64,000 nt of DNA, from positions 1-64,000 of the forward strand of contig JAEUMY010000022.1 of the NCBI GenBank assembly GCA_016791265.1, written 5' to 3'. Every line of letters begins with the position of its first letter. The stretch's first letter is position 1. Both the position numbers and the translations under genes were made by a program. The notes under the pieces were generated by a model that saw nothing but the letters and a program-made list of their open reading frames with translations, was not told the DNA's origin and searched no databases. The stretch comes from Betaproteobacteria bacterium (GTDB taxonomy: Bacteria; Pseudomonadota; Gammaproteobacteria; Burkholderiales; Usitatibacteraceae). Positions 1 through 64,000 of this stretch are shown piece by piece.

Positions 1-114
1 CCACAATGTTTAGAGTGAACTGAACTGGATTCGCATCAGGCACCGAAGCACCCAACAACCATCCACCCAGCCATCACACCCAACACCACAGCACCCACCT
101 TCATCGGCTGTTCA

Positions 115-130
115 TGTTTTTAAAGAGCAA
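115..130 (-). promoter_or_regulatory. boxA-like rRNA leader element
   Basis: On the minus strand this reads TTGCTCTTTAAAAACA, followed by a segment containing AACAGCCGATGA. It resembles the boxA antitermination site (TGCTCTTTAACA in E. coli) and the CTTTAA...ACAGCCGATAAG stretch found in betaproteobacterial rRNA leaders and spacers. It lies downstream of tRNA-fMet, so an rRNA operon may begin beyond the left edge. No gene is seen in bases 1-162. Inference from motif similarity only. Confidence 0.45.
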
Positions 131-162
131 GGACACCAAATATCAACATCGACTTCACAGGC

Positions 163-239
163 TGGTTGCGGGGGAAGGATTTGAACCTTCGACCTTCGGG
201 TTATGAGCCCGACGAGCTGCCAGACTGCTCCACCCCGCG
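163..239 (-). tRNA. tRNA-fMet (CAT), initiator
   Basis: The minus strand gives a 77-nt cloverleaf starting CGCGGGGTGGAGCAG, with anticodon CAT in the loop CTCATAA, a GGTTCAAATCC T-arm and an encoded CCA end (163-165). The C1 that cannot pair with A72, and the three G-C pairs below the anticodon (TCGGG/CCCGA), are the initiator hallmarks. A strong promoter lies just upstream. Confidence 0.97.
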
Positions 240-260
240 TCCGAGAAGCGAAGAGGTGGA

Positions 261-290
261 ATTATACGCATACTGTAAAAAGACCGTCAA
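261..290 (-). promoter_or_regulatory. sigma-70 promoter of tRNA-fMet
   Basis: On the minus strand TTGACG (285-290) and a perfect TATAAT (261-266) are separated by 18 bp. They sit about 20 bp upstream of the tRNA 5' end, so transcription would start only a few bases before the tRNA and could run on past boxA. Confidence 0.75.
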
Positions 291-366
291 CTCGGTTCGC
301 ACTTTTTCGATGAGGAATCGCACGGACTCTTGACGCAACAAGCACTTAACGGAAATCGTTATCGCC

Positions 367-993
367 ATGAATGAGCTGACACCTTACATATTGGCCGCGG
401 CCCTCGCATGGGCGAGTGGCATTCGTCTCTACGCAGCGTTATTCATCATCGGGTTGGCACACAGGTTTGGCTGGATATCGCTGCCGCAGGACTTGCAGAT
501 ACTGAGTCACGGCTGGGTGCTGTCTGCAACGGGACTGCTACTGCTCTTGGAGTTCTTTGTAGACAAGGTGCCTGCAATCGACTCAGCCTGGGATGCCTTG
601 CATACCTTCATTCGCATTCCCGCAGGCGCGCTTCTCGCAGCGGGCGTCATCGCACCTCAGGATGGGCCTGCATGGGCGCTCGTGGCGGGCTTGCTTGGGG
701 GAACAATCACTGCTGGCACGCACTTCACAAAAGCCGGCGGCAGAGCACTCGTCAACACATCCCCCGAGCCCCTCAGCAACTGGAGCGCCTCGTTCCTTGA
801 AGATGGGCTGGTGATATTCGGACTCTGGCTTGCCTGGACACACCCGTTGATGTTCGGGCTGTTGCTATTGCTGTTCCTGCTCTTGATAGCCTGGCTGCTG
901 CCAAAGCTCTGGCGAGGCGTTGTACACCTGATGACAAAAATTACGCAAGTGATCGGGCTTGCATCGCCGCAAGCCGGCAAAGAGAAGTCCTAG
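367..993 (+). CDS. DUF4126 family membrane protein
   Basis: A 208-residue hydrophobic protein with four to five predicted membrane segments (about 5-30, 52-70, 84-115, 128-150, 157-180). The stretch [20 protein letters not shown] and the later [20 protein letters not shown] block match the DUF4126 family, an inner-membrane family of unknown function. The ATG at 367 opens directly on the family's hydrophobic N-terminus. It is convergent with recR and the two stop codons overlap by 4 bp. No function can be assigned from sequence. Confidence 0.85.
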
Positions 994-1589
994 CGAATAT
1001 CGCGGCGCTCGATGACCGCTTGAGCCAGCGTGCCTGCATCAACGTGCTCCAGCTCTCCGCCGACTGGCAAGCCACGCGCGATGCGCGTGACCTTCAATCC
1101 GCGGGAGCGCAACGCTTCGCCAAGGTAGTGCGCAGTGGCCTCGCCTTCGACAGTGAAGTTGGTGGCCATGATGACTTCACGCACACCCTCCTCAGTCGCC
1201 CGCTTGATGAGTCGGTCCGCGTGAATATCCTTGGGACCGACACCGTCCAGCGGCGACAGCCGTCCCATGAGCACGAAATACAACCCGGCATAGCTATGGG
1301 ACTGTTCCATCATGACGAGATCGGCGGGCGACTCAACCACGCACAGTAACGAGGGATCCCGCTTGGCAGAAGCGCACACCGCGCAAACTTCATCTTCGCA
1401 AAAGGTATTGCAACGCGCGCAATTTCTCACTCGCTCCAGCGCTTGGAGCGAAGCGGTGGCGAGCAGGCGAGCACCGTCACGGTCACGTTGAAGCAGGTGG
1501 TACGCCATGCGTTGCGCTGACTTTGGGCCCACTCCAGGCAAACAGCGCAAGGCCTCGACGAATTGCTCGAGTGCCGAAGGTTGCGTCAT
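990..1589 (-). CDS. recR: Recombination mediator protein RecR
   Basis: RecR is the ring-forming partner of RecO that loads RecA onto SSB-coated gapped DNA. The 199-residue product shows the expected order: helix-hairpin-helix near 10-30 ([18 protein letters not shown]), a four-cysteine zinc finger (C57, C60, C69, C72), then a Toprim domain with VVESPADL and a C-terminal [10 protein letters not shown] motif. Length matches E. coli RecR (201 aa). It is the last gene of a dnaX-ybaB-recR operon, an arrangement conserved across proteobacteria, with 13 bp separating it from ybaB. Confidence 0.97.
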
Positions 1590-1602
1590 ACAGGATGCAG
1601 CC

Positions 1603-1929
1603 CTAGAAAGGCAGCTTCATGCCAGGGGGTAGTCCCATGCCTGCGGTGAATCCACCCATCTTTTCCTGGGTTACGACTTCAACCTTGCGCATAGCATCAT
1701 TCATCGCGGCGGCGACGAGATCTTCCAGCATGTCCCTGTCTTCGGTCAGCAAGGAGGGATCGATCATCACGCGACGAACATCATGACGACACGTCATCGT
1801 GACTTTCACCATACCCGCGCCCGCCTGACCCTCAACCTCGGTCTGCGCGAGCTGCTCCTGCATCTTCTTCATGTTCTCCTGCATCTGCTGCGCCTGCTTC
1901 ATCAGGCCGCCCAATCCGCCCTTCATCAT
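1603..1929 (-). CDS. ybaB: YbaB/EbfC family nucleoid-associated protein
   Basis: A 108-residue protein with the family layout: a glycine-rich start ([17 protein letters not shown]), an N-terminal amphipathic helix of K/E/Q/M repeats, the [20 protein letters not shown] strand region and a C-terminal helix ending in a flexible [10 protein letters not shown] tail. YbaB proteins form dimers that bind DNA without strong sequence preference. The position between dnaX and recR is the canonical one. Two adjacent ATG codons could serve as the start. Confidence 0.95.
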
Positions 1930-1955
1930 GCTTTGCTCTCCAATATCCCTGGCGA

Positions 1956-3584
1956 TCAGCTCGCCACATTACCTGAGGTCGGCCGGATCGAGGCGGCATT
2001 GACGTCCGCCCCCATATCGCTGATCAGGCCGTTCACGAACTCGTCACTCCGAATGGATGCTTCCGCTTCTTTCTGTCGATCATCCATGATCCTGGTGTCC
2101 TCCGCAGCGACGCTCTGGCCCTGCGATTGTCCCAATTCGACATTGAGACGCAAACCTCTGCCCATCACCGGCTCCAGCGCTTCACGCAGCTTGTCCTGAT
2201 AGACCTTCTCGACAAGGTGTCTCTGCGCTTCCGGCAACACGAGACTCAATACCCCATCCTTGAATGATAGGAACTCGCAATGGCGCGCGAGCATGCCGGA
2301 GAGGCTGGGCAGATTGAGTTGCCGCACAAGCTGAGGCCAGTCGCCATCAAACCCAGAAGCAGCGGTAGCCGCAGACTGCATGGGTCGACCCGCAACGGGT
2401 GCGGCAACTTGGCTGGCACTTGCGGGGGGTGCTGCAGGTCGGGCCGAAGAAGCGATCGTGCCCTCAGCAGGTCGAATCGACTTCTCCCTCTGGCCTGAGG
2501 TGCCGAGCAAAGTGAGCATCCTCAGCAGGGTCATCGTGATGCCAGCCTGCTCATCGGGCGCGAGATACAAGTCTCGCCGACCGGTGATGGCTACCTGATA
2601 CAACACCTGAAGCTCGGCCAGCGTGAATGCGTTCTGCAAAGGCCGCAGCGATTCAGGCACATCAGCATCGCTTGATGCAGCCTGCGCCACGGCAAGACGT
2701 TGGAAAAGACCCGCCAACTCCCGCAATGCCGTCTCAAAGGAATAGCTGCGAGCGGCCATGGCGTCCACTTCGGCGAGCAGGCCTGATGCCTGCTTCCGCG
2801 CAAGCGCAGCGAGAATACGAACGAGCGCGCTATCATCCAGCGCACCCAGCATGCCGGATACACCTGCCGCGGTGACCTTGCCAGCGCCATACGCAATCGC
2901 CTGATCCAGCAGGCTGAGACTGTCGCGCACGCTGCCCTGGGCCGCCTGTCCCAGCATGTGCAAGGCTGGTTGCTCAGCCGGCACGCCCTCCGCCTGTAGC
3001 ACATTGGTCAAATGTCCGGCAATCATGGCTGGCGGCAATTGCTTCAAGTTGAACTGGATGCAGCGCGACAGCACCGTGACCGGAAGTTTCTGCGGATCGG
3101 TGGTGGCCAGGATGAACTGCACGTGCCCCGGCGGCTCCTCCAGCGTCTTCAACATGGCGTTGAAAGCGGAACGCGAAAGCATGTGGACTTCGTCGATGAT
3201 GTAGACCTTGTAGCGACCCGATACAGGCATGTATTGCGCTGTCTCGAGCAACTCGCGCATCTCGTCGACCTTGGTATTGGTCGCGGCGTCGACTTCCAGC
3301 AGATCAACGAAGCGTCCGGCATCAATCTCGCGGCACGCCTCGCAGACGCCGCACGGGTTGGCCGTGATGCCGCCCTGCCCATCCGCGCCACGGCAATTCA
3401 GCGCTTTGGCGAGGATTCTCGCCAGCGTGGTCTTGCCCACTCCGCGGGTACCTGTGAAGAGGTAGGCGTGGTGGATCCGGCCAGTCTGGAGGGCATTGCC
3501 CAATGCCTTGACCACATGGTCTTGCCCCACCACGTCCTCGAAGCGACGCGGCCGCCACTTTCGGGCAAGTACCTGGTGGGCCAT
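1956..3584 (-). CDS. dnaX: DNA polymerase III subunit gamma/tau
   Basis: DnaX is the clamp-loader ATPase subunit that organises the replicative holoenzyme. The 542-residue product starts [15 protein letters not shown] and has Walker A GTRGVGKT (45-52), a zinc module (C64, C78, C81, C84), Walker B IIDEVHML and the sensor SRC. The C-terminal third (after about 370) is alanine- and proline-rich, then ends in a tau-like domain that would contact the polymerase. I see no A-rich slippery heptamer like that of E. coli, so a programmed gamma product is not evident. It is the first gene of the dnaX-ybaB-recR operon. Confidence 0.97.
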
Positions 3585-3616
3585 GGATATACGTGGGGCG
3601 GAATGAATTCGGGAGA

Positions 3617-3713
3617 GGCGAGCCTGACCCCCGTCACTTCAGCTAATTTGCTGTGGCTGCTTCGTTCCCGACCTGACCAGATTCACAAAGGCTGAATGCG
3701 GGGAGACCCGCCC
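3617..3713 (-). ncRNA. ffs: 4.5S signal recognition particle RNA
   Basis: The minus strand contains GGTCAGGTCGGGAACGAAGC followed by AGCC, which is the conserved Ffh-binding asymmetric and symmetric loop region and GGAA tetraloop-type hairpin of bacterial 4.5S RNA. The flanks (GGCGGGTCTCCCCGCATTCAGC at the 5' side and GCTGAAGTGACGGGGGTCAGG-CTCGCC at the 3' side) pair to form the long rod. It sits between senA and dnaX on the same strand. The exact ends are estimated from the base-paired rod. Confidence 0.92.
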
Positions 3714-3720
3714 GCGCCGA

Positions 3721-4875
3721 TTATACCGCGCAGGTTCTGAATCCCGCGAACACATCGTTGCGGTGCGGCAGGTAGAAGTTGCGGAAGCCAGGGCGCTTGA
3801 GATCGGGATGCGTGAGCCAGCTTCCACCGCGCAGCACATGGTGATCACCGAACCAGGGTTGCGAATATTCGCGATAGGGATCCGCGCTGAACTGCCGAAA
3901 CGGTGTGAATGGCGAGTCCGTCCACTCCCAGACGAGCCCCGCATGAGGCAAGCCGTTGTGGGCGCGCGCCGCAGCCTCCCACTCGGGTTCCGACGGCAGC
4001 CGCACGCCGGCCCACTTGCAGTAAGCACGCGCCTCATGCAACGACACATGGCAGACCGGCACGTTGGGTGAACAGCCGTCGAGACTGTCCAGCTTGGCAC
4101 GCCGCAAACGCGACCGGTCGCGCGAGCGCCAGTCAAGCCCATCCGGCGTCCAGTACTCATCCGCGTCATAGCCGCCAGCTGAGACAAATGCGTTGAACTC
4201 GTGGGCAAGCACCGGCCGCGTCGCGATGCGGAAGTCAGGCAACCTGACTTCATGCGCAAACTTCTCATTGTCAAAAATGAAGTGGGTCGCCGCCGGATCG
4301 GCACCGATCGTGTGACGCCCCTCGGGCACAGTCAGCCAATTCGACTCACCGGAAATCTCAGGCATTGCCAAAAAGGAGTCCGGAATTGAAAGCCCGAGCG
4401 TGCGCAAAGTCATCAGCAAGGCCTCGGAGTGCATCTGCTCGTGATGCAGGGCAAGCCTTGGAAAGTAAGTCTCTTCGTGCATCGCTCCAGCCAACCCGTC
4501 GACTACACAGCGCAGAACATCATCGAGATAACGATCGACGATCGCTTTGGCCGGATACGTCGCAGTCCATCGATCCCGATGTGACACGCGGCGAGAATCG
4601 AAGAGCGCATCGGCGTCTTGCAGAATGGACGGTCGAGTCGGCCCATCCGAAAGCGGGTCATACCTCAGGCACCAATACTCCTGAAACCAGGCGACGTGAG
4701 CGCATTCCCAAAGCGGCGGATTGACGATTTCAAAATAGGGAAACCGCGTTGGCTCCCAAAATTCCGCAGGCAATTCGGAATACACTTCGATCAGACTTGC
4801 GCGGATATCGCGCAGTGCGCAGATCAGCGCCGATCTGCCGTGGGCCGCGTGTGCGCCTCCAAACTCTTCTTCCAT
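3721..4875 (-). CDS. senA: Selenoneine synthase SenA (EgtB-like)
   Basis: SenA is a non-haem iron enzyme of the EgtB/OvoA class that joins a selenosugar to hercynine on the way to selenoneine. The 384-residue product has an N-terminal DinB-like domain with the probable iron ligands H60 (in ECAHVAWF) and H145/H149 in the HxxxHxE motif HEQMHSE, followed by a formylglycine-generating-enzyme-like domain (about 180-384; RLPSEPEWEAAAR, VWEWTDSPF, VLRGGSW). Family alone would only give EgtB-like. The SenA call rests on the divergent neighbours senB and senC and on the clear difference from the second EgtB in the cluster. Its ATG lies only 14 bp from the senB ATG. A copy of the 12-bp palindrome encodes EYS within it. 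Confidence 0.82.
   Translation of the reverse strand: MEEEFGGAHAAHGRSALICALRDIRASLIEVYSELPAEFWEPTRFPYFEIVNPPLWECAHVAWFQEYWCLRYDPLSDGPTRPSILQDADALFDSRRVSHRDRWTATYPAKAIVDRYLDDVLRCVVDGLAGAMHEETYFPRLALHHEQMHSEALLMTLRTLGLSIPDSFLAMPEISGESNWLTVPEGRHTIGADPAATHFIFDNEKFAHEVRLPDFRIATRPVLAHEFNAFVSAGGYDADEYWTPDGLDWRSRDRSRLRRAKLDSLDGCSPNVPVCHVSLHEARAYCKWAGVRLPSEPEWEAAARAHNGLPHAGLVWEWTDSPFTPFRQFSADPYREYSQPWFGDHHVLRGGSWLTHPDLKRPGFRNFYLPHRNDVFAGFRTCAV
3861..3872. repeat. GCGAATATTCGC palindrome, in senA
   Basis: Exact 12-bp palindrome, inside senA, read in the frame giving EYS (YREYSQ). Confidence 0.95.
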
Positions 4876-4889
4876 TCGTAGTGCCTCTC

Positions 4890-5870
4890 ATGACCTGGCC
4901 GCTGCCCCGCATCCACATCGTGACGCCGTACCTGGCCCAGTCCAACAACGGGAACTGGCGCACCGCCAAGCGCTGGGCCGACATGCTCTCCGTCAAGTGT
5001 CGCACAGCGGTGCGTCAGGCATGGGAGGGCGAAGCCTGCGATCTCATCATCGCGCTGCACGCGAGACGCAGTGCGCCGTCCATCCATGCCTGGGCCAACG
5101 CGGGCAAACCCATGCCCCTCGCACTTTGCCTGACTGGCACGGACCTCTACAACGACCTGGAGAGCGATGTGACAGCCCAGCGTTCGGTGGACCTGGCTGA
5201 TCGCCTCATCGTCTTGCAGGAAGATGCGTTACGGCATGTTCCGATCCGATGCCGTGTGAAAACGCAGGTCATTCATCAGTCCAGCCCGACACTGCGCCCC
5301 GCCCGCAAGCCCGCCAACCGGCTGGATTGCGTCATGGTTGGCCACGTCCGTGCCGAAAAAGACCCGCTGACCGTCGTTCGCGCGCTGAAAATGCTGCCGC
5401 CTGAATTGCCCGTGAAGGTTCAGCACATCGGCGCCGCGTTGGACTCGGCGTTGATGAGCGCGCTGGTTGCAGAAGCCAACACAGAGCCTCGCTATCGCCA
5501 TGTCGGCCCCTTGCCGCACGGCCTTGCCCGCGCCGCGATCAAGCGCGCGCATCTGCTCTTGCACCCTTCCCTCCTGGAAGGCGGCGCCAATGTCATTGTC
5601 GAAGCATTGACTGCGGGAACCTCGGTGCTGGCATCGGAAATGTCCGGGAACATCGGCATGCTGGGGCGGCCCTACCCCGGCTACTTTCCGGTAGGAGACG
5701 CCTCCGCCCTGTCGGCATTGCTTCGGAAGGCCTTGGTCGATGCCAGCTTTCGGGCGGAGCTCGCGAACGCCTGCCGAGCCCGCGCGCCGCTCTTCTCCCC
5801 GGCAGAAGAGCAGCGTCGGCTGGAAGTGTTGGTTTTTGGCCTCCTCGGCGACTCATTGGCCGTTCGTTGA
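4890..5870 (+). CDS. senB: Selenosugar synthase SenB (GT4-like)
   Basis: SenB transfers selenium from selenophosphate onto a nucleotide sugar to give a 1-selenosugar. The 326-residue product has a GT-B glycosyltransferase fold: an N-terminal Rossmann start (RIHIVTPYLAQSNNGNW), the nucleotide-sugar region GHVRAEKDPL (R154, K157) and the GT4 EX7E motif EGGANVIVE (E230, E238). It resembles the TIGR04348 putative glycosyltransferase family, to which SenB belongs. The ATG at 4890 is chosen because MTWPLPRIHIVTPY matches the family start. A further upstream reading would overlap senA. It is followed by senC after 58 bp. Confidence 0.82.
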   Translation: MTWPLPRIHIVTPYLAQSNNGNWRTAKRWADMLSVKCRTAVRQAWEGEACDLIIALHARRSAPSIHAWANAGKPMPLALCLTGTDLYNDLESDVTAQRSVDLADRLIVLQEDALRHVPIRCRVKTQVIHQSSPTLRPARKPANRLDCVMVGHVRAEKDPLTVVRALKMLPPELPVKVQHIGAALDSALMSALVAEANTEPRYRHVGPLPHGLARAAIKRAHLLLHPSLLEGGANVIVEALTAGTSVLASEMSGNIGMLGRPYPGYFPVGDASALSALLRKALVDASFRAELANACRARAPLFSPAEEQRRLEVLVFGLLGDSLAVR

Positions 5871-5905
5871 AGCATCAAGGCGCAGTATCATCCCCACTTC
5901 CCAGT

Positions 5906-5917
5906 GCGAATATTCGC
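5906..5917. repeat. GCGAATATTCGC palindrome, senB-senC spacer
   Basis: Exact copy in the 58-bp spacer, 11 bp before the senC ATG, in the ribosome-binding region. Confidence 0.95.
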
Positions 5918-5928
5918 GAAGGACACGC

Positions 5929-6981
5929 ATGAACGCTCCCGAATCGCCCCCCCGTCTCACCTCTCTGTCTCATGGCGGCGGCTGCGGCTGCAAGATCGCG
6001 CCGGCGGTGCTGCAGCAGATTCTGTCAAAAGCCGAGAACCCGATACTGCCCAAGGCGCTGCTCGTGGGTATCGAGACGGCCGATGACGCGGCCGTCTACC
6101 AGATCAATGAAACCCAGGCCATCGTCGCCACCACGGATTTCTTCATGCCCATCGTCGACGACCCGTTCGACTTCGGACGCATCGCAGCCACCAACGCGAT
6201 CTCCGATGTCTACGCGATGGGCGGCACGCCGTTGTTCGCGCTGGCGTTGGTTGGCATGCCCGTCAACACCTTGCCGCTGGACACCATCAAGCGCATCCTC
6301 GACGGCGGCGAATCGATCTGCAAAGAGGCAGGCATTCCAATCGCCGGTGGCCACACCATCGACTCGGTGGAACCCATTTACGGGCTGGTCGCCATCGGGC
6401 TGGTTGACCCGCGGAAGCTGAAGCGTAACGCCGGCGCCAAACCGGGAGACCAGCTTGTTCTCGGAAAGCCCCTCGGCGTGGGCATCTACAGCGCCGCGCT
6501 GAAGAAGCTCAAGCTGGACGAGGCGGGATACGCCGCCATGATCGCTAGCACGACCCAGCTCAATCGCCCCGGCACGGCGCTGGGTGAGCTGGATGGCGTG
6601 CATGCCCTGACCGACGTGACCGGTTTCGGCTTGTTGGGCCACTTGCTCGAAATCTGTCGAGGCTCGAGCGTCGCCGCTCGCATCGACTTCGGCAAGCTGC
6701 CCAAGATGCCGCTCGCTCTCGAGTTGGCTGCGCAGGGCATGGTGACAGGCGCCTCAGCGCGCAACTGGTCAGGCTATGGCGATCAGGTTGATCTCGCCTC
6801 CCACTTGTCCGACGCCGAGCGCGCACTGCTGACCGACCCGCAAACCAGCGGCGGGCTCTTGGTTGCGTGTTCACCGGGCGAAACAGCCAAGGTGTTGGAC
6901 ACGTTCAAGGTCGCCGGCTTCGGCGCCGCGTGCGTCATTGGCGAAATTCAGGCCGGCGCTCCGCGCGTCATGGTGGGCTGA
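5929..6981 (+). CDS. senC: Selenophosphate synthase SenC/SelD
   Basis: This enzyme makes selenophosphate from ATP and selenide. The 350-residue product shows the SelD signature LSHGGGCGCKI, with the catalytic cysteine C19 (not selenocysteine) and lysine K22, then the ATP-binding DDAAVYQI, TTDFFMPIVDDPFDFG and GGHTIDS blocks, and the C-terminal LTDPQTSGGLL. Sequence alone cannot separate SenC from SelD. The position between senB and egtB favours a dedicated role in selenoneine formation, and no selA, selB or tRNA-Sec is visible here. The ATG at 5929 gives the usual SelD length. A palindrome copy lies just upstream (5906). Confidence 0.88.
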   Translation: MNAPESPPRLTSLSHGGGCGCKIAPAVLQQILSKAENPILPKALLVGIETADDAAVYQINETQAIVATTDFFMPIVDDPFDFGRIAATNAISDVYAMGGTPLFALALVGMPVNTLPLDTIKRILDGGESICKEAGIPIAGGHTIDSVEPIYGLVAIGLVDPRKLKRNAGAKPGDQLVLGKPLGVGIYSAALKKLKLDEAGYAAMIASTTQLNRPGTALGELDGVHALTDVTGFGLLGHLLEICRGSSVAARIDFGKLPKMPLALELAAQGMVTGASARNWSGYGDQVDLASHLSDAERALLTDPQTSGGLLVACSPGETAKVLDTFKVAGFGAACVIGEIQAGAPRVMVG

Positions 6982-6983
6982 CC

Positions 6984-8273
6984 GTGACCGCGAGCCCTCG
7001 AACCACCGCGGCCGACGGCCCTATCACCGACTCGGCGCTACTTGAATGCTTTCGTGCGACCCGCCAGCGCACAGAGACTCTTGCGGAACCCTTGAGCCTG
7101 GAAGACTGCGCGCTGCAGTCCATGCCGGATGCCAGCCCGGTCAAGTGGCACCTCGCTCATACAAGCTGGTTCTTCGAGACCTTCATTCTCGATGGCCTGA
7201 CTGACTATCGCACTTTCGATCCCGCCTATCGAGTGCTGTTCAATTCGTATTACGTGTCGGTCGGCGACCGCCATCCTCGTCCCGAGCGCGGACTGGTGTC
7301 CCGCCCCGGTCTTGCCGACATCCTGCGCTATCGAGCGCATGTGAATGCGGCCATGGAGGCGGCCTTCGCTGCCGGCCTGGGTGCGAACAGGCTGCGTCTG
7401 CTTCAACTCGGCATCAATCACGAGGAGCAGCACCAGGAGCTGATCCTCACCGATCTCAAGCACCTCTTTTCGAAAAACCCGCTCAAACCGATCTACAAAC
7501 CGCAGTGGCCCCTGACCGCCGTCGAGCCGGCGCCGGTCGCGTGGGTGCCCTTCACGAGCGGCCTGCATGAGATTGGTCATGCGGGCGACGCTTTCGCGTT
7601 CGACAACGAGTCACCGCGTCATTGCGAATATTCGCAAGGCTTCGAACTCGCATCGCGGCTGGTCACGCACGGGGATTTCCTGGCCTTCATGGCTGACGGC
7701 GGCTACCAACGCCCCGAGCTTTGGCTCTCGGCCGGCTGGGACTGTGTGATCCAAAACCACTGGACCGCGCCCCTGTACTGGGAACAGCGGGATGGCGAGT
7801 GGCTCACCTTCACCCTGCATGGCATGGTGAAGATCGATCCCCACACGCCCGTCTGCCATCTGAGTTACTTTGAAGCCGACGCATTCGCGCGTTGGTCCGG
7901 CGCGCGGCTGCCCACTGAAGCAGAATGGGAAATCGCCGCCAACGTCTGCCCCGTGCAAGGTAATTTTCTGGAAAGCGGCGCCTTTCATCCGCTGCCACTC
8001 TCCGGTCAAAAACAGATGGGGCCGCTCGCGCAGATGTTTGGCGACGTCTGGGAGTGGACCCAGAGCGACTATCGACCCTATCCCGGCTTCAGGCCCGCGC
8101 CAGGCGCGGTGGGTGAGTACAACGGCAAGTTCATGTGCGGCCAATATGTGCTGCGCGGCGGATCGTGCGCGACACCGCAGCGCCATATCCGGCCCACCTA
8201 CCGCAACTTTTTCCCGCCGCACGCGCGCTGGCAGTTTTCCGGTCTCAGACTGGCGCGGGACGCTGCGACTTGA
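6984..8273 (+). CDS. egtB: EgtB-family sulfoxide synthase
   Basis: An EgtB-type non-haem iron enzyme, which in ergothioneine synthesis joins a thiol donor to hercynine. The GTG at 6984, two bases after the senC stop, gives 429 residues. The N-terminal DinB-like domain carries WHLAHTSWFFE (H59) and the HxxxHxE motif HEEQHQE (H146, H150, E152). The FGE-like domain follows from about 190 (RLPTEAEWE, DVWEWTQSDY, YVLRGGS). It is a paralogue of senA with only moderate similarity. The product could be the sulfur analogue or an unknown derivative. The TGA overlaps a TTG start of the next gene, indicating translational coupling. Confidence 0.88.
   Translation: MTASPRTTAADGPITDSALLECFRATRQRTETLAEPLSLEDCALQSMPDASPVKWHLAHTSWFFETFILDGLTDYRTFDPAYRVLFNSYYVSVGDRHPRPERGLVSRPGLADILRYRAHVNAAMEAAFAAGLGANRLRLLQLGINHEEQHQELILTDLKHLFSKNPLKPIYKPQWPLTAVEPAPVAWVPFTSGLHEIGHAGDAFAFDNESPRHCEYSQGFELASRLVTHGDFLAFMADGGYQRPELWLSAGWDCVIQNHWTAPLYWEQRDGEWLTFTLHGMVKIDPHTPVCHLSYFEADAFARWSGARLPTEAEWEIAANVCPVQGNFLESGAFHPLPLSGQKQMGPLAQMFGDVWEWTQSDYRPYPGFRPAPGAVGEYNGKFMCGQYVLRGGSCATPQRHIRPTYRNFFPPHARWQFSGLRLARDAAT
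7624..7635. repeat. GCGAATATTCGC palindrome, in egtB
   Basis: Exact copy extended to the 16-bp palindrome TTGCGAATATTCGCAA; read as CEYSQ. Confidence 0.95.
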
Positions 8274-8914
8274 CCGCCGATCTCGACGCCGCGGTCAAGC
8301 ACTACAACGCGCTGGCGGATTCCTATGACCGCGCCACGCGGCTGATCAACAAGACACGCCTCGCCGCCATTGCGCGCCTCGCCCCGCGCGCCGGCGAGAT
8401 CGTGGTGGACGCTGGCTGTGGCACGGGCTTTTGCCTCGGACCGCTGCGCGAAGCGGTCGGCGCCTCCGGCGTCGTGATCGGCTTCGAACCGGCGGCCGCC
8501 ATGCTGCACGTGGCAAGACAGCGCGTCGCGGCGGCTGGCTGGGACAACGTGTACTTGATGGAGACAGATGCGAGTGTGGTCAGGCTCTCTCACCGAGCCG
8601 ATGCATGGCTCTTCAGCTACACCCATGACCTGCTGCAATCTCGCAGCGCGCTCTCGCACCTTTTAGGCCAGGGCAAGACGGGAGCGCGAGTCGCGGCGAC
8701 CGGCAGCAAGCTCTTCACGCCCTGGCTCTGGCCCGGCAATCTCTGGGTCCAGTGGCGGCATCGCCGCTACATCACCGACCCGAAGAGCCTGGCGGCGCCT
8801 TGGCTCACCCTTTCGGAATTTCTGGAAGACCAGCGGATCGATGCCGCACCGTTTGCGCAGCACTATCTCGCCACGGGGCGAGTCAGGCCGGGGCTCACCG
8901 ACACGCCGGGCTGA
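8270..8914 (+). CDS. Class I SAM methyltransferase in egt locus
   Basis: A 214-residue SAM-dependent methyltransferase if it starts at the TTG at 8270, which overlaps the egtB stop (TTGA). The N-terminus HYNALADSYDRATRLI and motif I VDAGCGTGFCLGPL, followed by GFEPAAAML, are typical of the class. A TWLP-like aromatic C-terminal region suggests a small-molecule or lipid substrate. No member of the standard ergothioneine or selenoneine pathways has this role apart from EgtD, which is present separately. It may methylate a pathway product, but this is inference from position only. It is convergent with egtD, 9 bp apart. Confidence 0.75.
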   Translation: MTADLDAAVKHYNALADSYDRATRLINKTRLAAIARLAPRAGEIVVDAGCGTGFCLGPLREAVGASGVVIGFEPAAAMLHVARQRVAAAGWDNVYLMETDASVVRLSHRADAWLFSYTHDLLQSRSALSHLLGQGKTGARVAATGSKLFTPWLWPGNLWVQWRHRRYITDPKSLAAPWLTLSEFLEDQRIDAAPFAQHYLATGRVRPGLTDTPG

Positions 8915-8923
8915 TGCGCCGCG

Positions 8924-9874
8924 TCAGCACGCGAAGAATACGTTGAATTGCTCGTCGGCATCTGTCCAACGTTGAATGCGGGAAAAGCCAGCGACCGCAA
9001 GCAGTGCCTCGAATTCCTCCGCCGTGTACTTGTACGAGTTCTCGGTGTGAATGCGCTCGCCCTTTGCGAATATTCGCACCGCACCTTCAGCCAAGCGGAC
9101 CGTCTGGTCACGCAGCGACTCGAGGTGCATTTCGATTCTGCCCAGCACCGCGTTGTAGAGCCCGAGATGGCGGTAGCCGTTGAGATCGAAATCGAACCCG
9201 AATCGGCGGTTGAGGTGCAGCAGCACATTGCGATTGAAGGCCGCCGTGACGCCGAGCGCGTCGTCGTAGGCCGCCTGCAGGCGAGCATTGGACTTCTTGG
9301 CATCCACGCCAATCAGCAAGCCGCTTTGCTCGCGTTCCGAGCACATTGCGAATATTCGCTTGAGGAAGCCCAATGCGTCCTCAGGCGTGAAATTGCCAAT
9401 GCTTGAGCCCGGGTAGAAAAATGTCACAGGGCCAGCGTGAATTACATCGGCGAGATCCAATGACTCCGAGAAATCGGTGACAACGCCGATCATATCCACT
9501 TCCGGAAAATCCAGAGACATCCTCGCAAGCGCGCGCTCGATCTCCGCACCCGCAATATCCACGGCCACATACCGACTTGGGCTCAAAAAAGGGAGCCAGC
9601 TCTCAGCCTTGCAGCAATCCCCCGCCCCCAAATCGACGAACTGACGTCCGGCGCCCATCGCATCGGCGATCTCGGCGCGTCGCGACTGAAAAATTGCCAG
9701 CTCGGTACGCGTGGGATAGTACTCGGGTAGCTGGCAAATCGCCCCGTACAGTGCGCATCCAAGTTCGTCGTAGAAGTACTTTGGCGGAAGCGAAGCCTCA
9801 GGCGCCAACAAGCCAGTCACGACCTTGAGACGCTCGGCCTGGTCATCGTGATGTGTTCGATTCAAAACTTCCAT
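8924..9874 (-). CDS. egtD: L-histidine N-alpha-methyltransferase EgtD
   Basis: EgtD trimethylates histidine to hercynine, the acceptor for both EgtB and SenA. The 316-residue product matches the family in length and in its motifs: LPPKYFYDELG, LPEYYPTRTE, DLGAGDCCKA (SAM site), FYPGSSIGNF, and TENSYKYT near the C-terminus, which contributes to histidine binding. It is on the opposite strand to egtB and the methyltransferase and ends 9 bp from the latter. Two palindrome copies lie within it, both read as RIFA. Confidence 0.93.
   Translation of the reverse strand: MEVLNRTHHDDQAERLKVVTGLLAPEASLPPKYFYDELGCALYGAICQLPEYYPTRTELAIFQSRRAEIADAMGAGRQFVDLGAGDCCKAESWLPFLSPSRYVAVDIAGAEIERALARMSLDFPEVDMIGVVTDFSESLDLADVIHAGPVTFFYPGSSIGNFTPEDALGFLKRIFAMCSEREQSGLLIGVDAKKSNARLQAAYDDALGVTAAFNRNVLLHLNRRFGFDFDLNGYRHLGLYNAVLGRIEMHLESLRDQTVRLAEGAVRIFAKGERIHTENSYKYTAEEFEALLAVAGFSRIQRWTDADEQFNVFFAC
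9066..9077. repeat. GCGAATATTCGC palindrome, in egtD (1)
   Basis: Exact copy, read on the minus strand as VRIFAK. Confidence 0.95.
9348..9359. repeat. GCGAATATTCGC palindrome, in egtD (2)
   Basis: Exact copy, read as KRIFAM, 282 bp from the previous one and in the same frame. Confidence 0.95.
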
Positions 9875-10035
9875 GGCGAACTTTGAATGGCTTCGGACTT
9901 TCGAGGACGCAAATTTCGGAGGGCTCTACACGCGGTCAGTCGCTGATGTCACGCAAGCCTGACACTGCTCACGACGTCACAGCGAGGATTGACGACAATG
10001 CAAATACCGCCCTCTCTCACCAAATTGCGGGTTGA

Positions 10036-11178
10036 TCACTGCGCACTCAAAGCGCGCTTGACGGCTTGCAAGTATCGAAGCCCGTACTTTTCGTCGGGTT
10101 CGAGATAGGTCCCTTCCGCCCATTCATTCCACGCATTGAGGAAGATGAAGTGCTCCGGCGCGGGGCGCGTCGCGGTGACATCCACGAGCTGCTGGAACCA
10201 GTGCTCAAAGCGCTCCGGCGATGCGCCTTTGAAGATGCGGGCGCGCTTCACGTAGCGAGCGGTATTGTCCCAGTCCACGAATGCGCCGGGAAACGCAGGA
10301 ATGCCCGCTTCACGTTTCACCTTGAGAATGTGCTCCCAGGTCTTGTCGTAGTCGTAAAACGTCAACTTGGGCATGAGCTGATAGCGCGCCGACCGAAGAA
10401 TGTCCTGCCACTTGTCTGGCAGAAGGCGAAAGGGCTTCAGCCAGGGGTTGGTTTCCAGCGGAGGCTGCGGGAAGTCTGGAGAGTAGACCGCCTCAAAGGG
10501 CTGAAACTGCACAACGGCATCAAAGTGCTTCAGAACCCCTGGAACCGGAAATTCATACTGCTTGACCGTCGCGAAGTACGGGGAGGCAATGCCACGCTGA
10601 TGCGCGAGTTCGCGCCAGAAATCGAACATGGCATCGACTTGCTCAACTCGATGCGCCCGATAGATGACGAAAAGCGGACGGCCATCAACCTTGATGGCAC
10701 GATCATCACTCCACGCTTTGGCAAGATATTCAAAGTGGGCCCGCCATAGAGCCTTGTCTGGAACATGAGTTTGCTCCTGAAGTATGTGATGGTCGCGACC
10801 ATCCCATCTGCGTGACCAGGTCTCATTGGCCCAGCAGAGACAAAAAGGCAGGTCGAGATCCTTGTTTTCGAGGACGAGATTCGTCGGTGTCTGCAGTAGC
10901 TGCTTGCCTCCAAACCAATAGTGATAGTGGCAAAACCCGAAAACGCCGTGCTCCTTCGCCAAGTCGATCTGCCAACTCAGCGTATCGATGTTGGATTGAT
11001 CGTAATAGTTGCTCTGAAATGGCACGCGAGGTTGGTAGTGCCCCGCATACTGGGGCTTGGCCCGCTTCACATTCACCCAGTCGGTGAATCCCTTCCCCCA
11101 CCACTTGTCGTTTTCGGGGATGGCATGAAACTGGGGAAAGTAAAACGCGATGAGCTTGACGAGATTCCTTGATTCCAT
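10036..11178 (-). CDS. WbsX/GH99-like glycan biosynthesis protein
   Basis: A 380-residue cytoplasmic protein with the WbsX signature: LIAFYFPQFHAIPENDKWWG, GFTDW, YDQSN, GFCHYHYWF, FCLCWANETWSRRW and a C-terminal FIFLNAWNEWAEGTYLEPD. The family is related in fold to glycoside hydrolase family 99 and is found in O-antigen and surface polysaccharide clusters, though its reaction is not well established. It is the last gene of the minus-strand glycan operon, 78 bp after a methyltransferase gene. Confidence 0.88.
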   Translation of the reverse strand: MESRNLVKLIAFYFPQFHAIPENDKWWGKGFTDWVNVKRAKPQYAGHYQPRVPFQSNYYDQSNIDTLSWQIDLAKEHGVFGFCHYHYWFGGKQLLQTPTNLVLENKDLDLPFCLCWANETWSRRWDGRDHHILQEQTHVPDKALWRAHFEYLAKAWSDDRAIKVDGRPLFVIYRAHRVEQVDAMFDFWRELAHQRGIASPYFATVKQYEFPVPGVLKHFDAVVQFQPFEAVYSPDFPQPPLETNPWLKPFRLLPDKWQDILRSARYQLMPKLTFYDYDKTWEHILKVKREAGIPAFPGAFVDWDNTARYVKRARIFKGASPERFEHWFQQLVDVTATRPAPEHFIFLNAWNEWAEGTYLEPDEKYGLRYLQAVKRALSAQ

Positions 11179-11256
11179 AGAGATCGGGCAGCCGCAAAAA
11201 GAGATACGCCATCCCTCGCACGCAGCGGATGGAAAGTGTGAATGGAAAGGTTGAGT

Positions 11257-12099
11257 TCAGGCGAAGAGTCTTCGCGCAGACTCGGCGAGTCTTCCAAGTC
11301 GCTGGCGCCATGGGGCTGTCTCACCCTGGTTTGAGTGGGACTGCGAATATTCGCCATGCTTGGGCAACTCCACACCAAGCGCCTCGAATTGACGCGATAC
11401 AACTTCGCCCTTGGCCGCAAAGTACGCCTTGATGGTGGCAGGATCGTCCGGTTGAATCAGCTCGCGGACAGGCTCCGATACTTCGCTTCCCACCAGCAGA
11501 ACTCCCAGCCCCCAGCAATGATCAAACTCAAAGTGCGTATAGCTGGCTTTAACTTCATCGAAGAGCCGCCTCACACCGAAGCGCAAGGCCGCCTCGCCGG
11601 CTTTCTCGACGGTGACATTGGTATCGTGGAACAGCACGACGCCTCGGCTCGACATCTTGGGCAACCACGTATTGAAATCGTTGCTGACCGCCTCGTACGT
11701 ATGCGTTCCGTCGATGTGCAACAAGTCGATTGAGCCCGCGTTGAAGTCATCCGCCGCGGAATTGAAGTCCTTCCGAATCAAGACAGCGTGCATGGGGTAC
11801 TCGCGCTGCATGTATCCTCGCACCTCTTCAAAAAGGCTCTCATCAAAACGCCCCATGTGAATGTCGCCTTCCCAGAGGTCCACCCCATAGCACTTGCCGT
11901 CCACCCCGGCGGCCTGCATCGCCTGGCAGAACGCCGCGAAGGACGATCCGCTATAAGTGCCTAGCTCAACAATGGTGCGTGGGTGGAGGCGGCCTATCAA
12001 TTCATAGGCGAATGGAATGTGGCCGATCCACCAAGGTGACTTGAGCAGTCTCGGAGAGAGCTGCTCTGCCCATGTGAAGGTGTAGTTAGGTGTTGTCAT
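11257..12099 (-). CDS. Class I SAM methyltransferase (Methyltransf_24-like)
   Basis: A 280-residue protein starting at MTTPNYTFTWAEQL; an in-frame GTG 24 bp upstream is an alternative. Motif I is VELGTYSGSSFAAF, and SIDLLHIDGTHTYEAV followed by VVLFHDT matches the Methyltransf_24/cephalosporin-hydroxylase-like methyltransferases common in glycan clusters. The substrate is unknown, and a sugar or glycan-linked acceptor is inferred from its neighbours. A palindrome copy near the 3' end encodes EYS, in a tail that is probably not conserved. Confidence 0.8.
   Translation of the reverse strand: MTTPNYTFTWAEQLSPRLLKSPWWIGHIPFAYELIGRLHPRTIVELGTYSGSSFAAFCQAMQAAGVDGKCYGVDLWEGDIHMGRFDESLFEEVRGYMQREYPMHAVLIRKDFNSAADDFNAGSIDLLHIDGTHTYEAVSNDFNTWLPKMSSRGVVLFHDTNVTVEKAGEAALRFGVRRLFDEVKASYTHFEFDHCWGLGVLLVGSEVSEPVRELIQPDDPATIKAYFAAKGEVVSRQFEALGVELPKHGEYSQSHSNQGETAPWRQRLGRLAESARRLFA
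11343..11354. repeat. GCGAATATTCGC palindrome, in methyltransferase
   Basis: Exact copy near the 3' end of the glycan-cluster methyltransferase, read as GEYSQS. Confidence 0.95.
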
Positions 12100-12184
12100 G
12101 ACTGTCCGCAATTCGTTAAGCACTCAACTCATTGATCCCAATTATAGTTTCACCTTGCTATCGCTGCCCGTCGCGCTAGTTCGC

Positions 12185-14593
12185 TTAGCTTTCCCCATCT
12201 TGATGTGGACCCGCCTGTCGCGTGTTTCTTTCCTCAATGTCCGCCCGGAAAGCGTTGAGCAATTCCTGCGCTTGCCGAGCGCGCCACCAACGGCTGGGAA
12301 GATTCAAGGCCGTGAATTCTTCAGCGAATCGACGGCCACGGGACCGGATCCAAAGCGACTCTTCGCTGAGAAAGTGGGCCTGATCGTGTGACTTCCGGAA
12401 GGCCTCCATGGTCTTCTCGTAGGCAGCTGCGGTTTGTTCATAGGCCTGCTGCACATTCTTGTAAGCTTGCGATAGCTGCGCGTAGGCGCTTGACAAGTGC
12501 TGATAGTCGGCGAGCAGCGCCGTTCGAGCGCCCACTTCGACCCTGAATCGCGCGGTCGGCAAAGGACCCTTCGGCAGAACCTGATCGTAGTCCGCGACCA
12601 TTTGCTGAACCGTTCGCACATCCGAATGCGCGCGCAGTCTAGTCCTTACGGATTCGAGAGCAGCGTCGTCATCCACCAATCGATTCAGCACCCCATTCAA
12701 CGACTGCAGGTTGGGATCGAAGAGGAACCCGTTCTCGCCATCGACAACACGATCCGCGAACGCGCCAAGCCTGGTTGCGACTGGCGGAACCGCTGCCACG
12801 AACAATTCGCTTAACGTGTAGCTGTATGTCTCTTGGAAACTGGATAGCAACAGGCCAGCGTCGGGTGCGATTCGTTCAAGCTCTCCACCCAAATCCTCCG
12901 GACGATACTCGGGAATGCACTGCAGTGAATATGCCTGGGCCAGCGCCTCGCCTGCAGGGCCGCACCCCAACAAGATGATCTCAATATCTTCACGGCCCTC
13001 AGCAAGAAGCTGCCTGAGCAGGCCTTCGCCTTTCAGCGCGTTCAATCGACCCAAGACGACCATCCGCAGCGGCCGGCCGGTTCGGCGTCCCGACACGACC
13101 TGCCCCCACCGGGTTGCCGGAATTCCATTGGGAATGACTCTGATGTCGAGCTGTTCGAAGCGGAAGTCCAGTTTGCGCAGGGTGCCGACTACGGAACGGT
13201 TTGGAGCAATGACCTGAGGACGACGCTCAAGAAGAAGCTCAACATGGCGATTTCTCAGCGCATGCCAATCCCGCGCAGGAACGTGCTTGAATTCCGTGTT
13301 CAAGGAATTTTGCGTCTGACAACGCGCAAGATCTTGCACCGTGCAGCGCGCGCACTCGCCGTCAAAGTAAGGGTAGATGTTCTGACAAATCGGCAGGTAG
13401 TCGTGGAGCACAACGCATGTCGGCAGCTCTTGGTCCAGGGCGGTCAGTGCGTGTCCAATCAATGAGGACACGACCAGCCCGTCCACGGAGTAGTTCCGAA
13501 TGATCGCTTTGAGCGCCCTCTCATACTCCAGCGAACTTGGCTCAATCGATCTGATTGGCGCCGCCAGATCCCACTCGCGGAGGCTGCTTCCCTGCGTGCC
13601 CGCGATGCGCAGCCTCATGCGCTGCGTGCCGCGGTCTCCCACCTGGACTGTCTGCAGGAGCAAGTGGATTCTGCCGGCGTCAGCCGCGCAAAAATCATCA
13701 ACCCACTTTTGAATGCCTCCACCCCAGCTATGCAACAGATGCAAGATCACTGGTCGTCCATCCAGACCAGGCATCTGCAAGGGCGCTGCCAGCTTCTCCG
13801 CCCACTCGCTCGCCGTCGCGACAATCGAATTCAATGGGTGCAACTGCGCGACAATCGAGTCGCTTGCCGTGTCGGGGCTGCGCGAGAATTTTGGCTTCGC
13901 TTCGCCCAGCCCGACTGCCAGATAGTCAGCCACGCACACCCGCCACCCGGAATAGGTCAATCTGCTAAGGATATTCTCAAAGTCCAGGATCATATCCACA
14001 GGCCGAAGTCCGGCCCCCTTGCCAGCCTCGACGAGCGCACTCCGCCTCACGCCGATGCATGCGCTGCTGACCGATGGTGCGTCGTATACCGCTCTATCTC
14101 CCACGCAATACAATGCGGCATCCAATCGCGACCAGAATTCCGCAGCATTGACGTCGCCGGTCGCCTGTACTGTCGCAAATTCCATCCCAGCCTGAAATGC
14201 CGTGACCAGCCCGATTCGTTGCTCAGCCTCGAACGCCTTCATCAAGCGTAAATCCCAGCCCTTTGGCAGAAAAACACCTGCTGTGATCACCAAGAGGTCG
14301 GCATGGGCGACGTCCTCGATCACAGCGCCCAAGCCAACAATTTTCAGCGCTCCAAACCGATGCTGTGATTCGTTGATCCAAAGGGACTCCAGGCTTGCGA
14401 CCAGCGCACTGTCCGGCTCGTCAACGATGACGAGACAACTCTCGTGGCACGCCATGGACTGGTGAATGGCGCTTCGCAGCCAGCGCTCGATGTCAATGCG
14501 CCCCATGCCCGTTGCCAGAGCGACGACGCAAGTTGATGGCGACAGCGCGTCCTGTTCGGCCCGAATCAAATTTTGGTTCTGATCAGGATTCAC
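12185..14593 (-). CDS. Large two-domain glycosyltransferase with coiled-coil tail
   Basis: An 802-residue protein started by GTG 3 bp after the preceding stop codon. Residues 1-270 look like a degenerate GT2-type domain (STCVVALATGMGRIDIERWL, LLVITAGVFLPKGWDL). Residues about 285-640 are GT4-like, with a LLHSWGGGIQKWV start, VVLGRLNALKGEGLL and the EX7E-type region SSFQETYSYTLSELFVAAVPP. The C-terminal 120 residues are a heptad-like coiled coil of repeated AYxQ/AYEQ units (SSAYAQLSQAYKNVQQAYEQ). It probably transfers sugars for a surface glycan. Donor and acceptor are unknown. Confidence 0.8.
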   Translation of the reverse strand: MNPDQNQNLIRAEQDALSPSTCVVALATGMGRIDIERWLRSAIHQSMACHESCLVIVDEPDSALVASLESLWINESQHRFGALKIVGLGAVIEDVAHADLLVITAGVFLPKGWDLRLMKAFEAEQRIGLVTAFQAGMEFATVQATGDVNAAEFWSRLDAALYCVGDRAVYDAPSVSSACIGVRRSALVEAGKGAGLRPVDMILDFENILSRLTYSGWRVCVADYLAVGLGEAKPKFSRSPDTASDSIVAQLHPLNSIVATASEWAEKLAAPLQMPGLDGRPVILHLLHSWGGGIQKWVDDFCAADAGRIHLLLQTVQVGDRGTQRMRLRIAGTQGSSLREWDLAAPIRSIEPSSLEYERALKAIIRNYSVDGLVVSSLIGHALTALDQELPTCVVLHDYLPICQNIYPYFDGECARCTVQDLARCQTQNSLNTEFKHVPARDWHALRNRHVELLLERRPQVIAPNRSVVGTLRKLDFRFEQLDIRVIPNGIPATRWGQVVSGRRTGRPLRMVVLGRLNALKGEGLLRQLLAEGREDIEIILLGCGPAGEALAQAYSLQCIPEYRPEDLGGELERIAPDAGLLLSSFQETYSYTLSELFVAAVPPVATRLGAFADRVVDGENGFLFDPNLQSLNGVLNRLVDDDAALESVRTRLRAHSDVRTVQQMVADYDQVLPKGPLPTARFRVEVGARTALLADYQHLSSAYAQLSQAYKNVQQAYEQTAAAYEKTMEAFRKSHDQAHFLSEESLWIRSRGRRFAEEFTALNLPSRWWRARQAQELLNAFRADIEERNTRQAGPHQDGES

Positions 14594-14596
14594 TTT

Positions 14597-15448
14597 TCAT
14601 GTCCAGCGGGCCGCACTGTTGTCGCGGCCCTCTTCTCGCATCGCGTTCAACACACGATTCCGCCACAGAGCCACTGGATCGGAGTTCACGAAAGCAGCGA
14701 CCAGCCCCGCATACTCCGGGTGAAGCCTCGCAAGGGTCTGCTGGGCGGAAGCAACTCGTTCCTGCTTCTCGTCGCAAAAGCTGGCGCCGCCCTCGTGATA
14801 CACAAAGAGGTCCGCGCAGAGCAGATGGTGAAACCCGAGTTTTGTCGCCCGCATGCAGTAGTCATTCTCTTCGCCGTAGCCTCGGCCAAAATTCTGTTCA
14901 TCGAACAGGCCCACGCTCTCGCGGCATTGACGGGTGATAAGGAGGCAAAACCCCACCCCGGTCGGAATTTGACAGCTTTCGGCTGAGTTGACACGCCTGA
15001 ACACCCCGTCAAGCGCTGCGGGGGACCACCCGGGCGGCAGGGGATTGTCTCGGCAGAACTCGGGAAAACTGCAAATGGTCGCATTGTTTGAGAACGGGGT
15101 TACCGTACCGCATAACGGCACCGCCTCGGCGCACCTGGACATGCGATCCACCCATGTGTCTCCGACAATCGTGTCGCTATTGAGCAGCAGCGCATCGCCT
15201 GGTGGGGCATTTCGCAGTCCGGTATTGACCGCCGCAACAAATCCGCGATTCTTTTCGTGACGGAGCAGACGGATCGATCCGGTCGCCGCAAGTTCGGCAA
15301 AATGCGCGAGAAGCCTAGCATCATCGTTCCCATCATCAACAACAATCAAATTCGTCGGCGTCTGATTTCGTGCCGATAAAACGGAATTCAGGCAGCGCCT
15401 GGTCGAATCCGGTGCGCCGAATACTGGCAGGATGATACTTGTCGTCAT
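14597..15448 (-). CDS. Family 2 glycosyltransferase
   Basis: A 283-residue GT2 enzyme. The start MTTSIILPVFGAPDSTRRCL is chosen because its ATG overlaps the stop of the upstream methyltransferase (ATGA), and the GT-A fold begins directly. Visible motifs are VVDDGNDDA, EKNRGFVAAVNTGL, LLLNSDTIV (the DxD equivalent is NSD) and GYGEENDYCMRA, as in rhamnosyl- or mycofactocin-type GT2 proteins. It lies between a methyltransferase and the large glycosyltransferase in a tightly packed operon. Confidence 0.88.
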   Translation of the reverse strand: MTTSIILPVFGAPDSTRRCLNSVLSARNQTPTNLIVVDDGNDDARLLAHFAELAATGSIRLLRHEKNRGFVAAVNTGLRNAPPGDALLLNSDTIVGDTWVDRMSRCAEAVPLCGTVTPFSNNATICSFPEFCRDNPLPPGWSPAALDGVFRRVNSAESCQIPTGVGFCLLITRQCRESVGLFDEQNFGRGYGEENDYCMRATKLGFHHLLCADLFVYHEGGASFCDEKQERVASAQQTLARLHPEYAGLVAAFVNSDPVALWRNRVLNAMREEGRDNSAARWT

Positions 15449-16485
15449 GACCTGGTCCCGGAAAACAAACGATTCAGCGTGACCCTGAGGCGCATCGCGG
15501 GAAATCGAAGCCACCCCCACCAGGACTCCCGAAACTCCAATCGACTGCGCAGGCGTCGCGCTTCGTCTTCGATGCCCGCGTTTCCCTCGGAATTGCCAAG
15601 ATTGGACGCCTGGGCGCCCACTGAGTTCATGCTGCTCACCAACGAAGCGGCGTCTTCAAGCCGAAGCCGCAAATCGGCGATTTCCGCTCTTTGGTGCATG
15701 GCCTGTACGTAGTACTCCTTGTACTGCTCGTACGCGGCCTGATTGGCGTCGGTGAAACAAGATAGCGATGGCAGGTGCTGCGGCAGTGACGCGAAACTTT
15801 TGGCGGCAACGACCAAGTAGTACAGGACTTCGAACTTGCTGGCCTCTGGTTCGCCGCTGCCATGAGACTGAGCCAACAACTCAGCACCAGCATCATGGGC
15901 ATCCAGTGCCCAGATGGTGCTCTGCAAATTGAGCCGCTGCCCGAACCAAGCAGCTGCCGGAAATGTGTCAAACAACAAGCGCTCAAGTCCCTCCCGGTCC
16001 AACTCCTTCACATGAAACGGATTGCGATAGTTCCGCACTTCCGAATACATTGGTCGGTTCGGCGAGGAGAGTACCAGTACACCGTCCGGGGTAAGCACGC
16101 GCGCGAACTCGGCGATCATCTCCTCCTGTTCCATCAAGTGCTCGACTGTCTCAAACGAAACGATGACGTCAATGCAAGCTGTCGCCAACGGCAAGCGTGA
16201 CGCGGATGCCTGGACAAATTGAACATTTTCTTGCCCGCCGTAACGTTCAGCAGCGTGCGAAATAGACTGCTCGTCAATATCGGCACCCGTGACATGAGCG
16301 GCCGTCTTGGCGAGAAATGCGGTGCCATAACCCTCGCCACAGGCAACATCCAACACCCTTCTCCCGGCGCACAATCGGGCGGCAAGCAAATATCGATGCC
16401 AGTGCTCGTGCCAAATCTCCCCGTCACACTCAGGCGTGAATCTCTCTCCCGTGAATGGGAGTGACTGGCTGGGAGGCGTGCTCAT
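15445..16485 (-). CDS. SAM methyltransferase with coiled-coil tail
   Basis: A 346-residue protein and the first gene of the glycan operon. The N-terminus FTGERFTPECDGEIWHEHWHRY and motif I VLDVACGEGYGTAFLA, then SFETVEHL and VLTPDGVLVLSSPNR, identify a class I methyltransferase of the type that caps or modifies O-antigen chains. From about residue 250 a helical region (QRAEIADLRLRLEDAASLV) may act as a coiled-coil spacer, as in chain-length-controlling WbdD-like proteins. That last comparison is only suggestive. Confidence 0.82.
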   Translation of the reverse strand: MSTPPSQSLPFTGERFTPECDGEIWHEHWHRYLLAARLCAGRRVLDVACGEGYGTAFLAKTAAHVTGADIDEQSISHAAERYGGQENVQFVQASASRLPLATACIDVIVSFETVEHLMEQEEMIAEFARVLTPDGVLVLSSPNRPMYSEVRNYRNPFHVKELDREGLERLLFDTFPAAAWFGQRLNLQSTIWALDAHDAGAELLAQSHGSGEPEASKFEVLYYLVVAAKSFASLPQHLPSLSCFTDANQAAYEQYKEYYVQAMHQRAEIADLRLRLEDAASLVSSMNSVGAQASNLGNSEGNAGIEDEARRLRSRLEFRESWWGWLRFPAMRLRVTLNRLFSGTRS

Positions 16486-16601
16486 GGGATGCTGGCGGAC
16501 TCGGCGACGTCATTGTGGAAACAACTGAGGCATGACGCGCCTGGCGGGTACTCCGCGCAAAATGCAATGCGCAGCACCGCGCGGGCGTGGTGAGTTATGG
16601 C

Positions 16602-16692
16602 TGGCGGAGAGAGGGGGATTCGAACCCCCGAAGGGCTATTAACCCTTACACGCTTTCCAGGCGTGCGACTTAAACCGCTCATCCATCTCTCC
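16602..16692 (-). tRNA. tRNA-Ser (GGA)
   Basis: A 91-nt class II tRNA on the minus strand: GGAGAGATGGATGAGCGG start, anticodon GGA in CTGGAAA, a long variable arm (GTAAGGGTTAATAGCCCTTC) and a GGGTTCGAATCCCCC T-arm, ending with an encoded CCA (16602-16604). It precedes the glycan operon on the same strand. Confidence 0.97.
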
Positions 16693-16741
16693 GCGGTGTT
16701 ACGGGCAAATTCCCGTCATGGTCATGCCGGGAAAGCCGATG

Positions 16742-16770
16742 ATTATAGCCGCTGACCGCTTGCCGGGCAA
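16742..16770 (-). promoter_or_regulatory. sigma-70 promoter of tRNA-Ser
   Basis: On the minus strand TTGCCC (16765-16770) and perfect TATAAT (16742-16747) are 17 bp apart, about 50 bp upstream of the tRNA 5' end. Confidence 0.6.
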
Positions 16771-16794
16771 ACCCGCGTAGCCGATGGAAGGCAT

Positions 16795-17880
16795 TCAACG
16801 TCTCGAAAACACCAGCCAGCGCAGGGCGAGAATCTGCCGAGAAAAGAGCCCCGCCAGGATCAGCAGCATGGCGCCATGAACGGGCCACATGCCGAGCCAT
16901 GCGGGAATCCGCTCCTTGGCCGTCCACAACTGGAAAATGTTGAGCGTGTTGTAGTAGAGCACGAACACAAGGATGGCGATGAGCAGGTTCCAAGATCGCC
17001 CCGAGCGCGGATTGACGAAGGACAGGGGTATCGCCGCCAACGCGAGAAGAAGCGTCACGATGGGCAGCGCCATCCGCCAGTGGAACTCGGCGAATGACTC
17101 GGCCGACGCACTCTTCCAGAGATCCATCACGCTCATGGCCCGGGTTGATGGAGATTCTTGAACGGGCTCCTTTGAGTCGATGCGCATGGAGTAGGTATCG
17201 AAGTCCACGATTTGGTATTCGACCGTGCCGGGCACCCCTTCATACTGACGGCCCTTTTCCAGCACCAGGAAGCGGTCGCCATTGGCCTCTGTTCGTTGAA
17301 GACCCCTTTCCGCGACCACGACGCTGACCGTGTCCTGCCGCTTGGACTCAACGAACACGTTGTTGACCTTGCTTTCGGCATCCGATGTCGCATCCACGAA
17401 GGCCACCCTTTGGGTGCCCTTCGATTCGTAAAATGTGCCCGGCGTGACCCGCGACACATCGTCCTTGCTTTTCAGTCGGCTGAGGTAGCTCTGGCTCTGG
17501 GCCAGCGTCCAGGGCGTGAGAAAGAGGCTCATCATGCCAACGGCGAGCGCCACCGGAAACGCCACTCGCAGGACAGGCCGTATCCACGCCAGCAGCGAGA
17601 GGCCCGACGAAAACCAGACCTGCATTTCGCTGTCGCGATAACTGCGCGAAAGCGTCAGCAGCACCGCGATGAACACTGCAAGGCACAACACGACGGGCAA
17701 ATAGGAGATGAGGCTGAATCCCATCAGCGCCAGCACGGCCTCGGCTTCCACCACGCCGCCGGCTGCGTCACCGAGGAATCGGATCAGCAACCGAGTCAGG
17801 ATGATGAGCAGCAGCACCAGCCCCACCGCGCCGCCCACACCCAGGATCTCGCGCACCAGACTGCGATGGAAGATGCTCAC
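16795..17880 (-). CDS. lptF: LPS export permease LptF
   Basis: LptF is one of the two permeases of the LptB2FG transporter that moves lipopolysaccharide from the inner membrane. The GTG at 17880 gives 361 residues beginning VSIFHRSLVREI, the usual family start. A longer reading would add an unrelated tail. Membrane segments lie near 15-35, 55-80, 100-120 and three at the C-terminus (SFVNPRSGRSWNLLIAILVF), with a periplasmic beta-jellyroll between. It is divergent from pepA, as in many proteobacteria. The usual partner lptG does not follow; the next feature is tRNA-Ser. Confidence 0.93.
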   Translation of the reverse strand: MSIFHRSLVREILGVGGAVGLVLLLIILTRLLIRFLGDAAGGVVEAEAVLALMGFSLISYLPVVLCLAVFIAVLLTLSRSYRDSEMQVWFSSGLSLLAWIRPVLRVAFPVALAVGMMSLFLTPWTLAQSQSYLSRLKSKDDVSRVTPGTFYESKGTQRVAFVDATSDAESKVNNVFVESKRQDTVSVVVAERGLQRTEANGDRFLVLEKGRQYEGVPGTVEYQIVDFDTYSMRIDSKEPVQESPSTRAMSVMDLWKSASAESFAEFHWRMALPIVTLLLALAAIPLSFVNPRSGRSWNLLIAILVFVLYYNTLNIFQLWTAKERIPAWLGMWPVHGAMLLILAGLFSRQILALRWLVFSRR

Positions 17881-17889
17881 GCGTATAAT
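17861..17889 (+). promoter_or_regulatory. Possible pepA promoter inside lptF start
   Basis: A perfect TATAAT (17884-17889) on the plus strand is preceded at 17 bp by CTGCGA, a poor -35 (3 of 6). It would give a leader of about 140 nt for pepA and overlap the lptF 5' end. Weak evidence. Confidence 0.3.
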
Positions 17890-18037
17890 TTCCGATTCAA
17901 GTTTATCGGCCGGGTGAAACCCGATGACAGACGATGCGGCATCGGCGCGGCAACCGGCGAACCCCATACTCCCTACTCAGCGGCCCCATTCACGGACCGC
18001 ATACGACTGCAATCGCACGACCTCCAGGAGATAGCGC

Positions 18038-19528
18038 ATGGAATTTAGCATAAAGAGTGGTGACCTCAACCAGATCAAAACCGCCTGCATCCTGGTCGGC
18101 CTGTATGAATCCAAGCAACTGGACGAGGCCGGGACTAAGCTGGACAAAGCCACTGGCCAGGCGCTCACGCGCGCGGTGAAAAGCGGCGACATTTCCGGCA
18201 AGCCCGGCTCGACACTGCTGCTGCACATCGAGAAGGGAATAGGCGCGGAACGCGTGCTGCTGGTCGGCTTGGGCGCCGAGAAGAGCTATGGCCGCAAGGC
18301 TTTCTGCACGGCACTCTCCGCCGCCTTCAAGGCGCTGAAGGGCACTGCGGTCACCGACGTCATCATGTCCTTCGACAGCAAGCAATCGGGTGACGACCTC
18401 TATTGGAAGTTGGAGCAGGCTGCGGCGCTGGCGATCGACGGCGCCTATCGATTCGATCAACTCAAGAGCAACGGCGACTCGCGCAATGTCGGCAAGGCTG
18501 TTGGATTTCACCTTCCCGGCAAGCATGACGCCGCCCGCGCCAAGGAAGCGCTCCGCCGAGGCGAAGCCATCGGCGAAGGCATGAGCCTCACCAAGACCCT
18601 GGGAAACCTGCCGCCCAACATCTGCACGCCGACCTATCTCGCCGACACGGCCAAGCAACTGGCCAAGCAATTCAAGTTCAAGGTGAACATCCTTGAAAAG
18701 AAGGACATGGAAAAGCTGGGCATGAACACCCTTCTGTCCGTCTCCAAGGCCAGTTACCAGCCGCCGAAGTTCATCGTGCTCGAACATAACGGTGGCAAGA
18801 AGGGCGACAAGCCCGTCGTGCTGGTCGGCAAAGGCATCACCTTCGACACCGGCGGTATTTCTCTGAAGCCCGCTGCCGAGATGGACGAAATGAAGTACGA
18901 CATGGGCGGCGCCGCCGCGGTGCTGGGCGCCATGAAGACTGTAGGTCTCATGAAGCTGCCCTTGAATGTGGTCATGCTGGTGCCGACTTGCGAAAACATG
19001 CCCGGCGGCAATGCCACTCGCCCCGGCGACATCGTGAAAAGCATGGCCGGCCACACTGTCGAGATTCTCAACACCGATGCGGAAGGCCGTCTCATTCTGT
19101 GCGACGCGCTCACTTATGCCGAGCGCTTCAAGCCCGCGGCGGTGGTGGATGCGGCCACGCTGACTGGCGCCATGGTCATCGCGCTGGGTCATATCACGAC
19201 GGGCATTTTCGCCAACAAGGACGCACTGGCGCAGGAGCTGGTGGCCGCCGGCAACGAAAAGCTGGACTTCGCGTGGCATCTGCCGATGTTCGATGAGTAC
19301 AACGACCTCTTGAAGAGCAACTTCGCCGACATCCCGAACATCAGCGGCGGTCGCGCTGGCGGCAGCATCACGGCAGCTTGCTTCCTGTCCCGCTTTACCA
19401 AGCAATACGACTGGGCGCACCTGGACATCGCGGGCACGGCCTGGAAGTCGGGTGCCGACAAAGGTGCGACCGGTCGCCCGGTGTCGCTTCTATCCCAGTT
19501 CCTGTTCAAGCGGGCGGGCCTCAAGTAG
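18038..19528 (+). CDS. pepA: Leucyl aminopeptidase
   Basis: A 496-residue M17 cytosol aminopeptidase that removes N-terminal residues from peptides using two metal ions. The signature NTDAEGRLILCDALTYAE is present, with the preceding metal/active-site block GKGITFDTGGISLKP and DMGGAAAVLGAM. The N-terminal domain (1-170) is the divergent regulatory part; in E. coli PepA it also supports DNA binding and XerCD recombination. It is the first gene of pepA-holC-orf-valS, with 24 bp to holC. Confidence 0.97.
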   Translation: MEFSIKSGDLNQIKTACILVGLYESKQLDEAGTKLDKATGQALTRAVKSGDISGKPGSTLLLHIEKGIGAERVLLVGLGAEKSYGRKAFCTALSAAFKALKGTAVTDVIMSFDSKQSGDDLYWKLEQAAALAIDGAYRFDQLKSNGDSRNVGKAVGFHLPGKHDAARAKEALRRGEAIGEGMSLTKTLGNLPPNICTPTYLADTAKQLAKQFKFKVNILEKKDMEKLGMNTLLSVSKASYQPPKFIVLEHNGGKKGDKPVVLVGKGITFDTGGISLKPAAEMDEMKYDMGGAAAVLGAMKTVGLMKLPLNVVMLVPTCENMPGGNATRPGDIVKSMAGHTVEILNTDAEGRLILCDALTYAERFKPAAVVDAATLTGAMVIALGHITTGIFANKDALAQELVAAGNEKLDFAWHLPMFDEYNDLLKSNFADIPNISGGRAGGSITAACFLSRFTKQYDWAHLDIAGTAWKSGADKGATGRPVSLLSQFLFKRAGLK

Positions 19529-19552
19529 CGGTTTGCGACGGAGCGACAGCGC

Positions 19553-19978
19553 ATGACCGAGGTGAAGGTGTTCTACAACGTGCCGGACAAGCTCGGCTTC
19601 GCCTGCCGGCTGGCCAAGCGCGCGGTCGACGAGGGCAAGCGCCTCATCGTTTTCGCGCCCGACCGCGAACTCGCGGACACCTTCGACCGCCTGTTGTGGA
19701 CTTTTCAGCAATTGTCCTTCGTGCCCCATGTCCGCGCCGGGCATGTGCTGGTGGCGGAGACGCCCATCGTGATCGCCAGCAGCGACACGGGCTTGCATCA
19801 TCATGAAGCGCTCTTGAATCTTGCCGACGACCCGCCCCCGTTTTTCAGCCGATTCGAGTTCCTGCGCGAAGTGGTGAGCCAGGATGAAGCCGACCGCGCC
19901 AAGGCGCGTGAAAGATTGCGTTTCTACAAGTCACGCGGGTTTGAAGTCTCCAATCAGGACATGGGGCAGGCCGCATGA
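19553..19978 (+). CDS. holC: DNA polymerase III subunit chi
   Basis: A 141-residue chi subunit, which links the clamp loader to SSB. TEVKVFYNVPDKLGFACRLAKRA, LIVFAPDRELADTFDRLLWTF and the C-terminal RLRFYKSRGFEV match HolC in order and length. The position between pepA and valS is conserved. The stop overlaps the next start (ATGA). Confidence 0.93.
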   Translation: MTEVKVFYNVPDKLGFACRLAKRAVDEGKRLIVFAPDRELADTFDRLLWTFQQLSFVPHVRAGHVLVAETPIVIASSDTGLHHHEALLNLADDPPPFFSRFEFLREVVSQDEADRAKARERLRFYKSRGFEVSNQDMGQAA

Positions 19979-20367
19979 GCATCGAGCGGCCGGACAAGTC
20001 ACTCGACGAACTGGGCAACAAGGTCGATGCTCTCCTGAAGCGCCACGCCGCTGGCGGGGAGGATCGCAATATCCCGGTGCTGTCGGAGATCGTTCGCGCG
20101 CCAGAGTGGGAGCCGGTCACCCCTGTTTCGCTGCCACGCGGCATCACCGATGAGGAAGCCAGGAAGCTGGCGGCCGAGATTTTCGACCGCGTCTTCGCTC
20201 GCGTCGAACGTGAACTCACGACCAAGTTTGAGGAACGCCTCACCGAGCGCATGGCCGCGCAGATCAGCGTGACGATCGGTCATGTGTTGTCCGATCTCAG
20301 CCCCGACATCGCCAATGTCATCGGCGATGCCATCAACGAAGCCCTTCTCAACAAGAAATCGAAGTAG
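19975..20367 (+). CDS. Hypothetical protein between holC and valS
   Basis: A 130-residue soluble protein with no motif I recognise. The N-terminal 60 residues are polar and proline-containing ([19 protein letters not shown]). The rest is predicted helical and amphipathic ([20 protein letters not shown]), suggesting oligomerisation. It is translationally coupled to holC (ATGA) and lies 41 bp before valS. Small proteins occur at this position in other betaproteobacteria, so it is probably a real gene, perhaps of a lineage-restricted domain of unknown function. Confidence 0.75.
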
Positions 20368-20388
20368 CACGCAGGGCGTACGCGCTTT

Positions 20389-20400
20389 GCGAATATTCGC
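20389..20400. repeat. GCGAATATTCGC palindrome, upstream of valS
   Basis: Exact copy ending 8 bp before the valS ATG, where a Shine-Dalgarno would be expected. Confidence 0.95.
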
Positions 20401-20408
20401 GGCACACC

Positions 20409-23396
<2,988 letters not shown>

Positions 23397-23401
23397 AGTT
23401 G

Positions 23402-23480
23402 TCCGTCGTCCCGGCGAAGGCCGGGACCCAGTGTCGTTGGGTGAAAGCCGCTGGATTCCGGCCTTCGCCGGAATGACGGA
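23402..23480 (+). repeat. Paired REP-like inverted hairpins (BIME-like)
   Basis: Two 30-bp units in inverted orientation (23402-23431 and 23451-23480) lie between valS and the MFS gene. Each folds into an 8-bp stem with a GAAG (or CTTC) loop: GTCCCGGC/GCCGGGAC and ATTCCGGC/GCCGGAAT. The units differ at four positions, which form two compensating base-pair changes. This is the form of REP/BIME elements, and it may also terminate valS transcription. Confidence 0.85.
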
Positions 23481-23485
23481 GAAAA

Positions 23486-24766
23486 ATGAGACTGCCCGAC
23501 GCGATGCGCGCCCTGCGCCATCGCAACTTCCGCACCTACTACGCCGGTCAGGCCATTTCGATGATCGGCACCTGGGTGCAGAGCATCGCAAACACGTGGT
23601 TGGCGTGGCAGTTGTCGGGGTCCACGGCCATCACCGGGCTCGTGGGCTTCGTGGCCCACATCCCCATGCTGGTCGTGGCGCCATTCGCGGGTGTGCTGGG
23701 CGACCGTTTCGACAAGCGGCGCATGCTCTTCGTCGTGCAATCGCTGCTAATCGTGCAGTCCGTTGCACTGGCGGTATTGGTCGGATTCGGCCTGATCACG
23801 GTGCCTCTGCTGGTTGGCATCGTGTTCATCATCGGACTTCTGAATGCCGTTGAAACGCCGACCCGGCAGTCTTTTTTCGTGCAGCTAATCAATGACCGCG
23901 CCGACCTGCCCAACGCCATCGCCCTGAATTCCGTGCTGATGAACGCGACTCGGCTGGTCGGCCCGGCGCTGGGCGGCATTCTCATCGCCGCCACCAGCGA
24001 GACCATGTGCTACGCGGTCAACGCCGTCCTCACCATAGCCGTGCTGGTGTCGCTTGCGAATATTCGCATCGCGGACGTCGCCGATGCGAATATTCGCAAG
24101 GCGGAGAGCTTCGTGACCCAGCTCATGGAGGGCTGGCGATACGCCTTTGGCATGCCGGTCATCCGCGTGCTGCTGGTTGCGATTGGCGTCATCAGTTTCA
24201 CCATCAGCCCCTACGTGACGCTCATGCCCGCCATCGTGGTGAAGAGCTTCCAGGGCGGCTCCGAGCTGGTGGGCTACTTCATCGCCTCGGTGGGTCTTGG
24301 CGCGCTGATCGGCGCGCTTCGCCTCGCGGCGCGCAAGAACGTGCGCGGCATGGCGAAGTGGATCGCCATCGCGGCCGTCGTTGCTGGCGCTGCGACGGCA
24401 GGGTTCTCGTTCTCGCGCAATGTCTGGCTGTCACTGGCCTGCATGGCAGTGCTGGGATTCGGCTTCATCACGGCGGGTGCCACGATCAACACCATCCTGC
24501 AATCCATCGTGGACGACGACAAACGCAGCCGTGTCGTGGCGCTCTACACCGCGTCCTTCATTGGCGCGGCCCCATTGGGCCACCTGGCCTCGGGTTGGCT
24601 CGCTGACCACATCGGCGCGCCGCACACATTTCTGCTGAACGGCAGCGTGTGCCTCCTCACCGGACTCGTCTTCGCGTGGCAGCTCCCGCGCTTTCGCGAA
24701 GAGCTTCGCATCATCTACATCGAGCGCGGCATCATCCCGCCGCCCGCACAGGACCCGAATCAATGA
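23486..24766 (+). CDS. MFS transporter, EntS-like
   Basis: A 426-residue major facilitator protein with twelve predicted membrane segments and the MFS_3/EntS-type start RHRNFRTYYAGQAISMIGTW, then GVLGDRFDKRRMLFVVQSLL between helices 2 and 3. The family includes siderophore and drug exporters. The substrate here is unknown. Two palindrome copies 30 bp apart encode ANIR twice in the cytoplasmic linker between the halves (LANIRIADVADANIRKAES). It is coupled to the crotonase gene by ATGA. Confidence 0.85.
   Translation: MRLPDAMRALRHRNFRTYYAGQAISMIGTWVQSIANTWLAWQLSGSTAITGLVGFVAHIPMLVVAPFAGVLGDRFDKRRMLFVVQSLLIVQSVALAVLVGFGLITVPLLVGIVFIIGLLNAVETPTRQSFFVQLINDRADLPNAIALNSVLMNATRLVGPALGGILIAATSETMCYAVNAVLTIAVLVSLANIRIADVADANIRKAESFVTQLMEGWRYAFGMPVIRVLLVAIGVISFTISPYVTLMPAIVVKSFQGGSELVGYFIASVGLGALIGALRLAARKNVRGMAKWIAIAAVVAGAATAGFSFSRNVWLSLACMAVLGFGFITAGATINTILQSIVDDDKRSRVVALYTASFIGAAPLGHLASGWLADHIGAPHTFLLNGSVCLLTGLVFAWQLPRFREELRIIYIERGIIPPPAQDPNQ
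24056..24067. repeat. GCGAATATTCGC palindrome, in MFS gene (1)
   Basis: Exact copy, read as ANIR; starts exactly 30 bp before the next copy. Confidence 0.95.
24086..24097. repeat. GCGAATATTCGC palindrome, in MFS gene (2)
   Basis: Exact copy, again read as ANIR, 30 bp after the previous copy. Confidence 0.95.
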
Positions 24767-25548
24767 ACGACACCGTGCTGCTGGCCATCGACGGCCCCAT
24801 CGCCACCATCACCTTGAACCGTCCCGCGCAGTTGAATGCGCTGAACGACGCCATGATGTTTGGCCTCAGGGACGCGCTGGCCCTGGTGGAGCAGGATGCG
24901 AATATTCGCGTGGTGATCCTGAAAGGCGCCGGAAAAGCGTTCATGGCAGGTGGTGATGTCGCCATGTTTCACGAGAAAAAGGACGAAGTGTCGTCGACTT
25001 TTCACGTGCTGGGCGGCACCTTCCACGAGTCGATCAAGATGCTGCGTCGTATGAGCAAACCCGTCATCGCGAGCGTGCAAGGCGCCTGCGCGGGTGGCGG
25101 CCTGTCGGTGATGCTCGCCTGCGACCTCGCCGTCGCGGCGGAGAGCAGCCAGTTCACGCTTGCCTATGCGCGCATTGGCGTGTCGCCCGATGGCGGCAGC
25201 ACCCACTTTCTGCCGCGCATCGTGGGGGCGCGAAAAGCGCTGGAATTGGCGCTGCTGACCGAAGCATTCGGTGCCGACAAGGCGCTGGAAATGGGTCTCG
25301 TGAATAGGGTCGTGCCGGCGTCAGAACTCGAACCGGAAACGCTGAAACTCGCGCACCAACTCGCGTCCGGCCCGTCACGCGCCTTCGCCCACACCAAGGC
25401 GCTCATCAACGCGAGCTTTGATCGCCCGATGGATGCGCAATTGGACGCGGAAGTGCGGGCGTTCGCCGATTGCGCGACCGGTCACGACTTCAAGGAAGGA
25501 GTGACCGCCTTCGTGGAGAAACGGAAACCGCGATTTCGCGGCGAGTAG
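24763..25548 (+). CDS. Crotonase (enoyl-CoA hydratase/isomerase) family
   Basis: A 261-residue crotonase-fold protein. The start at 24763 overlaps the MFS stop and begins at the family start (LLAIDGPIATITLNRPAQLNAL). The CoA-binding and oxyanion-hole parts are present (GKAFMAGGDVAMF and ACAGGGLSVMLACDLAVA). The two glutamates of classical enoyl-CoA hydratase appear replaced: the first site reads GGGLSVM and the second ARIGVSPDGGS. An isomerase-like or other crotonase activity therefore seems more likely than simple hydration. A palindrome copy encodes ANIR inside DANIRVVIL, a position that varies in the family. Confidence 0.88.
   Translation: MNDTVLLAIDGPIATITLNRPAQLNALNDAMMFGLRDALALVEQDANIRVVILKGAGKAFMAGGDVAMFHEKKDEVSSTFHVLGGTFHESIKMLRRMSKPVIASVQGACAGGGLSVMLACDLAVAAESSQFTLAYARIGVSPDGGSTHFLPRIVGARKALELALLTEAFGADKALEMGLVNRVVPASELEPETLKLAHQLASGPSRAFAHTKALINASFDRPMDAQLDAEVRAFADCATGHDFKEGVTAFVEKRKPRFRGE
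24898..24909. repeat. GCGAATATTCGC palindrome, in crotonase
   Basis: Exact copy, read as DANIRV at a position where the family usually has D-x-x-V/I-R-V. Confidence 0.95.
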
Positions 25549-25614
25549 CGCGTTGACGCAGACCGCCCGGCACGACAGCGCACGACCGCGATCACTTGCT
25601 CGGTGGTTTTCCCG

Positions 25615-25842
25615 CTACTTCTTTTGCATCAAGAAGGTGAACTCGGTCGAGGTCGCAGAGTGTTCGAGCAATGGATTGCCCGTCTGCTTGCAAAACGCCT
25701 GGAAGTCCTTGACCGAGCCCGGATCGGTCGCCACCACCTTCAGGACCTGACCTGACTCCAGCTCGGAGAGCGCTTTTTTGGCGCGCAGGATGGGCAGCGG
25801 GCAGTTGAGGCCTTTGACGTCGAGTTCCCGGGTGATGTTCAT
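25615..25842 (-). CDS. TusA-family sulfur carrier
   Basis: A 75-residue protein with the TusA/SirA fold: the start LDVKGLNCPLPILRAKKAL contains the CPxP motif with the sulfur-carrying cysteine C14, and the end is TEFTFLMQKK. TusA-like proteins pass persulfide sulfur to tRNA thiolation, molybdenum cofactor or other pathways. Being next to moaC hints at molybdenum cofactor sulfur chemistry, but the sen/egt cluster is also only 16 kb away. It may be tusA itself or a yedF-type paralogue. Confidence 0.88.
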   Translation of the reverse strand: MNITRELDVKGLNCPLPILRAKKALSELESGQVLKVVATDPGSVKDFQAFCKQTGNPLLEHSATSTEFTFLMQKK

Positions 25843-25872
25843 GATGGGCTTCCTTGAGAGGCGGTTCAGCTT

Positions 25873-25884
25873 GCGAATATTCGT
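25873..25884. repeat. Palindrome variant, tusA-moaC spacer
   Basis: GCGAATATTCGT, one mismatch, in the spacer between the tusA-like gene and moaC. Confidence 0.85.
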
Positions 25885-25924
25885 ATTGGGCGATGCCAGG
25901 GAGATGGTGCGAATTCAGCGGGAT

Positions 25925-26464
25925 TCAAGGACGCCTGCCAGCATCGCCGGCCACCCAGCACCCCGAGCGGCCGCCCGTCTTTTCCAGCAGCCTGACCGAC
26001 TCGATTCGCATGCCGCGATCCGCCGCTTTCAGCATGTCGTAGATGGTGAGAAGCGCAATGTTCACCGCAGTCAGCGCCTCCATCTCGACACCCGTGCGGC
26101 CAAATGTCTCGACGATGGCCTCGCAATCGACGGCATGCGCCATGTCATCAAGCTCAAACGTCACGGCGACACGCGTGATCGGAATGGGATGCGCCAGCGG
26201 AATCAGGTCCGCCGTGCGCTTGGCGCCTTGAATGCCGGCGATGCGCGCGATGCCCAGCACATCCCCCTTCTTTGCGTCACCACGGCGCACCAGCGCCAGC
26301 GTTTCCGGCTGCATCACGATGCGGCCAGCCGCGCGAGCGACCCGGTGCGTTTCCGCCTTGGCGCCCACATCAACCATGTGCGCCTGACCCGCACCGTCAA
26401 AGTGGCTCAGCGGCTGGGCGGGATCGCCATCCAAAGCCGGCTTGTCGATGTGAGAGGCACTCAT
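25925..26464 (-). CDS. moaC: Cyclic pyranopterin monophosphate synthase MoaC
   Basis: MoaC makes cyclic pyranopterin monophosphate in molybdenum cofactor synthesis. The 179-residue product has MVDVGAK, the IPLAHPIPI block (histidine kept, the common cysteine replaced by alanine), [10 protein letters not shown], and [11 protein letters not shown] with the catalytic aspartate and lysine. The first 25 residues are a variable extension compared with E. coli MoaC (161 aa). A single-mismatch palindrome copy lies between it and the tusA-like gene. Confidence 0.95.
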
Positions 26465-26618
26465 GACCGCGTTGACCGGACAGATTCAGCTTGCATTTAG
26501 ATTGAAAAGTGGAGGATGGGCAAGATGACTACAATGGCCGGGCGGGAACTCCCGACCCGGACGCAAATCGTACCATCCCAAGGCATTCGCCCTGAAAGCC
26601 ACAATCGAGACTCACTGC

Positions 26619-28106
26619 ATGGCCCTTCTGAAATCCACAGTCGCCACACTTGTCGCGCTATCGCTCGCTACAGCGCCTGCCGCCGGCCCGGTGGCGGCGC
26701 AGTCGCTGCCCGATCTGGGGGACTCGGCAGAATCAACCCTGCCCGAGGCGCAGGAGCGCAATATTGGCAAGCGGGTCATGCTGGAAGTGCGCGCCGACCG
26801 CAGTTATGTCGAAGACGCGGAGCTGACCGACTACCTCACGGCGCTGGGACAGCGCTTGTTGCTGTCTTCAGGAAGCACACGTGGCGATATCGAGTTCTTT
26901 CTGATGCAGGATGACGCGATCAACGCATTCGCGCTGGTGGGCGGATTCATTGGTGTGCATACCGGCCTCATTCTGGCCGCCCAGAGCGAGTCTGAACTCG
27001 CGGGCGTGGTGGGCCATGAGATCGCCCACATCCTGCAGCGGCATCAGGCGCGCATGCTGGCCGGGCAGAAGAATGCGGCGCTGGGGTCGCTGGTGGCGCT
27101 GGCGCTCGCGATCATGGCGGCAAAGAGCGGCAGCACATCGCAAGCACCGGAGGCGGCCATCGCCGCCGCGTCCGGCCTGCAAATTCAGTCCATGCTTGAC
27201 TACTCGCGCGACTTCGAGCGGGAGTCGGATCGGCTGGGCTTTCAGATGCTGGAGAAGTCAGGTTTCGATCCGCGCGGCATGGCCTCCTTCTTCGAGCGCC
27301 TGCAACGCGCCAATCGCCACAACGATGGCCGTACACCTGGCTATCTGCGCACGCACCCGCTCACCACGGAGCGCATTGCCGACATGCAAAACCGGGTCGC
27401 CCTGATGCCTGTGCGCAATGTGCCCGACTCGGTCGACTTCCAGTTCGCTCACGCGAAGTTACGCGCATCGCAGGGCTCACCTGCGGATGCAGCGGAGCAC
27501 TTTCGCAACCTCATCGCGGAAAAGACCATTCGGCGCTCGCGAGCTGATCTTTACGGCCTGGCATTCGCGCAAAAGCGCCAGCGCGACTTCACGGCAGCGC
27601 TCGCGACGCTCGAAGACGCCCGTCGCGGCGGCGCCAACGCCTGGGTTGAGAATCTCGCTGGCGAAGTCCTGATGGAGCAAGGTAAGCCAGCGTTGGCCCG
27701 CGAGACCTATGAGAAGGCCCTGTCCGTCATGCCGGGTAGTCGCGCATTGTTCCAGGGTCACGTCGCCAGCTTGCTGGAAACAGGCGCCAACGAGAAAGCG
27801 CTCACGGAAATCGAGGCGCGCTTGCGGAAAACGCCCGAAGCCGCGCGGCTCTATGATCTGCAGGCGAAGGCCTATGCCGCAGCGGGCCGTCAGCTCGCCC
27901 AACATCGGGCGCTGGCCGAGGCGCACTATCGGCGAGGACGCATCGCGGCCGCCGTGGAGCAGCTTGAGTTGGCGTTGAAGCAAAAAGACGGCAACTTCTA
28001 CGAGCGCTCCGGCGCGGAGGCGCGTTCACGCGAACTGAAGGCCGAGTTGCTGGAACTGAGAAAAGACAAGAAACACGACCCATCAGACCGGGAAGACACT
28101 CGCTGA
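26619..28106 (+). CDS. bepA: Periplasmic M48 metalloprotease with TPRs, BepA-like
   Basis: BepA-type proteins assist or clear outer-membrane protein assembly intermediates such as LptD. The 495-residue product has a signal peptide (1-28, cleaved after PVAAQ or nearby), an M48 domain with the zinc motif HEIAH at 133-137 and a third ligand in FERESDRLGF, and a C-terminal half of tetratricopeptide-like repeats (from about 290 to 460). The long insert KSGSTSQAPEAAIAAASGLQ before the third ligand is typical. It is a stand-alone gene facing away from moaC. Confidence 0.9.
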   Translation: MALLKSTVATLVALSLATAPAAGPVAAQSLPDLGDSAESTLPEAQERNIGKRVMLEVRADRSYVEDAELTDYLTALGQRLLLSSGSTRGDIEFFLMQDDAINAFALVGGFIGVHTGLILAAQSESELAGVVGHEIAHILQRHQARMLAGQKNAALGSLVALALAIMAAKSGSTSQAPEAAIAAASGLQIQSMLDYSRDFERESDRLGFQMLEKSGFDPRGMASFFERLQRANRHNDGRTPGYLRTHPLTTERIADMQNRVALMPVRNVPDSVDFQFAHAKLRASQGSPADAAEHFRNLIAEKTIRRSRADLYGLAFAQKRQRDFTAALATLEDARRGGANAWVENLAGEVLMEQGKPALARETYEKALSVMPGSRALFQGHVASLLETGANEKALTEIEARLRKTPEAARLYDLQAKAYAAAGRQLAQHRALAEAHYRRGRIAAAVEQLELALKQKDGNFYERSGAEARSRELKAELLELRKDKKHDPSDREDTR

Positions 28107-28197
28107 CAGTGCCTGACACGGCGGTTGCGCGCGTGCAATGCGATGCCCGTAGAATCTCGGGTTTCGTCCCGCCCCTCTCCCCGACTCCCCGCGCGCC

Positions 28198-29415
28198 ATG
28201 CTCCGCTCCTTTTTCAAAGTTCGCTATCTCGTCCTCGCCATTGTCCTCGTCATCTCCGGCGTTCTGTACGCGCAATTCAAGGAGCGGGCGGAAAAGTCGA
28301 AGTTGGAGCGTTACCGCACGGCCCAGGTGGACAAGGGCGCGGTCATTCAGCGGATCACGGCCAACGGCACGCTGAATCCAGTCAGCGTCGTCAACGTCGG
28401 CACGCAGGTGTCCGGCACGGTGCTGAAGCTTCACACCGACTACAACCAGCCCGTCAAGGCCAACCAGGTGCTCTTGGAGATCGACCCCGCGCTCATCAAG
28501 GCGCGCATCCAGCAATTCGAGGCGAACATGCGCTCGGCGGAGGCCACGCTGCGTCTCGCGGAAACCACGCTTCAGCGCAACGAAACGCTGGTCGCGAAAG
28601 GCTTCATCTCGCCATCAACACTGGACCAGAATCGCAAGGAGGTCGATGTCGCCAACGCGCAGGTCGCGCAGGTGCGCTCGCAGCTGGAACAGGAAAAGAC
28701 CAACCTTGCCTACACCATCATTCGTTCTCCGATTGACGGCATCGTGATCGACCGCAAGGTGGACATCGGACAGACGGTGGCCGCAAGCTTTCAGACGCCG
28801 ACGCTCTTCCAGATTGCCCGCGACCTGGAGAACATGCAGATCGACACCAGCGTGGCCGAAGCGGACGTGGGCAAGCTGTCCGCTGGCATGCCCATCCGCT
28901 TCACCACCGATGCATTCCCGGATCGCGACTTCGCCGGCAAGGTGCGCATGGTGCGACTCAATCCGAGCATTCAGCAGAACGTCGTGACGTACAACGTCAT
29001 CGTGGATGTCACCAACGATCAAGGGCTGCTGAAGCCCGGCATGACGGCGCAAGTGAATATCGTGGTGAGCGAGAAGCAGGATGTGATACGGCTTCCCAAT
29101 GCCGCGCTCCGCTTCAAGCCGCCGCGCGAAGAAAAGGACAGCAAAGCCGCCACCAAGCCAGCACCCAAAAACGCACCGGCCGCGGCACCAGCCAAGACTG
29201 AAGCGAAGCTGGAAAGCGCGGGTGCCACCTCGACCGCGGCGCGCCGGCCACCCGCTCGGGTCTTCAAACTGAACGACAAGCGCGAATTGGTGCCGGTTGA
29301 AGTGCGCGTGGGCATCGCCAGCAACCAGCACACGGAATTGCTTTCCGGTGCGCTGCAGCCCGGCGATGAGCTGGTGATCCGGGACCTGCAGGACAGATCG
29401 AGGGAAGCGAAGTGA
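28198..29415 (+). CDS. macA: MacA-like periplasmic adaptor of ABC exporter
   Basis: A 405-residue membrane-fusion protein. One N-terminal membrane anchor (10-27), then a barrel-sandwich start (GTLNPVSVVNVGTQVSGTVLKL), an alpha-hairpin of about 75 residues (RIQQFEANMRSAEATLRLAE), the second lipoyl half (RSPIDGIVIDRKVDIGQTV) and a beta-barrel. A lysine-, alanine- and proline-rich insert at about 310-350 (KPAPKNAPAAAPAKTEAK) is not part of the standard fold. It is the first gene of a three-gene exporter operon and is coupled to the ATPase by GTGA. Confidence 0.9.
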   Translation: MLRSFFKVRYLVLAIVLVISGVLYAQFKERAEKSKLERYRTAQVDKGAVIQRITANGTLNPVSVVNVGTQVSGTVLKLHTDYNQPVKANQVLLEIDPALIKARIQQFEANMRSAEATLRLAETTLQRNETLVAKGFISPSTLDQNRKEVDVANAQVAQVRSQLEQEKTNLAYTIIRSPIDGIVIDRKVDIGQTVAASFQTPTLFQIARDLENMQIDTSVAEADVGKLSAGMPIRFTTDAFPDRDFAGKVRMVRLNPSIQQNVVTYNVIVDVTNDQGLLKPGMTAQVNIVVSEKQDVIRLPNAALRFKPPREEKDSKAATKPAPKNAPAAAPAKTEAKLESAGATSTAARRPPARVFKLNDKRELVPVEVRVGIASNQHTELLSGALQPGDELVIRDLQDRSREAK

Positions 29416-30152
29416 CGTCAGTGACAAGTGTGGCCGCCCCGGTGCTGGCTGCCGCGCCCTTGCTGAAGCTGCGTGGCGTACGAAAGAGCTACGTCACCGG
29501 CGACATCGAAACCCCAGTGCTCAAGGGCATCGACCTCGAGATCGGGCGAGGCGAGTTCGTGGCGATCATGGGGCAGTCGGGCTCGGGCAAATCGACCTTG
29601 ATGAACATTCTGGGTTGTCTCGATACCCCCACCAGTGGCGAATATTCGCTGGATGGCCACGAGGTGGCGACACTGCGTGATGACGACCTCGCCCGGGTGC
29701 GCAATCGCACGATCGGCTTCGTGTTCCAGGGATTCAATTTGCTGAAGCGCATGCCGCTGATCGACAACGTCGCGCTGCCATTGCTCTACGCGGGGTTGGA
29801 TCGTGCCCAGTCGCGCACGCGGGCGCAGGTGAGACTCGAGCAGACCGGGCTCGGCCCCTATGCATTTCGGCTGCCCAATCAGATTTCAGGCGGCCAGCAG
29901 CAGCGTGTGGCCATCTCACGGGCGCTGGTGAACGATCCACCGCTCATCCTCGCGGATGAGCCGACTGGCAACCTGGACACGCAGACCAGTGTTGAAATCT
30001 TGAACCTCTTCACGGAGCTGAACCGCTCGCAGGGCATCACGCTGCTGGTGGTCACCCATGAACCCGACGTTGCACGGCATGCCAACCGGCTCGTGCGACT
30101 GAAGGACGGGCTTGTCACCTACGACGGACCGGTGGAGGATGCGCATCTATGA
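29412..30152 (+). CDS. ABC transporter ATPase, MacB/LolD type
   Basis: A 246-residue ATPase of the MacB/LolD/FtsE class, starting with GTG overlapping the macA stop. Walker A is GQSGSGKST, the Q-loop is VFQGFNLL, the signature is QISGGQQQRVAISRAL, and Walker B with the catalytic glutamate is LILADEPTGNLD, followed by the H-loop VVTHEP. A palindrome copy falls at TSGEYSLDGHEV, the usual GEY-position of this family, without insertion. In E. coli MacB the ATPase and permease are one chain; here they are separate genes. Confidence 0.94.
   Translation: MTSVTSVAAPVLAAAPLLKLRGVRKSYVTGDIETPVLKGIDLEIGRGEFVAIMGQSGSGKSTLMNILGCLDTPTSGEYSLDGHEVATLRDDDLARVRNRTIGFVFQGFNLLKRMPLIDNVALPLLYAGLDRAQSRTRAQVRLEQTGLGPYAFRLPNQISGGQQQRVAISRALVNDPPLILADEPTGNLDTQTSVEILNLFTELNRSQGITLLVVTHEPDVARHANRLVRLKDGLVTYDGPVEDAHL
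29638..29649. repeat. GCGAATATTCGC palindrome, in ABC ATPase
   Basis: Exact copy, read as GEYSLD at a standard position of the MacB/LolD family. Confidence 0.95.
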
Positions 30153-31375
30153 ACTTCACCCAGATCGCCCTGGAGGCGTTTCGCGCCATGGGCATGAACA
30201 AGCTGCGCACCAGCCTCACCATGCTCGGCATCATCATCGGTGTGGGCGCCGTGGTCATGATGCTGGCCATCGGGGAGAGCGTGCGTACCGACATCAACCA
30301 GCGCATCGCCAGCATGGGCAGCAATCTCTTCATCATCTTCCCCGGCTCGCAAACCAGCAGCGGTGGCGTGCGCGTCGGCCGGGGAGGCATGCAGAATTTG
30401 ACCGAGGGTGACGCCCAGGCATTGCAGCGGCTGGAAAACGTCGACTATGTGGCACCCGTCATTCAGCGCGGCTTCCAGGTGCAGTCCGGCTTCAGCAATT
30501 GGAACACCATGGTTTACGGTGTCACGCCGGAGTTCTTCTCCATCAAGGCCTGGGACACGAGTAGCGGCAGCCTCTTCGGAGAAATGGAGATCCGCTCCAT
30601 CTCTCGCGTCGCTGTCATCGGGCAAAGTGTCGCGACCAACCTGTTCGGAGATTTCGACCCCGTTGGCCAGACCATCCGCATCCAGAATCGCCCGTTCGAA
30701 GTGATCGGCGTTCTCGCCGACAAAGGGAGCGATCTCGGCGGCAGCGACCAGGACGACTCGATCTACATTCCCATGAGCACCGCGCGCCAGCAGGTCATCC
30801 GCCAGTGGTTCCCCGGTAGCGTGAACTACATCATGGTGCAGGCCCAGTCCGCGCGGACCATGGCCGACGTCAAGTACGACCTCACCCAAACCATGCGGGT
30901 GCGCCATCGCATTCGCGAGGATCAGGAAGATGACTTCACCGTGCGCGATCTGTCTGCCATCGCGGAGGCGGCCGCCGGCATCGCGACCGGTCTTACGTTG
31001 TTGCTCGGGGCCATCGGCTCGATCTCGCTCCTGGTGGGCGGGATCGGAATCATGAACATCATGTTAGTGTCGGTGACTGAGCGGACTCGCGAGATCGGTA
31101 TCCGCATGGCCTTGGGCGCCCGACGCAGCGATGTGCTGTTTCAGTTTCTGACTGAAGCCATCGTCATTTGCGTGTGCGGGGGCGCTGCAGGCGTTGCACT
31201 GGCCTATCTGGGGACGGTTGCAATCAGCAAGTTCTCTCCGCTGCAGGTGGGCATGAGCGCGTTTGGAATTGTTCTCGCGTTCGGATTCTCCGCAGCAATC
31301 GGCATCTTCTTCGGCTTCTATCCCGCAAAGCGCGCGTCGTCACTGAAACCTGTGGACGCACTGCGCTACGAGTGA
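30149..31375 (+). CDS. ABC transporter permease, MacB type
   Basis: A 408-residue permease with the MacB topology: N-terminal helix after EAFRAMGMNKLRTSLTMLGI, a large periplasmic domain (about 45-270) and three C-terminal helices (LLGAIGSISLLVGGIGIMN; ITEAIVICVCGG-like; AFGFSAAIGIFFGFYPA). The motif TRERTREIGIRMALGARRSD-like stretch between helices 2 and 3 is the coupling region. With the adaptor and ATPase it forms a tripartite exporter for an unknown substrate. It is coupled to the ATPase by ATGA. Confidence 0.92.
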   Translation: MNFTQIALEAFRAMGMNKLRTSLTMLGIIIGVGAVVMMLAIGESVRTDINQRIASMGSNLFIIFPGSQTSSGGVRVGRGGMQNLTEGDAQALQRLENVDYVAPVIQRGFQVQSGFSNWNTMVYGVTPEFFSIKAWDTSSGSLFGEMEIRSISRVAVIGQSVATNLFGDFDPVGQTIRIQNRPFEVIGVLADKGSDLGGSDQDDSIYIPMSTARQQVIRQWFPGSVNYIMVQAQSARTMADVKYDLTQTMRVRHRIREDQEDDFTVRDLSAIAEAAAGIATGLTLLLGAIGSISLLVGGIGIMNIMLVSVTERTREIGIRMALGARRSDVLFQFLTEAIVICVCGGAAGVALAYLGTVAISKFSPLQVGMSAFGIVLAFGFSAAIGIFFGFYPAKRASSLKPVDALRYE

Positions 31376-31444
31376 GGACACTGTTGTGCCCGGAAAACCG
31401 ACTGTTGGCATCACATCATCGCAGCCTGACGCTCTGACCTCGAC

Positions 31445-33472
31445 ATGACAAAGCAAATACTCGCCTTCAGCCCGGCCAGCAGAGCGCTCATCTCGCGCCT
31501 CGCGACCCTTGATTGGCTCGATAGTACGATTCTTCGAACTTTGATCATTCTGTGCATGTGCTGGGCCGTGACGCTGGCAATGGGCAAGGACGTCAATGCC
31601 GACTTGCTGAACTATCACATCTACGCGGCTCACTCAGTCGCCAGCGGGCAGTTTCGGATTGACTTCATGGGTGCTGGACCACAGTCCTACTTGAATCCTG
31701 TCGGCTACCTATTCTTCTTTTACATGATGAAAGCTGGTGTGTCGGCAGTCATCATGGCTCTCGTCCTCGCCAGCGTCCACGCGCTTAACCTGATGCTGCT
31801 TTGGCATATCTCCCATCAACACTTTTTTCGAGACCTTCAGCACCGTAATGCGCTTGCGGCCGTGTCAGTCCTGCTCGGCGGCCTGTCGCCCGTATTCATC
31901 GCCACGATCGGTGGCAGCTTTCTTGATCCCGTCTTGTCAGTGCTGGTGCTAGGCGCGCTTGCTTTGGTACTTGGCACGCAAACCGGCCAGCCCTTTGGAG
32001 GTCGACATTTCTTCAGCGCCGGATTGTTGCTTGGGTTGGCCACTGGTCTGAAGTTGACCAGTGCTGTTTTCTGTGTCGCAGTGTTCGCCTGCTTGTGGCT
32101 GATCAGGCATAAGCCGATCCTGCGCGTGCAGGCTCAGGCCTATCTCGTTGCGGGAGGCATCTGCGGATTCATATTGACCGGGGGATGGTGGTCGTGGATG
32201 CTGTGGCAACAATTTGGCAATCCTGTCTTCCCGCTCTTCAACAACATTTTCCAGTCCGCAGACTTCAGCACCGGTGCGATCAGTCATGATCGATTCCTTC
32301 CGCACGGCATCTCGGATTATCTATTCCTGCCGGCACGCATGATGCGGATGAATAGCGGAATTTACGTGGAGATCCTCGCGCCGGATCTGCGCATGTTCCT
32401 GCTTCAAGTTGCACTGATTGTCATGGGCGTGTTGGCCGTGGCAAGTCGCGCACTCAAGTCCGTTGCCCGATCTGTTCGACTACCCGATCAAGGGATGCTG
32501 GCAATCAGCTTCTTCCTGATCGCATGGATTCTCAACCAAGCCCTTTCCGGCAACGGAAGGTACGCACTCAGCTTGCTGCTGCTGGCTGGCCCTTTACTTG
32601 TCCTGTCGATCCACTGGATTGCGGGCAAAGGGCACTGGGTGCTGCCCTTCGCCACCATCATTGCCACTTTACAGTTTCTTCACGGCCTGCACGGAGGATA
32701 TCCGCGCTGGGACGCAGCACCATGGACTCGCAATTGGATTGATGTTGATGCTCCCGCGAAATTGAAAAGCACACCGTTCGGCTATTTGTCCCTCAGCACC
32801 TTTAATCAGAGCATGGCGATGCCCTATCTGGCCAAGGGATCGGGGCTGGTCGAACTCATGGGTTTTGAACCCCGTGATCCGCAGGGGCCAGGTTCGTCGA
32901 AAGTGCAGGCATTCATTCGACACTATGACGGCAGGCTTAGGATGCTGATTCATCCTAACGAGGGCGGAAGCCCCGATGCCGATGGCAGAGGTCAAATCAG
33001 CCCAAAGCTTGCCGTAACCTCGAACCGCCTGCTTCGTCCTTGGGGGTTTCAAATATCGCAGGATGACTGCGAGTACCTGAAAATCTCAGTCCACGGCGGG
33101 GAATCAACTCCAGCAAGCGCCACCGCCGATCGATATGAGCTTGGCTACCTGGCTGTCTCGTGCGGCCTCATTCTCGGAGCTGTGCCTGACCCCTTGCAGG
33201 ATCAGGAGCGATCCCGCTTCTCACCGGTCTTTGATGCTGTCGTGAGAGCCTGTCCATCGCTGTTCCCGCCGCCGGGAGGCTATCCCCACAAGTACGGTGA
33301 TGCATGGGTAAAACGGTTTGCTGAATCAGACACGATTCTTTCGATTCTGAATGAAAAGGTGCAGTTCTCAAGATATCCTTTTGGCCCATTCAGCGTGGAT
33401 CTGGGGATCCCGGACGACTGGAAGAAATCAACACAGAAGTTTGAATGCCGACGCTATCCAAGGCCTTGGTAG
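31445..33472 (+). CDS. Polytopic membrane protein, possible GT-C transferase
   Basis: A 675-residue protein with about eleven membrane helices over residues 30-440 and a soluble C-terminal part (about 440-675). An early periplasmic loop has KDVNADLLNYHIYAAHSV, an acidic D-x-x-x-Y-H arrangement similar to the first loop of GT-C glycosyltransferases that use lipid-linked sugars. I do not recognise a named family. It stands alone after the exporter operon and ends at a strong hairpin terminator. The base composition looks lower in GC than that of the flanking housekeeping genes. Confidence 0.7.
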   Translation: MTKQILAFSPASRALISRLATLDWLDSTILRTLIILCMCWAVTLAMGKDVNADLLNYHIYAAHSVASGQFRIDFMGAGPQSYLNPVGYLFFFYMMKAGVSAVIMALVLASVHALNLMLLWHISHQHFFRDLQHRNALAAVSVLLGGLSPVFIATIGGSFLDPVLSVLVLGALALVLGTQTGQPFGGRHFFSAGLLLGLATGLKLTSAVFCVAVFACLWLIRHKPILRVQAQAYLVAGGICGFILTGGWWSWMLWQQFGNPVFPLFNNIFQSADFSTGAISHDRFLPHGISDYLFLPARMMRMNSGIYVEILAPDLRMFLLQVALIVMGVLAVASRALKSVARSVRLPDQGMLAISFFLIAWILNQALSGNGRYALSLLLLAGPLLVLSIHWIAGKGHWVLPFATIIATLQFLHGLHGGYPRWDAAPWTRNWIDVDAPAKLKSTPFGYLSLSTFNQSMAMPYLAKGSGLVELMGFEPRDPQGPGSSKVQAFIRHYDGRLRMLIHPNEGGSPDADGRGQISPKLAVTSNRLLRPWGFQISQDDCEYLKISVHGGESTPASATADRYELGYLAVSCGLILGAVPDPLQDQERSRFSPVFDAVVRACPSLFPPPGGYPHKYGDAWVKRFAESDTILSILNEKVQFSRYPFGPFSVDLGIPDDWKKSTQKFECRRYPRPW

Positions 33473-33590
33473 TCGCTGCCCGACTTCGATTGCAAGTGCG
33501 TGATCGAAAAGCTAGGTCCCGGCAACGAAGTATCGACACCCGGCTGCTCGCTCCTTCGAAGACTTAGCTCGCGATCGACGACCGCAAATG

Positions 33591-33618
33591 AAATGGCCGG
33601 GACTAAGCCCGGCCATTT
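33591..33618. terminator. Bidirectional hairpin terminator
   Basis: Perfect 11-bp arms AAATGGCCGGG (33591-33601) and CCCGGCCATTT (33608-33618) around a 6-nt loop, followed on the plus strand by TT and on the minus strand by a T-rich stretch. It separates the convergent membrane-protein gene and pilA. Confidence 0.8.
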
Positions 33619-33657
33619 TTGCCTCAGTTGGCGACAATGTCGCCAAGTCACGTGCGA

Positions 33658-34074
33658 TTAGGTGCAGGACTTCGGCACGATTTCCGCAGGCAGCGTAGAA
33701 GAGCAAGCCCAGGCGCCGGTCGTCGTGTTGAACTTGAAGGTAACATCCTTGCCAGAGACCTTCGGGTTGATGTTGGTTGTCGTGTACTTTGCCACCACTT
33801 CGCAATCCGTGGCTGGGGTTAGCGTCACACTCGCAACATACTTGCCCACGCTCACCGCGCCCGATGGGATCACGCAACCACCTGCCAAGCCCGAAGCAGC
33901 AATCGCTTCGGCGACAGGCGTCTTCAGGCCACCCAGCAGGGTGAATCCCTCAGAAGCTTGCGCCTTGGCGGTGTAGTCTTGGTAAGCCGGGATGGCAACG
34001 GCCGCCAGAATGCCGATGATCGCGACTACGATCATCAGTTCGATGAGCGTAAAGCCTTGTTGAACACGTTTCAT
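33658..34074 (-). CDS. pilA: Type IV major pilin
   Basis: A 138-residue type IVa prepilin. The ATG at 34074 follows an AAGGAGAC ribosome-binding site. The leader MKRVQQG is followed by the cleaved N-terminus [20 protein letters not shown] with E5 of the mature protein, then [13 protein letters not shown]. Two cysteine pairs are likely, one within the central region (C-VIPSG to DCEVV) and one closing the C-terminal loop (WACSSTLP to KSCT). It is expressed from a probable sigma-54 promoter. Its neighbours are a convergent terminator and a fused MFS/spermidine-synthase gene. Confidence 0.95.
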
Positions 34075-34123
34075 CAAAGTCTCCTTAAGTATTGAGAATG
34101 CAGGTTACTGCAGGCAACCAAGC

Positions 34124-34139
34124 TGCAAATTCCATGCCA
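34124..34139 (-). promoter_or_regulatory. sigma-54 promoter of pilA
   Basis: The minus strand reads TGGCATGGAATTTGCA, which fits the -24/-12 consensus TGGCAC-N5-TTGCA with the invariant GG and GC 10 bp apart. It lies about 50 bp upstream of the pilA ATG. In Pseudomonas pilA is driven by sigma-54 with PilS-PilR, and the same control is inferred here. Confidence 0.75.
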
Positions 34140-34224
34140 TGATCTGACTACTCACAAATCAATGGCCCAACCGCGGAACATGCTGCTGACGCTGACGCCA
34201 CAGAGGAACACATGACAAAATACG

Positions 34225-37200
34225 TCATTTTCCATCTTGCTCCAGATGGGCAATCAGCGCGATCGTCAGTAGCGACTTGGTCAGCAGTTGATCGTCTTTC
34301 AGTGCGTCCAGTACCGTTTTCGCTTCCGCTCGCGCACCCAAGAAGAGCGAGGACGCCAAGTACGCCTGTATGACAGCCTCCCTGTCTTCCGGCGCCAACT
34401 CGGTCTTCAGGCGCGGCCGGGCAATCAGCGTACCACTCGCTGAACGCATCGCATCCAAATCTCTGGCAATGATGCTTTCGATCAACTTGAGCCGTAAAGA
34501 CAGAACTTCCTGCTTTAGAGCCCACTTCATGCATTCGGCAGACTTGAGCGACAACAGAGTCCTGAGATTGTCTGCAGGCGCAAGACTGCTGGCAAGAACA
34601 CGCATGAGCACTTCATAGGCATTCACCCAGGCCGAGGCGACGGTAGCAGTGCATGCCTTCTGGCCGATCAACACCATGCCAAGGCTGTCCTTGAGTTTGT
34701 CTGGGGCGTTTTCGCCGAGCAGCATCTCTCCCCTCTCGATGGAGCGAGCGACATCGTGCGCAAGCAGTGCCCGGGTAAGAGTAACTGGCGTGCCCTCAGG
34801 ACTAAGCCCAAGATCACCAATTGCAGAAATATCGGCCAGCGTTGGAAGTTTGACTTGATCGAGCATGCCGACAAATGGCACAAATGAGGTGCCAAAAATC
34901 GCGAAGTCGGCAATGGCATTGGACCCCACGAATCGCTCTTTCGGAGCGTTCAAGTCCACGACCGGGTAATAGTCTGAGTTCTTCTGAACGGCAAAACTCT
35001 TCACCATCGGCTCGAGTGCGCGTTTGGAGCCGATTCTCAGTAGCTGCAACTCGCTGGCCCGCGAGTATCCCAGTCGATTCAGAGCAGTTGTCCAATTCTT
35101 GACCTTGAACGGGTCTGCAAGCTGGTCGGGGAGCGATCTATATGGAGACGCGATGATCATTGCGTCTCCAGGGCCGGCAAAATAGATCACATAGTCCTGA
35201 AATTGACCACCCAATGCCTTGAGTATCGATGCGAGCACATAGGGCTTGGTGTCATAGAGCTGTATCCATTGCACCAGGACGCCTTGCTGACTAATGTGCT
35301 TCTTGATGCGCGCGTAGAATTCGTCCGAGAACAGAGTGGAAACACCACTGATCCAAGGATTCGATGGCTCCGAGATGATGATGTCGTAGCTCGCCTTCCT
35401 GGCGGAAAAGAAAGTCTTGGCATCATCGACGTATATCTTGCTTCGAGGGTCAGTGTAGGCGCGATCATTGACCGGAGAGAACAACTTGGCACCTTCGATC
35501 ATCGCGGCTTCAATTTCGATGGAGTCAACCTGTCGCACGCCTGGATTGCCCAGCACAGTGTGCGTCGTCAAGCCCGATCCGAAACCGATGTTTCCCACGA
35601 TCTGTGCATCCGGCACGAACATGAATGGCAGGATCGCGGCCAACTCCATTGTGTGCTCATCTGGCGTGCTGGTCTTCTCTCGGTCTGTGATCCTGATTCC
35701 AGCGTCTGTCTTTCCATTAGTGCGAATATCCCGCGACTTTTCTGTCCTCAAGACTGAAATCGTTGCTGTCTTTCCGTCCCGATGAAACTCGACAGTCGAT
35801 TGTGTGGACATGAATTGACCAAATCTGTAGACGCCAGAGGCCATTTTGAGCTTGTCCAGCTCGAAGAAAAAAGTGAAGGAAATTAGCAAAACCAGGCAAG
35901 GCACAACGATCAATCCAGTCCGCCGCATCCCAACCTTGCCGACGACAACCAAAATGACCACGACAACCACTAATTCAATCGCGGCGCCAAAAGCGGTGAT
36001 GCCTTGCACACCCAGCGCCTCCATTCCAATATGCGTGGCAAAAAAAGTTCCGGCGATCGCGCCCAAAGTGTTGGCCGCATAGACCTGCCCCACCGCCTTT
36101 TCCCCGATCTGATTGTCCAAGAGCGTTCTCGTGGCGAGCGGCAGAGTCATCCCCGCACAGAAGGCCGTCGGGATCATCATCAGGCCAGAAACTGCATAGC
36201 TACCCAGCAGGTAGAGTGAATAGCCGGATTCGGTTCTCGCAAGGCCGCCGTACAGCCACTTCACCAAATCGAGGAGATTTGGGTAAGTCCATACCGCTGC
36301 CAAAGCAAAGACAACCTTGGCCGAGAGCACAATTGCAAGCAGCAGCGGATAGTTGCGAAATCTGTTGCCGATCGTGCCAAGAGCCAATCCACCGAGGGCA
36401 ATACCCAGAATGAATGCCGACAGCATCACCTCGAAAGAATGCGTCGATGCGCCGATCGCCATGGACAGCATTCTGATCCATGCAATCTCAAACATGAATG
36501 ACGCGGCGCCGGTTGCGAATGCCGCGATGAGCATCACACGCGAGAGTTGGCGGCCAAGGAGGGACACCGATGATCCCAGGCCGGTATCTCGAGCAGGGAC
36601 CGTTTCAGTAATTCGCTTGGAGATCAACCAGACCACCAATGCCAAGGAAATATTGAATAGGCCTGCGGAAAAAATGGTGCCCGGCAGCCCAACCTTGTCA
36701 ATGAAGATGAACCCCGAAGCCAGAACCCCAATCGCGGCACCAAAAGAGTTGGTGAAGTAGAGCAAGGGCAGGTAGCGCCCACTGCTGTCGCCATAGGCCC
36801 GCATGATTCCCGTGCTCATCAGCGGAAACGTGGTTCCAAGCAGTATCGAGGCCGGCAGAATCAGCAAGGTGGCAATCGACCACTTGGCGAGATCAATTGT
36901 CAGCGGCGAGCCCAAACTTGGAATCAGCGAATCAAATGCCCAGTTGGTAACGAATCCGAAAGTCTGATGAAAGCCGAGTGCCAACATGCCAATGACAAGC
37001 TCGGCGAGAGCGTAGCCGAGCAGCGCGTGCCTGATCTTGCCTGCGAAGCGCCCGGCCAGCCAAGAGCCAAGCGCCATGCCTCCCATGAAGATGCCCAGCA
37101 CAAGTGTCTGTGCGTAGGCCGCATGTCCCAGAAAGAGTTTGAGATAGTGACTCCAGATTGACTCGTAAATCAGGCCGGCGAATCCGGAAACCGTGAACAG

Positions 37201-37230
37201 AAACAAAAACACCCAAACTGGTATGCGCAT
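34225..37230 (-). CDS. Fused MFS/spermidine-synthase-like membrane protein
   Basis: A 1001-residue protein (ATG at 37230, one codon after an alternative GTG). Residues 1-450 form a transporter-like membrane domain of about 12-14 helices (IYESIWSHYLKLFLGHAAYA; MGGMALGSWLAGRF). Residues about 460-720 resemble spermidine synthase: GNIGFGSGLTTHTVLG, DSIEIEAAMIEGA, YVDDAKTFF and IIISEPSNPWISG. The C-terminal 280 residues are an extension of unknown fold. Such fused proteins are widespread but their product is not established. It lies between pilA and the HD-GYP gene. The GC content appears lower than in neighbouring core genes. Confidence 0.85.
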   Translation of the reverse strand: MRIPVWVFLFLFTVSGFAGLIYESIWSHYLKLFLGHAAYAQTLVLGIFMGGMALGSWLAGRFAGKIRHALLGYALAELVIGMLALGFHQTFGFVTNWAFDSLIPSLGSPLTIDLAKWSIATLLILPASILLGTTFPLMSTGIMRAYGDSSGRYLPLLYFTNSFGAAIGVLASGFIFIDKVGLPGTIFSAGLFNISLALVVWLISKRITETVPARDTGLGSSVSLLGRQLSRVMLIAAFATGAASFMFEIAWIRMLSMAIGASTHSFEVMLSAFILGIALGGLALGTIGNRFRNYPLLLAIVLSAKVVFALAAVWTYPNLLDLVKWLYGGLARTESGYSLYLLGSYAVSGLMMIPTAFCAGMTLPLATRTLLDNQIGEKAVGQVYAANTLGAIAGTFFATHIGMEALGVQGITAFGAAIELVVVVVILVVVGKVGMRRTGLIVVPCLVLLISFTFFFELDKLKMASGVYRFGQFMSTQSTVEFHRDGKTATISVLRTEKSRDIRTNGKTDAGIRITDREKTSTPDEHTMELAAILPFMFVPDAQIVGNIGFGSGLTTHTVLGNPGVRQVDSIEIEAAMIEGAKLFSPVNDRAYTDPRSKIYVDDAKTFFSARKASYDIIISEPSNPWISGVSTLFSDEFYARIKKHISQQGVLVQWIQLYDTKPYVLASILKALGGQFQDYVIYFAGPGDAMIIASPYRSLPDQLADPFKVKNWTTALNRLGYSRASELQLLRIGSKRALEPMVKSFAVQKNSDYYPVVDLNAPKERFVGSNAIADFAIFGTSFVPFVGMLDQVKLPTLADISAIGDLGLSPEGTPVTLTRALLAHDVARSIERGEMLLGENAPDKLKDSLGMVLIGQKACTATVASAWVNAYEVLMRVLASSLAPADNLRTLLSLKSAECMKWALKQEVLSLRLKLIESIIARDLDAMRSASGTLIARPRLKTELAPEDREAVIQAYLASSLFLGARAEAKTVLDALKDDQLLTKSLLTIALIAHLEQDGK

Positions 37231-37323
37231 CACGATGAGGTGTGGAGTTGAGTTGTTGAAAACGATTGAATGGCAGGTGCAGCAAGCATCGTGCCAGTCC
37301 GCGGCGCGAACCGGTCAAGAGAT

Positions 37324-38976
37324 TCAGTTCGTCTGGCGGTAGCCGGGAATTTTTGCAGGATCGACGGTGTCGATCTGATCGGAAGAAAGAAACTCTTCCG
37401 CGTAACGCAGATAAACGCGCTCCCGGACGAATACATCGAAGAGGTCTGCATCAATATGACCGGAAAGTCTGAATTTGCCCAGTATTTCGAGGGACTCGCT
37501 CAGCGTCTTGCCTTTCTTGTAAGGCCGATCCTTGGCAGTGAGCGCCTCAAAAATGTCGGCGATACCCATGATTCTGGCCTGCACGGACATCTGCTCCCTT
37601 GTCAATCCTCTGGGATAACCCTTGCCATCCATGCGCTCGTGATGACCACCCGCATACTCCGGCACCTTCTCCAGATGTCGCGGCCAAGGCAAGGCTTCCA
37701 GCATCTTGATCGTCGCCACGATGTGGTAGTTGATGATTTGGCGTTCGGCTGGGGTCAGAGTGCCATAGGGAATTGTCAGATTGAGCCGCTCGTCGTCGGT
37801 GAGGAATTGGATTTCCTCCCCTGTGTCCGCCAAGAGTCGATATCGCGCGATCGCATCGACTCGTTGTTGATCTTTCGGGCTCATACGCTCAACGCCGACA
37901 TTTTGCCTGCGAAGGAATTCGCGGTCAGAGAGGTACTGCGCACGTAGCGTCTCATACGCTGCTTCAAGCTCAGACGCCGCTGCAGTGCCTGGACCGACGC
38001 GAAGCAATCCTTCAAGCAAGTGAATCCGCGCCTGTCCGATAAGCACGTCGAATCGGGCGTCGATCAAATGAATTCTGTCGAAAATTGTCTCGAGCTTGGT
38101 TGCCTTGTCGACCACGTGGACCGGCGTGGTGATCTTTCCACAGTCGTGCAGCAGACCGGCGATCTTCAGTTCATACCGATCCCGCTCAGTCATCGTGAAG
38201 TCCTTCAGCGGTCCTTCCGAGGTCGCGGCAGCGGCTTCGGCCAGCATCATGGTCAAGGTCGGGACTCGTTTGCAATGGCCTCCGGTATAGGGCGACTTGT
38301 CATCGATCGCGGTATTAATGAGCTCGATGAGCGACTCGAAGAGCGCTTCAAGCTGGCCGATCAGCAGTCTGTTTGTCAGCGCAATAGCGGCCTGCGATGC
38401 CAAAGATTCGGCCAGCCGCTGATCTTCGGCAGTGAACGTGATGACACGTCCGGTTTCTGCATTGCGAGCATTGAGCAACTGAAGGACTCCGATGACCTCT
38501 CCTTCATGATTCTTCATCGGCATGGTCAGGAATGACTGCGACCGATAGCCGGTCTTTTTGTCAAAATTCCGGGTACCGGAGAAGTCGAACCCTTCCTCGG
38601 TGTAAGCGTCGGCGATATTGACTGTCTTGTGGGTCAGCGCCGCATAGGCGGCGATCATGCTGTAGTTGGGATTCCCGTCCTTGTCGTGAAGCGGGATCGG
38701 ATAAAACGGCACTGTTGCGCCGGAAGTGCCGCCCAGCTTGATGCCCAAACTGTCGGTCATGACGATCTCAAAGGTCAGCTTGTCGTCGATCAACCGGTAG
38801 AGCGTGCCACCATCAGCATTGGTGATCCGCTTTGCTGCAACAAGAATGCTCTCCAGCAATCGCGTGATGTCTTTCTCCTGCGAAAGAGCGATGCCGACCT
38901 CATTGAGGTACTCAAGCGAGGTGATGAGACTATGACCGCCGGAGTCCAGTCCGGGCTTGGGCGCTTCAGCAGTCAT
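37324..38976 (-). CDS. GAF and HD-GYP domain phosphodiesterase
   Basis: A 550-residue signalling protein. The N-terminal GAF domain (about 25-200) ends with GEVIGVLQLLNARNAETG. The HD-GYP domain (about 215-530) has the HCKRVP start, the HD pair in LLHDCGKI and the GYP region HHERMDGKGYPRGL, so the metal site needed to hydrolyse cyclic di-GMP looks intact. An unusually long insert (about 130 residues) separates the HD and GYP parts. It is 27 bp downstream of the GAF-PilB ATPase gene and probably co-transcribed with it, suggesting c-di-GMP-linked control of pili or secretion. Confidence 0.88.
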   Translation of the reverse strand: MTAEAPKPGLDSGGHSLITSLEYLNEVGIALSQEKDITRLLESILVAAKRITNADGGTLYRLIDDKLTFEIVMTDSLGIKLGGTSGATVPFYPIPLHDKDGNPNYSMIAAYAALTHKTVNIADAYTEEGFDFSGTRNFDKKTGYRSQSFLTMPMKNHEGEVIGVLQLLNARNAETGRVITFTAEDQRLAESLASQAAIALTNRLLIGQLEALFESLIELINTAIDDKSPYTGGHCKRVPTLTMMLAEAAAATSEGPLKDFTMTERDRYELKIAGLLHDCGKITTPVHVVDKATKLETIFDRIHLIDARFDVLIGQARIHLLEGLLRVGPGTAAASELEAAYETLRAQYLSDREFLRRQNVGVERMSPKDQQRVDAIARYRLLADTGEEIQFLTDDERLNLTIPYGTLTPAERQIINYHIVATIKMLEALPWPRHLEKVPEYAGGHHERMDGKGYPRGLTREQMSVQARIMGIADIFEALTAKDRPYKKGKTLSESLEILGKFRLSGHIDADLFDVFVRERVYLRYAEEFLSSDQIDTVDPAKIPGYRQTN

Positions 38977-39003
38977 GAACTTCCATTATTGAGCGGCCTC
39001 GGA

Positions 39004-41364
39004 CTACTTGATGCAAACTGCACGGACCTGCTTCATGTCCGTTAGACCCATCATCACTTTTTCCATGCCGTCCATCTTCAATGTGGACATGCCTTCATCG
39101 ACACATGTGACGAAGATATCCGCGACGCGGGCCTTTTCCTGCACGAGTTTTTTCACCGGGTCACTGGCGACCATCAATTCGTGCAGGCCCACCCGTCCTT
39201 TGTAGCCGCTACCACCGCAAGCATCGCATCCTTTGGCACGCATGAAGGTCAGCTTGCCGTCCTTGCCATACTCCTTCAGCCAGTAGTCATAGAGCTTCTT
39301 GGCCTCGCCTTGCGGGTCCTTTCGCCAAGGCTCAGTTTGGCGCAAATCAGTCGTGTACTCGTTCATGAATTGCTTCAGCTCTTCTCCGTCCGGCGTGTAA
39401 GCTTCCTTGCATGAGCCGCAAAGGCGCTTGGCCAAACGTTGGGCCAAAATTCCGATCAAAGCATCTGCGAAGTTGAAGGGGTCCATTCCCATGTCCAGAA
39501 GACGAATGATCGCTTCTGGCGCGGAGTTTGTGTGCAATGTGGCAAAAACCAGGTGCCCAGTGAGTGACGCTTCAATACCAATATGCGTGGTTTCAGCATC
39601 TCGCATCTCGCCAACCATGATGATGTCGGGATCTGCGCGCAGGAATGCTTTCATCACCGCAGCAAAGTCAATCACCTTCTTGTTGACCTGAACCTGCCGC
39701 AGTCCCTTCTGCGTGATTTCAACAGGGTCCTCCGCCGTCCAAATCTTCGTGTCAGGCGTATTCAGGTGCCCAAGCACCGAGTGCAAGGTTGTCGTCTTAC
39801 CTGAGCCTGTGGGACCGCAGACAAAGAACAAGCCGTAGGGCTTCGAAACAGCGGCGACGAGGGCTTCCCGGTTCTTGGTCGTAAGGCCAAGCTTTTCCAA
39901 TGGGATGGGCTCGCCCGCCGCGAGAATACGCATCACGACATCCTCGACACCGCCCGCGGTGGGAATGGTTGCAACGCGAAGCTCGATATCAAGCGGCCCG
40001 AACTTTTTGAACTTGATCTTGCCGTCCTGCGGCTTCCGCTTCTCGGAGATGTCCAGGTCGCACATGATCTTGAGTCGCGCTGAGAGCGCGCTTCGGTAGC
40101 TGGCAGGGACCTCGATATAAGGCGCCAGTGAGCCATCCTTCCGGAACCGGATGCCGGTCTTGTTCTTGCCGGGCATGGGCTCGATGTGGATATCCGAGGC
40201 GCCCTGATTGTAGGCGTCGATGATGATCTTGTTGACCAGTTTCACCAACTCGTTGTCGGCGGCGGCGGAGGCCTCGTCCGCGACATTTTCTCCACCAATG
40301 TCATCTGTGTCGTCAAGAATGCCGCTGATATCGATATCACTTCCATCCTCGGTGAAAAATTGACCGAGCGTGGAGACAAAGTCGCGCTGCGTACAGACCT
40401 TGTACTTGATCTTGGCTTTGGGGAAGACGTTCTCGACCATTCGCGAACTCTTGACCCGCTCAGGATCTGGCGAAATGACTATCAAGCCCTCCTTGGCATC
40501 TTCAATCGGAAGCCACTGATTGCCTTCGGCATAGTCTCGCTTGAGATTGCGCAAGAGATCGACTGGCTTGATTCGATCTTTCTTGAAGGGTTCGTACTCG
40601 GTGCCAAAATACTTGCCAAGCGCCGCGCCCAGCGCAGGCACCTTGACCTGGAACTCATCAATCAGAATGTCCTCGACGCTCTTGTTCTTGCGTCGCGCCG
40701 TGCGCGTGGCAAGCTCAAGCTCACCCTCGGATATAACGTTGTCGATGATGAGGTACTCGTACTTCGACTTGATCTGCCCAGGTATCTGTTGCCGCACTCG
40801 GAAGGCGATGGCAAGCGTCTTGGAAAGCTCAACCAAGCCTTCTTCAAACAACCCGGGAAAAGGTGTTCCTGATAGATGATTGATCACCTGAATGACGCCC
40901 AGGAGATCATTTCCTTCAGCCGCGACGATCGGAGCCACCATCATCTGCTTGGTCCGATAGCCGGTGCGCTGATCGACAGCCTTCAAAAATGAGAGATTGG
41001 GCGAATAGCTCTTCAGTTCGCTATCGTCGTAGACATCCTTGATGCTCATGAATCGCCGGTTCAGCGCGCAGCATCCGGCGATGCTGCTCTCCGACAGCGG
41101 CAACTTGATGTCTTTGAATGAATTCAGCCCAGACTTGACCTTCGAAACAATCGATTGACCGTCTTCGCTGACGGTGTAGATCGTCAGCCGATCAGCATCG
41201 AATAGCTGGCAGATGTCACGCGTGACATCCAGCATGATTTCGTCCACGTTTTGCGTGGAGTGAATGCGATTGGTCACTGCCTGCAACTTCTTCGAGAAGG
41301 CAAGCTTGGTGGTCATGTCGGCCACGTTGGCCGATCCTGGACGCTGTTCGGGCAATGCACTCAT
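39004..41364 (-). CDS. GAF-domain PilB/GspE-type secretion ATPase
   Basis: A 786-residue traffic ATPase with an extra N-terminal GAF domain (about 20-195; LLGVIQVINHLSG). It then has an MshEN/GSPII_E_N-like domain (about 205-345; a domain that binds cyclic di-GMP in some relatives) and the ATPase core: Walker A GPTGSGKTT, Asp box IWTAEDPVEI, Walker B MVGEMRDAETTHIGIEAS, and a four-cysteine zinc site (CGSCKE and CDACGGSGYKGR). It is not accompanied by pilC, pilD or pilT here. It could drive a type IV pilus or a related filament. The GAF fusion is unusual compared with standard PilB. Confidence 0.9.
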   Translation of the reverse strand: MSALPEQRPGSANVADMTTKLAFSKKLQAVTNRIHSTQNVDEIMLDVTRDICQLFDADRLTIYTVSEDGQSIVSKVKSGLNSFKDIKLPLSESSIAGCCALNRRFMSIKDVYDDSELKSYSPNLSFLKAVDQRTGYRTKQMMVAPIVAAEGNDLLGVIQVINHLSGTPFPGLFEEGLVELSKTLAIAFRVRQQIPGQIKSKYEYLIIDNVISEGELELATRTARRKNKSVEDILIDEFQVKVPALGAALGKYFGTEYEPFKKDRIKPVDLLRNLKRDYAEGNQWLPIEDAKEGLIVISPDPERVKSSRMVENVFPKAKIKYKVCTQRDFVSTLGQFFTEDGSDIDISGILDDTDDIGGENVADEASAAADNELVKLVNKIIIDAYNQGASDIHIEPMPGKNKTGIRFRKDGSLAPYIEVPASYRSALSARLKIMCDLDISEKRKPQDGKIKFKKFGPLDIELRVATIPTAGGVEDVVMRILAAGEPIPLEKLGLTTKNREALVAAVSKPYGLFFVCGPTGSGKTTTLHSVLGHLNTPDTKIWTAEDPVEITQKGLRQVQVNKKVIDFAAVMKAFLRADPDIIMVGEMRDAETTHIGIEASLTGHLVFATLHTNSAPEAIIRLLDMGMDPFNFADALIGILAQRLAKRLCGSCKEAYTPDGEELKQFMNEYTTDLRQTEPWRKDPQGEAKKLYDYWLKEYGKDGKLTFMRAKGCDACGGSGYKGRVGLHELMVASDPVKKLVQEKARVADIFVTCVDEGMSTLKMDGMEKVMMGLTDMKQVRAVCIK

Positions 41365-41511
41365 GGTCTGTTCACCTGTTCCCGTCTGTTCTCTGCGCGG
41401 GTCGAGCCGCCAATCATCCTCAACGTACGGCCGACCGTCTCAGGCCTTCACGCTCATTGTATTTTCTTGTCTATCCGCTGCCAACGCAATCTTCCGGGCC
41501 AACCCTTAAGC

Positions 41512-41549
41512 AAAAACGGCCAGCGCTGATCGACAGGCTGGCCGTTTTT
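41512..41549 (-). terminator. Hairpin terminator of the FHA/PP2C transcript
   Basis: Perfect 13-bp arms AAAAACGGCCAGC (41512-41524) and GCTGGCCGTTTTT (41537-41549) with a 12-nt loop. On the minus strand the hairpin ends in a run of T. It lies between the FHA gene and the GAF-PilB gene, so the two probably form separate transcripts. Confidence 0.8.
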
Positions 41550-41572
41550 GGCATTCCGCCGCAATAGCCTGA

Positions 41573-42340
41573 TCAGGGCTTGTAAAAGAACTCCATTTTC
41601 ACACCCGCGATCTCGATCAGGTCATGGTCGTTCAACTGATGTGCCTGCGGGCCAAGGGGCGCACCGTTCAGCGTTGGGAAGCTGGCACCCTCGACGTGGG
41701 TAATGAAATACCCCGTGGGGCGGCGCGTGATGACTGCGACCTGCGTGCCGGGCTTACCGATGGTCGTGAGGTTCTTGGTGAGATCCAACGTGCGCCCAGC
41801 GGCGGCACCGGAAAGCACCTGGATCGCGCCTTCTCTGCCGCCCGCTGTGGGTGCCGCCGCCGGCGCGGCGGGTGCGGCAGCGGGCGGGGGTGCAGTGGGC
41901 CGTTGGGATTGAGTGTCGACAGGCGAGGCGGCCGCCGGTGTTGCGGCGGGTGCCGCCGGTGCGGCAGCAGGCGCTGGAGCCGGCGCAGGCGCAGCCGACG
42001 GCTTCCTGATGATCATGGTCTTTTCGAAATCCGCTGAGGCGGCCGCCGCAGGCGCATCATTAAAGTACTTGAGCTTGTGCTTGCCGATTTCGATCACATC
42101 GTTATGCTGAAGGAAGTGCTTCTTGATCGGCTTGCCATTGACCAGAGTGCCGTTGGTGCTGTTGAGGTCTTCGATAAACGAATCGTTCAGGATCGTGATG
42201 ATCGCGGCGTGCTCGCCTGAAACGGCGAGGTTGTCGACCGGAATGTCATTGTGGGGCTTGCGGCCGACGGTGATCCGCTCCTTGGTGAGCGGAACCTCCC
42301 GGAGGACTGTGCCATCAACGCTGAGGATAAGTTTTGCCAT
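41573..42340 (-). CDS. Double FHA domain protein
   Basis: A 255-residue protein with two FHA phosphothreonine-binding domains. The first (about 20-90) shows ITVGRKPHNDIPVDNLAVSGEHAAI and LNSTNGTLVNGKPI with all key residues (G-R, S-G-x-H, N-G). The second (about 175-255; LTKNLTTIGKPGTQVAVITR) has lost the S-x-x-H pattern and may not bind phosphate. A linker of about 60 residues made of alanine and proline lies between. It is in an operon with the PP2C phosphatase upstream (51 bp), and together they form a Ser/Thr phosphorylation readout. No kinase is visible in the window. Confidence 0.9.
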   Translation of the reverse strand: MAKLILSVDGTVLREVPLTKERITVGRKPHNDIPVDNLAVSGEHAAIITILNDSFIEDLNSTNGTLVNGKPIKKHFLQHNDVIEIGKHKLKYFNDAPAAAASADFEKTMIIRKPSAAPAPAPAPAAAPAAPAATPAAASPVDTQSQRPTAPPPAAAPAAPAAAPTAGGREGAIQVLSGAAAGRTLDLTKNLTTIGKPGTQVAVITRRPTGYFITHVEGASFPTLNGAPLGPQAHQLNDHDLIEIAGVKMEFFYKP

Positions 42341-42391
42341 GGCTTTTGATCCCTGAATGTACTTTGCGTGGCTCGTGGCCGAATGCTTGTG

Positions 42392-43228
42392 TCAAGAAAA
42401 CAGTGATTTGAGACGGGCCAACCAGCCACGCTCCACGGCGAAGCTGGACAGCACCTTCACCATGATGACCGAGACATTATCACGGCCACCATTGTCATTT
42501 GCGGACTGAATGAGCTGCTGGGCGGTCAAGTCAAGATTGGAACGCAGCGCGATGAGCGTCATCTGGATTTCCTCGTCCTCGATCATGTCGTTGAGACCGT
42601 CGGAACACAGCAAATACACATCACTCGGCTGGGATTCATAAATGTGGAACTCTGGTTCCACCTCGGGATCAATTCCAAGCGCCTTCGTCACCAGATTCTT
42701 GTTGTGTGACAGCCTCGCATCTTCCTTTGAGATCAGTCCCGAATCGATTTGCTCCTGTAGCAAAGAGTGATCTCGGGTGACCTGCTCCAACACATCTCCG
42801 CGCATGCGATACAGCCTCGAATCGCCAATGTGCGCAACCGCCATGTAGTTGTCGTAGAACACGCATACGACCAACGTCGTACCCATGCCGGCGCACTGCG
42901 GATCTTTTTGCGCCGCATCAAAAATGGCGCTGTTGGCCTTGGCAATTTGGGCCTTCACGACCCTTTCACAGAGTGCCATCGTCTGGCTTCGGTCGAGCTT
43001 ACCCAGTTCCTTGATGCGCCACTCGTTCGACAGCCCTTCGGCGATGAGGCTTGTCGCCATGCCGCTCGCCACTTCGCCCGCGTTGTAGCCGCCCATGCCG
43101 TCAGCCAGCACGACGACGCCCAGCTCCGGTCGGGACTCGACACAATCTTCATTATGCGACCGTACCCTGCCCGGATCAGTCTTCGAAACGATTTGTAGAG
43201 CCTGCGCCAGTGCCACACCGCCTCCCAC
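42392..43228 (-). CDS. PP2C-family Ser/Thr phosphatase
   Basis: A PP2C/PPM phosphatase of about 278 residues. Metal-binding and catalytic motifs are in order: GRVRSHNEDCV, VVLADGMGGYNAGEVAS, VAHIGDSRLYRMR, VYLLCSDGLNDMI and GGRDNVSVIMV. It would remove phosphate from threonine or serine residues and is coupled to the FHA protein. The first codon is uncertain: GTG at 43228 or a second in-frame GTG at 43216, both just before ALAQALQIVSKTDPGR. It is divergent from aceE across a 293-bp spacer. Confidence 0.92.
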   Translation of the reverse strand: MGGGVALAQALQIVSKTDPGRVRSHNEDCVESRPELGVVVLADGMGGYNAGEVASGMATSLIAEGLSNEWRIKELGKLDRSQTMALCERVVKAQIAKANSAIFDAAQKDPQCAGMGTTLVVCVFYDNYMAVAHIGDSRLYRMRGDVLEQVTRDHSLLQEQIDSGLISKEDARLSHNKNLVTKALGIDPEVEPEFHIYESQPSDVYLLCSDGLNDMIEDEEIQMTLIALRSNLDLTAQQLIQSANDNGGRDNVSVIMVKVLSSFAVERGWLARLKSLFS

Positions 43229-43315
43229 GGCAATTCAAAGCACACCCGCTTATCTTTTTGCCTCCCGATTGACACAAACGCTGTGCATCGGTGCAAAAGT
43301 CCGCATTTATAATAA

Positions 43316-43334
43316 CTTAAAAAACTTTTTTAAG
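43316..43334. repeat. AT-rich perfect inverted repeat
   Basis: Arms CTTAAAAAA and TTTTTTAAG flank a single C, in the 293-bp spacer between the PP2C gene and aceE. A TATAAT sits just before it (43308-43313) without a good -35. It could be a regulator site or a cruciform-prone segment. The remainder of the spacer shows no gene. Confidence 0.6.
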
Positions 43335-43521
43335 AAACAATTCAGGTTTTGGGTGAGGGATTCCGCGAGGCAACGCCCCGAAATTCAAAAATCAAGAAAA
43401 ATCATAGCCTTGCTCCCCGGCACGGGGAAGCGTCGCGGAAAGATGGCAAAATGCGTTGGACTCGCCCCCAGAGCGAGCAGATCCCCATTCAGGCCTGCCG
43501 GCAGACTCGAGAGGAACACCC

Positions 43522-46194
43522 ATGGACCGCCCCATTTTCACGCAACAGGACATCGATCCGCAGGAAACTCGTGAATGGCTCGATTCACTTGAATCGGTTC
43601 TGGACGCGGAAGGTCCGGAGCGCGCTCACTTCCTGCTCGAGCAACTGGTGGACAAGGCGCGCCGTTCCGGGGCTTTCTTGCCCTACAGCGCCAACACGGC
43701 GTACATCAATTCCATCCCGCCCGCGTCCGAAGACTTGCTGCCCGGCGACCAGGAGCTTGAGCATCGCATTCGCGCCCTGGTCCGATGGAACGCGATCGCC
43801 ATGGTGCTCCGCGCCAATAAAGAAAGCTCTGATCTGGGCGGCCACATAGCCAGCTTTCAGTCGGCGGCGACCCTCTATGACGTAGGCTTCGATCACTTCT
43901 GGCATGCCCCCTCCGCTACGCATGGTGGAGACATGGTTTTCATCCAAGGTCATTCCGCGCCGGGTGTTTATGCGCGCGCCTACCTTGAAGGCCGGTTGAC
44001 GGAAGAGCAGCTCGAGAACTTCCGCCGCGAGGTGGATGGCAAGGGCATCTCTTCCTACCCACATCCTTGGCTCATGCCGGATTTCTGGCAGTTCCCGACC
44101 GTGTCGATGGGCCTCGGGCCGCTGCAGGCAATCTACCAAGCGCGCTTCATGAAGTACCTGCATGACCGGGGCATTCTGAACACCGAAGGCCGCAAGGTGT
44201 GGGCGTTCATGGGCGATGGTGAGATGGATGAACCGGAATCACTTGGCGCGATCGCGTTGGCGGCGCGCGAAGGCTTGGACAATCTCATCTTCGTTGTCAA
44301 TTGCAACCTGCAGCGTCTCGACGGACCGGTGCGCGGCAACGGCAAGATTATTCAGGAACTTGAAGGCGACTTCCGCGGCGCCGGCTGGAACGTCGTCAAG
44401 GTGATCTGGGGACGCTACTGGGATCCGCTGCTCGCCAAGGACCGCGACGGCTTGCTGCAAAGGCGCATGATGGAAGCGGTGGATGGTGAGTACCAGAACT
44501 TCAAGGCGCGCGATGGCGCCTATGTTCGCGAGCACTTCTTTGGCAAGTATCCGGAGCTGAAGCAGATGGTCGCATCCATGTCCGACGAGGACATCTGGCG
44601 CCTCAACCGGGGCGGTCATGATCCATACAAGGTGTACGCCGCCTATTCGGCCGCAGTGAAACACAAAGGGCAACCCACCGTGATCCTGGCCAAGACGGTG
44701 AAGGGCTACGGCATGGGACGCGCTGGTGAGGGTCAGAACATCACCCACCAGCAAAAGAAGATGGATCTCGCATCACTGAAGCAGTTTCGCGACCGCTTCA
44801 ACGTGCCGGTGGCTGACGATGTCATCGCCGAGACACCCTTCTACAAGCCGCCTGAAGACAGTGCCGAGATGCAGTACCTCAAAGCCGCGCGTGCAGCGCT
44901 CGGCGGCTCCCTGCCTGTGCGGCACACCAACATTCCACCACTGAAGGTGCCCGAGTTGTCGTTCTTTGACGCGTTGCTGAAAAGCACCGAGGAACGGGAG
45001 ATTTCGACAACCATGGCATTCGTTCGCGCCTTCACCGCCCTCACGCGTGACAAGGAGCTGGGGCCGCGACTCGTGCCCATCGTGGCCGATGAATCTCGCA
45101 CCTTTGGCATGGAAGGCCTGTTTCGCCAACTCGGCATCTACTCGTCGGTCGGACAATTGTACGAACCTGTCGATGCTGGCGAACTGATGTTCTACAAGGA
45201 AGACAAGGCGGGGCAGATCCTGCAGGAAGGCATCAACGAGGCTGGCGCGTTCTGCTCCTGGATGGCTGCGGGCACCAGCTACGCCAACCACGGCCAGCAC
45301 ATGATCCCGTTCTTCATCTTCTATTCGATGTTCGGCTTCCAACGAATCGGCGATCTGGCGTGGGCGGCTGGCGACATGCAGGCGCGTGGATTCCTGCTGG
45401 GCGGCACGTCGGGCCGCACCACGCTGAACGGCGAAGGCTTGCAGCATGAGGATGGCCACAGCCACCTCATGTCCTCCACCATTCCCAATTGCATCTCCTA
45501 CGATCCGACGTTCAGCTACGAACTCGCGGTCATCATGCATGATGGCCTGAAGCGCATGTACGAGAAGATGGAGCCCATCTTCTACTACATCACCGTGATG
45601 AACGAGAACTACACCCACCCGGCCATGCCCAAGGGAGCCGAGGAAGGGATTCTCAAGGGGATGTACCTCTTCCGCGAAGGCCCGGATGCGAAGAAGCCGC
45701 GCGTGCAGCTCATGGGCTCGGGGACGATTTTCCGTGAAGTCATCGCCGCATCCGAGCTGCTGGAACTGGACTGGGGCGTCGCCTCGGATATTTGGAGCGC
45801 GACTTCATTCACCGAGCTGCGCCGCGATGGCATGGCGGCTGAACGCTGGAACCTGTTGCATCCCGACGCCGCGCCGAAGTCCTGCCATGTCGCGGACTGC
45901 CTTAAAGGGCGCAAGGGACCCGCCGTGGCGGCCACTGACTACATGCGAATATTCGCTGAGCAGATTCGCCCCTATATGGGCGATCGCCGCTACGTCACGT
46001 TGGGCACCGATGGTTTCGGCCGCTCCGACACGCGTAAGCAACTGCGCAAGTTCTTTGAGGTCAACCGCTACTACGTCGTGGTCGCCGCATTGAAGGCGCT
46101 GGCCGAGGAAGGTCAGGTAACGATGAAGACGGTGAGTGAAGCCATCAAGAAGTACGGCATCGACCCGGAAAAGCCGGCGCCCTGGACGGTCTGA
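43522..46194 (+). CDS. aceE: Pyruvate dehydrogenase E1 component
   Basis: AceE is the thiamine-diphosphate enzyme that decarboxylates pyruvate and acetylates the E2 lipoyl group. The ATG at 43522 gives 890 residues starting MDRPIFTQQDIDPQETREWL, the homodimeric E1 type of proteobacteria. The ThDP motif is GDGEMDEPESLGA ... NCNLQRLDGPVRGN, and the transketolase core continues with VPIVADESRTFGMEGLFRQ. A palindrome copy near the C-terminus encodes RIFA in YMRIFAEQIRPY, a variable stretch. It is the first gene of aceE-aceF-lpdA. No pdhR regulator is adjacent. Confidence 0.97.
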   Translation: MDRPIFTQQDIDPQETREWLDSLESVLDAEGPERAHFLLEQLVDKARRSGAFLPYSANTAYINSIPPASEDLLPGDQELEHRIRALVRWNAIAMVLRANKESSDLGGHIASFQSAATLYDVGFDHFWHAPSATHGGDMVFIQGHSAPGVYARAYLEGRLTEEQLENFRREVDGKGISSYPHPWLMPDFWQFPTVSMGLGPLQAIYQARFMKYLHDRGILNTEGRKVWAFMGDGEMDEPESLGAIALAAREGLDNLIFVVNCNLQRLDGPVRGNGKIIQELEGDFRGAGWNVVKVIWGRYWDPLLAKDRDGLLQRRMMEAVDGEYQNFKARDGAYVREHFFGKYPELKQMVASMSDEDIWRLNRGGHDPYKVYAAYSAAVKHKGQPTVILAKTVKGYGMGRAGEGQNITHQQKKMDLASLKQFRDRFNVPVADDVIAETPFYKPPEDSAEMQYLKAARAALGGSLPVRHTNIPPLKVPELSFFDALLKSTEEREISTTMAFVRAFTALTRDKELGPRLVPIVADESRTFGMEGLFRQLGIYSSVGQLYEPVDAGELMFYKEDKAGQILQEGINEAGAFCSWMAAGTSYANHGQHMIPFFIFYSMFGFQRIGDLAWAAGDMQARGFLLGGTSGRTTLNGEGLQHEDGHSHLMSSTIPNCISYDPTFSYELAVIMHDGLKRMYEKMEPIFYYITVMNENYTHPAMPKGAEEGILKGMYLFREGPDAKKPRVQLMGSGTIFREVIAASELLELDWGVASDIWSATSFTELRRDGMAAERWNLLHPDAAPKSCHVADCLKGRKGPAVAATDYMRIFAEQIRPYMGDRRYVTLGTDGFGRSDTRKQLRKFFEVNRYYVVVAALKALAEEGQVTMKTVSEAIKKYGIDPEKPAPWTV
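45945..45956. repeat. GCGAATATTCGC palindrome, in aceE
   Basis: Exact copy, read as MRIFAE, the first exact copy after a 16.3-kb gap. Confidence 0.95.
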
Positions 46195-46236
46195 TTCACA
46201 CCTTCAAACCCATAAGAATTCGAAAGGAGATTGGGC

Positions 46237-47529
46237 GTGTCCAATCTGGTTGAAGTCAAAGTGCCCGACATCGGCGATTTCAAGGATGTCGAGATCATCG
46301 AGGTGTACGTCAAACCCGGCGACACCATCAAGAAGGAAGACTCGCTCATCGCGCTGGAATCGGATAAGGCCACCATGGAGGTGCCCTCGTCCCACAATGG
46401 TGTGGTGAGGGAAATCAAGGTCAAGGTTGGCGACAAGATTTCTGAAGGCGCCGTCGTGTTGCTGGTTGAGGCCAGCGATGCCGCAGCGTCGGCAAAGGCG
46501 GCGCCGGCGCCCGCCCCGAGCCCCGCGGAAGCGCCTACGCCTGCGTCAGCCCCCAAACCAGCAACAGCACCGGCAACGGCTGCTCCCGTGGCGGCATCCG
46601 CGCCTGCGCCTCGTGAACACGGCGGCGCCCTGCCTCACGCCTCCCCATCCGTACGGGCATTTGCCCGCGAGCTGGGTGTTGATCTTTCCAAAGTGAAAGG
46701 GAGCGCGCCCAAGGGCCGCATCATCAAAGAGGATGTGCAAGGGTATGTGAAAGCGGAGCTTGCGAAACCGAAAGGCGGCTCTGGCGGCGCGTTCTCGTTC
46801 CCGGAAATGCCCGCAGTGGACTTCACCAAGTTCGGCGAGATTGAAACCCGCGCACTTTCGCGCATCAAGAAGCTCTCCGGCGCCAACCTGCATCGCAATT
46901 GGGTGGGCATTCCGCACGTCACCCAGCATGACGAAGCCGACATCACCGATGCCGATGCCTTCCGCGTCAAAACCAACGAGGAGATCGCCAAGAGTGGCGT
47001 CAAACTTACCATGCTGGCTTTCCTCATCAAGGCCAGCGTTGCAACGCTGAAGAAGTACCCGGAATTCAATGCCTCGCTGGAGCCGGGTGGTGAAAACCTC
47101 GTGTTGAAGAAATATTTCAACGTCGGCTTCGCGGCCGACACGCCCAACGGCCTGGTGGTGCCGGTCATCAAGGATGCCGACAAAAAGTCGATCATCGAAA
47201 TCGCCAAGGAAACGAGCGAGCTTGCAGCCAAGGCGCGCGATGGCAAGTTGTCGCCCTCGGAAATGCAGGGCGGTTGCTTCTCCATTTCGAGCTTGGGCGG
47301 CATCGGTGGCAGCTTCTTCACGCCCATCATCAATGCCCCCGAGGTCGCCATCCTGGGCGTGTCCAAGTCCAGCATGAAGCCGGTTTGGAGTGGCAAGGAC
47401 TTCACGCCGCGCCTGATCTGCCCACTCTCGCTGTCCTATGACCATCGCGTCATTGATGGCGCGTCGGCGGCGCGCTTCATCACGCATTTATCCGGTCTCA
47501 TGGCCGACATCCGCAAGCTGGTGCTTTAA
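46237..47529 (+). CDS. aceF: Pyruvate dehydrogenase E2, dihydrolipoyl acetyltransferase
   Basis: A 430-residue E2 started by GTG at 46237, which has AGGAGA seven bases upstream. It has one lipoyl domain (about 1-75; modified lysine in ESDKATMEVP), an alanine/proline linker (80-130), a peripheral-subunit-binding domain (PSVRAFARELGVDLSKVKGS) and the catalytic domain with DHRVIDGASAARF. Most relatives of this type have one to three lipoyl domains; the single one here is supplemented by another at the N-terminus of LpdA. The DNA encoding its lipoyl domain is nearly identical to that in lpdA. Confidence 0.96.
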   Translation: MSNLVEVKVPDIGDFKDVEIIEVYVKPGDTIKKEDSLIALESDKATMEVPSSHNGVVREIKVKVGDKISEGAVVLLVEASDAAASAKAAPAPAPSPAEAPTPASAPKPATAPATAAPVAASAPAPREHGGALPHASPSVRAFARELGVDLSKVKGSAPKGRIIKEDVQGYVKAELAKPKGGSGGAFSFPEMPAVDFTKFGEIETRALSRIKKLSGANLHRNWVGIPHVTQHDEADITDADAFRVKTNEEIAKSGVKLTMLAFLIKASVATLKKYPEFNASLEPGGENLVLKKYFNVGFAADTPNGLVVPVIKDADKKSIIEIAKETSELAAKARDGKLSPSEMQGGCFSISSLGGIGGSFFTPIINAPEVAILGVSKSSMKPVWSGKDFTPRLICPLSLSYDHRVIDGASAARFITHLSGLMADIRKLVL

Positions 47530-47539
47530 GGGGACCCTC

Positions 47540-49309
47540 ATGGCCATCGTGGAAGTGAAGGTGCCCGACATCGGCGATTTCAAGGATGTCGAGATCATCG
47601 AGGTGTACGTCAAACCCGGCGACACCATCAAGAAGGAAGACTCGCTCGTCGCGCTGGAATCGGACAAGGCCACCATGGAGGTGCCTTCTTCCCATAGCGG
47701 CGTGGTGAAGGAACTCAAGGTCAAGGTGGGCGATAAGGTCGGCGAAGGCGTTGTTGTGCTGCTGCTGGAAGCTGCGGAATCTGCGGCGGCGGCTTCCAAG
47801 CCTGACGCCGCGCCTGCACAGTCCTCGCTGCCGCTTCCGACACCGAAGCCTGCCGCGGCCGCCGCGCCTGTCGCCAGCAAGTTCTCAGGTGCCGCCGATG
47901 TGACTTGCGAGGTCGTGGTGCTGGGCGCCGGCCCTGGCGGCTACTCCGCAGCGTTCCGGTCGGCAGACCTCGGCATGAGTACGGTGTTGGTGGAACGCTA
48001 TGCCACGCTGGGCGGCGTCTGCCTCAATGTGGGTTGCATTCCTTCAAAGGCATTGCTTCACGTTACCGCGGTGATGGACGAGGCGCGCTCAATGGCCGAT
48101 CACGGCGTCAGTTTTGGCACGCCCATCATCGACCTCGAGAAGCTGAAGGGCTGGAAGAACAAGGTCGTTGGCAAGCTGACCGGCGGCTTGAGCGGCATGG
48201 CCAAGACCCGCAAAGTCACCGTGGTCACCGGCGTGGGCCGCTTTCTCGACCCGAATCACCTGGAAGTCGTTGCCGCCGACGGTTCCAAGAGGATCATCCG
48301 CTTCACCAAGGCCATCATCGCGGCCGGGTCGCAATCCGTGAAGCTGCCATTCATGCCGGACGACCCACGGATCGTGGACTCCACTGGCGCGCTGGAGCTG
48401 CGCACGCTGCCCAAGAAAATGCTGATCGTGGGTGGTGGCATCATCGGCCTGGAAATGGGCTCAGTGTATTCGTCGCTAGGTGCCAGGCTCGATGTGGTCG
48501 AGATGCTGGATGGACTGATGCAGGGCGCGGATCGTGACTTAGTGAAGGTCTGGCAAAAGATGAACGACAAACGCTTCGACCACATCATGCTGAAGACCAA
48601 GACAGTCGGCGCCGAAGCGAAGAAAGACGGCATCTACGTCAGTTTTGAGGGTGAATCCGCACCCAAGGAAGCGCAGCGCTACGACCTGGTGTTGCAGGCC
48701 GTCGGCCGCTCGCCAAATGGAAATAAGATCGCCGCCGACAAGGCCGGCGTGGCGGTGACGGATCGCGGATTCATCAACGTGGATTCGCAAATGCGCACCA
48801 ATGTCCCGCACATCTTCGCCATCGGCGACATCGTGGGCCAGCCCATGCTGGCGCACAAGGCGGTGCATGAAGGCCATGTCGCGGCGGAAGCGGCGGCAGG
48901 CCAGAAGTCGCATTTTGATGCGCGCGTGATTCCCAGCGTGGCCTACACCGATCCGGAAGTGGCTTGGGTGGGCGAGACCGAGGACTCCGCCAAGGCCAAG
49001 GGCATCAAGATCGGAAAGTCAGTGTTCCCGTGGGCGGCTTCGGGGCGCGCCATAGCGAACGGTCGCGACGAGGGCTTCACCAAGCTGCTCTTCGACGACA
49101 CCACGCACCGCATCATCGGCGCCGGCATCGTCGGCACGCACGCCGGCGACTTGATCGGCGAACTGGCGCTGGCCATCGAGATGGGCTGTGATCCGACCGA
49201 CATCGGCAAGACCATTCACCCTCATCCAACACTCTGCGAATCGGTCGGGCTGGCCGCCGAGGCTTTCGAAGGCGTGTGTACCGATCTCCCGCCACAGAAG
49301 AAGAGATAG
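47540..49309 (+). CDS. lpdA: Dihydrolipoyl dehydrogenase with N-terminal lipoyl domain
   Basis: A 589-residue E3. The N-terminal lipoyl domain (1-76, lysine in ESDKATMEVP) and an Ala/Pro linker precede the flavoprotein: FAD site VVLGAGPGGYSAAFRSADLG, redox disulfide GGVCLNVGCIPSK, NAD site IVGGGIIGLEMGSVYSSLG and the active-site pair in HPHPTLCESV. The ATG at 47540 lies 10 bp after aceF. E3 proteins with an attached lipoyl domain occur in betaproteobacteria and Neisseria. The lipoyl-coding DNA shares an 87-bp exact match with aceF. Confidence 0.97.
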   Translation: MAIVEVKVPDIGDFKDVEIIEVYVKPGDTIKKEDSLVALESDKATMEVPSSHSGVVKELKVKVGDKVGEGVVVLLLEAAESAAAASKPDAAPAQSSLPLPTPKPAAAAAPVASKFSGAADVTCEVVVLGAGPGGYSAAFRSADLGMSTVLVERYATLGGVCLNVGCIPSKALLHVTAVMDEARSMADHGVSFGTPIIDLEKLKGWKNKVVGKLTGGLSGMAKTRKVTVVTGVGRFLDPNHLEVVAADGSKRIIRFTKAIIAAGSQSVKLPFMPDDPRIVDSTGALELRTLPKKMLIVGGGIIGLEMGSVYSSLGARLDVVEMLDGLMQGADRDLVKVWQKMNDKRFDHIMLKTKTVGAEAKKDGIYVSFEGESAPKEAQRYDLVLQAVGRSPNGNKIAADKAGVAVTDRGFINVDSQMRTNVPHIFAIGDIVGQPMLAHKAVHEGHVAAEAAAGQKSHFDARVIPSVAYTDPEVAWVGETEDSAKAKGIKIGKSVFPWAASGRAIANGRDEGFTKLLFDDTTHRIIGAGIVGTHAGDLIGELALAIEMGCDPTDIGKTIHPHPTLCESVGLAAEAFEGVCTDLPPQKKR

Positions 49310-49314
49310 ACTTT

Positions 49315-49326
49315 GCGAATATTCGC
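49315..49326. repeat. GCGAATATTCGC palindrome, lpdA-VanZ spacer
   Basis: Exact copy 5 bp after the lpdA stop and 16 bp before the VanZ-like ATG. Confidence 0.95.
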
Positions 49327-49342
49327 ATCACGTCGCGGCCGC

Positions 49343-49693
49343 ATGATCTGGACAGTCATAGGTGTCGCCATTCTCGCGGGCATATGGGTCGGTTCGCTGA
49401 TGCCCATTGAGCGCCTGCCCCGGGTGGGCGGCGGAGACAAGTTGCATCACTTTGCCGCTTACGCCGCCTGTGGCTTCTGGTGGTGCCTGTTCGCCACCAC
49501 TTGGCGGGCGCGCATTGGCTGGACCATCGGTCTTGCGCTGATGGGCGGTGTGATCGAAGTGCTGCAAGGCGCCAGCGGTTACCGTCACTTTGAAGTGGCG
49601 GATATGATCGCCAACGCGATGGGAGCGGTCACTGGTGGCACGCTGGCAACGCTCATGCCGATCCGGTCGGATCAGGTCTCCCGCGCATCATGA
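49343..49693 (+). CDS. VanZ-like family membrane protein
   Basis: A 116-residue protein with three to four membrane helices. The start MIWTVIGVAILAGIWVGSL is preferred; an upstream TTG would require translating through a palindrome copy at 49315. GGDKLHHFAAYAACGFWWCLF and GGVIEVLQGASGYRHFEVADMIANAMGA match the VanZ-like fold, in which the conserved H, E and D residues lie in the membrane core. The function of chromosomal VanZ-like proteins is not settled. It is coupled to the DUF1499 gene by ATGA. Confidence 0.85.
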   Translation: MIWTVIGVAILAGIWVGSLMPIERLPRVGGGDKLHHFAAYAACGFWWCLFATTWRARIGWTIGLALMGGVIEVLQGASGYRHFEVADMIANAMGAVTGGTLATLMPIRSDQVSRAS

Positions 49694-50190
49694 GGAAGTG
49701 GCTGAAACGCGCACTGTTGGCGTTGGCGCTCTTCTTGGCCGCTGCCGGCGCATTGATCACCATCGAACTTCTCTCAGGACAAGCCATGGGACTCTTCACC
49801 GGTACGCGCCCCAAAGACCTTGGCTTCAAGGACGGCCAATTCAAGGCATGTTCATGGAAACCCAACTGCGTCAGCTCGACCGCGGACAAGTCGGACGCCA
49901 CCCACTACGTCGCGCCGTTCAAGTTTTCGGAAGACCTCAGCGCCGACTGGCGCAAGGTGCGCGAGCACATTGCGAATATTCGCAACGCCAAGGTCGTGCT
50001 GGAACACCCCGGGTACATTCAAGTCGAGTTCAAGAGTGAAAAGATGGGCTTCGTCGATGATGTCGAGATTGCCATCGATCACAAGAACTCCGTGATCCAG
50101 GTCCGTTCAGCGAGCAGGCTCGGCGTTCGAGACTTTGGCGTCAACCGGAAGCGCATCGAAGGCATCCGCGCCGCACTGTCCGGGAAATAG
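49690..50190 (+). CDS. DUF1499 family protein
   Basis: A 166-residue protein with one N-terminal membrane anchor (8-28) and a DUF1499 domain: CSWKPNCVSSTAD near the start, the central YIQVEFKSEKMGFVDDVEI and the final VIQVRSASRLGVRDFGVNRKRI. The domain is widespread and its function is unknown. A palindrome copy encodes ANIR in REHIANIRNAK without visible insertion. Convergent with the GAF gene. Confidence 0.88.
   Translation: MRKWLKRALLALALFLAAAGALITIELLSGQAMGLFTGTRPKDLGFKDGQFKACSWKPNCVSSTADKSDATHYVAPFKFSEDLSADWRKVREHIANIRNAKVVLEHPGYIQVEFKSEKMGFVDDVEIAIDHKNSVIQVRSASRLGVRDFGVNRKRIEGIRAALSGK
49972..49983. repeat. GCGAATATTCGC palindrome, in DUF1499 gene
   Basis: Exact copy, read as IANIRN. 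Confidence 0.95.
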
Positions 50191-50204
50191 TACGGCCCGC
50201 ACCT

Positions 50205-50216
50205 GCGAATATTCGC
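50205..50216. repeat. GCGAATATTCGC palindrome, convergent spacer
   Basis: Exact copy in the 31-bp gap between the convergent DUF1499 and GAF genes. Confidence 0.95.
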
Positions 50217-50221
50217 AAGCC

Positions 50222-50926
50222 TCAGGGCAGCAGACTGGGCGCCATCAGGCAGGCCGCCGCCAAAACCGCTACCCGTTCCGCCGTGAAGAACCGCTTTGGC
50301 TCCGCTTCAGCATCGAGTATGCCCAGGACGCGATCACCCGCAGGGGACAGGATGGGCAGGCAAGCCTCTGACTGCACCGCAGTGTCACAAACGTAGAAGC
50401 CGCCGCCCTGGCTCAGGTAGGCGGACACGTCGTCAATCACTTTGGCCTGACCAGTGAGGCCAACCGTGCTGTTGGTGCTGCTGCGCGCGAAGTCTTCGGT
50501 CAACGGGAATTCGGCACGGCTGGGTCGGCCGCGATACGCCAGCTTGACCAGCACCGCGTCTCCCAGCGCATTGGTTCTGCGCTGATAGATGCCCAGCCAT
50601 CCCGCGCCTGTCACAGCCGTGGCGCGATCCACCAGGCGATGGATCAAGCGCAGCTTGCGCGTATTGTCGACCGTGACGCCCCCGAGGATGAGCGAAAGGT
50701 CGTAAGGCGTGGGGAATAATTCCTCGATGATGGAGCACGAGCCATCCTCGGACAACATGGGCACCGGATAGCGGTACAGCGTCGATTCCTCAAGTTCCTC
50801 CTCAGCGCCGCTGACCGCATTCAGCAAATCCGTCAACGCCGCCTCGACCGCGGAAGCGCTCACGCCATGTGAACGCACACCGGATGCATCCAGCCAGTGC
50901 GCGATCAGTTTCATCTTGTCATTCAT
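50222..50926 (-). CDS. GAF domain protein
   Basis: A 234-residue protein beginning MNDKMKLIAHWLDASG, the ATG overlapping the end of the PLP enzyme gene by 8 bp. Residues about 95-230 form a GAF domain: LRLIHRLVDRATAVTGAGWLG, STVGLTGQAKVIDDV and the end RVLGILDAEAEPKRFF. The first 90 residues are helical and of unknown role. It has no output domain, so it may be a small-molecule sensor or a free methionine sulfoxide reductase-like relative, though the catalytic cysteines of the latter are not clear. It is the last gene of the alaS operon. Confidence 0.8.
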   Translation of the reverse strand: MNDKMKLIAHWLDASGVRSHGVSASAVEAALTDLLNAVSGAEEELEESTLYRYPVPMLSEDGSCSIIEELFPTPYDLSLILGGVTVDNTRKLRLIHRLVDRATAVTGAGWLGIYQRRTNALGDAVLVKLAYRGRPSRAEFPLTEDFARSSTNSTVGLTGQAKVIDDVSAYLSQGGGFYVCDTAVQSEACLPILSPAGDRVLGILDAEAEPKRFFTAERVAVLAAACLMAPSLLP

Positions 50927-52070
50927 GCGCCTGCTCCAACGCGGCATCCAGATCGGCGATGAGATCATCAACATGTTCCAAGCCGACCGACAGGCGCAAC
51001 AAATCGACCGGCGCCGGCGTGCCTGCGCCTTCCACGCTGGCGCGGTGCTCGATGAGGCTTTCCACACCGCCCAGCGAGGTGGCGCGCTTCCACAGATTCA
51101 CGTTTGCAGCAGTGGCGATGGCAGCGGTCTCGCCGCCCCTCACACAAATCGACAGCATCCCCCCGAAGCCGCCCTGCATCTGCCTGGCTGCGATGTCGTG
51201 GCCTGGAAATCCGGGCAAGCCGGGATACATCACCTCGCGAATATTCGCATGGTTGGCAAAGTGTTCGGCGATGCGTTGCGCGGCGGCACTGGCATGGCGC
51301 ACGCGCGGAAACAGCGTCCGCATGCCGCGCGTCAGCAGCCATGCCTCGAACGGACCCAACACACCACCGATCTGGGCGCGCACCGCTCGTACACGCTGCC
51401 AGTATTCGTCTTTGCGCTTCGTCACCAGCGCGCCAGCAATCACATCGGAGTGGCCGTTCAGATACTTGGTCGCTGAATGCATGACGACATCCGCATCCAG
51501 CGTCAGTGGCAGCGTCAGCACAGGTGTCGCAACGGTGGAGTCCACGGCGACGCGCGCACCGGCCGCATGCGCCGCCTCACATACCGCCGCGATGTCGGTG
51601 ATCGTCCACAGCGGATTGGCTGGCGTTTCCAGCCAGACGAGACGCGTCTTGCCGGGTTGGAGCCGGCGTTTGAGTTCATCGATGTCATGTGTGTCGATCA
51701 GCTCGACCCGCAAGCCCCAATGGGTTGCAAATTTCATCAGCCAGTTGCGCAATGACCAGTACATCACCCTGGGCGCCAGCACGTGGTCACCGGGTGACAA
51801 GGCCAGAAACACCGCGGTCGCGGCCGCCATGCCGGACGAGAAGAGCAGCGCCTCTTCGCCCTGCTCCAGTTCGCGCAGCATGGCCTCGGCCTGATCGAAG
51901 CTGGGATTGTGGTCGCGTGCGTACACGCGTCCTGAGCGGTACTGATTGTCGGGGTCTCGGAGGTATGTCGTCGCCGTATGGATGGGCGGCGCGATGGCGC
52001 GCGTCGCCTCGTCCACCCAGCCCAGCGCTTGCGCCGCGATGCTTTCAGGTTTCACGTTTTTGGGATTCAT
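50919..52070 (-). CDS. Cystathionine-synthase/lyase family PLP enzyme
   Basis: A 383-residue Cys/Met metabolism PLP enzyme. The PLP-binding motifs are LFSSGMAAATAVF, the aromatic stacking Y-W-S in VMYWSLRN, the aspartate in ARVAVDSTVATP and the Schiff-base lysine in MHSATKYLNGHSD, with a C-terminal SLGGVESLIEHRAS. It could be cystathionine gamma-synthase, gamma-lyase or O-acylhomoserine sulfhydrylase; the sequence does not decide. It is coupled (ATGA) to the NUDIX gene. A palindrome copy encodes ANIR in NHANIREVMYPGL, a position where the family normally has V-x-x-V-x-YPGL. Confidence 0.9.
   Translation of the reverse strand: MNPKNVKPESIAAQALGWVDEATRAIAPPIHTATTYLRDPDNQYRSGRVYARDHNPSFDQAEAMLRELEQGEEALLFSSGMAAATAVFLALSPGDHVLAPRVMYWSLRNWLMKFATHWGLRVELIDTHDIDELKRRLQPGKTRLVWLETPANPLWTITDIAAVCEAAHAAGARVAVDSTVATPVLTLPLTLDADVVMHSATKYLNGHSDVIAGALVTKRKDEYWQRVRAVRAQIGGVLGPFEAWLLTRGMRTLFPRVRHASAAAQRIAEHFANHANIREVMYPGLPGFPGHDIAARQMQGGFGGMLSICVRGGETAAIATAANVNLWKRATSLGGVESLIEHRASVEGAGTPAPVDLLRLSVGLEHVDDLIADLDAALEQAHE
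51237..51248. repeat. GCGAATATTCGC palindrome, in PLP enzyme
   Basis: Exact copy, read as HANIREV. Confidence 0.95.
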
Positions 52071-52648
52071 TTCGGGGTGCCAGGCGATGTCGCGGGTTTC
52101 GGGTCAGGTGGTCGGCCCGGAAAATCAAGAAACTCGAAAGCCAGGCCGCGCGAGGTCATCCAGTCGGCCACGGCAAAACCGGTTGCACGCGGCCAGGGCT
52201 TGAGTTCATGCGGCGCGTGGTACTTCACTTCGACTATCTCCGGCCCAAGCCTCAATGTGCCGGTGGCGATGGCGTGATAGCACAGCATGATCTCGTTCTT
52301 GCGCTCGAAAATGTAGTTGCCGATGAGATGGGCTTCCTGCACATCCAGTCCGATCTCTTCCTTCACTTCGCGAACGACGCCGGCTTTCGGATCTTCCTTG
52401 CCTTCGAGGTAACCGGTGATGAGCGCGAACCAGCCCTCCGGCCAGCCCGCGCCACGGGCAAGAATCATTCTGCCTTCATGCTCGACCAGCGCGCCCACGG
52501 CCGGCGTGGGATTGCCCCATTGCACGAACCCACAGGCATCATCCGGGCAGGCACGGCGCACGAGATCAATGCCGCTGTCATCGCGCAAGGAACGGTCCTG
52601 CATCGGTTGGGCGCAGCGCGGGCAGAAATTGAACACCTCGAGGCTCAT
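52067..52648 (-). CDS. NUDIX hydrolase with N-terminal zinc ribbon
   Basis: A 193-residue protein. An N-terminal zinc ribbon (FCPRCAQPM ... CPDDACG) precedes a NUDIX domain with box GYLEGKEDPKAGVVREVKEEIGL; all of the G-x5-E-x7-R-E-x2-E-E positions are present. This arrangement is shared with NADH/NAD pyrophosphatases and small zinc-ribbon NUDIX proteins. The SQPWPFPxS sequence typical of NudC is not seen, so the substrate is unknown. Coupled to the genes on both sides by ATGA overlaps. Confidence 0.9.
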   Translation of the reverse strand: MSLEVFNFCPRCAQPMQDRSLRDDSGIDLVRRACPDDACGFVQWGNPTPAVGALVEHEGRMILARGAGWPEGWFALITGYLEGKEDPKAGVVREVKEEIGLDVQEAHLIGNYIFERKNEIMLCYHAIATGTLRLGPEIVEVKYHAPHELKPWPRATGFAVADWMTSRGLAFEFLDFPGRPPDPKPATSPGTPK

Positions 52649-53277
52649 CGCCGCTCCAGGCGCGCACGCACCTGCCGCGCCAGCCGGTGCAAGGATTCGT
52701 CGTGGATCTTCAACTGATCCAGCGCCGCCACAGTGTTGAAGAGATACTCCGCAGAAGTGCCATAAGTGCCCTTGCCATCAACGATGAACTCCACACGCTC
52801 GCCTTCGGTCAGGTGACCACAGTAGCCGGTCGCCTGGGGGTTGATGACGAAAGCCAGCGCCTTGCGATTCCCGCCTTGGACATGGCAATTCAACCAGCGC
52901 GGACGATAGGAACCGTAGAGCATCTCGCGCTTCCATAGGGGCAGCATGAGGTCCTGCACGCAGCCACGCGGGATGCGGTACGCGAACCCGTGGCACGAAC
53001 CGCCCGCCTCCAGCGCCAGCACCAGACCTGGATTCTCCGGCGTGCCGCGATTGATGCGCGACCAGAGACAAAAGCTGCGGTGATAGCCGAATATTCGCGC
53101 CGCGCTTTTTTGCGAATATTCGCAATTGGGGCTCCACATCAGCGAACCGTAGGCGAAGAGCCAGAGGTCCGTGCGTGCGTTCCAGCCGGACAGCGTCTCC
53201 GTGATCGACGCGTTGAGCGCCTCATCCGAGAGACGGTGAGTGGGAAGTGGTCGGGTGCGGCTCGGTCGCGGCTTCAC
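52645..53277 (-). CDS. chaC: Gamma-glutamylcyclotransferase, ChaC-like
   Basis: A 210-residue ChaC-type enzyme that would cleave glutathione to 5-oxoproline and Cys-Gly. The family start LWLFAYGSLMWSP, the central YHRSFCLWS and GTPENPGLVLALEAGGSC-like stretch, and the later GYCGHLTEGE are clear. The GTG at 53277 is the only start that precedes the fold. Two palindrome copies (one exact, one with a mismatch) lie in the segment read NCEYSQKSAARIFGYH, where ChaC homologues are usually P-x-x-x-x-x-x-x-A-x-x-x-G-Y/W-H-R. Confidence 0.88.
   Translation of the reverse strand: MKPRPSRTRPLPTHRLSDEALNASITETLSGWNARTDLWLFAYGSLMWSPNCEYSQKSAARIFGYHRSFCLWSRINRGTPENPGLVLALEAGGSCHGFAYRIPRGCVQDLMLPLWKREMLYGSYRPRWLNCHVQGGNRKALAFVINPQATGYCGHLTEGERVEFIVDGKGTYGTSAEYLFNTVAALDQLKIHDESLHRLARQVRARLERR
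53087..53098. repeat. Palindrome variant, in chaC
   Basis: CCGAATATTCGC, one mismatch, read as ARIFG; 25 bp from an exact copy. Confidence 0.85.
53112..53123. repeat. GCGAATATTCGC palindrome, in chaC
   Basis: Exact copy with the 16-bp extension TTGCGAATATTCGCAA, read as CEYSQ. Confidence 0.95.
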
Positions 53278-53284
53278 TGCATCA

Positions 53285-53884
53285 CTACTTCGAGTAGTTC
53301 TCCGGGAAAAATTGGCGCTCGACCAGCTCGATCAGAATGTGGATGACCTTGATGTGCAGTTCTTGCACGCGGTCGGCGTAGCCGCTGGTGCCCGGCGTGA
53401 TGACTTCAATATCGGCCAACCTGCCCAGCTCGGTGTCGGGCTTGCCGTTCAGCACGATGACATGCGCGCCGATCTCACGGGCCTTTTCCGCGGCGAGAAT
53501 GACGTTCTTGCTCTTGCCCGAGGTGGAAATACCAACGAGCACATCGCCCTTCTTCGCATGCGCGTCGAGGTAACGCGAAAACACGTGCTCGTAGCCATAG
53601 TCGTTGCCGACGCAGGACAGATGGCCGGGGTCGCTGATGGCGACGGCAGGCAGGCCCTTGCGATTGTCGCGGTAGCGCCCTGATAGTTCTTCCGCGAAAT
53701 GCATGGCGTCGCACATGGAACCGCCATTGCCGCAGGAGAACACGCGGCCGCCCGCCTTGAAGGATTCGGCGATGCAGTTGCTCGCTGCGACGATTTTGTC
53801 CTGCGCACCGGCATTGGTGATCAATGCATCCAGCGCAGCCTTCGATTGCTGCAGGGACTCAAACACGACGGTATGTGCGCTCAC
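53285..53884 (-). CDS. gmhA: Phosphoheptose isomerase (SIS domain)
   Basis: A 199-residue SIS-domain protein with the GmhA features [36 protein letters not shown] and the C-terminal [13 protein letters not shown]. GmhA converts sedoheptulose 7-phosphate into manno-heptose 7-phosphate for LPS core synthesis. The GTG start overlaps the alaS stop (GTGA). DiaA, a related SIS protein, is an alternative, but the FAEELSGRY block favours GmhA. Confidence 0.88.
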
Positions 53885-56502
53885 AGCTTGGCCTCCACCC
53901 AGGCGCGCACGGAATCAAGAGCGGCAGGCAGTTTTGCCGGTTCAGTGCCACCACCCTGCGCCATGTCCGGACGTCCACCGCCCTTGCCGCCGATCTGGGT
54001 GGCGACATGGTTGAGCAGCTCACCGGCCTTCACCTTGGCGGTGAGATCGGCGGTCACGCCGGCGACCAGGCTCACCTTGTCGCCTTCGGCAACCCCGAGA
54101 ATGATGACGCCTGACTTGAGCGTGTTCTTAAGTTGGTCCAGCGTGTCGCGCAGCGACTTGGAATCCACGCCATCGAGCTTGGCGGCCAGCAGCTTGGTTC
54201 CTTTCACATCAACAGCCTGACCGGCAAGGTCGTCGCCAGCAGACGCCGCAGCCCTTGCCTTCAGCGTCGCCAGCTGCTTTTCGAGCGCCTTCACGCTATC
54301 CAGCATCTGGCCGATGCGCGCCTCCAAGTCCTGCGGCTGCGCCTTAAGCAGCGAGGATGCGGAAGATATTTTTCGATCCAGGTCGCGCACGTAGTCGAGC
54401 GCCACGCTGCCCGCGATGGCTTCCACTCGTCGGATGCCGGCAGCCACGCCCCCCTCGCCGACGATCTTGAAGAAACCGATGTCACCCGTGCGCGTCACGT
54501 GCGTGCCACCACAGAGTTCGCGGGAGGTTCCGATGTCGAGCACGCGCACTTCATCGCCATACTTCTCGCCAAACAGCATCATGGCGCCCAGCTTCTGCGC
54601 ATCATCAATCGCCATCACGCGGGCCTCGGTGGCGGCGTTGGTCAGGATTTCGGCATTGACGATGTCCTCGACGCGCTGAATCTGGCCGGCGGTCATGGGC
54701 GCGTTGTGACTGAAGTCGAAGCGGGTCTTGTCCTCGTCGACCAACGAGCCCTTCTGCTGCACGTGCGCGCCCAGCACTTCACGAAGCGCCTTGTGCATCA
54801 GGTGAGTGACTGAATGATGGCGCACAGTGCGCTGACGCAACGTCTGGTTCACTTGCGCGGCCACCGTGTCGCCGACCGCCAGCTCGCCGGTCTTCACTTC
54901 GCCATAGTGGCCGAACACATCAGATTGGATTTTTTGCGTGTCTTGCACGTCGAACAGCGTGAGGCACACACCTGACTTGGACAATTCGCCACGATCTCCG
55001 ACCTGGCCGCCGGACTCCGCGTAGAACGGCGTCTTGTCGAGCACGACCACACCTTGCTCACCCGCGGACAGGCGCTCAACCTTGCTGCCATCCCTGTACA
55101 AAGCCACGACGCGACCCTCTTCGGCCAGTGAATCGTAGCCCTTGAACTGGGTCTTGGCGCCCGCGTACTCAAGCGTGGCGCCCGCCTTGAACTTACTCGC
55201 GGAGCGGGAGCGCTCCTGCTGCGCGGTCATGGCCTTGTCGAAGCCCGCCATGTCGACCTCAAAACCACGCTCGCGACCGATGTCAGCGGTGAGGTCAACG
55301 GGAAACCCATAGGTGTCGTACAGTTTGAACGCGGTCTCGCCATCCAGTCGCTTGGCATCGGCCTTGAGCGCGGCGTCGAGAATCTGCATGCCATTTTCAA
55401 GCGTCTCGCCGAATCGCTCTTCCTCGGCCTTCAGCGTCGCAGTCACACGCGCCTCAGCATCGCGGAGCTCGGGATACGCGTCACCCATGACCTGGGCAAG
55501 GTCGGCGACGAGCTTGTAGAAAAATGGCTGCTTCTGGCCCAGCTTGTGGCCGTGGCGCATGGCGCGGCGGGCGATGCGGCGAAGCACATAGCCACGACCG
55601 TCCGCGCTTGGGATCGCACCGTCGCAAACGATGAATGAACACGCTCGGATGTGGTCCGCGATGACCCGCAGGCTGGGCGACGTCAGGTCCTTCGCACCGG
55701 TCTCACGCGCGGCTGCCTTGATCAGCGTCTGAAAAAGATCAATCTCATAGTTGGAATGCACGTGCTGCAGCACGGCTGAGAGACGCTCCAATCCCATGCC
55801 CGTATCGACCGAGGGCTTGGGCAGCGGAATCATCGGGCCGTCCTTGACCTGGCGGTTGAACTGCATGAACACCAGGTTCCAGACTTCGATGTAACGGTCG
55901 CCATCCTGCTCGGGCGAGCCGGGGGGGCCGCCAGCGACGCCGGGGCCATGGTCGTAAAAGATTTCCGAGCACGGGCCGCAGGGACCCGTGTCCCCCATCA
56001 TCCAGAAGTTGTCTGACGCATATTTGCCACCCTTGTTGTCGCCGATGCGCACAATGCGCGCTTTCGGCACACCAATCTCGTCGGCCCAGATGTTGAAAGC
56101 CTCGTCATCCTCGGCATACACCGTCACCCAAAGCCTATCTGCCGGCAGCTTGTAGACGACAGTAAGCAATTCCCATGCGTACGTGATCGCGTCGCGCTTG
56201 AAGTAGTCGCCGAAGCTGAAGTTGCCCAGCATCTCGAAGAACGTGTGGTGGCGCGCCGTGTAGCCCACATTGTCGAGATCGTTGTGCTTGCCGCCCGCCC
56301 GCACGCACCTTTGCGAACTGACTGCGCGCAGGTAGGGCCGCGTGTCCTGGCCCGTGAACACGTCCTTGAACTGGTTCATGCCCGCGTTGGTGAAGAGCAA
56401 CGTGGGATCGTCCGCCGGAATCAGCGAACTGGAAGGCACGACGGTATGGCCCTTGGAGGCAAAGAAATCGAGAAACTGCTGGCGGATTTGGGAAGCGTTC
56501 AT
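53881..56502 (-). CDS. alaS: Alanyl-tRNA synthetase
   Basis: An 873-residue class II synthetase starting [20 protein letters not shown]. The catalytic core has [20 protein letters not shown] and [13 protein letters not shown]. The editing domain has [12 protein letters not shown] and [16 protein letters not shown], and the C-terminal C-Ala domain ends with [15 protein letters not shown]. Its length matches E. coli AlaRS (876). It is preceded at 22 bp by an exact palindrome copy that overlaps the expected promoter or ribosome-binding region. In the gene series it follows recX and an ATP-grasp gene. Confidence 0.98.
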
Positions 56503-56524
56503 GAGGTCGGGAAAGTCGATCTTC

Positions 56525-56536
56525 GCGAATATTCGC
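56525..56536. repeat. GCGAATATTCGC palindrome, upstream of alaS
   Basis: Exact copy 22 bp upstream of the alaS ATG. Confidence 0.95.
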
Positions 56537-56633
56537 ATCGCGGAAACTGCGGCGGCTGCAACCGGGTTTGTGCAGCGCAAGAAGCAGGGATTTTCGCTTG
56601 AAATTCAAGCCGGTGCAAACGACCGGCGGGTTC

Positions 56634-58040
56634 TCAGGCTCGGCCTGGCCCGGTTGAATCCATGACCCGCGGTGCGCGGCGATGATCGTCGGCGCTGACA
56701 TCAAAGCCCATGTGCCGACGGATGGCTTCGTATTTCTCCATCAGCGCGTCTTCGGACTCGGCAGTGAGATTGAGCACAGCGTAGCGATAGCTGCCCAGCC
56801 ACTTCATTTCGCGCGTGAGCTGGCTGCCGGTCTTGAAGAAGTCAGCAAGGATGGCGTGTGGCGCGAAATCCGCAAGCCACACGAGCTGAGCGCGCGTCGG
56901 CGGCGCGGGCAGCTTGTCGAGGTGGAAACGGCGGAACACGAAGCTCGCACCGACACGGTCCGGCATGGTCTTTTTCGCGACGTCGGGCTTTTGACCCAAC
57001 GCCATGCCGAGCCCGAGGTCGTGCAGGTTCAGCCCGTCGATACGCGAGTAGAGTCGCGAGAACTGGTCCGCCATGCGCGGATTGATCTCGATCACCTTGA
57101 TGTCATTCGTGGCGCGGTCGACGGTCATTTCGATGTTGAAGAATCCGTGGTCGTGCCCCATCGCACGCATCGCGCGGCAGGCGACCGCCTTCACCCGAGA
57201 TTGCCAATCGTCCGGCAACCGGCTGGGATAGTCGAAGCGCATGAAGGCTTGCGTGCCCGGATACATGATGGCGTCGACAATGCCGAGCACATGACACTCG
57301 CCATCGAAGATCAGTCCATCGACATTGATCTGCTCCCCGGTGAGGAGCGACTCGCCGATCATCCAGTGCGCATCAACTTCGCTGCCGCCATGCCCGCCGT
57401 ACCCGCCATGCATGGCGAACGCATCATTGAAGGGCCGCACGAGCCGCTTGATGATGTGCTTCTCAAAGGGCCGAAATGTCATGTGCTCGCGAAGCTCGCT
57501 GAAATTGTCGACACGCCTCGCCAGCACGGAATACGCGGCCTTGATGGGTTTCACGAAAAACGGGAACTCGATACCAAGGTCCGCTGGCGACTGAAACGTG
57601 TAGGGAAAGACCGAATAGCTGGGATTGGCTTCCGGCATCACGCTCTCCAGGCGTTTGCGCATGTGGAACTTGTGCTGCGCATGCAGGATGGCGCGCGGAT
57701 CGGTGCCGCGCAGGCCGAGCCGCTGGGCGATCAGCGCCGCCGCCAATGCGCCGAACTGCTCGTTGTTGGAGACCACCGCCTGCACGCGACCGCCGTACTT
57801 CGCGACCATTCGGTCCACGAAGCGAAGGATGTCGAACCACATCAGCCGCGCGTTGCTGGGAAAGCTGAAGAGGTCGAAGCCCTCATGATGGAAGCGAAAA
57901 CTGCCGTCATGGCGCGAGTGCGAATATTCGCGTTCGTCCCAATCCCGGCCTTGGCCGAAGAGCACGAGTATGTCCCGCACCTGTGACGGCGCGGGCGCTA
58001 GGCCGACAAAGCCGGCGGATTGTTGGCGTGTGGCTATCAA
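56634..58040 (-). CDS. ATP-grasp family protein
   Basis: A protein of up to 468 residues. A central ATP-grasp fold is visible: the lid and nucleotide-binding region FPFFVKPIKAAYS, a flexible loop GGYGGHGGSEVDAHW and the metal-binding end FNIEMTVDRATNDIKVIEINPRM (E and N ligands). It resembles carbamoyl-phosphate-synthase-like ligases, which join a carboxylate to an amine, but the substrate is unknown. The first codon is uncertain (TTG at 58040 or a GTG at 57980). A palindrome copy at the 5' part encodes EYS. It lies between recX and alaS, where I know of no such gene in model species. Confidence 0.72.
   Translation of the reverse strand: MIATRQQSAGFVGLAPAPSQVRDILVLFGQGRDWDEREYSHSRHDGSFRFHHEGFDLFSFPSNARLMWFDILRFVDRMVAKYGGRVQAVVSNNEQFGALAAALIAQRLGLRGTDPRAILHAQHKFHMRKRLESVMPEANPSYSVFPYTFQSPADLGIEFPFFVKPIKAAYSVLARRVDNFSELREHMTFRPFEKHIIKRLVRPFNDAFAMHGGYGGHGGSEVDAHWMIGESLLTGEQINVDGLIFDGECHVLGIVDAIMYPGTQAFMRFDYPSRLPDDWQSRVKAVACRAMRAMGHDHGFFNIEMTVDRATNDIKVIEINPRMADQFSRLYSRIDGLNLHDLGLGMALGQKPDVAKKTMPDRVGASFVFRRFHLDKLPAPPTRAQLVWLADFAPHAILADFFKTGSQLTREMKWLGSYRYAVLNLTAESEDALMEKYEAIRRHMGFDVSADDHRRAPRVMDSTGPGRA
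57920..57931. repeat. GCGAATATTCGC palindrome, in ATP-grasp gene
   Basis: Exact copy, read as REYSHS. Confidence 0.95.
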
Positions 58041-58091
58041 TCTGGCGAATTCTGATTCCGGCTGAAACGCTTTGCCCGGCCGGACGTTGAA

Positions 58092-58658
58092 TCAGGATTC
58101 GTCGTCGCTTTCCGGGATGTGTTGGCCTTTCAGCACATTGCGGATGACATCATAATCGAAGCCCCTGCCCAGCAAGAAGCGCACCCTGCGCGCTCGGTCC
58201 GCAAACGTTTGGGGAGACTCGCGGAACTTGCGTTCCAGGAGCGCTCTCGCTGTGCCCACTGCTTCCGAATGCAGGTACGGCAGGGATGCCGCAACGGATT
58301 CCCGGGACATCCCCTTTGCGGCGAGGTCCTGAGCCACTCTGCGTGGCCCGTAACGGCGCGACAGGCGTCTAGCGGCCTGCTCGACATAGCGGGCCTCGGA
58401 GAGCCAGCCACGTTCGACAAACTCATCCAGCAGCAGGTCGATGTCGGCTTGTGTGGCTTGTGTGGCTTGTGTGCTTTGGTTGACCTGTTCGGCGCGTGCA
58501 GCGGATGTGACGCGCTGGGCGCCACTGTCCGCGTCGCTGTCTGGCGCGATCTTGCGCGCATGCTCGGAAAGCTTGCGCGCCAGCTCCTGGCGCGAATATT
58601 CGCGTGTGGCGAGCAACGCCAGCGCCTTGGCGCGCAAGCTCGGGTGCTGTCTCACCAT
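58092..58658 (-). CDS. recX: Regulatory protein RecX
   Basis: RecX inhibits RecA filament extension. The ATG at 58658 gives 188 residues beginning MVRQHPSLRAKALALLATRE. The tandem helical RecX repeats are visible (YSRQELARKL; WLSEARYVEQAARRLSRRYGPRRVAQDLAAKG; FADRARRVRFLLGRGFDYDVI). A low-complexity insert between repeats one and two (about 38-66) contains the tandem TQATQATQA. It is 28 bp downstream of an unknown gene that separates it from recA. Confidence 0.92.
   Translation of the reverse strand: MVRQHPSLRAKALALLATREYSRQELARKLSEHARKIAPDSDADSGAQRVTSAARAEQVNQSTQATQATQADIDLLLDEFVERGWLSEARYVEQAARRLSRRYGPRRVAQDLAAKGMSRESVAASLPYLHSEAVGTARALLERKFRESPQTFADRARRVRFLLGRGFDYDVIRNVLKGQHIPESDDES
58446..58472. 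repeat. 9-bp tandem repeat in recX
   Basis: Three exact copies of GGCTTGTGT (58446-58454, 58455-58463, 58464-58472), encoding TQA units on the minus strand. Copy-number change would keep the frame. Confidence 0.85.
58592..58603. repeat. GCGAATATTCGC palindrome, in recX
   Basis: Exact copy, read as REYSRQ, at the first RecX helix where family members have x-x-S/T-R-x-E-L. Confidence 0.95.
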
Positions 58659-58686
58659 CGGTGCGAGCGCACTTGCAGCACGTAAC

Positions 58687-59241
58687 TCAGGTCGCCGCAG
58701 CCTGCTGTACCAGCGTCGCAAAGCTCGCTGCGCCCGATGCCGCTGCACCCGATGCCTTTGCAGACCAACCGCCAGCCGCCTTGTCCAATTTGCCCGCGCG
58801 CTGAACCGGGTGTCTAAGCGGAATACCCGGATCGGCGATCTTGCCCAGCTTGAACAAGCGGGCATTGAGCGCCGTCGTGGAACGACCGTGCAGCACAGCG
58901 AGGTCCTTGATGGCAACGCCCCGATCAAAGGCGGCAGAGAGAGTCTCGTCTTCAGACGTGGTCCAGGGTTTGCCCGCGTTGGCTGGCAGGCTGCGGGCAG
59001 CTACCGCTCGCGGCCCTTCAGCCACTGAATTGGGCTGGTCCGGCGGCGAAGAATCGCCATCACGTCTCGCCACCCCAAGTGTCGGCCGAGCCGATGACTC
59101 CAGTGCGCGGAGCGCCGCGAAGAGCGACCGCACGACCAATGGCTGGTTGTAGGGGCTGGCGTCAGGCAGGGCGAGACCCGTGACCGGGTCCCTGCCGTCC
59201 GCCAGCAGCTCAAGTGTGCGGAGTGTCGCTGCGGTGTCCAT
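58687..59241 (-). CDS. Hypothetical protein between recA and recX
   Basis: A 184-residue protein. Residues about 1-50 (TLELLADGRDPVTGLALPD; YNQPLVVRSLFAALRALE) and about 90-130 (KPWTTSEDETLSAAFDRGVA, LAVLHGRSTTALNARLFKLG) are conserved-looking. The second block resembles a SANT/Myb-like or GcrA-like helix-turn-helix, and similar segments occur in DNA-repair associated proteins. The C-terminus is alanine-rich and poorly ordered. It lies 12 bp after recA and is probably co-transcribed with it and with recX. Confidence 0.75.
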   Translation of the reverse strand: MDTAATLRTLELLADGRDPVTGLALPDASPYNQPLVVRSLFAALRALESSARPTLGVARRDGDSSPPDQPNSVAEGPRAVAARSLPANAGKPWTTSEDETLSAAFDRGVAIKDLAVLHGRSTTALNARLFKLGKIADPGIPLRHPVQRAGKLDKAAGGWSAKASGAAASGAASFATLVQQAAAT

Positions 59242-59253
59242 GGCGGCGCACCA

Positions 59254-60279
59254 TCACTCTGCCGCCGCTTCCGCCACCGCCGTGGTGCCACCCACGCCCA
59301 CTGCCGCCCGAATCTTGGCTTCGATTTCCTCGGCCAGTTCGGGATTGTCACGCAGGTAAATGCGCGCGTTGTCCTTGCCCTGGCCGATGCGATTGCCGCT
59401 GTAGGCATACCAGGCGCCTGACTTGTCGACGATTTTGTGGATCACGCCCAACTCGAGAATTTCGCCCTCACGGGAAATGCCTTCGCCGTACAGGATGTCG
59501 AAGTCAGCGACCTTGAAGGGTGGCGCCACCTTGTTCTTGACGACCTTGACCTTGGTCTCATTACCGATGACTTCTTCGCCGGACTTGATGGAGCCGGTGC
59601 GGCGGATGTCGAGGCGGACCGAGGCGTAGAATTTGAGCGCATTGCCGCCCGTAGTGGTTTCGGGATTGCCGAACATCACGCCGATCTTCATGCGGATCTG
59701 GTTGATGAAAATGACCAGCGTGTTGGACTTCTTGATGTTGGCGGTGAGCTTCCGCAGCGCCTGCGACATGAGGCGCGCCTGCAAGCCCGGCAACTGGTCG
59801 CCCATCTCACCTTCGATTTCCGCGCGCGGCGTCAGCGCTGCGACAGAGTCGATCACCACCACATCCACCGAGGCGGAACGCACCAGCATGTCGGCGATCT
59901 CCAGCGCCTGCTCACCATTGTCCGGTTGAGAGACCAGCATCTCGTTGACGTTGACGCCCAGCTTTTGCGCGTATTGGGGGTCGAGCGCATGTTCCGCATC
60001 GATGAACGCGGCCGTGCCGCCCATCTTCTGCATCTGCGCAATGACTTGCAAAGTCAGGGTGGTCTTGCCGGAGGACTCAGGGCCATAGATTTCGACAATG
60101 CGGCCGCGCGGCAGGCCGCCAATGCCCAGCGCGATATCGAGGCCGAGAGAGCCGGTCGAGACGACCTGGATGTCGCGGGCGATCTCATTGTCGCCCAGCT
60201 TCATGATGGAGCCTTTGCCGAACTGTTTTTCGATTTGCGACAGCGCGGCAGCCAGCGCCTTGGCCTTGTTTTCGTCCAT
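59254..60279 (-). CDS. recA: Recombinase A
   Basis: A 341-residue RecA starting [23 protein letters not shown], chosen over an upstream in-frame codon because it matches the family start. Walker A is GPESSGKTT, Walker B region [12 protein letters not shown], loop L1 EIEGEMGD and L2 [18 protein letters not shown]. It is transcribed toward recX. The upstream region has GATAAT at 60329-60334 on the minus strand but no good -35. I see no CTGT-N8-ACAG box and no GAAC-N4-GTTC pair; a palindrome copy is at 60369. Confidence 0.99.
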
Positions 60280-60368
60280 GGAATGTCCTGAGGAGGTGTT
60301 GCGGAAGGGAACGACGGTATCCATTGAAATTATCCCATACGTGCGGCGCCTGACCTGGAGTTCGCGGT

Positions 60369-60380
60369 GCGAATATTCGC
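60369..60380. repeat. GCGAATATTCGC palindrome, upstream of recA
   Basis: Exact copy in the recA upstream region, about 90 bp before the ATG. Confidence 0.95.
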
Positions 60381-60420
60381 AGTGGAGCCGGGGTTGATCA
60401 AAGTGTCTTGAAAGCGCGAA

Positions 60421-60693
60421 TCAATGTTGACGAAGTGATGGTGGCGGAATGACGAGACCATGCTCGGCGATGTAGCGGTGACAGAACGCGATCAATCGTT
60501 CCAGGCGCTTCACATCGCGTAGCTGGTAGGGCGACACATCCAGCGGAATGTCGACTTCCTGCCCACCCGCACCGACGATGCGCAAATCAAAGTTGTGCAT
60601 GTCCCGATCCAGCGGGAGCAGCTTGCAGCGAAACGGGCTGAATGCACCCACCAGCCGCTCCACCGCGGTTTCCTTGTCGATCCTGTTTTTCAT
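60421..60693 (-). CDS. Small hypothetical protein between lexA and recA
   Basis: A 90-residue protein whose ATG at 60693 has a strong AGGAGG ribosome-binding site 7 bases upstream. The sequence FRCKLLPLDRDMHNFDLRIVG followed by VDIPLDVSPYQLRDVKRLERLI suggests a compact alpha/beta fold; no family is recognised. It lies 53 bp after lexA on the same strand, so it is probably expressed from the lexA promoter and may belong to the SOS response. Confidence 0.75.
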   Translation of the reverse strand: MKNRIDKETAVERLVGAFSPFRCKLLPLDRDMHNFDLRIVGAGGQEVDIPLDVSPYQLRDVKRLERLIAFCHRYIAEHGLVIPPPSLRQH

Positions 60694-60746
60694 TTCGTCA
60701 CCTCCTGAAACTTGTTTGAGAGATTCGGGCCACCTGCCGCTCACGC

Positions 60747-61331
60747 TCAGCGCGTCTTGCGGATCAGCCCGGCCATGACGCCAAAAATCTCCAGCTTTCC
60801 CTGTGGTCGGATGACCGGGTAGGCCCGGTTGCCGGGTTTGAGGATCCATTGACCCTTTTCCCGATCGAGGTACTTCACAGTGAATTCGTCGTCCACGATC
60901 GCCACCACGATGTCGCCGATGTTGGCGTTGGGCTGTTGCTCCACGACGATCAGATCGCCTTCGTGGATGCCCGCATCAATCATCGAGTCGCCCTTGACCT
61001 TGATGAGCGTGGTGCGCGACGGCACGCGCACCAGATAGTCGTCAATGGTGACCATGTCGTAACCATCGTCCAATGCGGGATTGGGCAATCCTGCTCGCAC
61101 GGTGGCCGTGGCCAAGCGGCGCTCGAAAAAGCGGGGACCGGGCTTCAGTTGCTTGTCGGGGGTATGGTCCAGAAAGCCTGCATCCTTGAACCGATTGACG
61201 CACTCGGACACCCACGACTTGGCCGAAATCCCCCACAACGTGGCCAGCACCGAATACGACGGGATCACTTTGTGCTCCGCGTAGTAGTCCTGCAGCTTTT
61301 CGAGATAGATCGGATCGAGTTGGGGCTTCAT
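60747..61331 (-). CDS. lexA: LexA-family SOS repressor (second-type N-terminus)
   Basis: A 194-residue S24-family repressor. The cleavage site A80-G81 (VRAGLPNP) and the catalytic serine S116 (KGDSMIDAG) and lysine K153 (DEFTVKYL) are present. The DNA-binding N-terminus MKPQLDPIYLEKLQDYYAEH, then IPSYSVLATLWGISAKSWV, differs from E. coli LexA and resembles second-type LexA proteins found in some proteobacteria. Its own upstream region carries three GAAC-N4-GTTC sites, the expected self-repression. It is divergent from smpB. Confidence 0.9.
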   Translation of the reverse strand: MKPQLDPIYLEKLQDYYAEHKVIPSYSVLATLWGISAKSWVSECVNRFKDAGFLDHTPDKQLKPGPRFFERRLATATVRAGLPNPALDDGYDMVTIDDYLVRVPSRTTLIKVKGDSMIDAGIHEGDLIVVEQQPNANIGDIVVAIVDDEFTVKYLDREKGQWILKPGNRAYPVIRPQGKLEIFGVMAGLIRKTR

Positions 61332-61366
61332 GTCGTTGTTGTGTCGCGGAAAATCAGATGATTGAC

Positions 61367-61418
61367 AGAACAATCGTTCTCAGAACGAATGTTCTGCAAG
61401 GTACCGAACGAATGTTCT
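61367..61418. promoter_or_regulatory. Three LexA boxes GAAC-N4-GTTC
   Basis: Exact palindromic half-sites GAAC...GTTC occur at 61368-61379, 61383-61394 and 61406-61417. The last two share the spacer GAAT and the first has AATC. They lie 37-87 bp upstream of lexA and 82-131 bp upstream of the divergent smpB. This is the site type known from Gram-positive LexA rather than the CTGT-N8-ACAG of E. coli. Confidence 0.8.
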
Positions 61419-61426
61419 GCCGTCAA
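61398..61426 (-). promoter_or_regulatory. Candidate lexA promoter
   Basis: TTGACG (61421-61426, minus strand) with TACCTT (61398-61403) 17 bp downstream. The third GAAC-N4-GTTC box fills the spacer, so LexA binding would block RNA polymerase. The -10 is weak. Confidence 0.45.
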
Positions 61427-61498
61427 GCGCTTTTTTGAAGCCAGCCCGAGATTTTTTGAATCTGCGCTAAAATCCGCGAAATTTCAGATATTTAGCTC

Positions 61499-61948
61499 AT
61501 GAGCATTGTCGACAACAGAAAGGCATTCCACGATTACTTCATCGAGGAATGGTATGAAGCGGGGCTGGTCCTGGAAGGCTGGGAGGTCAAGGCCATCCGC
61601 GCTGGCCGCGCCCAGATCAAGGAGGCGTACATCATCGTGAAGTCGGGCGCGCTGTGGATGATCGGCTCGCATATCAGCCCGTTGCCTGAAGCATCCACGC
61701 ATGTAAACCCCGATCCGGTTCGTACCCGAAAACTGCTGCTGCATGGCGAGGAGATCAACAAGCTCATCGGCAAGGTCGAGCGAGCCGGCTACACACTGGT
61801 GCCGCTCAACTTTCATTACAGCAAAGGCCGCATCAAGCTGGAGATCGGCCTCGCCAAAGGCAAGAAGCAGCACGACAAGCGCGCCACGGAGGCGGAGAAG
61901 GATTGGAAGCGCGAACAGCAGCGGCTGCTGAAGCGGTCAAACCGCTGA
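61499..61948 (+). CDS. smpB: tmRNA-binding protein SmpB
   Basis: A 149-residue SmpB, the partner of tmRNA in rescuing stalled ribosomes. [39 protein letters not shown] and [12 protein letters not shown] match the OB-fold and basic C-terminal tail. The ATG at 61499 gives the standard family start. It is divergent from lexA; the ssrA gene is not seen in the window. Confidence 0.97.
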
Positions 61949-62025
61949 TGCGCTTGTGTATTGGCGCGTTCGATGCGATAAATGCGCCATGGAATCCCGT
62001 GACACCCCATTAGCGGAGATCAGAC

Positions 62026-62238
62026 ATGAGTGAAGAGAACGATCACAACAAGACCATCATGATTCGGCGTACTCCCGCCGGTGAGACGCCGCCGCCACAG
62101 CCCGCCGTGCAACCCGCGGCAAGGCAATCTGAGCAGAAGAAGGAAGAAAAAAGCTGGTTCCAGAGTCCGCTGGGAATTGTCGGAATTGTCGCCGCGGTCG
62201 CCGTGCTCACGTATGTCCTGCTCAAGGTGGGCAAGTAA
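62026..62238 (+). CDS. Small single-span membrane protein
   Basis: A 70-residue protein with a polar, proline-rich N-terminus (RTPAGETPPPQPAVQPAARQ), a charged segment and one C-terminal membrane helix (about 48-66; GIVGIVAAVAVLTYVLLKVG). A GGAG ribosome-binding site precedes the ATG. It is followed by a strong terminator. No family recognised; the short length makes it a likely tail-anchored accessory protein. Confidence 0.7.
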   Translation: MSEENDHNKTIMIRRTPAGETPPPQPAVQPAARQSEQKKEEKSWFQSPLGIVGIVAAVAVLTYVLLKVGK

Positions 62239-62277
62239 GTCGGAGAACACGACCTTTCAAGCACAACGCGAAAACAA

Positions 62278-62306
62278 AAAAAGTCCGGCGCAAGGCCGGA
62301 CTTTTT
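62278..62306. terminator. Bidirectional hairpin terminator
   Basis: Perfect 12-bp arms AAAAAGTCCGGC (62278-62289) and GCCGGACTTTTT (62295-62306), loop GCAAG. It serves the small membrane protein gene on the plus strand and, on the minus strand, follows a 19-nt tRNA-His end remnant. Confidence 0.85.
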
Positions 62307-62328
62307 GTTTGGGGTGGCTAATGGGATT
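62284..62328 (-). repeat. Direct repeat copy 1: terminator arm plus tRNA-His end
   Basis: This 45-bp segment matches 62465-62508 with one substitution and one indel. Bases 62310-62328 equal the last 19 nt of a tRNA-His gene (CCA end included); beyond 62328 the match stops. Looks like a partial duplication of the tRNA 3' end and its terminator. Confidence 0.8.
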
Positions 62329-62360
62329 GTGGTCGTCGCGATTGCATCTCGCGCCGCCCA

Positions 62361-62414
62361 TCCCGCGGAGCGGGACCAGCCTTCGGCTGTCCTGCGCAAG
62401 TCCACTGGACTTGC
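62361..62414. repeat. Three consecutive perfect hairpins
   Basis: Inverted repeats follow each other: TCCCGC-GGA-GCGGGA (62361-62375), CAGCC-TTC-GGCTG (62377-62389) and GCAAGTCCA-C-TGGACTTGC (62396-62414). They lie between the two tRNA-His remnants and are followed by TCGAACCCC, which resembles a tRNA T-arm. No protein is supported across 62330-62450. Confidence 0.75.
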
Positions 62415-62455
62415 TGGTCGAACCCCGGTGTCTCCTTCACCCAAGCCGCAATCCC

Positions 62456-62490
62456 AAACAAAAATCCGGCACAAGGCCGGATTTTTGTTT
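62456..62490. terminator. Hairpin terminator after tRNA-His fragment
   Basis: Perfect 15-bp arms AAACAAAAATCCGGC (62456-62470) and GCCGGATTTTTGTTT (62476-62490), loop ACAAG. On the minus strand it directly follows the tRNA-His 3' end and was probably the terminator of the intact tRNA gene. Confidence 0.85.
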
Positions 62491-62535
62491 GGGGTGGCTA
62501 ATGGGATTCGAACCCACGACAACCGGAATCACAAT
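62490..62535 (-). pseudogene. tRNA-His (GTG) 3' fragment, probable att site
   Basis: The minus strand reads ATTGTGATTCCGGTTGTCGT followed by GGGTTCGAATCCC and ATTAGCCACCCCA, identical in kind to the anticodon loop (GTG), variable loop, T-arm and acceptor end of tRNA-His. The 5' half is missing: beyond 62535 the sequence no longer matches. This is the pattern left when an integrative element recombines at the anticodon region of a tRNA gene and displaces its 3' part. The intact gene should lie at the other end of the element, outside this window. Confidence 0.85.
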
Positions 62536-62632
62536 ATTCAGGACGTGGGTGCCAGCAATGTTAGTGCCTTGATTTTCTTGAGTTCGCGGCGGCGCAAAGT
62601 CGCCTGAATCGCTCTGGAACCGGTACAGATGT

Positions 62633-62671
62633 GGCACACATCCGGCACACCCTGGCGAAAAGGTGGCACAC
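62633..62671. repeat. Phased GGCACAC direct repeats
   Basis: GGCACAC occurs at 62633-62639, 62644-62650 and 62665-62671, with start spacing of 11 and 21 bp, about one and two helical turns. It lies 98 bp from the tRNA-His fragment. Arm-type sites of an integrase or a regulator operator are possible. Confidence 0.5.
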
Positions 62672-62693
62672 CTTCAGCCAAGGAGATCAGCCC

Positions 62694-63140
62694 ATGCCCC
62701 GCCTTATCGCAGCAATCCTGACCAGCGCGCTCGCGCTCAACGCACCAGCTCACGCCACGCAGAACCCGATCGCCCTACCCCAACTGTACGGATCGTACGC
62801 CACGACGCCCGCCGGGCCGCCGGTGCTGTCGATGACCAACAAGTTTTTCAAGGCGCGCGCGCTGGCGCAGGCGTTCGATCCGATCTATGAAGAGCGCGAG
62901 AGCATGCTCAGCCAGGACGCACTGGCCGAGCTGGGACTGCGCGCGCTGGATCCACGTCAGCCGGTGAAGGTGGTCAACGTGTACGCCGAGGTGATCGGCC
63001 CGGACGGGCGCACGACGCGGCTGGGCCCGCTCGAATCCTTTGTGCCGATAAGCCCGGCCGAGGTTGTGTTCATCGCACCAGGCAAGCCGGTGCGCGCGTT
63101 CAAGGTGTTGAGCTTTGTCGAGACGGAGAACAATCGCTAA
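62694..63140 (+). CDS. Hypothetical secreted protein of the element
   Basis: A 148-residue protein whose ATG has an AGGAG site 8 bases upstream. Residues 1-22 look like a signal peptide (RLIAAILTSALALNAPAHA, cleavage near AHA-T). The mature part PIALPQLYGSYATTPAGPPV continues with SFVPISPAEVVFIAPGKPV. It has the style of integrating-conjugative-element proteins similar to the TIGR03751-type lipoprotein/secretion neighbours, but I do not recognise a family with certainty. First gene inside the presumed element. Confidence 0.65.
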   Translation: MPRLIAAILTSALALNAPAHATQNPIALPQLYGSYATTPAGPPVLSMTNKFFKARALAQAFDPIYEERESMLSQDALAELGLRALDPRQPVKVVNVYAEVIGPDGRTTRLGPLESFVPISPAEVVFIAPGKPVRAFKVLSFVETENNR

Positions 63141-63148
63141 AAAAACAC

Positions 63149-63198
63149 TTGACAAGAAGATACGCAATGCGTATATTTTGAATTGTGCGCTATGCACA
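63149..63198 (+). promoter_or_regulatory. Promoter with two dyad operators, module 1
   Basis: TTGACA (63149-63154) and TATATT (63172-63177) are 17 bp apart. The palindrome ATACGCA-A-TGCGTAT (63160-63174) overlaps the -10. A second dyad TGTGC-N5-GCACA (63184-63198) lies just downstream, at about +1 to +15. A conserved leader ending in GGGGTAAGGAATCAAG provides the ribosome-binding site for the next gene. The same arrangement recurs at 63624-63673. Confidence 0.8.
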
Positions 63199-63234
63199 CA
63201 CCGCGCCTCGGGTTATCAGGGGTAAGGAATCAAG

Positions 63235-63549
63235 ATGAACATGAATCGCAACGAAGTCATTGCAGCAATTAAGGCCGCCCTGAAGGCACGCTCGGGCAAG
63301 ACCTGGAGCGTCACCGGCGGCCGCGGCACCGCATACGGCTGGATCACCATCAGCTCGCCGCCGGCACGCCGCCTGGAGTTCGGCTACATGTCGGCCGAGG
63401 ATCGTGCCGAGTTGGCCAAGCTGCTCGGTAAATCGTCGGTCCACCAGCAAGGCGAATCCATCCCTGCGGCGTCGGACTACTATCAGGAGTACATTGACCG
63501 CGCCAACGGCCGGACGCCGAGCAAGATTGGCCAGCCCTACTGGGACTGA
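63235..63549 (+). CDS. Small element-encoded protein, LPD29-like
   Basis: A 104-residue protein starting MNMNRNEVIAAIKAALKARS; a second ATG two codons on is an alternative. The stretch SGKTWSVTGGRGTAYGWITI, then PPARRLEFGYM and IPAASDYYQEYIDRANG, resembles the LPD29 domain, a small domain found in large polyvalent proteins and as stand-alone proteins on mobile elements. I rely on recall of the pattern, so the name is tentative. It is expressed from module 1 and followed by a hairpin terminator. Confidence 0.7.
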   Translation: MNMNRNEVIAAIKAALKARSGKTWSVTGGRGTAYGWITISSPPARRLEFGYMSAEDRAELAKLLGKSSVHQQGESIPAASDYYQEYIDRANGRTPSKIGQPYWD

Positions 63550-63563
63550 CTAGAAAGGCAAAT

Positions 63564-63590
63564 CCCGTGCCAGCAACACGCTGGCACGGG
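63564..63590 (+). terminator. Hairpin terminator
   Basis: Perfect 11-bp arms CCCGTGCCAGC (63564-63574) and GCTGGCACGGG (63580-63590), loop AACAC, followed by A6 and a T-run at 63599-63603. It separates the two expression modules. Confidence 0.7.
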
Positions 63591-63623
63591 AAAAAATATT
63601 TTTCGATTTTCTGCAAAAAATGC

Positions 63624-63673
63624 TTGACTAAAATATACGCCTTGCGTATATTTACACCTGTGCACAACGCACA
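63624..63673 (+). promoter_or_regulatory. Promoter with two dyad operators, module 2
   Basis: TTGACT (63624-63629) and TATATT (63647-63652), 17 bp spacing. The dyad TATACGC-N3-GCGTATA (63634-63650) overlaps the -10, and TGTGC-N5-GCACA (63659-63673) lies downstream. The leader shares CCTCGGGTTA and CAGGGGTAAGGA with module 1. Bases between the dyads differ from module 1, which argues that the dyads are under selection. Confidence 0.8.
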
Positions 63674-63711
63674 CACCGCACCTCGGGTTAGCAGGGGTAA
63701 GGAGTCAAGCA

Positions 63712-64000
63712 ATGAGCAACGCAATCATCGAAGTCGCAGAGCGTTTCACCCACCTGCGCGAAGGCAACGAGAACGTCTGCAACGAGCGCATCACCGCCCG
63801 CGACGTGATCCGTCACGGCATCCGCAGCGCGTACAGCTACGCCTTCACGCTGGCCATGAGAAACGGCAACAAGACCGTCGGCCTGTTCAGCCAGACCACT
63901 TCATCCGACGACGAGCTGTCGGCCCATAAGGCCGCGATGGCTTTCGTGGATGAACTGTTCACGCCTGACGCGGTGGAGGAAGTCTGCCCGATGCTGCGAG
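63712..64000 (+). CDS. Partial small protein of the element
   Basis: Open to the right edge; the 96 visible residues begin MSNAIIEVAERFTHLREGNE and include VIRHGIRSAYSYAFTLAMRN and KTVGLFSQTTSSDDELSAHK. I do not recognise a family. The start is supported by the leader GGGGTAAGGAGTCAAGCA directly upstream, which matches module 1. The 3' end is not in the window. Confidence 0.65.
   Translation, partial: MSNAIIEVAERFTHLREGNENVCNERITARDVIRHGIRSAYSYAFTLAMRNGNKTVGLFSQTTSSDDELSAHKAAMAFVDELFTPDAVEEVCPMLR

Follow-up and report, generated by a model that had tools for sequence, protein, structure and literature searches.

Integration into tRNA genes by tyrosine integrases is well described, and an anticodon-centred site is one of the two common classes in tDNA-targeting islands (PMC4383910), while the thrW-integrating relatives SfIV, SfI and SfV share an att site of 46 bp (PMC3851460). 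Integrases that extend across attP are also already known, from Mx8 and SSV (PMC4383910), with the changed integrase end of Mx8 modifying specificity (PMC6070905). The locus described here almost certainly belongs with these systems: we read a fragment of tRNA-His as attL of a temperate prophage of siphovirus type, 46.1 kb long, which a P22-type tyrosine integrase inserted into tRNA-His. The architecture is already known and of a classic integration type, and the finding is right and ordinary.

The window, i.e., the whole stretch of DNA analysed, comprises the first 64 kb of contig C6 (260 kb), from a genome of 3.9 Mb available as a draft in 24 contigs. Towards its right-hand end, the window holds the following features:

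61499 to 61948, plus strand: smpB, the left host flank
62276 to 62328, minus strand: second partial copy, made of the last 19 nt of tRNA-His (62310-62328) and a terminator, 27 nt exact
62329 to 62456, no strand: host structured palindromic repeat, with its core GCGCAAGTCCACTGGACTTGCTGGTC at 62394-62419, between the second partial copy and the attL copy
62457 to 62493, minus strand: native intrinsic terminator of the host tRNA-His, a hairpin of −23.1 kcal/mol (z −8.2)
62490 to 62535, minus strand: attL core, the last 46 nt of tRNA-His from anticodon loop to CCA, an exact repeat of C6:108609-108654
62536 to 64000, plus strand: left end of the prophage, which continues past the window to C6:108608
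62694 to 63140, plus strand: left-arm prophage ORF of 148 aa, with a hydrophobic N-terminus resembling a signal peptide and no family match
63235 to 63549, plus strand: left-arm prophage ORF of 104 aa, no family match
63712 to 64000, plus strand: left-arm prophage ORF of 102 aa, running on to C6:64020, with a Pfam match below cutoff only

The reverse complement of 62490-62535, ATTGTGATTCCGGTTGTCGTGGGTTCGAATCCCATTAGCCACCCCA, is the 3′ half of tRNA-His, with a GTG anticodon, an anticodon loop of 7 nt (TTGTGAT) and an encoded CCA. An earlier note made from the sequence alone had recognized this half gene and, adjoining it, the original terminator, and both stand, the latter as the strong hairpin listed above. 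It had also called the 5′ half absent, and indeed the only tRNA genes that ARAGORN detects in the window are those for tRNA-Met and tRNA-Ser, with no complete tRNA-His. The described shift in gene content is likewise present, from smpB (its product up to 81% identical to betaproteobacterial SmpB, a comparison that puts the genome within the Betaproteobacteria) to small ORFs that begin at 62694.

Genome-wide, the 46-nt core has one further exact copy (C6:108609-108654, E 2.9e-17), which supplies the 3′ half of the genome's sole intact tRNA-His (C6:108609-108683). This gene lies 46.1 kb downstream, is followed by tRNA-Arg, tRNA-Pro and pnp, and has an integrase gene directly beside it, as the earlier note had anticipated when it proposed looking downstream for an intact tRNA-His with the same core:

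C6:107464 to 108672: tyrosine integrase (PF00589, 1.5e-34; phrog_1, 5.4e-67), ending at the intact tRNA-His

When the flanks of the two copies are compared directly, identity breaks off abruptly at both edges, and at the left junction the match to tRNA extends to 62535, where the anticodon loop has its 5′ edge, and no further. The element is thus bounded by an intact tRNA and a displaced, identical 3′ fragment in the same orientation, and the 46.1 kb between the two copies has a G+C content of 0.645, against 0.59–0.60 outside. The comparison with element-free genomes that the earlier note had suggested was made with six genomes from other genera of the same family, rather than of the same species (G003, G006, G009, G012, G015 and G018): each carries smpB, one intact tRNA-His, tRNA-Arg, tRNA-Pro and pnp, with no half copy, and the integrase has no counterpart in any of them at E ≤1e-40. 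There, smpB adjoins tRNA-His, at a short distance in most genomes and at ~1.2 kb in G018. Removing 46 kb and one copy of the core from the genome studied here gives the gene order of these relatives. The half gene is missing where the element is missing, contrary to what the earlier note had named as a refutation of its reading. The proposed integration boundary is therefore borne out by an exact repeat, an intact tRNA-His, an integrase with phage genes, and empty sites in relatives.

Functionally, the closest annotated relatives of the integrase are those of the P22 group, with 38% identity over 401 aa, its full length. In IMG/VR, integrase homologues in L168, L169, L172, L173, L177 and L178 have a tRNA-His core downstream of int, 42–44 of its 46 positions identical, and in all six the tRNA sequence yields to phage sequence right after CACAAT, as it does in the prophage. 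In our reading, attP carried a 46-nt segment of tRNA-His, which the P22-type integrase recombined with the corresponding gene of the host (attB), the anticodon stem presumably providing the two core-binding arms. We infer that the crossover base probably lies within the anticodon loop, because the 5′ edge of that loop is where tRNA identity ends; this is the end point expected for the anticodon-loop class of sites, and it agrees with the anticodon-region crossover that the earlier note had put forward. Recombination joined the host 5′ half, with its host neighbours tRNA-Arg and tRNA-Pro, to a 3′ half brought in by the phage, so that attR now holds the intact tRNA-His, and it displaced the host's own 3′ half and terminator to a position beside smpB, as attL. 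The native terminator is thereby stranded 46 kb from the intact gene, and terminators resembling it follow the intact tRNA-His in the prophage-free relatives G001, G007 and G021. Directly behind the CCA of the intact tRNA-His, a hairpin and then TTTTT lie in antisense of the 3′ end of the phage int (z −4.2), and this phage-borne hairpin probably replaces the lost terminator of the restored gene.

Islands and integrative conjugative elements likewise use tRNA genes and tyrosine integrases, and several left-arm genes of the element lack a known family, so we considered whether the element might be an integrative conjugative element or a degenerate island and not a phage. This is very improbable given its gene content, which includes structural and packaging genes (a GpA-type large terminase (TerL), portal, head maturation protease and head decoration protein), tail genes (a tape measure of 1209 aa and a minor tail protein), a VapE/primase protein and a CI-like S24 repressor, with no conjugation genes recognised among the element proteins scanned. 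Since the structural and packaging genes are full-length and arranged in phage order, the element is a long-tailed prophage and seems intact; no circular attP or other excised form of it was seen. Both of its junctions rest on one draft assembly, and in G007 repeats near tRNA-His do occur at contig ends, as might be expected had the collapse of a short tRNA repeat created the two junctions artificially. That reading is the least probable of those weighed here, as the repeat spans just 46 nt, gene order on both flanks agrees with that in relatives, and the independent phage contigs from IMG/VR hold attP-like junctions with the same break point.

Closer to the tRNA itself, the fragment could be a decayed duplicate or pseudogene of tRNA-His with no relation to integration, for instance one part of the local tandem repeat of tRNA 3′ ends (62276-62328): the same spot also holds another, shorter partial copy of tRNA-His, overlooked in the earlier note, which has a terminator of its own, and such partial copies also occur in G001, G007 and G021, where there is no prophage. 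We hold this to be highly unlikely, as the 46-nt copy matches the intact gene at 100% identity and forms an exact boundary of the prophage, the same core serves the integrase homologues, and the intact gene adjoins the syntenic tRNA-Arg and tRNA-Pro at the other end of the element. Integration of a prophage hence remains our reading of the 46-nt fragment, and the 19-nt scrap at 62310-62328 is explained separately, by a lineage-specific host repeat that duplicates tRNA 3′ ends. The scrap was also considered as an older attL and this was ruled out, as the palindromic unit of 62329-62456 also adjoins the intact tRNA-His in the prophage-free G001, G007 and G021; the structured repeat was in place before the prophage and is no footprint of it.

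The host repeat is not confined to tRNA-His: on contig C17 of the same genome (L274) the palindromic unit stands behind tRNA-Lys, and after it come part of a tRNA-Lys end and another terminator, and a tRNA-Ser (L291) is trailed by a 69-nt duplication of its 3′ end and terminator. Of 399 genomes examined from the order, 4 contain the palindrome core, and these belong to two genera of a single family; loci L150-L152 likewise carry the structured repeat. In G007, several tRNA-His repeat units lie at contig ends (C42:48699-49198 and C47:29364-29632), some of them with a tRNA-His 5′ half fused to the palindrome, and are probably a longer tandem array that breaks the assembly. Aligned copies of the repeat keep a multibranch fold, in which, for 11 of the 51 pairs, at least one copy has both partners altered; because there are five sequences and the overall covariation term is unfavourable, a structured RNA is suggested and nothing firmer. 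For the tRNA-His fragment region, Rfam at a permissive threshold returned sub-cutoff noise only, and a search of the literature on bacterial repeats behind tRNA genes found nothing relevant. Speculatively, and with the odds against it, this apparently undescribed, lineage-restricted and highly structured repeat of ~150 bp, set between two copies of a tRNA 3′ end and terminator, might be an RNA that mimics tRNA, or else a very small mobile unit by which tRNA 3′ ends become duplicated.

At the right end of the prophage, the int ORF stays open through the core, such that the lysogen form of the integrase has 402 aa and ends in ...NRNHNPGLYR, encoded in antisense of the tRNA. In the attP form, int is predicted to read into the left arm instead, giving a protein of 420 aa that would end in ...NRNHNIQDVGASNVSALIFLSSRRRKVA (end SRRRKVA). 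We infer from these reading frames that integration would swap the C-terminus of the integrase (402 versus 420 aa), and, as the catalytic domain ends well upstream of the altered tail, only a non-catalytic tail changes. Among the homologues, int reads the core in another frame in L168 and L169 and stops before it in L172 and L177. Because close homologues thus change frame or stop before the core, a conserved role for the integrase tail is doubtful, and we regard a conserved function of a tail encoded by tRNA antisense as a weak candidate.

Evolutionarily, the best identity of the prophage terminase to known phages is 43%, and a DNA search of INPHARED with the first 17.5 kb of the prophage gave no match except the tRNA itself, which leaves this portion without a near relative in INPHARED. 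Within the left arm, two promoter-like stretches of 95 nt (63140-63234 and 63615-63709), 82% identical, lie upstream of two of the prophage ORFs, and each has an inverted repeat (ATACGCAATGCGTAT / ATATACGCCTTGCGTATAT) between its −35-like and −10-like boxes; the inverted repeats may be a shared operator for lysogen-expressed genes. Farther along, a prophage gene at C6:101450-102988 carries a SWIB/MDM2 domain (3.9e-24), a domain that is uncommon in phages. Elsewhere in the same genome (C15:230900-231041), there are two adjoining tRNA-like genes whose anticodons ARAGORN left unresolved (tRNA-???).

The prophage additionally carries a diversity-generating retroelement, outside the window at C6:96913-105320:

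C6:96913 to 97497 and C6:103014 to 103541: target proteins with Lcl_C domains
C6:103571 to 103933: Avd
C6:103911 to 105320: reverse transcriptase (RT)
C6 ~104095 to 104197: template repeat

Over 103 nt, the mismatches between template and variable repeats fall at template adenines in 14 of 16 and 11 of 12 cases (hypergeometric p 5e-7 and 6e-6, respectively).

Taken as a resource, the locus provides an exactly bounded, apparently complete temperate phage from a poorly sampled betaproteobacterial lineage, whose retroelement is a ready case for studying target variation. It also adds a tRNA-His-specific family of P22-type integrases, with attP cores that break off at one and the same base in several uncultured phages. 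For annotation, it urges caution, since the half tRNA and the tRNA-derived integrase tail are products of integration.

Compared with known systems, the prophage resembles the P22 group (Lederbergvirus) in its integrase, 38% identical over the full length, but the P22 target is tRNA-Thr (thrW) and the target here is tRNA-His, making the prophage a relative with another target. In phage L of that group, int runs toward an opposite-strand tRNA-like fragment that holds attP, with a terminator behind it, and the arrangement here is similar, except that the prophage int ORF continues through the core whereas that of phage L, as annotated, ends ahead of this fragment. The prophage further differs from the P22 group in its GpA-type terminase, its long-tailed type and its retroelement. 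The latter has the RT, Avd, template repeat and targets with A-specific differences of known diversity-generating retroelements, an ordinary architecture except for its two targets, one of them ~6 kb away. With the Mx8 phage of Myxococcus, in which attP lies inside int (PMC6070905, PMC4383910), the prophage shares an int that reads across attP and would gain a new 3′ end on integration; in the prophage, by contrast, only the non-catalytic tail changes, and any effect on integrase activity is putative. Finally, a regenerated tRNA gene and a displaced 3′ fragment at the two ends are shared with the tDNA-targeting islands of the Islander catalogue (PMC4383910), from which the prophage shows no difference in principle, and of which it is one more example.
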